Below are positions 1 to 37,931 of a stretch of DNA of 37,931 nucleotides, piece by piece. Every line of letters starts with the position of its first letter. Position 1 is the first letter of the stretch. The stretch lies in the IMG/VR virus record IMGVR_UViG_3300035034_002718, positions 1 through 37,931 of that record. One strand, written 5' to 3'. Position numbers and translations under genes: made by a program. Below the pieces are notes generated by a model that worked only from the letters and a program-made list of their open reading frames with translations, was not told the DNA's origin and did no database searches. The DNA comes from a virus.

Positions 1-741
1 AAGCGAGCATATGCACAGGAAATCGTCGATCACCTGAATGATATCGAGGGTATGAACAAAATCTTGTTAAACGACAATAATATTAACCATTGGAAGGCAT
101 TTGGATCGGCAGTCATGCAGGAAGCTCACCCTGGTGGTCGGCCGACCTGGACGAATCAGCCCTATACTAATTCAATTCATAAAATGAGTAAATTCATCCA
201 AATAATTAATAAATTATCTTTCATACCAGACACCGTCACTAATTTTAAATTCAGTGATACCAGAAATGAAAGATTATATAATATATTATCTAGATTGTAT
301 GGTGACACCAATTACGATGGTTGGTTGACAACAGATGACAAATTTTGGTTATTATCCATTTATGGAAGACAATTAATTAATTATTTGGATGACTACTTTG
401 ATATTCGCCTACAATATGGTGACTTTGATTTTGATAAGATTACCCTTGATGAATGGCTGAAATGGTTTGATAGTAATTCATTAGATAATGTTCGAGGTAT
501 GATACACATAATTAAACTAGCTGATGGTCATATTATTTTTTCAGGGCAATCAACAGCCGTGCAGGTAATTAAATTTGCAATGGATGTGAATAAAGCTGCT
601 GGCATGACCGCAGCGTCTGCCTACAATGTATTCCCTGACTATAATACTATTGCCACTGTTATTGGCATGCCTGTAGCCAAGTCTAATAAAGTCAAAGCAC
701 TAATTGATTCCAAATACCACTCATTACTGGATCCAGATTAA
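1..741 (+). CDS. Unidentified phage protein, 5'-truncated by the window edge
   Basis: The reading frame is open from the first base: 17 sense codons precede the first ATG at 52, so the gene very probably starts upstream. The ATG at 52 has a GAGGG only one base before it, too close for a normal ribosome site. The visible 246 residues are soluble, rich in Asp, Asn, Tyr and Trp, with no signal peptide or membrane segment. The middle (about residues 90-150) has aromatic acidic segments such as WLTTDDKFWLLSIYGRQL, and the last 80 residues are Ala-rich and probably helical. I do not recognise the family. It lies 17 nt before the gp25-type gene, so a role in baseplate or tail assembly is a reasonable guess from position only. 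Confidence 0.75.
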   Translation, partial: KRAYAQEIVDHLNDIEGMNKILLNDNNINHWKAFGSAVMQEAHPGGRPTWTNQPYTNSIHKMSKFIQIINKLSFIPDTVTNFKFSDTRNERLYNILSRLYGDTNYDGWLTTDDKFWLLSIYGRQLINYLDDYFDIRLQYGDFDFDKITLDEWLKWFDSNSLDNVRGMIHIIKLADGHIIFSGQSTAVQVIKFAMDVNKAAGMTAASAYNVFPDYNTIATVIGMPVAKSNKVKALIDSKYHSLLDPD

Positions 742-758
742 TATACGCACTTATTGAA

Positions 759-1133
759 TTGAGTAAATACAATATGAATATTATCAAAGGCTTTTCAACA
801 CAGGAACGATTTTTCGAGTTTTCAACTATCATAGGGGTTGAAACTGCCAAACGTGATCTCATGAATCATCTCTATACCAAACGTGGTGAACGATTGGGGA
901 ATCCAAATTTTGGAAGTATCATTTATACTCTATTATTTGAACAAATGGATCCCAGTATAATAAATCTTGTAGAAGATGATATTAATAGAATTGTGAACAC
1001 TGATCCAAGATGGAGTTTAATTAATATGAATACTACTCTTAAAGACCACAGTATCACTTGTTCAGTCATATTGAATTATCTTCCAACAACCACCGTTGAA
1101 GAACTATATCTAGAATTTACACAGAGAGCATAA
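759..1133 (+). CDS. 25: gp25-like baseplate wedge protein (GPW/gp25 family)
   Basis: A small baseplate wedge component. In T4, gp25 binds the gp6 dimer and takes part in the contact between wedge and sheath that starts contraction. The 124 residues match the family in size (T4 gp25 is 132) and carry its pattern: a helical start, then TKRGERLGNPNFGS at about residues 40-53, then a helical segment ending in NTDPRW, and a final beta region. The preferred frame starts at TTG 759. An ATG at 774, five codons in, is a real alternative, and neither has a convincing Shine-Dalgarno. It is followed after 3 nt by the gp6-type gene, the usual partner. Confidence 0.9.
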   Translation: MSKYNMNIIKGFSTQERFFEFSTIIGVETAKRDLMNHLYTKRGERLGNPNFGSIIYTLLFEQMDPSIINLVEDDINRIVNTDPRWSLINMNTTLKDHSITCSVILNYLPTTTVEELYLEFTQRA

Positions 1134-1136
1134 CAT

Positions 1137-4100
1137 ATGTCCCAGAGCGCCCGACAACGAAGCCTTTTTGCTGCTGAAGATTTCACAGTAGTATACGATA
1201 GTTTCAAACAATCAAATTTCAAAGCATATGATTATGATACTATTCGGTCTGCTATGATAGAGTATATTAGGGAACGGCATCCAGAAGCGTTTAATGACTG
1301 GATATCATCCAGCGAGTTTGTTGCAAAAATAGAACTAATGGCGTTCATGGGTCAGAGCATTGCTTTCAGAACTGACTTGTCTGTAAGAGAAAATTTTATG
1401 AGTACTGCCGAGCGGCGGGAAAGTGTCATCAAGCTTGCTGACTTTTTGGGATATACTCCCGTCAGAGGATCGCCAGCTAGTGGTTATCTAAAAATCAAGT
1501 CAGTGATTACCAATCAGAATATCATCAACTCAACAGGCAAAAGTGTCAAGAACCAAGAGATAAGATTTATCCCACGCAGACGATCTGAATCCAGTCTAGA
1601 TTTTATTCTGGTAATGAATGAAATATTACAATCGGCCAATAGATTTGGAACCCCAGTGAATTCAACTCAGGTTGGAAATATTAAGTATGGTTTGTACTCG
1701 CTCAGTAATTCAACCATGGCAAAGCCAACTATATCATTCAGAGGGCAAATTAATAATACCCAGTTGCCATTTGAATTGCATAGTGTTAATATAGACAAAG
1801 GAATGATCCTGGAATCAGATCCAGCCAATGCAAATTCATTCAATATATTGTATGGCGATGACCGCCAGGGAATTGGATCCATCAATACTGGATTCTTTAT
1901 TGGGTTCAAACAAGGAAATTTAACAGCATCAGAATTCTCGATTGATGCGCCAGTACCAGGGATGGTGATTGATATCAATCAACCAGGTGTCACAAATAAT
2001 GATATATGGGTTCACGAACTTTCAGATGAAGGTACCTATAAGCAACGATGGAATAGAGTGGATGGAAACTTCAATACCAACCAACTATTCAATAGTATTC
2101 CGTCAATTCAACGAAAACTATTCACTGTTAAAACAAGAGACCAAGACGCCGTCTCAATTAAATTTGGTGATGGGGTATTTTCTGACATGCCCCGTGGTGC
2201 AATGCGAGTATGGTACAGAACTTCTATTGGACAATCATATGTGTTAAACAAGGATGATATTGGGTCTGTGCGATTTAATATATTCTATGTTGGCAGTGAC
2301 GGCAATGAATACTCAGCAGAGTTCACCGCTGAACTTGAAGAGCCCGTCGTTAACGCTAGTTCAAGCGAATCACTAACGTCTATTAAAGAAAAAGCTGGTC
2401 GGGTGTTTGCCACGCAGGACAGAATGGTGACTGCTGAAGATTATTCAATATATCCAACCATAACAAATACTGGTATCAAGAAGATAAAGTCCATTAATAG
2501 GACCTATAGCGGCCACAGTAGATTCATTGATTTTAATGACCCAACTGCGCAATATCAAGACGTGCATATTTTTTCAGATGATGGCTATATATTCTCAGAG
2601 AACACATTGAATAGACTGGCTGTGAACGGTACAGGCATCACTGATATTCAACTGATTGACGAAGTCATATCATCAATCCCATTATCTCCAGGAATGGCAA
2701 ACTTTTATTATCAAAATTATAACCCAATCTCAAAAGGCAGCACAAACTTTATATGGCAGCAAGTTTCCATTGGGCCAAATGCAACGAGCGGCTATTTTAC
2801 ATATGTGGCAAATAATGTATCGATCATACCCAGAGTGGGCGACAACTCTGAATTCACATTCTTGACTGGACTAGCTGTTGGTTCCATCGTGGAGTTTATG
2901 GATTCAAATAATAATAAGATATGGTCTAGGATTATTAGTATCTTTTCTGGCGGCCAGGGACTAGTCAATACTAATGGTGAACCAACTGGGTTGAATAACC
3001 GCGGTAGGGGTGCTATCATGTTATCGAGAGTCATTCCGGATGGAATGATATTGAATAGAATATTTCCAGCCTTTATCTATAGATTCCCGGCGGTCGCCAG
3101 ACAGGAAATACTGGATCAGGTTGCACTGAAAAACACATTTGGGTTGCGATTTAATCCAGCAACTCGTGAATGGAAAATTATCACCCTGGAAAATTTAGGG
3201 AAGCTGAAGCCTGGCAGTAAGAATAGCTTTGATCTGGCAGTTGCTGGCAATGCTACCAATAATTCATTAGATGAAAGTTGGTTGATTAGACTTGAATATG
3301 CCAATGGCTTCTGGATTATTATATCTAGACAGCATGATATCGTATTTGGTTCAACTAAGTCTGTCAGATTTTATAATCAGAACTCCAGATATAAATTGAA
3401 TAGCAAGACAAATAAACCAGAGCGAGATACTATTTCACTATTGTCAATAAACCCATTGAACGGGGTACCATTGAACAGTGATATAGTATTATTTTCAGTA
3501 AAGCATTTTATTGAATCCAATGGACATACTGATGACTCAAAAATAATGGCGTCATTGGCTGATTTTGACAATGATAAATATCCAGACAATCCAATGATAC
3601 TCAGAGATTTCTTGGCAAACGCCACTATACGACTGGGTATTCAGGAGTCCAACGGATATAGTCATCTTGGAGTTGACCCAATGGGCAGTGTAACAAAAAA
3701 TGGCAGGCAAGATTTGAAGTTTCATTGGAAAAGAATGCCAGACACCAATATGAGAGTTGATCCATCAATAGCTTCTATTATAGATACTTTTGTATTGACT
3801 GAAGGATATGATAAACTATATCGATCATGGTTAAAAAATAAAGACATTGAACCAAAACCACCAACGTCTGATGAATTAAGAAATCAATTCATTAATTTGG
3901 ACAAAAAGAAGAGCGCATCAGATACGGTTATCTATAGAAGTGGCCGTTATAAGACCTTGTTTGGAGGATTGGCTGAGCCACAGTGGCGGGCCAGATTCAG
4001 AGTAATCAAATCCAATGGATCGCTCATGAGCGACTCTGAGCTTAAAGACTCAATTGTCAAAAGAATTCTAGAATTCTTTAATATTGATAATTGGGACTTT

Positions 4101-4325
4101 GGTGAAAGTTTTTACTTTACTGAGTTATCAGCATATGTCCATTCAAAACTGCCAGGAGAATTAACAAGTATAGTGATTGTTCCCACAGTAGAGTCTGGAA
4201 AATTTGGAAACTTGTTTGAAATAATTGCCAATAGTGATGAGTTAATGATACCTGATATTAATCCAAACCAAATAGACATTGTAAAGTCGTTTAATGATAA
4301 TAATTTGAGAATTTCAACAATATGA
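1137..4325 (+). CDS. 6: gp6-like baseplate wedge protein with baseplate-J region, enlarged
   Basis: A core wedge protein that would form the baseplate ring with gp25 and the next protein. The first 120 residues have the typical marine T4-like gp6 opening: a helical region, RENFMSTAERRESVIKLADFLGYTP at about 84-108, then a beta domain. KAGRVFATQDRMVTAEDYSIYP at about 418-439 is the baseplate-J signature. The last 120 residues have the gp6 ending, with RILEFFNIDNWDFGESFYFTEL. At 1062 residues it is much longer than T4 gp6 (660). Most of the extra length falls between the J signature and the C-terminal part (about 450-930), so an inserted domain is likely. The start ATG is 3 nt after the previous stop; the end overlaps the next gene by ATGA. 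Confidence 0.92.
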   Translation: MSQSARQRSLFAAEDFTVVYDSFKQSNFKAYDYDTIRSAMIEYIRERHPEAFNDWISSSEFVAKIELMAFMGQSIAFRTDLSVRENFMSTAERRESVIKLADFLGYTPVRGSPASGYLKIKSVITNQNIINSTGKSVKNQEIRFIPRRRSESSLDFILVMNEILQSANRFGTPVNSTQVGNIKYGLYSLSNSTMAKPTISFRGQINNTQLPFELHSVNIDKGMILESDPANANSFNILYGDDRQGIGSINTGFFIGFKQGNLTASEFSIDAPVPGMVIDINQPGVTNNDIWVHELSDEGTYKQRWNRVDGNFNTNQLFNSIPSIQRKLFTVKTRDQDAVSIKFGDGVFSDMPRGAMRVWYRTSIGQSYVLNKDDIGSVRFNIFYVGSDGNEYSAEFTAELEEPVVNASSSESLTSIKEKAGRVFATQDRMVTAEDYSIYPTITNTGIKKIKSINRTYSGHSRFIDFNDPTAQYQDVHIFSDDGYIFSENTLNRLAVNGTGITDIQLIDEVISSIPLSPGMANFYYQNYNPISKGSTNFIWQQVSIGPNATSGYFTYVANNVSIIPRVGDNSEFTFLTGLAVGSIVEFMDSNNNKIWSRIISIFSGGQGLVNTNGEPTGLNNRGRGAIMLSRVIPDGMILNRIFPAFIYRFPAVARQEILDQVALKNTFGLRFNPATREWKIITLENLGKLKPGSKNSFDLAVAGNATNNSLDESWLIRLEYANGFWIIISRQHDIVFGSTKSVRFYNQNSRYKLNSKTNKPERDTISLLSINPLNGVPLNSDIVLFSVKHFIESNGHTDDSKIMASLADFDNDKYPDNPMILRDFLANATIRLGIQESNGYSHLGVDPMGSVTKNGRQDLKFHWKRMPDTNMRVDPSIASIIDTFVLTEGYDKLYRSWLKNKDIEPKPPTSDELRNQFINLDKKKSASDTVIYRSGRYKTLFGGLAEPQWRARFRVIKSNGSLMSDSELKDSIVKRILEFFNIDNWDFGESFYFTELSAYVHSKLPGELTSIVIVPTVESGKFGNLFEIIANSDELMIPDINPNQIDIVKSFNDNNLRISTI

Positions 4326-7300
4326 AAAATATGAATATAACACAGGTTGGTGAGTCCAAAATTAGGCAAGGAATGATGGATACTGCCGCTTTTCTTCCAG
4401 GCATTTTGCAAACCACAGCCAATAAAGAATTCTTCAAGAGTACGCTAGATCAGTTAATGGGATCTGGCACCATGGAGAAGTTGGATACACACTGGGGAAG
4501 GATTGACGGATCCAATTATGATTCGTCTCTAGACGTATTCAATATTGAAGCCAATGGCCGACGAATGAATCACCAATTCGTGCCAGGCTATAGCAATACT
4601 GATGCAGAAATAAACGGATCATATATTAATATATTAAACAAATTGAATTCCCTGGGATATAATACAGACAAGACTGATGTCATGTTTTCAAACTTATCAA
4701 AGGTCTTGGACTTGCCAATTAATCTGGACAAGTTTGTGAATTATGACAGATACTACTTTTTGCCAGGATATATCCCGGCTTGCGTTGTCACTCCTACCGC
4801 ACAAAACCCTATAGATATTGATGATATCGTTAAATTATCACGTTTCACTACTCCCCTATTGGCTAACAATCAAACACTCACACTCATGAATGATATGATA
4901 GTGATCTTTTCTGGGGCCAATGTTTCAAGCACAGGGGCAACTTACGTTGCTGGTACAGCCTACTTGGTTGGTGGTGTTGGGTCTGACAATATCAGACTGG
5001 TTCCACTCTATAGAATAGTCAATAATGTAGTTGAATATATTCGACCTGCCATTGGATACAATATATTGAATCCATTGGCGCCAACATATCAATCATGGCT
5101 AGAGAACTCAAATATAGTTGATCCAATAAAAGATTATGTCACTGTTGATAAATCATCCATGGATGCAAATGCGTGGTCCAGGACAAATTTTTGGTATCTC
5201 AGAGACACCTTGTTGGCAGTTGCCGAGTTTAATGATATCGCCGCCACAACTATTATTAAGCAATCATTTAAAGCCGCATCGCCAATCATTGAATACAAAC
5301 CTGATGTCACGTTATATAATTATCAGAGTAAACTATCATGGGTAGTCAACTGGACTCTTTATGGTGAGACACCAGGTGATTTCTCAATTAGCGGCGATAG
5401 TCTTGAATCCAATGGAGTAACCTTGGGTATTGGGGATAGTGTATTATTTTATGATGAAAATGAAATCTATGAAGTCGTTGATAATAGTGGTACCCCAGAG
5501 TTTAATTTAATTGCTGATGACGGCACGTTTGAGGATTATGATGGGATTATTTCATTCAATGAAAACATATCATCTGATACCAATATTGAGTTCCATTGGT
5601 TGGATACGTTCTGGAAACCATCATATCTCAAACGACACCAATCGCACACTGTTAGACTGCAAAGATTCAATGTTGGTGGCAGGGTTGATGACTTCCTGGA
5701 ATTAATTGATTACTCTAGATCCATGGCTACTGTCACAAACGTTGAAACTGGAATAAGACATAAGCCGTCACCATTCGCATCGTCAGAATTTATGATGGCC
5801 GTTAATAGCAACAAAAACGTCATATATCAGTTAGCTGGCGAGTCAGCCACATTGTGGAAAGAAATGGCATATGTTCAGCGAACCAAAAAGAAAGAAACGA
5901 TAGTATTCAATGATGATATAACCAATTTCAGTTATGATCTGCCAGCAGACCACAAGGAGAGTCTTGAATGGTCGTTGGTGATGAATCAATCCAGTACTGA
6001 ATGGTTTAGAAAAGATCCAATAATTGGATACTATAATATCCGTCGTGACGGTATATTCTTTAGAAAGAATACGCCCCACCAGATATATTTCCTAAACAAT
6101 AAAGATTCAAATGAATTGCTATTTGAAAGTCCAATGGGTGATACCACAAACTTAACAGTCGCACAGACTGGCCGCCAATATGAATTGACAATTGGTAATG
6201 CTTATGCTTACTCAACAGTCATATGCAAAAATACTGATGGAAGCTTCAATCAGACTATGCAACTAGTCAATACATCTACATCAAGCGCCAGAGTGTCATT
6301 GAACGGAGAATATCTGGATGTGAGTCCAACTGGCAACCAAATAGATATTCAGCGTGACTTCACTAGCGGTGATGTGTTGTCCATAGAGTTTGTGTCAACA
6401 TTGTTGAATGATACAGAGACACCAGCTTCGTTCAAGTTTAATCCAGGATCAGAGAATGTGAATTCTGAATTGGAATACAGTCAACTTCGTGATCATGCCA
6501 TTGATCAGATTCTGGCCGCACCAATGGTTGCCGGCGTGCCGTTCTCCAACAATTATTCAGAATCATCAAAGAGTCATATTTTTTCAGGAACCATTCGCTA
6601 CAGCGAATCAACTCCCAAGATAATTTCAGTGACCTCATTGAGTGATAATCATGAACTACTGCACAAATTGAAAAATCTTGAAGATGATTATGCAGAGTTC
6701 AAGGTATCATTTCAGAATAGAGTCCAGCAATTATGGCTTACTGAAACTTTTAGCAGTACTGAATCATTAGTTGACCGCACCATAGCTGAATTAAATGCTG
6801 GTAAACAATCTGATTTCAAATATGCAGAATCCGATATGCTCTATAATGATATTGAATTTACACAGAGTTTTGAACTGACGCTGGCTGATTCACAACAGTC
6901 ATTTCAGATCACTGATTATGCTGATTTCAGAGCGGCTGATGTAATTCTAATAGAACAAACATCTGGGGGTACTGCATCAAGGATCTTACTTGAGAATATA
7001 GAATACACAATTAGCACCAATGGTGTGGTCGTGTTTTTGTTGTCTCCTAATATTTCTATATCTCCAGCCATATTGAAAGTGAATATTTACAAATCTGAAT
7101 ATTCGTTTATCCCTTATAGTGCTACCAAGATTGGCTTGGCGCCGCTGTTTCGGGTTGAATATGATGGTATTCGTATTCGCTGTCACGATGGCTCAATATA
7201 TACCCCAACCAATACTAATTTGTTTAATATCAATTCTCCAAACTTTGATGCGGTTGGTGCAGCAATATACTATATTGAATCAAAGATATTCAATAGAATA

Positions 7301-10300
7301 GAATATGCAGGATATTCTATTGATGATGCATTGCTCAAATTAATTAACCCACATGCATTACAGTTATTCAATAAGTATCAGCTTGAGGAATTTTTGGTCT
7401 GGAGCAACGAGCATGAGATCACAGTGGCTGATATAGTTGAATATCAACCCTTTGATCCATTGACCTGGAATTTCTCCAGTGGTAATAATACTGGATATGG
7501 ATATTGGAGTGACATTTATCAGATCCGACTGGGCACGAACAGACCGCATACTCATCCATGGGAACTATTTGGAGAAACGCTCAAGCCCCAGGGCTGGGAC
7601 GCCTTATACTCATGGGTTGACCCAACAAGACGACAGAGTCTCATCAATGCATTGCTTCTAGGAACCCATCAGATGCTCACTGGCACGCCAGACTCCAATA
7701 GAGCATTCGCTACCTTGGGATATGATCCAGCACTACTAGTGACTATTGAGGGCAATATTGCCAATCCCAATGGGGCTGGAATAGTCGACTCAGTTGACGT
7801 TATAGATGCCGCCAGGCCTTTCAAATTGGGTGAAGGCGGGTTCAATGCAGAGATTCAATGGGCGGCTGGTAGTAATATCAACTTTGCCAAAATCAGATCA
7901 TTACTAAAAATAATGCCGCTAGAGATAACCGCTGACTTCTGGAACATTAATGGAAAGATAAAAACTGCAAATACAGAAGTATGTGCTGGTAGTGCTATAG
8001 CGGTGGAGCGATTCAGACTTGGATTAAACGCTGTATCAAATATTCAAGAATTCAGTTATGATGATTACATCACTGCAAATGATACTATTAAATCAACAGT
8101 TGTCAAGAATTATGTTCATGTTGGTGGGTTTACTTCCACCAGTCGCATTCGTTTAAAAACTGACGGGTCCAATAGCCAAGGTGAAACTATAATATCAGAC
8201 AGAAATTTTGAAATAGTATTGGGTAAAAATTATCTACCCCATAGAGCAAAATATTCTGGTGTTAAATTTGTTAAATCACTCAACAATGCAGTCAAGGTTT
8301 ATGGTTATGATATCAAAGCCAATAGTTTTAAATATCTAGAACCTGATAAAACCAAGAATAGTGTTGTAGAGAATTTAAAAGATTTCAAAATAGTGCGATA
8401 CCTGACTCACTTGAATGCCGTCAAGAGTATAGAGTATGGCCACGAGTTCAAGAGAAGACAGGAATTGTATGACTTCATAATTGGACTAGAAGCCTATTAT
8501 AATCAAATTGGTATTGATGGAATCAATTGGAGAGACCCTGCACTCAAAGTCATTGACTGGACACTCAGTGATGATACCATGGATCGTTATGAAAACGGAA
8601 TAGCTGATCATATCATATTTTCAAATATCCACGGCATGATAGGTGACATATCCAAGCTTGCCGTCACTAGTGATAAAGAATACATGCATATTGAATCTGA
8701 TAGTCCAGTAGTATTCAGAGATCAATTCAAGACAACAATTCAAACAAAGAATATCTCAGAGATATATGAATTCAATATACCAATATTTGAATATGAGCAC
8801 CTATTAATAATTGATACTGTTTCAAACTTTGGTGAAACCATATATAATCCAACCATTGGATTGGGGCATTCACGAATTAAATTACTGGGGTATCGCACAA
8901 GAAATTGGCAGGGAAGATTGGAAGCACCTGGTTTCATCATTGATGGACCAACAGTATTCAATTCATTCGATAGTTCATCCAGAGAGATTAGAACTGATGT
9001 AAGCAATCTGGAATCAAACTTTTTAAGTAGTTTATCAAACTACACTTCAATGTTCAATATTGGATACCAGGAGAAATCCTATTTAAATAATATTGACAAC
9101 AATGCAAAATTTGAATTCTTCAGGGCTTCCAGAACACACAAGGGATCAGTTGAATCACTTGAAGCATTCTCTAGAAATAATTCGTTGTATTCAATCGGTG
9201 CGGCGACAAAAGTTCATGATGAATGGATGTTTAAACTGGGAGAATATGGTGATAAAACTCCAATTGGTGCTATTGAATTTACACTGGACCTAGGACTGGT
9301 GAAAACTGAACCACAAATTATCAGACTGCATAGCGAATTCTTTTATGATAAACCAGATGATAGTATCATTGATATAAGTCAAGGAAGCAATAGATATATT
9401 AGTGGCGACTTTAATCAAATGGTGCCAATGATTCCCAACCGTGATATATCAAGAATTAATATATCAAACGTGGACGATTATAGCGAGTGGAATAAAAGCG
9501 CGGGAACTCCTCTATTCAATGAGGTCACCCATTATGTCAAAAGCAATGATGAATTTGGCCCAATATATGATATATCAGCTGATTATGCAAATATTCCAAA
9601 TTGGTCATCAAATATTGCGTATGTCCAGGGAGAAACAGTGAGACACCAGGGCCAGACATGGCGTCTAGCTTTGGGTTCAACTGGTATCATACCCGGGCAG
9701 GACACATTGTTTGTCAGAGGAAATGTCACGTTTCCATTGGTTACTTCAGGCAGTACACTATCTATAGGAGTTGCCGCAACTCCAGCTAGTCAGGTGACTT
9801 TTTATAATATTGTACTGAACAAGTCATCTTCTGGAACATTGCTACAGCCTATTAATGTTACGGGCGATGTCAATAATCCTGCGATACCTTCTGGATCAAT
9901 ATTGAATATTGACGGTACTGATATCATATTCACAAAAAATGAGCCAGGCTTTACAACCAACAACCTTTCAATAACTGGTCAGATCATAAACCCAACGATA
10001 TCTGGCACCACTGGTAAAGTTTTGACTATTGATGGTGTATTAGTTAACTTTGAAGACACTTCGCCAATTGTCACAAACATCAGTGTGTCAAATATATTGA
10101 CTGGATCCCTCACCACCCTGGGAGGTGCGACGGCAACACAATTATCCGTCGCTAGAATTTCTAGCATATTGGCCCTACGTTCTGCCTATATTGCAGTTAA
10201 CAGCCAAGCCGCTTGGGTTAACTGGTTGACCTCATATTATTCTGGAATCTATGCGATGTCAGGCCTGAACACACAGTTTTTGTCTGACGAATATGCACTT

Positions 10301-13300
10301 GGACCAGACTTTGAAGATCAGATCCTGGCTCTATTGGAAAATGATCTAGCCATAATAAATGCAGTCTCTAGTGGCAGTTATACCCCAGCCAGTTTGCCAG
10401 TAGCGGGATCAACTGATGAAAGCGATACTATACAATTATTAGAAGCGGCCGATTACATGAGTGAATTAACTCAACTGATACGCTCAGGTGTAATATTCAC
10501 AAGTGAAACTATTGTGGCTACAGAGCAGTCAGTTGGTCCCAGACTCTGGATATCATCTGCAATCGTCAATAGAATTAACACAGTATTAGCAAACAATAAT
10601 AAAAACAATGTGGACGCGCAACTGACTAATGACGGTAGAATTCGTATATTCAAAACCACAAATGTCAATGACTTATCACTTGAGATCTCTGCTGGAAATG
10701 GAAATGCTGAAGTTGGTTTCAATCCACTGGGTTCACAAACTTCAACGATTGTTGAAGAAATTCAAGTACCAGCAGATTTGACATTGGTTGAAGCTGTACA
10801 AGTTATTATCACGACCGCGCCCGACGGGGTTGGGGCCAGAGTTACCCAGGCTGATGGCCAAAGTTTATTGACCCTGACAAGTAATCGCGGATCTATTGCC
10901 ATTGGCAACACTGCGATTAATGATATTATTGGAATATCGTCTGGAATCTATTTTGCATCTTCACAAAATGTCACAGTTGATGTTGATTTGACCTTGTTTG
11001 ATGTCGTAAATCAAATCAATAATATTGATATTCCAACATTGTCTGTCAGAAATGTCAACAATGTAATTTTAATTGAAAGTAGTGGTTCAGATAGGCTAGT
11101 AATTGGCAATGGGACTGCCAATTCGCAATTGGGTATTAGTCAGGTCGAGCGCTTCCAGGCTGGTACAATATCCAATGAGTTTAGTGAAGATGACTGGGAA
11201 TTAATCAGTGATCCAATAAATTTCTCAGCTTGGTTATCAGCAAACTATATTTCAGAAGTCAGACCATCTGGGTGGAATGTCTATAGAATTTTTGATTTCA
11301 GCCAGGAAATACAAGAAATTTGTGCTGGTGTTGAATCTGGTGACGATGCATTAATCAGAACCCTAGTGCCACATAACTTGACTATTGATGACTATGTAGT
11401 CATCACGGGATCAACATCAGTGCCATCAGTTGATGGCATACATAGGGTCACTGGATTGTTTAGTGATCGTTCGTTCCTAATAGATGAGTTCATTCAGGAA
11501 AAAGGATATGCTGGGAAAATTTTAGCTTTCAAGCCTGTCAGGTTTGCAGATACCAATGAATTATTTAACACTAGGGGTGAAGTGAGCTGGTATCAACCAA
11601 ATATGGGTTGGAAAAGTGGAATGATTGCGTATGTTGATGATATTATTGTCAACAGCCAATCAACAGGGAATAGTGGAGTCTATCAATGTGTAGTTGATGC
11701 TGTCGACTCTGCCATAATATCATTTGAATTAATTAGAACCATTGGTTTTAAAGCTGATAATAGAAAGCTAATTAAATCATTGACCTATGATTACATAAAT
11801 AATTCCCTAATTAAAACATTAGAAGTATATGACCCTGCTAAAGGAATAATACCCGGCCCAGCAGAAGCCGACATAGATGTCAAGAATCAATTTGATACTG
11901 CGATTTACAATAACTCAACAGACTCAGATGAAGTATTGGATTTGTCAAATTTCTGGGCAGAAAAACAAATTGGCACCACCTGGTGGAATCTTGACAAAGC
12001 TATATATGTTGATTATGAACAGAGCACTCTTGAATATAGACAAAACAATTGGGGCAGACTATTTCCAACAGCTGAAATAGAAATACTTGAATGGACCAAG
12101 AGCCCAGTGCCGCCCGAATTATATGCTGAAGCTGTTGAAACAGAAACCATCATTGACGGAATATTGTTGACTGGTACCCCATATTACTTCTTGAGTAGAT
12201 TTGATGAAAAAGAATATTACTGGTCTGAGCAAACTACATTCAATCGCAGAACCGGCAATGATGATTTGTTCTATTATTTCTGGGTAAAAAACAAGACAAC
12301 CTTGCCAACAACGACCCGTAGGTATACTACAACTCAATTGGCAGATATGATATTAAACCCTGGTGCTTATGGTATTTCCTGGACCGCAGCAATATCACAA
12401 AATGCATTATTGATGTCAAATTTGTCAGAGAGTGTTCCTGCCAACGACACTGTTGTCAAGCTGGTAATTGAAAGATTTGATAATCTACTGCACCGTGAAT
12501 ATGGCATTTATTCAAATGATATATCATATGTGATTCCAGAATGGTACCACATGCTACTGCGCGACTCACTGGCGGGTCGGGACACTACCAGCATACTTAA
12601 AATCTATACAGACTACAGAGCTGGTGAATACCACTTTAGAGGTGATGTAGTCAAGAATACTGCTGGCGTATTCTGGTACTCATTGCGTGATCAGGTTAAC
12701 GTGGCGCCATCAAGCCCATCATGGGTCAGACTGGTTGACTTTGAAATAGTATCTGACTTCACAAATTATCCATTAGATCAATTTGGTTATGGTTGGGATT
12801 CCATTGGATGGAACAGACGGCCATGGGATTGGATCATGCCAACAGTGACCGCACAACTTGACGGAGTGATCAAGATATTCACGAGACGAATTGTTCCTGA
12901 TTACAGACTGCATCCTTATAATCGTACTGGAAGTCAGGTATATCCTCGACAAGCACTATTTAAAAATCGAGACAATGCTAGACGCCATGCTATTGATTTG
13001 TTGAATCGAAATCTTGCTGATATCAATCTAATAGATATACGCCCAGAATCATTTGCATTATTGGCGCAAACCATAGTGCGAGGCGGTGTCTCCTATCAAC
13101 TTTCTGATTTGTGGATTTACAAGGATTGGATAGCTACTGGGTTTAATACTCAGACACGAACCATATACAATGTTGCAAATATGTCTGAATTATTACAGAT
13201 ATCAGCAAATGTTGGTGAACATGCTTTGATCAGAAGTTTGAATGATATTGATGGCATTCGCAGAAGAAAAATATACCAGTATACTCCAAATGGCTGGACA

Positions 13301-14230
13301 TTAATGTATAAAGAAAAAGCAACTGTACAATTCTGTGACAATATCTGGGACAGTAAAAAGCATGGTTATGGCTGGGATATAGCACCTTGGGATACTAAGT
13401 CTTGGGATCTGGACTTGCCAACCTTTTTTGCAGAAATACTTGACATTCTTCGAAATCAAGTCTTGAATAATGAGTTGAATTCATTGTATAATAACTTCTG
13501 GTTTGGTATGCTCAATTATATCTTTACTGATTCAACATCAGTTGATTGGGCAATCAAGAGTTCATACTTGTCTATAGACCAAGTGGACTTTATTCAGCAA
13601 AAAGTCAAGAAATTTAGAAAATATCCAGGTGATGAACTCATTGATTATATCAATGATATGAAACCATATCGTACCAAGGTAAGAAATTTAAAAGACGTCA
13701 AAGTAACTGATGATTCAATAATGTTAACAGCCAATAACTCGTTGATAATCAGTATACTGGCCAAGACAGAACTCATACTGGCAGATGAAGAATATAGAGA
13801 TTTGTTGTCTGAAGCTGAACTTCAACTACTCAGTGAATTAGTTGACGCCGCCGGTGGCTCAATTGAAAAACTATTTTTGGTTATGCGAGATGATAATGGA
13901 AATGTCACTACGCCTGTTTATAATAACAGTCTATATATTTCAACATTAGCTTCTCCATTATTATTGGCTGATACAACCATATCACTTAGTGAAAATATTG
14001 AAGATTTGGTGGGGACAGGTCCAGGCACATTATGGATTGGTGGAGAGCGGATAACATATCTGTCAGCAAGTGGTAGCCAGGTGACTGGACTTGGCCGCGG
14101 TACGCGCAATACTAATAGAACTCTAATCCATCCCATTAGTTCATCAGTTTATTCTGAAACTGTCATCATTAACTTGATCACCAAAGTGCCATTTTTGATT
14201 GGCGAATCAATCACAGATACTGGGTTATAA
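4322..14230 (+). CDS. Giant baseplate or tail structural protein (gp7/VrlC-like position), 3302 aa
   Basis: This is the largest gene, about 26% of the window, and starts with ATGA overlapping gp6. Its place after gp6 is that of T4 gp7 (1032 aa). The opening, with FFKSTLDQLMGSGTMEKLDTHWGRI at about 37-61, resembles large wedge proteins of marine T4-like phages. Visible parts are: a CBM5/12-like aromatic pattern near W1761, Y1767 and W1780; three related repeats of about 70 residues at 2080-2273 that look like flagellin/hook IN motifs; a second aromatic pattern at 2768-2786; and duplicated GYGWD blocks at 2822 and 3015, each followed by further Trp and Asp. There is no signal peptide or membrane helix. 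It may work as a wedge scaffold with surface-binding inserts. The structural role is well supported by position, but gp7 orthology is only inferred. Confidence 0.85.
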   Translation: MKNMNITQVGESKIRQGMMDTAAFLPGILQTTANKEFFKSTLDQLMGSGTMEKLDTHWGRIDGSNYDSSLDVFNIEANGRRMNHQFVPGYSNTDAEINGSYINILNKLNSLGYNTDKTDVMFSNLSKVLDLPINLDKFVNYDRYYFLPGYIPACVVTPTAQNPIDIDDIVKLSRFTTPLLANNQTLTLMNDMIVIFSGANVSSTGATYVAGTAYLVGGVGSDNIRLVPLYRIVNNVVEYIRPAIGYNILNPLAPTYQSWLENSNIVDPIKDYVTVDKSSMDANAWSRTNFWYLRDTLLAVAEFNDIAATTIIKQSFKAASPIIEYKPDVTLYNYQSKLSWVVNWTLYGETPGDFSISGDSLESNGVTLGIGDSVLFYDENEIYEVVDNSGTPEFNLIADDGTFEDYDGIISFNENISSDTNIEFHWLDTFWKPSYLKRHQSHTVRLQRFNVGGRVDDFLELIDYSRSMATVTNVETGIRHKPSPFASSEFMMAVNSNKNVIYQLAGESATLWKEMAYVQRTKKKETIVFNDDITNFSYDLPADHKESLEWSLVMNQSSTEWFRKDPIIGYYNIRRDGIFFRKNTPHQIYFLNNKDSNELLFESPMGDTTNLTVAQTGRQYELTIGNAYAYSTVICKNTDGSFNQTMQLVNTSTSSARVSLNGEYLDVSPTGNQIDIQRDFTSGDVLSIEFVSTLLNDTETPASFKFNPGSENVNSELEYSQLRDHAIDQILAAPMVAGVPFSNNYSESSKSHIFSGTIRYSESTPKIISVTSLSDNHELLHKLKNLEDDYAEFKVSFQNRVQQLWLTETFSSTESLVDRTIAELNAGKQSDFKYAESDMLYNDIEFTQSFELTLADSQQSFQITDYADFRAADVILIEQTSGGTASRILLENIEYTISTNGVVVFLLSPNISISPAILKVNIYKSEYSFIPYSATKIGLAPLFRVEYDGIRIRCHDGSIYTPTNTNLFNINSPNFDAVGAAIYYIESKIFNRIEYAGYSIDDALLKLINPHALQLFNKYQLEEFLVWSNEHEITVADIVEYQPFDPLTWNFSSGNNTGYGYWSDIYQIRLGTNRPHTHPWELFGETLKPQGWDALYSWVDPTRRQSLINALLLGTHQMLTGTPDSNRAFATLGYDPALLVTIEGNIANPNGAGIVDSVDVIDAARPFKLGEGGFNAEIQWAAGSNINFAKIRSLLKIMPLEITADFWNINGKIKTANTEVCAGSAIAVERFRLGLNAVSNIQEFSYDDYITANDTIKSTVVKNYVHVGGFTSTSRIRLKTDGSNSQGETIISDRNFEIVLGKNYLPHRAKYSGVKFVKSLNNAVKVYGYDIKANSFKYLEPDKTKNSVVENLKDFKIVRYLTHLNAVKSIEYGHEFKRRQELYDFIIGLEAYYNQIGIDGINWRDPALKVIDWTLSDDTMDRYENGIADHIIFSNIHGMIGDISKLAVTSDKEYMHIESDSPVVFRDQFKTTIQTKNISEIYEFNIPIFEYEHLLIIDTVSNFGETIYNPTIGLGHSRIKLLGYRTRNWQGRLEAPGFIIDGPTVFNSFDSSSREIRTDVSNLESNFLSSLSNYTSMFNIGYQEKSYLNNIDNNAKFEFFRASRTHKGSVESLEAFSRNNSLYSIGAATKVHDEWMFKLGEYGDKTPIGAIEFTLDLGLVKTEPQIIRLHSEFFYDKPDDSIIDISQGSNRYISGDFNQMVPMIPNRDISRINISNVDDYSEWNKSAGTPLFNEVTHYVKSNDEFGPIYDISADYANIPNWSSNIAYVQGETVRHQGQTWRLALGSTGIIPGQDTLFVRGNVTFPLVTSGSTLSIGVAATPASQVTFYNIVLNKSSSGTLLQPINVTGDVNNPAIPSGSILNIDGTDIIFTKNEPGFTTNNLSITGQIINPTISGTTGKVLTIDGVLVNFEDTSPIVTNISVSNILTGSLTTLGGATATQLSVARISSILALRSAYIAVNSQAAWVNWLTSYYSGIYAMSGLNTQFLSDEYALGPDFEDQILALLENDLAIINAVSSGSYTPASLPVAGSTDESDTIQLLEAADYMSELTQLIRSGVIFTSETIVATEQSVGPRLWISSAIVNRINTVLANNNKNNVDAQLTNDGRIRIFKTTNVNDLSLEISAGNGNAEVGFNPLGSQTSTIVEEIQVPADLTLVEAVQVIITTAPDGVGARVTQADGQSLLTLTSNRGSIAIGNTAINDIIGISSGIYFASSQNVTVDVDLTLFDVVNQINNIDIPTLSVRNVNNVILIESSGSDRLVIGNGTANSQLGISQVERFQAGTISNEFSEDDWELISDPINFSAWLSANYISEVRPSGWNVYRIFDFSQEIQEICAGVESGDDALIRTLVPHNLTIDDYVVITGSTSVPSVDGIHRVTGLFSDRSFLIDEFIQEKGYAGKILAFKPVRFADTNELFNTRGEVSWYQPNMGWKSGMIAYVDDIIVNSQSTGNSGVYQCVVDAVDSAIISFELIRTIGFKADNRKLIKSLTYDYINNSLIKTLEVYDPAKGIIPGPAEADIDVKNQFDTAIYNNSTDSDEVLDLSNFWAEKQIGTTWWNLDKAIYVDYEQSTLEYRQNNWGRLFPTAEIEILEWTKSPVPPELYAEAVETETIIDGILLTGTPYYFLSRFDEKEYYWSEQTTFNRRTGNDDLFYYFWVKNKTTLPTTTRRYTTTQLADMILNPGAYGISWTAAISQNALLMSNLSESVPANDTVVKLVIERFDNLLHREYGIYSNDISYVIPEWYHMLLRDSLAGRDTTSILKIYTDYRAGEYHFRGDVVKNTAGVFWYSLRDQVNVAPSSPSWVRLVDFEIVSDFTNYPLDQFGYGWDSIGWNRRPWDWIMPTVTAQLDGVIKIFTRRIVPDYRLHPYNRTGSQVYPRQALFKNRDNARRHAIDLLNRNLADINLIDIRPESFALLAQTIVRGGVSYQLSDLWIYKDWIATGFNTQTRTIYNVANMSELLQISANVGEHALIRSLNDIDGIRRRKIYQYTPNGWTLMYKEKATVQFCDNIWDSKKHGYGWDIAPWDTKSWDLDLPTFFAEILDILRNQVLNNELNSLYNNFWFGMLNYIFTDSTSVDWAIKSSYLSIDQVDFIQQKVKKFRKYPGDELIDYINDMKPYRTKVRNLKDVKVTDDSIMLTANNSLIISILAKTELILADEEYRDLLSEAELQLLSELVDAAGGSIEKLFLVMRDDNGNVTTPVYNNSLYISTLASPLLLADTTISLSENIEDLVGTGPGTLWIGGERITYLSASGSQVTGLGRGTRNTNRTLIHPISSSVYSETVIINLITKVPFLIGESITDTGL
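10571..11140 (+). repeat. Three protein-level tandem repeats inside the giant protein, flagellin-IN-like
   Basis: Three segments, at residues about 2080-2136, 2155-2209 and 2225-2273 of the giant protein, share one layout: a hydrophobic helix with I/V-N or Q-x-I, a beta strand around V-x-A or L-S-V, a second strand such as LLTLTS or VILIES, then a turn with IGN or AGNG and a final LGI or IGI. The copies begin about 70 residues apart. This matches the general plan of the IN motif of flagellin and hook-associated proteins. It is a protein-level repeat; the DNA copies are too diverged to align by eye. Confidence 0.5.
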
Positions 14231-14266
14231 CGAGTCGGTAAATAAAATAAAGGCGATCTATATTTA

Positions 14267-14806
14267 ATGGAACATAAAAAAGATATCATTGGTTTATCAG
14301 CAGTGGGCAATATTAAACTTATTGATCTGGACTCTGGATCAATAATTTTAGAAAAGCACAATGATATCAATTTTGAGAAACTGATAGTTTTGATCGGACA
14401 GTTATTGACTGGTTCGTCAAATAGGCACATTACTGGATTAGCTATTGGTAATGGCGGCACCATAATTAATAGTACTGGTGTCATCACTTATAAACCAACA
14501 AATACAAACGGTTTGTTCAATCAAGAGCTGTATAATCAAATATTCTTTAAGTCCATTAATGATGCATCATCAAGTCTTGAATATGTCCATTTGGCTGGAG
14601 AATATAATACAGATATCGTCATTAAAACCTTGCTTAACTTCAATGATGATTATGAATTTGACGGTGATGAGTTTGTGTTTGACGAAATAGGAATCTCACT
14701 TGATGATGATTCAATGATAACTCATGCCACGTTCCATCCAGTCATGAAACGACGCAACAGACAAATACAGATTATATATACTATAAGGGTAACCATTGGG
14801 GCCTAA
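14267..14806 (+). CDS. Phage structural protein, probably tail or baseplate
   Basis: A 179-residue soluble protein placed between the giant wedge protein and the fibre-like genes. The C-terminal third contains FDEIGISLDD followed by THATFHPVMKRRNRQIQIIYTIRV, a layout I associate with virion proteins of T4-like phages, where an F-D-E-I-G strand precedes a final beta hairpin. The N-terminal part, with a Gly-rich LAIGNGGT segment at about 62-70, is probably beta-rich. There are no membrane segments. The ATG at 14267 follows a 36-nt gap; the only purine-rich site (AAAGG, 14249-14253) is 13 nt away, rather far. A role as a baseplate, neck or fibre-attachment protein is inferred from context and cannot be resolved further. 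Confidence 0.7.
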   Translation: MEHKKDIIGLSAVGNIKLIDLDSGSIILEKHNDINFEKLIVLIGQLLTGSSNRHITGLAIGNGGTIINSTGVITYKPTNTNGLFNQELYNQIFFKSINDASSSLEYVHLAGEYNTDIVIKTLLNFNDDYEFDGDEFVFDEIGISLDDDSMITHATFHPVMKRRNRQIQIIYTIRVTIGA

Positions 14807-14817
14807 GGAAAACAAAT

Positions 14818-15873
14818 ATGACATATAGCGTAAATTTTAAAAATAATGGCAAGATGCCGCTCATTATACCAGATGAGCAGGTGAATACTGCAACTGACTT
14901 GACACTACCTGGACGCAACTTTGCAGGATATGGCGAGTTCATGGCGGAAAATTTAATATTCATTATGGAGCATTTTTCAAATACAGTTGCACCAACTAAA
15001 CCAATTGAAGGACAGATATGGTATGATTCTTCTGCCTCTGTCCTGAAATTTTATACAGCATTGGGTATATGGAAACCAATATCATCATTAACTGTTTCGC
15101 AAACAGGCCCGGAACCTGGAAATAACGAAGCAGACGGAGACTTCTGGCTTGATGAGCCTACCGGAATCATCTATATGTTCATTAATAACGAATGGCGACC
15201 TATCATTAATGCTGACGGATCAACCAACACGTTTGCCAAGACCCGACAGGATACTCTTGGTGGCATGCATAAAACGCTGGAGTTTGTTGTTAATAACAAG
15301 ACTACACTGATCCTATGTAGCGATGTGGGTGAATGGATCCCCTTTTCAATTGGTGCAACGGCGGAACGATTGGCCGATAATGCTCTAATGGTCACTGAAT
15401 TCCCTACAATCCGTCAAGGAGCCAATCTAAATATGGTTGCAGAATATGTATTCCATGGAACTGCTACATCTGCACAATATGCTGACTTAGCGGAACGATA
15501 CAGATCTGACAAAGTTTTAGAACCCGGCACTGTTGTTGAACTGGGCGGGATTCAAGAGATATCTGAAACTACTCTTGAACTATCACCCAGGGTATTTGGT
15601 GTCATCAGTGAGAAGCCAGCCTTCATGATGAACCAGGCCGCTGGTACAGATGCCACCCACCCATTTGTTGCGTTATCTGGGCGAGTATGGTGCAAGGTGA
15701 CGGGCATTGTCAACAAAGGTGACCGCTTGGTTACTTCAACAATCCCGGGGGTTGCTAGAGCAGCAACGGCGGGTGAAGAAGTTGATTACAGAGTTGTAAT
15801 TGGCAGAGCACTCATGGGATCAAATAACTTATCACTAGTTTCTAAAATTGAAATATCTGTTGGAGTAAAGTAA
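14818..15873 (+). CDS. Tail-fibre-like structural protein with YADLAE C-terminal domain
   Basis: The 351 residues divide in two. The N-terminal half has NFAGYGEFMAENLIFIMEHF at about 34-53, then two copies of a hairpin motif, GQIWYD...W (65-85) and GDFWLD...W (107-126). C-terminal YADLAERYRSDKVLEPGTVV begins at 221, followed by RVFGVISEKPAFMMN and a Gly- and Val-rich beta domain to the end. The two-part layout is common in tail fibre or structural proteins of T4-like marine phages. The start ATG at 14818 has a good AAGGA site eight bases upstream. The next gene begins directly after the stop. It probably forms part of the fibre or collar that meets the host surface, but no receptor can be inferred. 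Confidence 0.82.
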   Translation: MTYSVNFKNNGKMPLIIPDEQVNTATDLTLPGRNFAGYGEFMAENLIFIMEHFSNTVAPTKPIEGQIWYDSSASVLKFYTALGIWKPISSLTVSQTGPEPGNNEADGDFWLDEPTGIIYMFINNEWRPIINADGSTNTFAKTRQDTLGGMHKTLEFVVNNKTTLILCSDVGEWIPFSIGATAERLADNALMVTEFPTIRQGANLNMVAEYVFHGTATSAQYADLAERYRSDKVLEPGTVVELGGIQEISETTLELSPRVFGVISEKPAFMMNQAAGTDATHPFVALSGRVWCKVTGIVNKGDRLVTSTIPGVARAATAGEEVDYRVVIGRALMGSNNLSLVSKIEISVGVK

Positions 15874-17103
15874 TTGGTAATTGCTAGAGGTACATTAATA
15901 TCCGCTGAGAATTTTAATAATCTGGCGGAACTGACAAATCTGGTGTTTGCTGACGCTACACCAGATGCAGCCTATGTGCCCATCATAGCATCAAATTTGC
16001 CATCCAATTTTGCAGCATCCAACATGATATTCTGGATAAGCGAAAATGATCCAGCATTTCAGACAGTATCTCCAGGACTTGGGCCATTTCAGTTGTCTGT
16101 TATCCCAATAGCAGGCGACTTTGTAATTGTGCAAATTGGAGATGAAGTTAAAAAACAAGGCTATTCAATTAATTTGATAACCGGAATGATTACGTTTACC
16201 GCACCATTGCCAGTCGCCACTAGAGTAATGGTGTTTAATAGAACTAGCCATATATTTGGCTGGGGCCAAACTGCCGTCGACGAGGTGGCTATTGCCAGCA
16301 CTGTCAACGTTGCGGATTTAAACAAAATCATTGATAGAAGTAATATCATGCTGGCTAGAATTGGTGATGATAGTGAAGTAGATCGGTTATTACCGCAGAC
16401 CAATGTTTTAGCCATTCATAAAAATCAATTAAACACAATAATTCAATCTGAGGTTATTGATACCAGCTTGCATATCACTACAACCTTAGCTGATCTCATT
16501 GAGCACACTTCCATATCCAGGACTACCGCATGGAATGATAAATTACAAGGTTCTTTTTCGTTTGTATTTCAGAATTATCAACAAGCAAGATATTTTTTTA
16601 ACTCAGGCGGACAATTGCGCACCCGGCTTGCAGTCACTGGTGATGTAGCCAATCCAGGAACCTTAACCTGGAAAGGCATAGCGGATGCCATGGGGTCATT
16701 AATTCTTTCCTGGGACCGGGCCACACAGAGTGGATTTGGCGGAGTATCAAACTTGAAAGGTTTCTATCATTTAACTGATGAATGGCAAACTATATTTTCC
16801 AGTGGTGGCCCAGGTGGTGGCCCGGGCTACAATTATAGTTACAGTTACAGTTATAGTGGATATTCAAATTTGCGCGCCATTTTTGATGCCAAATATTCAA
16901 TTGTCAATACTTCAGAATTCTCTATTGATATCCGAGTTGTAATGGAAGATTTAGATTACAATTTTGAACCTACCACCGGAACGGTAAGCTTGACTGCACT
17001 ATCAAGAAACCCAGCAGACATTTCAGTTGAAGAAGTAGACTATAGTATTAGCCCACCAACAGTTGCAATATTAGAAAATTTTGATTCAATAAATAATTCT
17101 TAA
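15874..17103 (+). CDS. Phage tail structural protein with Gly/Pro and Tyr-Ser low-complexity segment
   Basis: The frame opens with TTG immediately after the TAA of the previous gene, and no ATG occurs before about residue 50, so TTG is the probable start of a 409-residue protein. It has an N-terminal beta domain (to about 125), then SHIFGWGQTAVDEVAI and a helical region, then RYFFNSGGQLRTRLAVTGD at about 238-256, a motif I know from virion proteins of marine myoviruses. At about 309-329 lies a low-complexity stretch: Gly/Pro-rich, then four Tyr-Ser units. A C-terminal beta domain follows. The Tyr-Ser segment is a possible flexible linker or a site for modification. Structural role is likely; exact location in the virion is unknown. 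Confidence 0.78.
   Translation: MVIARGTLISAENFNNLAELTNLVFADATPDAAYVPIIASNLPSNFAASNMIFWISENDPAFQTVSPGLGPFQLSVIPIAGDFVIVQIGDEVKKQGYSINLITGMITFTAPLPVATRVMVFNRTSHIFGWGQTAVDEVAIASTVNVADLNKIIDRSNIMLARIGDDSEVDRLLPQTNVLAIHKNQLNTIIQSEVIDTSLHITTTLADLIEHTSISRTTAWNDKLQGSFSFVFQNYQQARYFFNSGGQLRTRLAVTGDVANPGTLTWKGIADAMGSLILSWDRATQSGFGGVSNLKGFYHLTDEWQTIFSSGGPGGGPGYNYSYSYSYSGYSNLRAIFDAKYSIVNTSEFSIDIRVVMEDLDYNFEPTTGTVSLTALSRNPADISVEEVDYSISPPTVAILENFDSINNS
16834..16857 (+). repeat. Tandem TAYAGT hexanucleotide repeat (four copies)
   Basis: Four in-frame copies of TATAGT or TACAGT encode four consecutive Tyr-Ser pairs in the 409-residue tail protein, directly after a Gly/Pro-rich run (from about 16799). The wobble base of the Tyr codon varies (T, C, C, T), so the repeat is not a fresh exact duplication. 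Such a tract can vary in length by slippage, but a single sequence cannot show this. Confidence 0.85.
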
Positions 17104-17105
17104 TA

Positions 17106-17134
17106 TTGACATACTGCCAATTTTAATATATAAT
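17106..17134 (+). promoter_or_regulatory. Perfect consensus sigma70 promoter upstream of the sugar-modification cassette
   Basis: TTGACA at 17106-17111 and TATAAT at 17129-17134 are separated by exactly 17 nt, the ideal bacterial housekeeping promoter. It lies in the 50-nt gap between the tail genes and the long operon to the right, and an AGGAG ribosome site (17143-17147) follows six bases before the ATG at 17154. Transcription would start near 17141, giving a very short leader. Both hexamers being perfect with 17-nt spacing by chance in 38 kb is very unlikely (about 0.002 expected with even base use, somewhat more in AT-rich DNA). It suggests the cassette can be read by unmodified host RNA polymerase, early and independently of the late tail genes. 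Confidence 0.85.
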
Positions 17135-17153
17135 CCAACAATAGGAGACATTA

Positions 17154-17504
17154 ATGGACGAACGATTAGCCAGAGCTCTGGACTTTTCAAATTATCAGAT
17201 TACTATTGAAACTCATAGAAAAAATTTGGAATCCAGAATTAAAAAAATTAGAACTGTATATTATGGTAATGGGGTATTCACTGCTGATTTAACCCATATC
17301 AGCAATCTCAATACCCTTGTGAGTTTAGGCAAAGAATCAGATGTCATTATTGAAGATACAAACAACAATCCCATAATGGTTGACTCCGTGAGCGCACTCA
17401 GCCTAAAGTTAATCGAAGCATACAATCAATCACTAAACGAATTAATCGTGGGATCAACCAAAATAAACAAAATGAGATCAGTCAAAAGTCTAATGGGTGA
17501 TTGA
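17154..17504 (+). CDS. Small phage protein of unknown function
   Basis: A 116-residue protein starting at ATG 17154 with a strong AGGAG site, directly downstream of the consensus promoter. The first half is helical and charged (LARALDFSNYQITIETHRKN, then ESRIKKIRT), followed by YYGNGVFTADLTHISNL and a short beta region, and a C-terminal helix. The shape, a helix then a GNG-F-x-A-x-x-x-L strand, reminds me of a small protein found near structural genes of T4-like marine phages, whose function is not known to me. It has no membrane segment and no enzymatic motif. Its stop overlaps the start of the glycosyltransferase-like gene by one base, so the two are probably co-translated. Confidence 0.8.
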   Translation: MDERLARALDFSNYQITIETHRKNLESRIKKIRTVYYGNGVFTADLTHISNLNTLVSLGKESDVIIEDTNNNPIMVDSVSALSLKLIEAYNQSLNELIVGSTKINKMRSVKSLMGD

Positions 17505-18397
17505 TGCAAGATAACCTTCAAGGTATATGCATGTTTGCATATAATACTGATCAAATTGACTATTTAAAATTATCAATTGTTGCTGCATTATATGCTAAAA
17601 AATATCTTCCCACCAAGAATACATGCTTAATCACCACCGCCAGTGATGTTACATGGCTAGAAAAAAATATCGAGCACCATATTATTAATGCAGCATTTGA
17701 TGAAATTGTCACATCATCAGTCACCCATAAACCCAACAAGCGACATCATTCTGACACGCCATGGGGCAATTTTGTATCTGAATTTAAAAATAGCAACAAG
17801 CACGATATATTTGAATTGAGTCCATATGATCAAACTTTGTTAATTGACATTGATTTCTTCATACAAAATAGCCAATTCAACGACTTATTTGATAGCAAAA
17901 TTCCACTGGCTCTATATAAGACGGCAAGAGATTTGCGCGGTAGAATGCCGCAACTTTCAGAACAACGATTAGATCCTGCCGGAATTCCCATGTATTGGAG
18001 CACCGCAATATACTTTGATAAATCAGATCATTCAAAAATGTTTTTTGAATTATGGGCGCATATTGCAGACAATTATGATTTCTATCGACACAGATATAAA
18101 TTACCCAATCCTCTATTCAGAACAGACTTCTGTGTTAGTATAGCTGCCCATATTCTTGGAGGCTTTGGATTAACTGATGATTATATATGTGAGTTGCCGG
18201 ACTCGCCCATGATGTACTCTGACCAAGTTGATGACATCATTGAAGTCAAGTCATCCAACGATACTATCTTTTTGTCAAATGATCTCAAAGAAAATTGGAA
18301 AGATATAATAGTAAGGCCAGGGCCAGAAAATATTCATGTCATGAATAAGCGAGCCATCGAACGGCACTATGATAGATATCTGGAAGTGTTGCTATGA
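17504..18397 (+). CDS. GT-A-type glycosyltransferase-like protein
   Basis: A 297-residue soluble protein. The first part reads as a Rossmann-like half (GICMFAYNTDQIDYLKLSIVAA, then TCLITTASD) and is followed by LLIDIDFFI, in which D115-I-D117 fits the metal-binding DxD of GT-A glycosyltransferases. The end contains IHVMNKRAIERHYD, comparable in position to the C-terminal His motif of GT8-like enzymes. The donor and acceptor cannot be deduced. I use the ATG at 17504, which overlaps the previous stop (TGATG); a TTG one codon earlier at 17501 is possible. It ends in an ATGA overlap with the next gene, whose product may be a diverged partner. Confidence 0.7.
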   Translation: MQDNLQGICMFAYNTDQIDYLKLSIVAALYAKKYLPTKNTCLITTASDVTWLEKNIEHHIINAAFDEIVTSSVTHKPNKRHHSDTPWGNFVSEFKNSNKHDIFELSPYDQTLLIDIDFFIQNSQFNDLFDSKIPLALYKTARDLRGRMPQLSEQRLDPAGIPMYWSTAIYFDKSDHSKMFFELWAHIADNYDFYRHRYKLPNPLFRTDFCVSIAAHILGGFGLTDDYICELPDSPMMYSDQVDDIIEVKSSNDTIFLSNDLKENWKDIIVRPGPENIHVMNKRAIERHYDRYLEVLL

Positions 18398-19092
18398 ATG
18401 GAATCATAATACCAGTATGTGTAATAACTCTTCCATATGCATTGTGTTTGCTCAGTAGTATAAAAAAATATTGCCCGGGTCTTGAAGTTGGATTTTTAGT
18501 AAAAAATGAAGGGACAATTCCTTTAAAGTATCAGCAACAATTGGATTATATAATAGAAGCACCATATGGGTATGATGAAAAACAACCAGTTGATATTATA
18601 GCGTACCAAGCATATTATACTACTCCATTCTTAAAGACGCTATTGTTGAGTCCACGATCACTAGTACTATCTGACATATCATATATTTTTGAAAATGCGG
18701 CGTCAATGACATTGTTTGTAAAACAAAGTTATCAACACTTTCTACTTGAGGGGCATGGCCCAGCCATTTTATTTGATAAAAGTCAATCAAACGCTGAGTT
18801 CTTTGAAGTACTTGGTGAATATTCAAAAAACTATATGGAAATATTGGGATATCAGAAAATAACACTAGGGGTATCACTTGGTCTGTTAATCGGAATAGTC
18901 AACCAATCATTCAATTTTAAGACTGATGATTCATTGATTATAACTGATGTAAGTTCTGTTGAGGACGAGGTTGAGTGTTTTATATACGACAATTCAAAAA
19001 TAAAAATGTTCAATTATAGATTATACGGCCTGGTAACATATAATCAGCTAATGACTAGCGATAACCTTGAGAGATTCAATGAATCTGATTAG
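18394..19092 (+). CDS. Possible diverged glycosyltransferase-like protein
   Basis: 232 residues, coupled by ATGA to the upstream GT-A-type gene. The opening IIIPVCVITLPYALCLLSSIKKYCP resembles the first strand and helix of a GT-A fold, and LLLSPRSLVLSDISYIFENA (about 84-103) occupies the place of a DxD strand but has only S-D-I-S, so metal binding may be lost or different. It is AT-rich with many Ile and Tyr, and lacks membrane helices and a signal peptide. It could be an inactive or regulatory partner of the preceding protein or a distant transferase. The assignment rests on layout and neighbours, not on a conserved motif. Confidence 0.45.
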   Translation: MNGIIIPVCVITLPYALCLLSSIKKYCPGLEVGFLVKNEGTIPLKYQQQLDYIIEAPYGYDEKQPVDIIAYQAYYTTPFLKTLLLSPRSLVLSDISYIFENAASMTLFVKQSYQHFLLEGHGPAILFDKSQSNAEFFEVLGEYSKNYMEILGYQKITLGVSLGLLIGIVNQSFNFKTDDSLIITDVSSVEDEVECFIYDNSKIKMFNYRLYGLVTYNQLMTSDNLERFNESD

Positions 19093-19960
19093 AAAAAAGA
19101 AACCATTACAGCGTAATTACTATGTCATATACGACCCGATATCGGGTGCAATTAAGACTATTACTCTGAATGCGCCAAGTTCACTTAGTGATGTGTTTGT
19201 TTCTGAATCTAAAATATTTGCAGATATCACCGCAGGAAAAATAAACGAACTTGATTATATAATTAATGGCGATGGTGATGACAGGTTTGTTTCCAAAAAA
19301 TCTGACGAATTATTAATACAAGTTAGTTCAAATAACTTAGTTCATATCACCAAGCCAAAACCCGCCGCCGAGCTTGATATAACCTATTACTCAACTGAAA
19401 AAAAGATGCAATTTAAATTTGGTAATGGTATCTTCAGGCAGTTGCAGACTTTTTCTAAAAAATACAAGATCAACGATTTATCAGACAAATATTTGATATT
19501 CAATCTGGTTGATCATAACAATCCTGATGTGATATATGATAATATTCAAGTCCCCACCCAATCACTGATTCATCATGATGGATATATACATAATATAGGT
19601 AATGTTCCAGATGATTTTGATCTCTATACAGCGCCTGCATTCACATCGTATTCATTGAATAAAACCACAAGCCAGTTGGTATGCCATGGATCCTACAAGA
19701 CTATTGAAACCATTATACCTATCGCACATCAACAGTCATGCCATTATATATATGATAGAGTAACGAATACTCTGAATAAAACACTCAGCGATCATACCAA
19801 TATAACATCGCTAAAATTCTTTATATCTGAATCAGATCCTGACAGATTTCATGAGTCATTTGTTATTGGTAATTCCAATATCATTAGTATGCCGCCATTG
19901 TTGCACTCACAAGAATTATACCACATACACCAGGATCTTGTCATAGGAGAGAAGAGTTGA
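19079..19960 (+). CDS. Unknown protein with repeated Tyr-rich beta-hairpin motifs
   Basis: I choose ATG 19079, which has GAGAG five bases upstream and overlaps the previous gene by 14 nt, over an upstream TTG at 19067. The 293 residues show a recurring hairpin-like pattern: YYVIYDPISGAIKTI near the start, ITYYSTEKKMQFKFG around 105, FTSYSLNKTTSQLVCHG around 190, and CHYIYDRVTNTLNKTL around 225. Each has strand, turn with Asp, Lys or Thr, and strand, with Tyr before the turn. This suggests a repetitive beta protein, possibly virion-associated or sugar-binding, rather than an enzyme. No catalytic motif, membrane segment or signal peptide is visible. It sits between glycosyltransferase-like genes. 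I do not recognise the family. Confidence 0.7.
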   Translation: MNLIRKKKPLQRNYYVIYDPISGAIKTITLNAPSSLSDVFVSESKIFADITAGKINELDYIINGDGDDRFVSKKSDELLIQVSSNNLVHITKPKPAAELDITYYSTEKKMQFKFGNGIFRQLQTFSKKYKINDLSDKYLIFNLVDHNNPDVIYDNIQVPTQSLIHHDGYIHNIGNVPDDFDLYTAPAFTSYSLNKTTSQLVCHGSYKTIETIIPIAHQQSCHYIYDRVTNTLNKTLSDHTNITSLKFFISESDPDRFHESFVIGNSNIISMPPLLHSQELYHIHQDLVIGEKS

Positions 19961-20931
19961 AGACACCGATAACAGAATTTGATATCGTTTTTATAAGTTA
20001 TGATGAACCAAATGCAGACGCCAATTGGCAAGATTTAATAAAAAAATGCCCATGGGCTAAACGAAGCCACGGAGTCTATGGGTCAGACGCCGCTCACAAA
20101 GCGGCTGCAAAGTTATCAACTACAGATAGGTTCATAACTGTTGATGCTGACAATATTGTGTTGCCGGAATTTTTTAACGTTGAATTGGATATGTCACAAG
20201 TTGGTGATCTTGACGTCATCAGCTGGGCTGGGAAAAATATCATCAATGGCCTGGCTTATGGTAATGGCGGAATCAAAATGTGGCCAGTCAATGTAGTCAC
20301 ATCAATGCGATCACATGAAAACTCAGACGCCAGAGACAAGCGGGCACAAGTTGATTTCTGTTGGAATGTCAATTATGTTAAGATGAATAATGTGTATTCG
20401 CACGTCTATAATAATGCAAGTCCTTACCAATCCTATAGAGCAGGATTCAGGGAAGGATGTAAAATGTCGTTGATGCATGGCGACGTCGTCAGTATTGACA
20501 GGCTTCAAGACGTGCCTGTAAACTATCGTAGGCTGTTGATGTGGATGAACATTGGTGCTGACACTGTGAATGGGCTTTGGGCCATCTATGGCGCTCGTTT
20601 GGGATTCTATATGACTAACTTTGATAGAGACTTGTGGAACTGGCGCGATGTCAGAGACTTCAAGTGGCATGATGAGTTCTGGGCTAAAACAATATCTACA
20701 AAATTTGCAGATGATTTTGGGACAATGTGTGACAATACTGGATACTCATATGATCAGGCCCGGCTTGTCGCGGAGATCAAGGCGCTTGGCAATAGGATCA
20801 AACAACGAATCAACTTGCCATTGGTTGAACTTGACAGTGATCAGAGCCAATTTTTTAAGGAAGTCTGGACTCCTCCCAGTAGGGTTGGAGTATTAGTTAA
20901 GGAAACAGATATTATGGTGGGTATAGAATGA
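19957..20931 (+). CDS. DAD-motif GT-A-like phage protein (copy 1)
   Basis: The frame begins at TTG 19957 in a TTGA overlap with the previous stop, with a strong AGGAG site (19944-19948) eight bases upstream. No ATG follows for about 75 codons, so TTG is well supported. The 324 residues begin FDIVFISYDEPNADANW, then KRSHGVYGSDAAHKAAA, then FITVDADNIV with D63-A-D65, which fits the nucleotide-sugar-metal site of a GT-A fold. NGLAYGNGGIKMWP (about 97-110) and SPYQSYRAGFREGCKMSL (about 154-171) are shared in pattern with the 246-residue protein at 37104. The pair thus bracket the cassette. Glycosyltransferase activity is plausible but undemonstrated; many phages carry such proteins only as conserved hypotheticals. 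Confidence 0.75.
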   Translation: MKTPITEFDIVFISYDEPNADANWQDLIKKCPWAKRSHGVYGSDAAHKAAAKLSTTDRFITVDADNIVLPEFFNVELDMSQVGDLDVISWAGKNIINGLAYGNGGIKMWPVNVVTSMRSHENSDARDKRAQVDFCWNVNYVKMNNVYSHVYNNASPYQSYRAGFREGCKMSLMHGDVVSIDRLQDVPVNYRRLLMWMNIGADTVNGLWAIYGARLGFYMTNFDRDLWNWRDVRDFKWHDEFWAKTISTKFADDFGTMCDNTGYSYDQARLVAEIKALGNRIKQRINLPLVELDSDQSQFFKEVWTPPSRVGVLVKETDIMVGIE

Positions 20932-22502
20932 GTATAGACCAAGTTAATTGGAAGCTTGACGGCAATAATTTGATAGTTAATGAGTCAACAAATCTTGCCA
21001 AGATGCGCGATCTTTTGGATTCAACAACACCTGGGTTATGCTTGGCTAAATTTACCCAGGTAACTGTACACTTGGGGACTGGTATGATGCATAGCTGTCA
21101 CCATCCATCTCCACACAAGATACCTGTTGATGAAGTGAAGTCTGATCCATATGCCCTGTATAACAGTTCAATCTTAAAAGAAGCCAGATCAACTATGCTA
21201 GCAGGAGGCAAACCATCCGAATGTGATTATTGCTGGCGGATAGAAAATGACGGTGGATTATCTGATAGGCTCTTTAAGAGTATTGAACCATGGGCTATTG
21301 ATAAGTTTGACACCGTCAAGGCTTCATCTGGTGCTGAGGATTTTCTTCCAACATATCTAGAAGTCAGTTTCAGTAATGTATGCAATCTGAAATGTGTATA
21401 CTGTGGTCCTGAATTCAGTTCAAAATGGGTTGATGAACTCAAGCAACACGGGCCCATTAAACTACTTGGTGATACCGCACATAAAAGATGGGCCCAGGGA
21501 TATCAAGACTTGGATTCATTGAATTTTAAAAATCGGGAACATAATCCATACTTGGAAGCATTCTGGCAAACTTTCCCAGTAGTTTATAAAAACTTAAAAC
21601 AATATAGAATCACCGGCGGTGAACCGCTAATGAGTAAAGAAACTTATAAGTGCCTTGATTATTTTATTGAGAATCCAAATACTGAATTGGAATTTTCAGT
21701 GAATTCAAACTTGAGTGTTCCAGATAAACTATGGGATAAATTTGTTGAGCGGTTACTCATATTAAAATCTCCAGAATATCTCAAAAAAATTACAATATTT
21801 ACGAGTGTTGAAGGATGGAATGAACAGGCAGAATATGCCAGATCTGGCCTTGACTTTAAATTATTGCAACGTCGAGTCAACCAATTGCTTGAAATTGGTA
21901 ATATTCGTGTAGCGTTCATGGCAACCTATAATATGCTCAGTATTACTAGTTTTCAAAAATTATTGGAATGGGTATATGAGTTAAAATGCAAATATAACAC
22001 CAACTTTCCAATGCATATTAATGAAACTAATTCTGGGTTTAAGATCAGCCCCAGTGAGCAATCATATATTTCTACCCAAGAAAAAAATCCATCTCAGCGA
22101 GTATTAGTTGGAATTGATATTCCATATCTACGCCATCCTGATTTTTTGGATGTGCAGAATAGTACCGACGATTTAGTAGAAGAATATATGATACCATCAA
22201 TGAATTATATGAGTTTAAAATCCGCAGATCCAATTTGGGGGCTACATAATGGGTTTGAGCACTATGAAATAGAAAAATTTAAAAGAATTGTGTTGCACCG
22301 CATATATTACAACAAAAAACTCAATAGTGACCATATGGATATAAATCTTAAAAGAGCAGAATTTCATGATTATGTTGCCAGTATAGATAAAAGACGGGGC
22401 CAAGACTTCATTAACACATTCCCTGAAATGCAAAAATTCTACGATAGTTGCAAAGAAAACCATAAAAACATATATACTAGTGATAGAATCGCCATACTTT
22501 AA
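20928..22502 (+). CDS. Radical SAM enzyme with twitch-type extra iron-sulfur cysteines
   Basis: C152-x3-C156-x2-C159 (CNLKCVYC) is the radical SAM motif that binds the 4Fe-4S cluster and S-adenosylmethionine. RITGGEPLM at about 226-234 is the following GGE element. Before the core, C57 and C99-x2-C102 followed by W suggest an auxiliary cluster of the twitch type, here N-terminal. The 524 residues have no membrane segment. Family members act on peptides, sugars or lipids; the substrate is not evident. It starts at ATG 20928, overlapping the previous gene by ATGA, with GGTGGG seven bases upstream. Its neighbours point to modification of a glycan or surface molecule, though a peptide or protein target is equally possible. 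Confidence 0.88.
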   Translation: MSIDQVNWKLDGNNLIVNESTNLAKMRDLLDSTTPGLCLAKFTQVTVHLGTGMMHSCHHPSPHKIPVDEVKSDPYALYNSSILKEARSTMLAGGKPSECDYCWRIENDGGLSDRLFKSIEPWAIDKFDTVKASSGAEDFLPTYLEVSFSNVCNLKCVYCGPEFSSKWVDELKQHGPIKLLGDTAHKRWAQGYQDLDSLNFKNREHNPYLEAFWQTFPVVYKNLKQYRITGGEPLMSKETYKCLDYFIENPNTELEFSVNSNLSVPDKLWDKFVERLLILKSPEYLKKITIFTSVEGWNEQAEYARSGLDFKLLQRRVNQLLEIGNIRVAFMATYNMLSITSFQKLLEWVYELKCKYNTNFPMHINETNSGFKISPSEQSYISTQEKNPSQRVLVGIDIPYLRHPDFLDVQNSTDDLVEEYMIPSMNYMSLKSADPIWGLHNGFEHYEIEKFKRIVLHRIYYNKKLNSDHMDINLKRAEFHDYVASIDKRRGQDFINTFPEMQKFYDSCKENHKNIYTSDRIAIL

Positions 22503-22511
22503 GGGAATATA

Positions 22512-23750
22512 ATGTTAACGATTGCATATGATTGGATGGGCCCAGGCGGTATCTGGCCCAATGGACAAAGCCACCAACTATTATATGACGCCGCCGCATA
22601 TGCTAAAAGCAATTATGCCATTGGTAATATGGCATTGCCATATAACACAGAGTCAGTGCGGCACCCATTCACAATGTCAAAAATAAATGTGTTGCTTGAT
22701 AGATCAAATACCGCCTATCAATATACTCACATATCCAATGTGATGGGCAAGTTTGTATATGACTTGACCCCGTTACTCAAACCCAATCAATGGACAAAGA
22801 ATGCATTTTTACATGTGAGTGATATTGTTAAACAACATCAGCGATTGGGCAACTGCTTAATACTCATTAATGATATGAATGAAGGGTATAGCAATCAAGA
22901 ATTTAATTTTTTTCAAGAATTGCATATGGAGATAAAAGCAGAGTCGTTGATTGCTGCCAACATTACATATTTGACTATGAATAGCGTATGCAATGATAAT
23001 TATCAGATTTGGGCAAATCAACACAATATAACAGACCGAATAAGTATACATACCCCATATGTTTATGAAATAATCTATCAGCAGGGCTCATATATACCAC
23101 CAACAAAACATTTCATATGTTTGAATAGAACTATTAATAAGCACCGCCAAGCTTTAGTCTATGCACTATGGGATCGTGACCTCATTAAGTATGGGCATGT
23201 GAGTATGCCAGGTATTGACACCGTGCAAGATGATCAACTAAATAAGGATGCACTATCAGAGTTTGGACTTGACGATAGTAGATGGGATGAATTTATTAAC
23301 ATGTTGCCGTTTATAGTAGATAAGGATAACTTCACCATACAGTCATGTAGCAACGCACCAATACATCCATACTATACCGACGCGGTATTCAATGTGGTCA
23401 CTGAACAATCATATAGTGAAACTGATTGTATTAAGTTTTCAGAAAAAACATATATGGGCATCAGCAATTATTGTTTGCCAATATATTACTATAGTCAAGA
23501 TACGGTATCAACACTCAAAACCAAGACTGGGTATCAGACAATGTTTGCCGCATATGACTCAATTAAGGATGACACTATGCGATTTCACAGTGTGGTTAAC
23601 CAAATCCAGCAATTATGTGAGCAACCGCTTGACTCATTAATTGCACAAACCAGGGATATTTCTATAGCTAATTTTTGTTTGCTTTCACACCGTCAGCGGA
23701 TAGTATTTAATACCACAATAGAAGAAGTCTTTAAGATATGGCACCATTAA
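22512..23750 (+). CDS. Possible GT10-like glycosyltransferase (phage SEK family, copy 1)
   Basis: A 412-residue soluble protein related to that at 27888. Shared blocks are FICLNRTINKHRQALVYALW (201-220), VVTEQSYSE (295-303), and FSEKTYMGISNYCLPIYY (309-326), followed by GYQTM. The T/S-E-K block with a hydrophobic, Pro-containing continuation resembles the donor-binding site of GT10 fucosyltransferases, where E and K contact the nucleotide sugar. It is widespread in marine phages as an unnamed family. The assignment is by motif only. The ATG at 22512 has an excellent AAGGGA site. The start is 9 nt after the radical SAM gene and the end overlaps the next radical SAM gene by 13 nt. Confidence 0.6.
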   Translation: MLTIAYDWMGPGGIWPNGQSHQLLYDAAAYAKSNYAIGNMALPYNTESVRHPFTMSKINVLLDRSNTAYQYTHISNVMGKFVYDLTPLLKPNQWTKNAFLHVSDIVKQHQRLGNCLILINDMNEGYSNQEFNFFQELHMEIKAESLIAANITYLTMNSVCNDNYQIWANQHNITDRISIHTPYVYEIIYQQGSYIPPTKHFICLNRTINKHRQALVYALWDRDLIKYGHVSMPGIDTVQDDQLNKDALSEFGLDDSRWDEFINMLPFIVDKDNFTIQSCSNAPIHPYYTDAVFNVVTEQSYSETDCIKFSEKTYMGISNYCLPIYYYSQDTVSTLKTKTGYQTMFAAYDSIKDDTMRFHSVVNQIQQLCEQPLDSLIAQTRDISIANFCLLSHRQRIVFNTTIEEVFKIWHH

Positions 23751-25540
23751 AAAATATATATTTTTTCCAAGTCAATTTCCCCATTGGTTTTGGAAAATTC
23801 AAAACCCACTGGTTGCCTTATGCAGTTGCCAGACTATGGAGTTATGCAAAAATTGACCCATATGTGATTGAAAATTATGAGGCCAAGGAGTTTATTTTTG
23901 AACGACTGCCTATAGATGATTTTGTGGCCAGCATTGGCAGTATTGCCATCGCCGCCTTTAGTTCCTATATCTGGAACGAAAACTATAACCTAAAAATGGC
24001 AGCAAAGATTAAGGCAAAGTTTCCTGAATGTATAGTTGTGTTTGGTGGTCCACAGGTTCCTGATGATCCCACACAATTTTTTGAATCTAATCCATTCATT
24101 GATCATGCATTTCATGGCGAGGCTGAATATATCTTCAGAGACTTCTTAGTCAACAGACCCATCAACAAGAGTATTAGCGGGCCACGTATTGCTGACTTGG
24201 ACACGTTGGTCAGTCCATTCATTGATGGTGTATTGGATGCCATTGTGGCAAAGCACACAGATAAAAATTTCAGTATCACCCTGGAGACTTCTAGAGGGTG
24301 CCCATATGCATGTACATTTTGTGACTGGGGTGGGTTAACATTCAATAAGGTCAAGAAGTTTGATGACGCCATTGTCAAGTATGAAATAGACTGGATTAGC
24401 AAAAATGGTATTTCGTTCGTGGATGTGGCTGATGCTAATTTTGGTATATTTAAAGATAGAGATTTCGACCTACTGAAAAATATGATTGAAAAAAAACATG
24501 AGTATAAGTTTCCAGAAACTTATAGCTTCAACTGGCAAAAAAATAGTACTGACAAAACACTAGAGATGGTGGAATATTTGACAAATAATAATAGTGCTCG
24601 TGGATTCACTCTGAGCGTACAAAGTATGTCAGAAGAAGTATTGGCCAACATCAAACGCAAAAATATGGAAGTCAATAATTTTACGAGTATTTTGCAACAA
24701 TGCAATATCAAAAATATTCAAACATATACTGAGCTGATCTTGGGTTTGCCAGGCGAAACTGCAATTTCATGGCGACAAGGTGTCGACAGATTATTATCAA
24801 TGGGACAACATAACAACATAGAAGTGTGGTTATGCCAGATGTTGGTGAACGCAGAATTAAGCGGCAAGGCAAGCATACTCCAACACGGTATCGAAACCGC
24901 TGATATTAAAAACTATATCAGCGGCGATGCTAGTGATGAGGGATTGGAAGGTATTGCCGTCGTCAAGAGTACCAACACCCTGACTCATGATGAGTTGCTT
25001 GAATGTTATATGTATAGCTGGATGATTACAAATTTCCATAGCTTTGGTTGGACACAGATAATTAGTCGGTGGCTCTATACTACACAGTCACTGTCATATA
25101 GCGAATTTTACGATAACTTCTTTGAGCATATAAAAACCAGCAAATATTATCACGAAGTGAAACAAAATGTGGCTAATGCCTTTATAACCGGATTGGTTAA
25201 AGAACAAGGCATGCATTATTATATCGCTGAGTTTCAAAAGAAACTGCATAGGGAAAGAGCGCAAAACTTTGAGTATGTATTTGATTTTGTGAATTACCAT
25301 TACGATGTACCAGATGAAGTTTTTGAATTCACTCGACACTTTATCACAGATTATGATAATCAATCTCCAGTTGAGAAAGAATTTACTCTACCAATCTGGA
25401 ATATAATAAATAACATGCCAGATATTCCAAAGTCATACAAGTTTAATATCACACAGTCAGTAGACGATGAAAATGAATACTATGATAGTTTTTATTTTAG
25501 ACGGCGTAAAGGATGGGGAAAATGCCAAGTGACTTATTGA
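23738..25540 (+). CDS. B12-binding-type radical SAM protein
   Basis: 600 residues. The first 150 form a cobalamin-binding-like domain with IAAFSSYIWN and VVFGGPQVPDDP at about 99-111, then DHAFHGEAEYIF, the usual GE element. The radical SAM core follows with SRGC188PYAC192TFC195DWGG, then SFVDVADANFG and LILGLPGE, all typical of the B12-binding radical SAM class. No DxHxxG His-on motif is visible, as in many members. The C-terminal 200 residues have no named domain and are aromatic- and acidic-rich. Known members methylate unactivated carbons or do other radical chemistry on sugars, lipids and peptides. The start ATG 23738 overlaps the previous gene by 13 nt. Substrate unknown. Confidence 0.9.
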   Translation: MAPLKNIYFFQVNFPIGFGKFKTHWLPYAVARLWSYAKIDPYVIENYEAKEFIFERLPIDDFVASIGSIAIAAFSSYIWNENYNLKMAAKIKAKFPECIVVFGGPQVPDDPTQFFESNPFIDHAFHGEAEYIFRDFLVNRPINKSISGPRIADLDTLVSPFIDGVLDAIVAKHTDKNFSITLETSRGCPYACTFCDWGGLTFNKVKKFDDAIVKYEIDWISKNGISFVDVADANFGIFKDRDFDLLKNMIEKKHEYKFPETYSFNWQKNSTDKTLEMVEYLTNNNSARGFTLSVQSMSEEVLANIKRKNMEVNNFTSILQQCNIKNIQTYTELILGLPGETAISWRQGVDRLLSMGQHNNIEVWLCQMLVNAELSGKASILQHGIETADIKNYISGDASDEGLEGIAVVKSTNTLTHDELLECYMYSWMITNFHSFGWTQIISRWLYTTQSLSYSEFYDNFFEHIKTSKYYHEVKQNVANAFITGLVKEQGMHYYIAEFQKKLHRERAQNFEYVFDFVNYHYDVPDEVFEFTRHFITDYDNQSPVEKEFTLPIWNIINNMPDIPKSYKFNITQSVDDENEYYDSFYFRRRKGWGKCQVTY

Positions 25541-26298
25541 ATAAAACCACACTAGTGGTTTTTGGTGATAGTAATGTCTGGGGCGAAGGACTCACTGATA
25601 CTCCCAAACAACAAGCAGATTTTAAATCAGTAGTGTATGCTATAAAAGATCTAGAGCAATGGCCATACCATATCCGCTATAGTTTCAGCGGTGTTTTGGC
25701 GCAACATTATAATGTCAGCATTTTGAATCTGGCAATCCCTGGGTGTAGTAATGACACAATTTTTAGACGGGTCAATGAAACATGTATGGGCAAATATCCT
25801 ATAGACTTAAAAGAATGTTATTTCATGATATTCTGGACTGAAACTTCTCGACGAGAGTTCATGTTTATACAATCGCAAAACAATAACAAACCGCTAAAAA
25901 CTGCATACTACAATTATTGTCCTGCATGGCCCAGTAATCTTCAACATTTTCCAAAATTCAATAAAGAATATATTGATAATATATGGCACGAAGGCCATGA
26001 TAATTCCAGATTACTGAGTTACCAATATTCACTTCAAGGTCTATTACAAAGCAAGTCCATACCAAATTGGCAAGGGTATTCCATAGTATCACCACAGTCT
26101 ATAGAATACTCAAATAATTATATTGATAATATCATTGTTCATAATGAATACGACACAATTGTGAATTTAATGTATCATAGTCAAGTCAACAATGACAAAA
26201 TTTATAGACTCGCTTGTTATCATCCCAACGAAGAAGGACATATATTAATTGCCAATCAGATCATTAATATATTAAAAAAGGATTCCACTGATGAATAA
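25513..26298 (+). CDS. SGNH/GDSL-hydrolase-like protein (copy 1)
   Basis: The N-terminus has VVFGDSNVWGEG, with G18-D19-S20-N21 as block I and S20 the probable nucleophile. GCSNDTIFRRV at about 77-87 is comparable with block II or III, and CYHPNEEGH near the C-terminus gives the His of block V. At 261 residues the size is normal. Members are esterases, deacetylases or acyltransferases, often adding or removing acetyl groups on glycans. ATG 25513 overlaps the previous gene by 28 nt; ATG 25522 is an alternative start with similar support. It forms a pair with the gene at 27196 on either side of the epimerase. There is no signal peptide, so it probably acts in the cytoplasm. Confidence 0.75.
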   Translation: MGKMPSDLLNKTTLVVFGDSNVWGEGLTDTPKQQADFKSVVYAIKDLEQWPYHIRYSFSGVLAQHYNVSILNLAIPGCSNDTIFRRVNETCMGKYPIDLKECYFMIFWTETSRREFMFIQSQNNNKPLKTAYYNYCPAWPSNLQHFPKFNKEYIDNIWHEGHDNSRLLSYQYSLQGLLQSKSIPNWQGYSIVSPQSIEYSNNYIDNIIVHNEYDTIVNLMYHSQVNNDKIYRLACYHPNEEGHILIANQIINILKKDSTDE

Positions 26299-27208
26299 TT
26301 ATAGAGTTTTGGTTACAGGAAGTTCTGGGTTCTTGGGAGCGGCAACATACACAAATTATCTAAGAATGGGGTATGATGTAATCGGAATAGATATATTGCC
26401 CAGTAACACAACTGATATATGCGATGATGTGATGAACATTGACTCACATAATCTTAAAGACGTTGATGTGGTATTTCACTTTGCCGCCAACGTTGGTGGT
26501 CGCATGGCAATTGAACACAACTTTATGCCATTGGTTAAAAACATTGAAATTGATAGAGTGCTATTCACATGGGCCAATAAACATGCTGGGCGAATTGTAT
26601 ATCCAAGTAGCAGCGCAGTATATCCCATTGATCAGCAAACGGCAACCAATGCCATTGGTCTCAAGGAAGATATGATTGATTTTTCAACTAATACTATTGG
26701 AGTGAGTGACCACATTTATGGATGGTGCAAACTGACAGCAGAACGAATGTTATGGGAACTGCATCACACATCTGATATGAAGATATCCATTGTGAGACCA
26801 TTTAGTGGATATGGCTACGGTCAATCCATGGATTATCCAGTGCCGAATTTACTAAACATTGTAACAACGGATCCCGCCAATATTACAGTATGGGGCACGG
26901 GCTTACAATCACGCGATTTTGTTCATATCACTGATATTATGAGAGTATTTGACTGGTTATTGATGGATACATCCGATTATCGGGTAATCAATATTGGGTC
27001 TGGCATTACAACAAATTTTATAGAATTACTGAATATAATGCACCAAGAACTATATGGTCGTGATTGTGATAACATTATACGACTGTTGGATAAACCAGTG
27101 GGCGTCAGCAATCGGTTCGCCGATACAACCCTACAGAAACAATTGGGAATTTTACCAACCGTTTCACTAAGTGACGGCATCAAAAGAATGACACCATGCA
27201 TGATATGA
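26291..27208 (+). CDS. NAD-dependent sugar epimerase/dehydratase (extended SDR)
   Basis: VLVTGSSGFLG with G10-x2-G13-x2-G16 is the NAD-binding motif. VFHFAANVGG at 61-70 is the usual second element. Ser residues at 106-108 (PSSSAVYP) and Y143-x3-K147 (YGWCK) complete the catalytic triad. SIVRPFSGYGYGQ and SRDFVHITD are the typical substrate-region motifs of UDP- or GDP-sugar epimerases, dehydratases or GDP-fucose-synthase relatives. The size of 305 residues is right for the family. ATG 26291 has an AAGGA site eight bases upstream and overlaps the previous gene by 8 nt. It would supply or rework a nucleotide sugar for the nearby glycosyltransferases. The exact sugar cannot be named. Confidence 0.93.
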   Translation: MNNYRVLVTGSSGFLGAATYTNYLRMGYDVIGIDILPSNTTDICDDVMNIDSHNLKDVDVVFHFAANVGGRMAIEHNFMPLVKNIEIDRVLFTWANKHAGRIVYPSSSAVYPIDQQTATNAIGLKEDMIDFSTNTIGVSDHIYGWCKLTAERMLWELHHTSDMKISIVRPFSGYGYGQSMDYPVPNLLNIVTTDPANITVWGTGLQSRDFVHITDIMRVFDWLLMDTSDYRVINIGSGITTNFIELLNIMHQELYGRDCDNIIRLLDKPVGVSNRFADTTLQKQLGILPTVSLSDGIKRMTPCMI

Positions 27209-27891
27209 CGGGAGTATCCAGAGTGGTAAGCTTTGGATGTAGTATGACATTTGGACAAGAACTGCCAGATTGTGATCCAACTACTGGGAGTCCAACTTCA
27301 TATGCTGGGATCATTGCCAGCAAGTTTGATTTGCCGTATGTATGCTTGGCTGCCCCAGGTGCTGGAAATGACAAGATTTTCAGAACAGTTATGGAGTTTG
27401 CAAGAACAAATATGAATGACGACGATTTCATTATTATTGGGTGGTCAATGCTTCATCGACGAGAATATTATAGCCAACCGCATCACAGCTATATGTCAAT
27501 GGTTCCATCAGCCACAGTGGCAGATTATGACTGCTGGTACGGCAAGCTGGTCAATAATGAATGGAATAGTGATGCCCTGAATCACTACCAATGGTTTCTG
27601 GCGAATACTCCTGAAGATGTAATGTTTAATGATTACATTAATTTGGCTGTTGCCCTGGCAGGATATTTGCGATCGCGCGGTATTAAGTTTATAATGTTGC
27701 AAGCGTTATGGGAAATACAAGATTATCAATCGCTGATCACTGAACTCATTAACATGCCAGAGTATTACTCAGACATAAGTTTTATTAGCAAAATGTTTCT
27801 GGATAATATTCATTTATACCCATGCAATCACCCCAAGCCACTGGGCCACCAGATTTGGGCGGACATAATTTTAAAATGGATGAACACATGA
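27196..27891 (+). CDS. SGNH-hydrolase-like protein (copy 2)
   Basis: 231 residues, related to the protein at 25513. The block I equivalent is SFGCSMTFGQEL, with C15-S16 where D-S is usual. LAAPGAGNDKIFRTV has the G-x-N-D of block III, IIIGWSMLHRREYY matches a segment of copy 1 (MIFWTETSRREF), and NHPKPLGHQIWADIIL carries the C-terminal His. The change of the usual Asp to Cys before the nucleophile is also seen in other phage members I recall, so it need not mean inactivity. ATG 27196 overlaps the epimerase by 13 nt; ATG 27205 is possible. Probably an acyl hydrolase or transferase on a glycan or lipid intermediate; activity unproven. Confidence 0.7.
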   Translation: MHDMTGVSRVVSFGCSMTFGQELPDCDPTTGSPTSYAGIIASKFDLPYVCLAAPGAGNDKIFRTVMEFARTNMNDDDFIIIGWSMLHRREYYSQPHHSYMSMVPSATVADYDCWYGKLVNNEWNSDALNHYQWFLANTPEDVMFNDYINLAVALAGYLRSRGIKFIMLQALWEIQDYQSLITELINMPEYYSDISFISKMFLDNIHLYPCNHPKPLGHQIWADIILKWMNT

Positions 27892-29114
27892 ACCTATTAC
27901 CCTTATCATTTGATACCCCTCACGTCCACTGCAACGGACTATCACCACAGGTGCTGGCTGATATATCAAATGAAATCGGCGTTGACCCGAATGTCATAAT
28001 ATATGGAACAAGTTTTTATTCAGATAATTTTTTCAAAACAAAAAACATATTGTGGAAAGAAGTTTCTTCAGAAGAGCAATACTTTTATCCCATAGTGTTC
28101 AGATGGCCAATGAAGCGGTATGCAGAAAATGGGCACGGATATACCTTTATGGAAATTCCTGAAAAAATAATCTCAGATTGTATTGCCAACAAAGCGGCCA
28201 TAATACTGTATGATGTATGGGAAGGAAATTCATGGTGGCGGTATATGCATATGGTCACTGACATCTGCCAGAGTAATGAAGGATTGCGGCCGCATCACTT
28301 TATTGTATTGACTGGCAACATGCATATGCCCACCGATCTACCATTTAAACATGTAGCAATTGCATGGTTTCAAACTATGCAACAGCATAATGTAGACTTC
28401 GCTGGAATGCAGCACCGTATCGTCAATCAAACTCGTCGTGATCACAAATTTTTATGTATGAGTCGCAGGGCGGCCCCGCATAGATTGGCATTGGTGTATC
28501 ATCTCTGGGAATATAAAAACCAGGGCGCCATGAGTTTTGATATATCAAACTACCAGTTACTGGATATCGCATATTGGCATGCCAACATACTATACGAATT
28601 TCCTGATAAAGAAAAGATGGATTTAATAAAGCGGTCTCTGCCTTTAATATTGGAGGATGGTATTGACCCCAGCACCAATCCAATAGTAGACTTCAGCCCT
28701 CAAAAGTTTCATGACTCGCACTTACACGTGGTAGCAGAAACATATTATGACTGTAAAGATACCGAACGTACCATGTTCTTCTCAGAAAAGATATACAAAC
28801 CTATGCAATATTTGCAACCATTTGTTATTCTCAATTATCCGCATAGTTTAGTTGAGCTGCGGCGTCAAGGTTATCAAACGTTTGATAAGTGGCTTGACGA
28901 GGGATATGATGGTATGTTGAATATAAACGATAGAACCATTGCTGTAGCCCAGGTGGTAAAAGACATTTGTAAACAGTCGCCCAAGGCCAGTGCTGCAATG
29001 CATAAAGATATGCTGCCAGTATTAGAGCATAACTTCCATCAACGTATATCAAACTCCACCGCTATAGACAACGACATGTATGATCTGATACATAATGCAT
29101 TGAACAGCCTATAG
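27888..29114 (+). CDS. Possible GT10-like glycosyltransferase (phage SEK family, copy 2)
   Basis: I take ATG 27888, which gives the ATGA overlap used throughout the operon, although the frame extends upstream to 27822. The 408 residues share with the gene at 22512 the blocks KFLCMSRRAAPHRLALVYHLW (187-207), HVVAETYYD (280-288), and FFSEKIYKPMQYLQPFVI (297-314), followed by LRRQGYQTF and KWLDEGYD. This block set is common in aquatic phages and resembles the nucleotide-sugar site of GT10 enzymes. It ends convergently with the dehydrogenase gene: the palindrome CTATAG at 29109-29114 encodes Leu-stop on both strands. Glycosyltransferase function is a motif-based inference. Confidence 0.62.
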   Translation: MNLLPLSFDTPHVHCNGLSPQVLADISNEIGVDPNVIIYGTSFYSDNFFKTKNILWKEVSSEEQYFYPIVFRWPMKRYAENGHGYTFMEIPEKIISDCIANKAAIILYDVWEGNSWWRYMHMVTDICQSNEGLRPHHFIVLTGNMHMPTDLPFKHVAIAWFQTMQQHNVDFAGMQHRIVNQTRRDHKFLCMSRRAAPHRLALVYHLWEYKNQGAMSFDISNYQLLDIAYWHANILYEFPDKEKMDLIKRSLPLILEDGIDPSTNPIVDFSPQKFHDSHLHVVAETYYDCKDTERTMFFSEKIYKPMQYLQPFVILNYPHSLVELRRQGYQTFDKWLDEGYDGMLNINDRTIAVAQVVKDICKQSPKASAAMHKDMLPVLEHNFHQRISNSTAIDNDMYDLIHNALNSL

Positions 29115-30332
29115 ACGAGTGTTGCCATAATGGATCACAGTGACTGCATCATTCACATATGTACGCCATGGATCAACCACAATGCTGCCGGGCGGAATGC
29201 TGCAATACATTCGTTCAATTTGTTCTTTATCCAGATACTTGTATGTAGTCGCAGCATTGTGCGCCATTAAAAATACACTGGGTATAATTGGGGTATAATT
29301 GTCACCCGTCAATGAGTCAACATACATGGGAGTAATACCCAGTGATTGGCAAAAGTGTCCAATCAATAAACTATAACTTCCGTCCAGATATGCGACACCA
29401 GGCTTATATGCCTTACCATGGATCACAATTGGCATGTCATTAAGCTGCGCCTCCATAACCAATCTCTTGGCAATATTTTTAGCTTGCACATCGCGAGCAT
29501 TCATTATAGCATCGAAGATGTCATAACCCAGGTCAAGCTTTTGTGCCATATGTCGCAATGCAATATTATCACGTGGGTGACATGCCCCGCCATCTCCGAG
29601 TCCCGCCTTCATATATTGCGGCCCTGTGATACGCATAGTTGACTTTGCCAAGGCTTCAGTAACAATATCCACATTGATATTACCTTGCTTTTCTGCAACA
29701 TCCTGGATCATATTGGCGATGCCAATCTTGGCGCTGATCATCGTGTTATAGAAAACTTTGATGCACTCGCATTCATCCCAGGTACCAATTTCATACCTTG
29801 GACTATTCTGCATAATAGTCTGATAGAAGTCAACCAACAGTTGTGCATCACCAGTTTGTGATCCATCATCTGTACCAATTATAACCATTTCTGGGTTAAC
29901 CATATCCCAGGCTACGCTGCCCATTGCAATCAAATATGGATTGTAGACGAAACGAGTATTGGTGATGAGCGGGATGAATTCTCTACGAGTTGTTCCTGGC
30001 AGCACTGTACTAATCAATACTAGTAACTGGTCTTTAGTCATGTGCTTATTGGCTTCCACCATGACATCCTTGACAATACTATAATTAAAGTCTTTGGGTG
30101 TGAGATGCGAAGTTGGCGCCCTACCGTCGTATTCGGGATCATGTGGTGTTGGTACTGCAATAAACACGATATCTTTATTTTTAACACAGTGTTCTATAGA
30201 GTTTGATATAGTAATGAAAGATGATTCACGATGAACGGCATCATAGCCCGCCACCTGGTGGCCACCCTGCGCCATGGCTTCTGCGCAAGGCATTCCAAGT
30301 TTGCCAATTCCAATAAATCCAATTTGGGTCAT
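29109..30332 (-). CDS. UDP-glucose/GDP-mannose dehydrogenase family protein
   Basis: The 407 residues open with IGFIGIGKLGMP (G8-x-G10-x2-G13, NAD-binding), followed by VFIAVPTPHDP and STVLPGTT. The middle domain has K192 and N196 (IKVFYNTMISAKI) and the catalytic C251 in GLGDGGACHPRDN. The C-terminal domain includes HGKAYKPGV and ends at the hydrophobic nucleotide-binding part. This is the two-step oxidation of UDP-glucose-type sugars to uronic acids. Oddly, the usual NPEFL segment, with its conserved Glu, reads NPYLIAMGS, so substrate or rate may differ. It is the only minus-strand gene, with an AGGAA ribosome site (complement of 30338-30342) and a 44-nt divergent gap from the carbamoyltransferase gene. 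Confidence 0.92.
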   Translation of the reverse strand: MTQIGFIGIGKLGMPCAEAMAQGGHQVAGYDAVHRESSFITISNSIEHCVKNKDIVFIAVPTPHDPEYDGRAPTSHLTPKDFNYSIVKDVMVEANKHMTKDQLLVLISTVLPGTTRREFIPLITNTRFVYNPYLIAMGSVAWDMVNPEMVIIGTDDGSQTGDAQLLVDFYQTIMQNSPRYEIGTWDECECIKVFYNTMISAKIGIANMIQDVAEKQGNINVDIVTEALAKSTMRITGPQYMKAGLGDGGACHPRDNIALRHMAQKLDLGYDIFDAIMNARDVQAKNIAKRLVMEAQLNDMPIVIHGKAYKPGVAYLDGSYSLLIGHFCQSLGITPMYVDSLTGDNYTPIIPSVFLMAHNAATTYKYLDKEQIERMYCSIPPGSIVVDPWRTYVNDAVTVIHYGNTRL

Positions 30333-30341
30333 ATGTTTTCC

Positions 30342-30349
30342 TATAAATA
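30342..30349 (+). promoter_or_regulatory. T4-late-type promoter box TATAAATA
   Basis: An exact TATAAATA occurs in the 44-nt gap between the divergent dehydrogenase and carbamoyltransferase genes. In T4 this octamer is read by the phage late sigma factor gp55. Initiation about 6-8 nt downstream would give a leader of about 20 nt, containing AAGGA (30365-30369) seven bases before the ATG at 30377. The gap has no sigma70 -35 hexamer upstream of it. An 8-bp motif in AT-rich DNA can occur by chance, but its position in the only divergent gap supports a late promoter for the right half of the cassette. Confidence 0.55.
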
Positions 30350-30376
30350 TAGCATATATTTAGCAAGGACAACAGC

Positions 30377-31867
30377 ATGATTAGATGGGGAATTTCCGCG
30401 CAGAGCCACGACGCGGCGTTGGCAGTAATGGTTGATGACCAATTGGTCTATGCCAGCCATGGTGAACGATACAGTCGTATCAAGAATGACAAAGACTTGC
30501 ATCCAGACCAGATCACAGAAGCTATGCAATATGGCGAGCCAGACCAGCTATTCTACTATGAACGCCCACTGATGAAGAAATTGCGCCAAGCTTATGCTGG
30601 CCAATATGATCTATTATTCAAACAAGGCCCCAGAAGCTATATGCGCAAACTGGGCATTCATGCGCCCATGACCACGACAGATCATCATCATAGTCATGCA
30701 GCATATGGATATTACACCAGCACGTTCAGTGAAGCAGATATACTGGTCATTGACAGCATAGGTGAGTTCACTACCACATCGCTGTGGCGGGGTCGACGGC
30801 AACAGTTAACCAAAATTATTGAACAAAAATATCCTAATAGCATAGGCCTATGGTATAGTGCAATGACGCAACGATTGGGGCTGATACCACAAGAGCACGA
30901 ATATATTCTAATGGGTATGGCTGCATTTGGAGACCCCAAAAAATATAAATCAGAGATATTACAAGATTTCTTTACATGCCTCCCCAGCAAACACAACTTT
31001 AATATCATATTCAAACATAATCTGCATCGAGGATGCCAATGGTGGCGGCCAGACTTAAACACAGTTCAAGACTTAACAGACATCGCTGCGGCTGTACAAG
31101 AAATCTATACTGATATCTTTAAGCAATTATTAGCCTATGCGGCTTATCGTGGTACTGGTCGCAACCTGGTAGTGACAGGAGGATGTGCCCTCAATTGTGT
31201 TGCCAATACTCAGGCATATTCATATTATGAAAAGGTGTGGATACCTGCCAATCCTGGCGATGCAGGATCAAGTGTGGGTGCCATCTTGGCAAATAACCCA
31301 CGTCATATCACCATGCCTACAGCAAGTCTGGGCACTGATATTCCTGGAGACTATCCAATTGATGATATTATCTCAGACCTATTGTCAACTGGAGTGAGTG
31401 CTGTGGCCGCTGGGCGCGCAGAATTTGGGCCCCGAGCCCTGGGTAATAGAAGTATACTTGCTGATCCGCGCGTCGTGGGGGTCAAAGACAAAGTCAATGC
31501 ACTCAAGCATCGTGAAGAATTTAGACCCTTTGCTCCAGCCGTGTTGATATCTCATGCAAATGAATACTTTCATACTCCCATGTTGTGCAATGGCTTGAAT
31601 TCACCATTCATGCAATATGCTTGGCCATGTATATCGCCAGACAAATTTCCAGGTATTGTGCATGTGGATGGCACTAGTCGAGTGCAAACTGTGGTCAATG
31701 ATCAGTCAGGGTTTAGCAGACTATTGAAAGCCTGGCTAAGCCAGACTGGATGCCCCATGTTGCTGAATACCAGTCTGAATATCAAAGGTGAACCGTTAGT
31801 AAATACAAAAGAAGATGCCCAACGCTGGAGTCACCGGTATGGCATTCAAGTAAGGACACCCCATTGA
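30377..31867 (+). CDS. Carbamoyltransferase (NodU/CmcH/TobZ family)
   Basis: It transfers carbamoyl from carbamoyl phosphate (via carbamoyl-adenylate) to a hydroxyl of a sugar or similar acceptor. The 496 residues have nearly all family signatures in order: GISAQSHDAALAV (H11), D102-H-H-H-S-H107, VIDSIGE, ILMGMAAFGDP, VVTGGCALNCVANT, AEFGPRALGNRSILADPR, EEFRPFAPAV, GTSRVQTV and NTSLNIKGEPLVNT. The C-terminus is a little shorter than bacterial members, with no frameshift. ATG 30377 has a good AAGGA site. The first of the right-hand sub-cluster, it may be expressed from the TATAAATA box. In bacteria these enzymes decorate Nod factors, antibiotics and O-antigen; here the acceptor is probably a glycan. 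Confidence 0.93.
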   Translation: MIRWGISAQSHDAALAVMVDDQLVYASHGERYSRIKNDKDLHPDQITEAMQYGEPDQLFYYERPLMKKLRQAYAGQYDLLFKQGPRSYMRKLGIHAPMTTTDHHHSHAAYGYYTSTFSEADILVIDSIGEFTTTSLWRGRRQQLTKIIEQKYPNSIGLWYSAMTQRLGLIPQEHEYILMGMAAFGDPKKYKSEILQDFFTCLPSKHNFNIIFKHNLHRGCQWWRPDLNTVQDLTDIAAAVQEIYTDIFKQLLAYAAYRGTGRNLVVTGGCALNCVANTQAYSYYEKVWIPANPGDAGSSVGAILANNPRHITMPTASLGTDIPGDYPIDDIISDLLSTGVSAVAAGRAEFGPRALGNRSILADPRVVGVKDKVNALKHREEFRPFAPAVLISHANEYFHTPMLCNGLNSPFMQYAWPCISPDKFPGIVHVDGTSRVQTVVNDQSGFSRLLKAWLSQTGCPMLLNTSLNIKGEPLVNTKEDAQRWSHRYGIQVRTPH

Positions 31868-31965
31868 AATATATTAAAAATTGGATCGCAATTATCCTTT
31901 GCCGCCGAAGGAATAAACAACGATTGAAAAAACTGCGCCAACGCGATCCATTCATCTATAGATGA
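31864..31965 (+). CDS. 33-residue basic peptide, translationally coupled by TTGA
   Basis: The frame opens with TTG in a TTGA overlap with the carbamoyltransferase stop, the same arrangement as at 19957, and ends at TGA 31963-31965. It encodes a short hydrophobic start (NWIAIIL), a strongly basic helix with many Arg, Lys and Gln, and the ending RDPFIYR. A basic helix followed by a D-P-F-I-Y ending recalls small uncharacterised peptides of marine myoviruses, which I judge from memory. It is too short for standard ORF cut-offs. Function is unknown; it could bind nucleic acid or a membrane. The inverted repeat GGATCGC/GCGATCC (31883-31889 and 31943-31949) falls inside it and may be coincidental. 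Confidence 0.55.
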   Translation: MKYIKNWIAIILCRRRNKQRLKKLRQRDPFIYR

Positions 31966-31966
31966 A
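31951..31966 (+). repeat. Perfect 16-bp palindrome at the end of the small peptide gene
   Basis: TTCATCTATAGATGAA reads identically on both strands and spans the last codons and stop of the 33-residue peptide gene. The ATGA inside it also opens a 27-codon frame (31962-32045) that ends within the methyltransferase start region. About 0.6 palindromes of 16 bp are expected by chance in a window this size, so it is not remarkable alone. Its position just upstream of a promoter-like sequence makes an operator or attenuation role conceivable. Confidence 0.4.
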
Positions 31967-32001
31967 CGGCGTGAGTTTATATCGTCAGAAAGATATCTGC
32001 C

Positions 32002-32030
32002 TTGACAGTAATGCACAAAGATTATACAAT
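32002..32030 (+). promoter_or_regulatory. Near-consensus sigma70 promoter overlapping the methyltransferase start
   Basis: TTGACA (32002-32007) and TACAAT (32025-32030) are 17 nt apart, one mismatch from the ideal. It overlaps the possible start codons of the methyltransferase gene (TTG 32002, ATG 32011, ATG 32032). Transcription would begin near 32037, after all of them, so this promoter could not give the full methyltransferase. It could supply the downstream glycosyltransferase to oxygenase genes. It may also be a chance match within coding DNA. Confidence 0.4.
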
Positions 32031-32937
32031 AATGACAGTTGTTGATAAAAACCAGCAATACCATTGGTTATACGGTATCAAACAATATTTTGCCATATAT
32101 GAAGTTGACAGCGTTAAATATGTTGACTCAGTAATAGAATCATTACTGCACCGCAATCCATGGCAATTGCGCGACCTGATAATCTCCATCAGTCGAACCA
32201 GCGGCAATCTTGAAAGAGATTTAAACGCCGTATTGATGCCATCGTTTGATATTGATGATTTTTGCAATACATCAGTTCTACTGGGCATCCTCTATTGTTT
32301 GACGGGCTCTGAGTTTATAAAGAACATAAAGTCCTGGTATGACGAAGAAACTCCCGAGGACTTTAATGATCATTTTAGCTCTGGCCAGATATTATCAAAA
32401 TGTATGGTTGCTGATTATTTTGGCAGTATCCTTAACGACGATGTCAAAACTATAGTGATATACGGAGGATGGTATGGCATGCTCATACACTATCTCGAAC
32501 ACGTCGCACCCGTCACTGGCACGGCGATACAATACGTGGTAGTTGATTCTGATCCTGTTGCTGTACGACGCTGTAAGAAGCTGATGTGGCATCTTGGTCT
32601 TCAGTTAAGAGTGCAGGTGATATGCAGCGATGTTGACTACATCTACAATGTTGATGGTATGATGTATATTCCAGCAAATGACGATGTGCATGAAGTTGAT
32701 CCAGACTTGATCATCAATACCAGCAGCGAACATATGAACAATGAATGGTTTGCCCAGATTACAGATGGCACCAGAGTGATACTGCAAACAAACGATTTTC
32801 ATGATTGCACACAACATATCAACACCGTGAATTCAATGGATGAAGTCATGGAACAATATTCCATGACCACTGTGGATTTCACACATGAAAAAGATATTGG
32901 ACCTTTTACAAGATATATGTTGGCCGGAACCAAATGA
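32011..32937 (+). CDS. Class I SAM-dependent methyltransferase-like protein
   Basis: A 308-residue protein with an N-terminal helical part and a Rossmann-like C-terminal part. IVIYGGWYGML at about 148-158 is motif I with its glycine turn, VVVDSDPVAVRRCKKL at 176-191 supplies the acidic residue (D179 or D181) that would hold the ribose of SAM, and DLIINTSSEHM at 232-242 is the motif IV position. This N-T-S-x-E-H-M form is common in an unnamed phage methyltransferase family. The acceptor is unknown. The start is uncertain: TTG 32002, ATG 32011 or ATG 32032, none with a good ribosome site. It ends in ATGA with the GT32-type gene, suggesting a role in the same glycan pathway. Confidence 0.75.
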   Translation: MHKDYTIMTVVDKNQQYHWLYGIKQYFAIYEVDSVKYVDSVIESLLHRNPWQLRDLIISISRTSGNLERDLNAVLMPSFDIDDFCNTSVLLGILYCLTGSEFIKNIKSWYDEETPEDFNDHFSSGQILSKCMVADYFGSILNDDVKTIVIYGGWYGMLIHYLEHVAPVTGTAIQYVVVDSDPVAVRRCKKLMWHLGLQLRVQVICSDVDYIYNVDGMMYIPANDDVHEVDPDLIINTSSEHMNNEWFAQITDGTRVILQTNDFHDCTQHINTVNSMDEVMEQYSMTTVDFTHEKDIGPFTRYMLAGTK

Positions 32938-33665
32938 TTCCCAACAGGATAATATTACTAGTCAATCCAAAACCAAAGAATCCAATTGTTTCAGATTTTA
33001 TAATGGGCGCAATTAAACTCAACCCTGAGTTTGAATTCGTTTTTATTGAGGATGAAAATCTCTTCATCAAAAACCTATTCCCTCATGATTATGATAAATT
33101 TATGGCAATCACTACAAAAATTCAAAAACTTGACTTGTTGAAATTGTATGCCATATATTACTATGGTGGTTGGTATTTTGATACTGATATTGAAATGTTG
33201 GATTCCATTGCCAACCGAGTCCGTCTTCAGGATAGAATTCAATTAGTCTTTTTTGAAGAAGAGACTATATCATATGAAATATTCAAATCAGAGCAAGAAT
33301 CTGGAAGGTACCAGGACATATCACACAAATACGGCAACCCCTTCGTTCGTTATGCTAATTGCGCCGTTGCTGCCTCTAGAGGGAATGAGTTTATCAGATA
33401 TATTATTGACCGCATGTATGATGCTATAGAGACCAAAAACTCAGCGCCCGCGGATCAATTTGAATACTGGATCTACAACACAACAGGCCCTGATAAGATA
33501 ACTGAATGTATCAGAAATTTGCCATTAATGGTGGATGATGTGCATTTTGTTGCATCGTCCTTGGACACCGTCAGACAAGATAGTAAATTACCATACCCAT
33601 TAATGATTGGTAATTTTGGCCGTCACTGGTGCCATGGTAGCTGGAAACATGACAAGACCATATGA
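32934..33665 (+). CDS. GT32-type glycosyltransferase (DxD sugar-binding)
   Basis: 243 residues. IQKLDLLKLYAIYYYGGWYF followed by D83-T-D85 is the hallmark of the OCH1/capsular GT32 group and of the DxD sugar-binding region of clostridial toxins. NTTGPDKITECI (about 181-192) and HWCHGSWK near the C-terminus complete the pattern. It would transfer a sugar from a nucleotide donor using a divalent metal, with retention of configuration. There is no membrane anchor. It is coupled by ATGA to the genes on both sides (methyltransferase-like upstream, GT4-type downstream), so these three probably act on one product. Donor and acceptor are not deducible. Confidence 0.9.
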   Translation: MIPNRIILLVNPKPKNPIVSDFIMGAIKLNPEFEFVFIEDENLFIKNLFPHDYDKFMAITTKIQKLDLLKLYAIYYYGGWYFDTDIEMLDSIANRVRLQDRIQLVFFEEETISYEIFKSEQESGRYQDISHKYGNPFVRYANCAVAASRGNEFIRYIIDRMYDAIETKNSAPADQFEYWIYNTTGPDKITECIRNLPLMVDDVHFVASSLDTVRQDSKLPYPLMIGNFGRHWCHGSWKHDKTI

Positions 33666-34696
33666 CAGTACTATTATTCACAAATATAAATCAATACCTC
33701 GCCACCCATGAAGCATTCAAGCTTGACAACTTGGCTAGAGTTATAAATGGTTATGACATTCAAATTTTTATCAGGCGGTTGGACAACACCCCCATAATCA
33801 CCAATAGTCAATTCCATTATTCCTCAATCAATCCAACCAGTACGGTATTACAGCAAGAAATTAATGAAGCACTGCAAAGAACCAAACCACAAAAAGTAGT
33901 GAACCTACTGGAAAACTTTTTTCCATGGGATTTGGTGACTGACACAAATGCTGAAAAAATATATTTTGTCAGGAGTTGTGCTGCAAAATTATGTCAGGTA
34001 TTGTCCAGGGCGCAATATAGTACTGATCAATCAGTAATGGATCTATACCATGGACTGGCACATAGAGAACAAACCTTCATTAATATCAGCGACACCATCA
34101 TTACTGATTCGCCAAACAGTCAGAGCGCCGTCAATGAAATGTATGGGGTCATTCCAGAAATATGCTGGGAGTATATAAATCCAGAAAAATATAACACAGT
34201 CCAACCCATCACCCATTGGTCAAATCAAATATTCAATATTGGAAGAAGAGATTTTCAGAAAGGTCTACAGTTTATTAAACCTCCCGTCGCTTTCAAATTA
34301 TTGAGTTTTGGTAAGAATGAAGTCAACTCAATGCCGTATATCGCCGATAACATTGTTGAAATGGAATGCCAAAATTTTGATCAATACCGGACACATATTG
34401 AATCCAGCATATTTGGCATATACCCAAGTATCTGGGAGAGCAATGGCTATTCAGTGCAAGAATGTTTGGCCATGGGCCGAATCCCGGTTATTCAAAAAGG
34501 GAGTGGAGGCCATGAAAGACTATGTGATGACACCAACAGCATCACTATAGATTTCAGGAGAGGCCAAACAGATTGGGAATCAATATTGTATGACTGCGCC
34601 GATTGGCGATCTCGTGCCGCCCAGGCTCGTGAAACCATAACACCCACTATGTATCGCACCAGTTTAAATAAATTTATGGATATTATTTTCAAATGA
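33662..34696 (+). CDS. GT4-type (GT-B fold) glycosyltransferase
   Basis: 344 residues. The C-terminal domain opens with FNIGRRDFQKGLQFI, whose R195 and K200 suit the phosphate-binding positions of GT4 enzymes, and contains E259-x7-E267 (WESNGYSVQECLAMGRIPV), the typical motif that holds the sugar donor. The N-terminal acceptor domain is less conserved, as usual. It lies between ATGA overlaps with the GT32-type gene and the unknown 186-residue gene. The DNA is AT-rich and the length normal. It would extend a glycan or glycolipid; the sugar is not predictable. Confidence 0.85.
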   Translation: MTVLLFTNINQYLATHEAFKLDNLARVINGYDIQIFIRRLDNTPIITNSQFHYSSINPTSTVLQQEINEALQRTKPQKVVNLLENFFPWDLVTDTNAEKIYFVRSCAAKLCQVLSRAQYSTDQSVMDLYHGLAHREQTFINISDTIITDSPNSQSAVNEMYGVIPEICWEYINPEKYNTVQPITHWSNQIFNIGRRDFQKGLQFIKPPVAFKLLSFGKNEVNSMPYIADNIVEMECQNFDQYRTHIESSIFGIYPSIWESNGYSVQECLAMGRIPVIQKGSGGHERLCDDTNSITIDFRRGQTDWESILYDCADWRSRAAQARETITPTMYRTSLNKFMDIIFK

Positions 34697-35253
34697 CATT
34701 GGATACCCACAAACTTTCTGGAGGCTATATTTACAAGCCAGTAATATCTGGACTCATAGTTGATTTTGATTCTGATTTCATTACTCATATCAATTATGCT
34801 GAAAATAGTGCAGACCGGTTGTCATCCAATTATACTCTATTCCATATCGCAAAAATGCAGGAATATGGATATATTTATGACAAACATCCTGGCAACCTAG
34901 TGTTCATGGTTGGACTAGAAAACTTTCATGACAACGCATATAGAATTGAGTCCAGGTTATTTGTTCATCATGATTATAGAACCAAGTTATGGCGCAGTCC
35001 AGATAATTACGAGTCAGTAAAGCATCAGATAAATAACCATATACACAGTTGTGATTTTTTATTCAAGAGCAGAACTGCCAAAAATCCAGCAGGATTTTTA
35101 ATTTCAAGAAAATTAAATGATTATTTTGATGATTGGCTAGTCTATAGAAACCAGATTGAATTAAGGTATAAAGACAATCATCAATTAATTATGTATAAAA
35201 CTATTAAGGGCAATACCAATGATCACATTTCAAAACTTTTATTCAAAATATAA
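34693..35253 (+). CDS. Unknown 186-residue protein, possibly GNAT-like
   Basis: Coupled by ATGA to the GT4-type gene and overlapping the desaturase gene by 35 nt. The central YRIESRLFVHHDYRTKLWRS (about 78-97) resembles the strand and loop before the acyl-CoA site of GNAT acetyltransferases (R-L-x-V-H-x-x-Y-R), and the final strand region ELRYKDNHQLIMYKTI looks like the C-terminal strand of such a fold. I see no exact R/Q-x-x-G-x-A/G motif, so this is a weak hint. His and Tyr are frequent; there are no membrane segments. Similar hypothetical proteins occur in aquatic phages. An acyl or amino-sugar acyltransferase is one possibility, but the function is unknown. Confidence 0.6.
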   Translation: MTLDTHKLSGGYIYKPVISGLIVDFDSDFITHINYAENSADRLSSNYTLFHIAKMQEYGYIYDKHPGNLVFMVGLENFHDNAYRIESRLFVHHDYRTKLWRSPDNYESVKHQINNHIHSCDFLFKSRTAKNPAGFLISRKLNDYFDDWLVYRNQIELRYKDNHQLIMYKTIKGNTNDHISKLLFKI

Positions 35254-35953
35254 GTATCAGGCTATCACACTATTGGCTCATATTATCTTCATTGTATATG
35301 CCATTATATTTCCTTATTATATGTTGATTGGAATACTACTTGGATGGGTTATAAGTAATCTATTTCATTATCTCTATATGCACCGTATTTTTACACATCA
35401 CCATTTCATTATATCTGATAGGCAGCATACACTGGGACTCGCCATGTTTACTTTAATGAACCTTGGATCACCTCCAGTATATGCAGCAGTTCACATGAAA
35501 CATCATGCAAATAGTGGTAAAGAAAACGATCCGCATGACCCATATAGATTGGGGTTTTTGCGTTCGATATTGAGTTTGTGGGATTCAAACTTTTCACCTG
35601 ATAGAAGAGTATTATCACATTACTTGCGCGATCCCAAGGTCAGGTGGTTCCATACCCATCATCTAGCGTTTGCCATAATATCAGCAATTATCGCACCGTT
35701 CATAATTGTCACCAGCTTCTGGTTATCAAAAATAGTTGTAGTGCTAGTTCATATAAAATCCATTGGTTACAAACTGGATAAGAGTTCTGATTCTAGCCGC
35801 AATGTATGGTGGTTGAAACCACTGACCTGGGGTGAAGAACTGCATAATAATCATCACCACTATAGTGGTCACGCAAATCATAATATTCAAAAAAATTGGA
35901 AAGAATTTGATATATTATACTATATTGGCAAAATGATAGAACGCAAGCCATGA
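35219..35953 (+). CDS. Membrane fatty acid desaturase
   Basis: A 244-residue protein with all three His boxes of the acyl-CoA or acyl-lipid desaturases: H50-x4-H55-R with H60, H92-x2-H95-H96 (HMKHH), and H209-N-N-H212-H213 (ELHNNHHHY), which hold the di-iron centre. Hydrophobic segments at about 15-35, 36-50, 72-92 and 148-180 suit an inner-membrane protein with cytoplasmic His boxes. The HNNHH form is typical of delta-9-like enzymes. It is shorter than many bacterial ones (300 or more). ATG 35219 has an AAGGG site eight bases upstream and lies in the end of the previous gene. A phage desaturase could change host membrane fluidity or act on the lipid part of a glycolipid. Confidence 0.93.
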   Translation: MITFQNFYSKYKYQAITLLAHIIFIVYAIIFPYYMLIGILLGWVISNLFHYLYMHRIFTHHHFIISDRQHTLGLAMFTLMNLGSPPVYAAVHMKHHANSGKENDPHDPYRLGFLRSILSLWDSNFSPDRRVLSHYLRDPKVRWFHTHHLAFAIISAIIAPFIIVTSFWLSKIVVVLVHIKSIGYKLDKSSDSSRNVWWLKPLTWGEELHNNHHHYSGHANHNIQKNWKEFDILYYIGKMIERKP

Positions 35954-36465
35954 CATATTGTGTAGAATTAACTGAGTTGGTGATATCCAATTCCCAGAGA
36001 GTGGATATGCTTGAAACTTATCTGGCAGCTAAACCGCAGTATGGTAGACAATATACTTCTGGCTCTGATGCATTGACTCCATTAACAATTGTTGGCGGGT
36101 ATGCCAAAACTGATTTGATTATTCACATTGAAAATCAAATTGATGCAGACCTAATAGACGCAAGTTACTTTGTATCAAATTTTGGAATTAATCCACATGT
36201 GGATGATAATCGGCAATGCATTATAAGTTACGAAATACAAAATAAAGAAAACATTCCCATAAATTTCCACACACCAGACGGCAAGACAACACGAATCTGG
36301 TATACAGATAATCATCCACTCATGTGGAATCCGCAGGTAATGCATTCTGCAGATCGGTCAGACTCAGAACGAATATTTTTTCAGATTGAATTAAAACGTG
36401 ATTCAGTATTCACTGACTATTTAAAATTGCTTACACCCACTCATAAAGGAGATCATACCACATGA
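35950..36465 (+). CDS. Fe(II)/2-oxoglutarate-oxygenase-like protein
   Basis: 171 residues. H83-V-D85 (NPHVDDNRQC) and H132 (QVMHSADRSD), with R141 (SERIFFQIEL) nine residues later, fit the H-x-D...H facial triad and 2-oxoglutarate-binding Arg of the double-stranded beta-helix oxygenases. The first 80 residues are the usual lead-in. It is coupled by ATGA to the desaturase upstream and to the related oxygenase downstream, and these three oxidative enzymes form a block. Members hydroxylate amino acids, proteins, lipids or sugars. The substrate is not visible. A cupin without iron chemistry cannot be excluded. Confidence 0.72.
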   Translation: MTYCVELTELVISNSQRVDMLETYLAAKPQYGRQYTSGSDALTPLTIVGGYAKTDLIIHIENQIDADLIDASYFVSNFGINPHVDDNRQCIISYEIQNKENIPINFHTPDGKTTRIWYTDNHPLMWNPQVMHSADRSDSERIFFQIELKRDSVFTDYLKLLTPTHKGDHTT

Positions 36466-37094
36466 ATACCCAGAGTATTATTCAATTAGGTAATCATTTG
36501 ACACTAAACTATCGATTGAATATATCAAATTTAATGGCAGAGCTAGAGCCACACGATGACAAATGGTCGCAATACAACACAAAAAAATTATATAATCATA
36601 GAGATGGGCTCTGTGTATTCAATGAACGTGGAGTGACTGGTCCAGGACCAGCATTAAACAGCTTATTGGAATGGAACCGAGATCATGGCACGTCGTTTAC
36701 AGAAAATGAATTCAATAAACCAACAGAAGTATTCAATACTTCAATGGAGTTGCAACAATTGTTGTCCCCTATTCAGAATTATGTGTATAGAACACATTTT
36801 TTGAAGTTGCATCCAGGTGGATTCTTTCCACCACATAGAGATAGTTTCTCTAGAACCATGAACAGTACTATCAGATTAATCGTACCAATTATGAATTGTC
36901 AACCACCACATGTCAGATTTATACTTGAAGACAAGACGTTGACCTGGGAAGAAGGAAGAATGTATTTTGTCAATACTATTCTTATGCATATGCTATTTAA
37001 TGCGTCACATCAGCCGTCAACTTGGCTAGTGATAAATGCAGAATGCAATGATTGCACTTATGATTATATCACCAGCGGCTTATCGTATATTTAA
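36462..37094 (+). CDS. Aspartyl/asparaginyl beta-hydroxylase-like oxygenase
   Basis: 210 residues. LKLHPGGFFPPHRDSFSRT gives H125-R-D127, RLIVPIMNC the next strand, and MYFVNTILMHMLFNAS the distal His (H176), followed by WLVINAE. This is the pattern of the aspartyl/asparaginyl beta-hydroxylase family of Fe(II)/2-oxoglutarate oxygenases, many members of which occur in phages. A very strong AAGGAGAT site (36446-36453) precedes ATG 36462, which overlaps the previous stop (ATGA), so it is probably well translated. The substrate could be a protein side chain, or the tailored product of the cassette. No signal peptide, so cytoplasmic. Confidence 0.87.
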   Translation: MNTQSIIQLGNHLTLNYRLNISNLMAELEPHDDKWSQYNTKKLYNHRDGLCVFNERGVTGPGPALNSLLEWNRDHGTSFTENEFNKPTEVFNTSMELQQLLSPIQNYVYRTHFLKLHPGGFFPPHRDSFSRTMNSTIRLIVPIMNCQPPHVRFILEDKTLTWEEGRMYFVNTILMHMLFNASHQPSTWLVINAECNDCTYDYITSGLSYI

Positions 37095-37103
37095 TGGATT
37101 GAC

Positions 37104-37844
37104 ATGCTAGACATAATATTTTTAACAAATGGCGAACCATTCGCTGACGACCACTGGGAAATACTATTTCGAAGATTTCCTCATGCCAAGAGAGTTTCAG
37201 GTGTTACTGGGTTCCTGGAGGCTCATCTGGCTTGCGCTCAGGCATCCTCCACCCAATACTTTTATGTGGTTGATGCTGATGCAGTCATAACAGCCAATTT
37301 TAATTTCGACTTTGTGCCTAGAGATACTGAACAATGGCCAGGGGTCGCTGAAAATACTTGCATCCATATATGGCATAGTCAGAATCCAGTTAATGGACTG
37401 GTGTATGGGTATGGTGGAGTCAAATTATTTTCAAAGGCAATATTCGCCAATTATATGGCAACTAGAGAAACTGCCATCTATGTTGATATGACTTGCGCCC
37501 TGGGCGCGCCGATTATAGTGCATCCTGAACTCAGTAACATGACCTATTATAATTATGATCCGTTTACAACCTGGCGAAGCGCATTCAGAGAAGCAACAAA
37601 GCTAAAATCAAATATTTTAACGAATCCAGATGATTTTGATAGTATCAGTAGACTACATATATGGACAACTATTGGTGACCTAAACCAATATGGAGAATAT
37701 TCCATTCAAGGAGCATTGGATGGTGCATCTTTCAAGTATTTGCCAATAATTAATAGTGACCAGGCCACTGGGATTATTAATATATCAGCAATTAATGATA
37801 TCGAATTCTTGAAGGAACTTTATAAATCAGCATTTAATAAATAA
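37104..37844 (+). CDS. DAD-motif GT-A-like phage protein (copy 2)
   Basis: 246 residues related to the protein at 19957. LDIIFLTNGEPFADDHWEIL, KRVSGVTGFLEAHLACA, FYVVDADAVI with D57-A-D59, NPVNGLVYGYGGVKLF and TTWRSAFREATKLKS match in order. It is shorter, lacking the C-terminal 80 residues of copy 1. The shared DAD in a hydrophobic strand suggests a GT-A nucleotide-sugar site. Start ATG 37104 has a weak ribosome site (GGA), and is 9 nt after the hydroxylase-like gene. It is the last gene of the cassette before a short gap and a new gene. Activity is unproven. Confidence 0.75.
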   Translation: MLDIIFLTNGEPFADDHWEILFRRFPHAKRVSGVTGFLEAHLACAQASSTQYFYVVDADAVITANFNFDFVPRDTEQWPGVAENTCIHIWHSQNPVNGLVYGYGGVKLFSKAIFANYMATRETAIYVDMTCALGAPIIVHPELSNMTYYNYDPFTTWRSAFREATKLKSNILTNPDDFDSISRLHIWTTIGDLNQYGEYSIQGALDGASFKYLPIINSDQATGIINISAINDIEFLKELYKSAFNK

Positions 37845-37866
37845 CGTAACAGGAATATTTTGATAA

Positions 37867-37931
37867 ATGCGATTCAATGAAATTTATGAAGCCAGAAGAA
37901 ATCCAGAGCATCCTTCACAAAAGGCCACTCG
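37867..37931 (+). CDS. Start of a further phage gene, cut by the right window edge
   Basis: ATG 37867 opens a frame that stays open to the last base (21 complete codons), beginning MRFNEIYEARRNPEHP. An AGGAA site (37851-37855) lies 11 bases upstream, in a 22-nt gap after the previous gene. The short M-K/R-F-x-E-I-x-E-A opening is common among N-termini of T4-like marine phage proteins, but 21 residues do not identify the product. Confidence 0.6.
   Translation, partial: MRFNEIYEARRNPEHPSQKAT

Follow-up and report, generated by a model that had tools for sequence, protein, structure and literature searches.

The window, i.e. the whole stretch of DNA that was analyzed, is a 37,931-nt fragment of a jumbo myovirus genome in which tail genes are followed, after a short gap, by a surface-sugar cassette (Table 1; gene numbers are window coordinates). 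Its baseplate genes place the phage with the jumbo myoviruses CBB, GAP32, 121Q, PA5oct, Atu_ph07, Phosso and SCTP-2, with which its gp6 shares 33-36% identity. Single-protein searches with the products of 15874, 14818 and 17154 retrieved no relatives; these were recovered instead with profiles built on gp6 and on the giant tail protein, and the profile searches reveal hundreds of uncultured ones. Common to the relatives is the gene order giant tail protein, 14267, 14818, 15874, 17154, 17501, 18394, 19067/19957 and 20928.

The cassette opens with a gene for a 116-aa protein whose homologs share a conserved MDERL start. Its structure is predicted with confidence as an alpha/beta fold (pLDDT 91), and a comparison of this model with the PDB gave no significant match. 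The protein family occurs in more than 500 related viral stretches and is encoded by the first cassette gene throughout the loci examined. The product of 17501 has a GT8/glycogenin fold, that of 19957 is glycosyltransferase-like by inspection, and that of 20928 is a radical SAM enzyme. In addition to the 17501 glycosyltransferase, the cassette encodes radical SAM enzymes, GDSL/DUF6071 proteins, an epimerase, a UDP-glucose dehydrogenase, a carbamoyltransferase, a fatty acid desaturase and an Asp/Asn-hydroxylase-like protein. From the promoter through its first five or six genes, the cassette is syntenic in dozens of relatives; the genes past the conserved core are variable. The G+C content of the cassette equals that of the structural genes.

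The gap between the ORFs 15874-17103 and 17154-17504 measures 50 nt (17104-17153). As described in the first-pass annotation, it contains a perfect TTGACA-17-TATAAT with an AGGAG behind it, in agreement with the sigma70 definition of these two hexamers 16-18 nt apart; no second perfect match exists on either strand of the window. The annotation's chance expectation of about 0.002, which assumed even base use, has to be raised considerably: dinucleotide-preserving shuffles yield 0.08 matches per window when the spacer is fixed at 17 nt and 0.16 when it may vary from 15 to 19 nt. Because of this expectation, the hexamers alone are only weakly significant, and the case for the putative promoter is carried by where it lies and by how well relatives keep it. 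The gap has no predicted terminator, so that transcription of the tail genes probably continues across it, and a search of the leader for a hairpin of the T4 gene e type found none that is significant (z about -1).

Table 1. Features of the window, and sigma70-type sites in front of gp55 genes of related genomes
Feature	Position	Strand	Remark
gp25-like baseplate gene	759 (window)		
gp6-like baseplate gene	1137 (window)		
Last tail-region gene before the junction	15874-17103	+	variable, without family match
ATAAATA, candidate gp55-type late element	17089-17095	+	in tandem with the sigma70 promoter; activity predicted
Predicted late start from this ATAAATA	about 17101-17102	+	
-35 element TTGACA	17106-17111	+	
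-10 element TATAAT	17129-17134	+	17-nt spacer
Predicted sigma70 transcription start (A)	17141	+	7 nt past -10, from standard sigma70 geometry
Ribosome-binding site AGGAG	17143-17147	+	6 nt before ATG
First cassette gene, 116-aa protein	17154-17504	+	in relatives, follows the tail fibre genes as the conserved first gene
Second cassette gene, GT8/glycogenin-like glycosyltransferase	17501-18397	+	invariant DxD, HxMNK motif
Conserved cassette core, overlapping genes 18394, 19067, 19957, 20928	18394-22502	+	
TATAAATA, perfect T4-type late promoter element	30342-30349	+	inside the cassette, 27 nt before carbamoyltransferase gene 30377
Perfect sigma70 site before gp55 gene (178819)	G011 178749-178777		
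Perfect sigma70 site before gp55 gene (123792)	G007 123733-123761		
Perfect sigma70 site before gp55 gene	G013 54513-54541		
Perfect sigma70 site before gp55 gene	G014 54078-54106	-	
Perfect sigma70 site before gp55 gene	G008 91611-91639	-	

Conservation of the sigma70 promoter

An alignment of the gap in related phages had been proposed as a check on the promoter. The DNA preceding the start codon of the 17154 homologs was taken from 117 loci and reduced to 40 non-redundant upstream sequences. Thirty-six of these junctions, all with the same gene order, keep the sigma70 hexamers with a best match of at least 10/12; L173 counts among the 36 with some doubt, its match overlapping a terminator-like hairpin. 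The -35 element in these 36 is TTGACA or TTGACT, the -10 element TATAAT, TATTAT, TATAGT or a near variant, and the latter usually ends 20-30 nt before the conserved ATG. Both hexamers are perfect in 11 junctions, the window included. With the cut-off raised to at least 11/12, a promoter is found upstream of 22 out of 30 homologs of 17154 with unique upstream sequences; at the same cut-off, the neighboring genes give 0/80 (759), 1/121 (4322), 2/87 (1137), 1/95 (14818), 1/63 (14267), 0/34 (15874), 0/45 (17501) and 0/36 (20928). The predicted sigma70 promoter is thus conserved and specific to the tail/cassette junction, and the proposed check comes out in favor of a real promoter. The arrangement can nevertheless be lost, since L108, the nearest relative of the window on the tree, has a 22-nt gap with neither a sigma70 promoter nor an ATAAATA.

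Sites of the same kind are abundant in many members of the family. Perfect TTGACA-16/18-TATAAT matches number 32 in 121Q, 21 in CBB and 24 in one 165-kb contig, against 0-1 for a reversed-pattern control in the same genomes; several contigs as well as Atu_ph07 and Phosso have few or none (two or none in the latter two). In five relatives, a perfect TTGACA-17-TATAAT lies just upstream of the gp55 gene (Table 1), a place at which one would expect a pre-late promoter; consensus sigma70 sites of this family also front pre-late genes, gp55 itself included. The perfect promoters of a genome lie nearly all on one strand (W01, W03, W04, W06, G007 and G011; e.g. 32:0, 21:0 and 24:0), usually the one opposite to gp6. 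According to the CBB genome paper, the presumed early region holds most of the RpoD-like promoters of that phage, and a separate ATAAATA motif is situated before structural genes (PMC5259590).

CBB, a gp55-encoding jumbo myovirus that shares its baseplate family with the window (34% identity in gp6), possesses RpoD-like early promoters of the TTGACA/TATAAT type (PMC5259590). The difference lies in their location: the majority of the CBB promoters are found in the early region, whereas the one described here separates a sugar cassette from the tail genes and is on the strand of the late genes.

The ATAAATA element and its nesting at the junction

Homologs of gp55 were detected in 26 of the 27 relatives searched, and none was seen in the window, which is a fragment. 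In the loci of the family, ATAAATA occurs at 5.36 per kb of intergenic DNA vs 0.036 per kb of coding DNA, i.e. at a ratio of 147, compared with intergenic/coding ratios of 1.2-10.8 for the 20 other arrangements of the same letters. The coding DNA of the loci L008-L187 strongly avoids the word (0.036 per kb vs about 0.5 per kb for most permuted words), and it looks as if selection acted against stray late promoters. ATAAATA precedes structural gene groups, which are mostly devoid of sigma70 sites. We take it as the late promoter element of the family. In likeness to the T4 late promoter (TATAAATA) and to the ATAAATA late motif of CBB and GAP32, it stands ahead of structural genes, and gp55 is present in the family. 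By convention, the T4 late element spans -13 to -6 (PMC1524935).

In the window, a copy of ATAAATA lies within the last codons of gene 15874, 10 nt before TTGACA and 58 nt before the ATG, in keeping with a T4-type late promoter, whose element stands on the coding strand near a gene start. Because the motif is under-represented in the window (8 copies vs 18.9 expected), chance is an unlikely source of this one, though it is a single case in coding DNA. A short divergent gap within the cassette (30333-30376) carries late-type elements on both strands: CTAAATA on the minus strand, before the UDP-glucose dehydrogenase gene 29109-30332, and TATAAATA on the plus strand, before 30377.

Many relatives combine the two signals more closely. 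Of the 36 junction promoters, 16 have ATAAATA within the sigma70 spacer, and in all 16 it starts 9-11 nt before the -10 hexamer; when TAAATA at the same phase is counted, 18 junctions are nested. The other perfect sigma70 sites of the family contain a spacer ATAAATA in 4 out of 140 cases. Fisher's test gives p about 1e-9 for this comparison, a value that ignores the relatedness of the sequences and overstates their independence, as the nested state clusters on the tree. A gene-by-gene scan of the loci found 14 nested promoters, 13 of them in front of 17154 homologs. The fourteenth, in L152, was considered as an exception to the junction rule and rejected: it belongs to the same junction and is retained ahead of an insert. 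This insert, between 15874 and 17154, is a predicted gene for an apparent membrane protein of 203 aa (L152 15012-15623). A tree of the 17154 proteins requires five changes of the nested state, only two of them forced by supported branches; according to this tree, the nested state is neither one recent copy nor a fully independent acquisition each time.

The spacer of the window contains no TAAATA, so that the nested form is a property of relatives and the window shows the tandem form. When viral contigs were scanned for the nested pattern, the matches listed were mostly other contigs, with two recognized family members that were already in the set, and the scan was not used. Each half of the arrangement, the sigma70 promoter and the late element, is already known singly; a limited search of open-access papers brought up no account of a late element placed at a fixed phase within a sigma70 spacer.

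Timing of cassette transcription

The cassette had been thought to be transcribed early by the host polymerase, apart from the late transcription of the surrounding structural genes. The promoter behind this proposal is supported as genuine by its conservation in 36 of 40 junctions. The notion of an early-only cassette set apart from late transcription is not supported: ATAAATA is often nested in the promoter of relatives and lies just upstream of it in the window, TATAAATA is present inside the cassette, and the gap has no predicted terminator. The surface-sugar cassette is, on these grounds, probably switched on both early and late.

From the sequence elements, the conservation of the junction, the fixed nested phase in relatives and the presence of gp55 in the family, we infer transcription, its timing and a hand-over between two sigma factors. 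In this model, which we regard as the best explanation and as a whole quite likely, a working sigma70-type promoter would start the cassette independently of the preceding late tail operon. Its first user would most likely be host RNA polymerase with sigma70, ahead of the onset of late transcription and starting close to 17141; later, a gp55-type sigma would take over the same junction from ATAAATA. In the window, gp55-RNA polymerase would start near 17101; in the nested relatives the start would fall inside the -10 hexamer, since the T4 late element covers -13 to -6. The cassette would thereby be expressed through both phases. More tentatively, and at somewhat less than even chances, the junction could be a composite hand-over promoter, at which the sigma70 and gp55 holoenzymes use the same DNA in turn and to the exclusion of each other, with a tandem version in the lineage of the window. 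If this is true, the composite promoter keeps one operon on through the early-to-late switch.

A partial precedent is provided by the T4 genes e and I-TevI, which are served by early read-through plus a late promoter (PMC3014915). There as well as here, one gene would be reached by early and late transcripts. In T4, however, early RNA reaches these genes from promoters further up and is kept from being translated by a hairpin (PMC3014915), whereas the junction would have a local early start, and its leader has no significant predicted hairpin. The late promoters of T4, CBB and GAP32 also differ from the junction, whose late element is nested in the sigma70 spacer in many relatives and in tandem with the promoter in the window.

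Among the alternatives, a purely early promoter in the window, read by sigma70 alone following loss of the late element in this lineage and driving a cassette that acts early on the host, appears unlikely. The perfect hexamers of the window and 10 other clusters would suit it, as would the fact that neither the window nor about 20 other clusters have a nested ATAAATA. Yet the ATAAATA at 17089-17095 is just upstream, TATAAATA precedes an internal cassette gene, and late read-through is to be expected anyway, no terminator being predicted where the late tail operon passes into the cassette. Slightly less probable still is that the -35 and -10 elements are read mainly in a middle phase by a phage-encoded sigma70-like factor instead of early by host sigma70. 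CBB indeed encodes such a factor, CBB_513, besides gp55 (PMC5259590); but the hexamers are the exact host consensus, most RpoD-like promoters of CBB cluster in its presumed early region, and the promoters of its second class differ in the -35, which reads TGAAACG (PMC5259590).

We consider it improbable that the cassette is an independent, moron-like insertion with its own host promoter. Lambdoid morons, too, are accessory genes that lie among late genes and carry a sigma70 promoter of their own (PMC1524935), and both the promoter at the edge of the late operon and the variable genes beyond the core recall them. Unlike these morons, the cassette shows no compositional break, no terminator was found at its edge, its promoter and first five or six genes are syntenic in dozens of relatives, and a late element occurs at the same promoter; the novel ORFs of T4-like phages have been described as not moron-like, too (PMC1524935). 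Measured against the definition of a moron, i.e. a promoter and a terminator flanking a compositionally distinct insert, the near edge of the cassette does not conform, and the far end lies outside the window. Finally, a chance match in an AT-rich gap, to which the 0.08-0.16 perfect matches expected per window would lend a little room, is refuted by the position-specific conservation of the junction promoter in 36 of 40 relatives and by the clean neighboring controls.

The dual-promoter model, with a sigma70 start and a later take-over by gp55, also bears on the purpose of the cassette. The early promoter had been read as fitting a cassette that modifies the host during infection. Probably under both controls and immediately next to the tail fibre genes, the operon could just as well serve to glycosylate the virion. 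The junction marks the start of a conserved glycosyltransferase/radical-SAM operon, and the timing of this operon would help to choose between an early alteration of the host surface and a late decoration of the virion. For dozens of uncultured jumbo phages, it provides a concrete case in which one short sequence seemingly serves both the host sigma factor and the late sigma factor of the phage.
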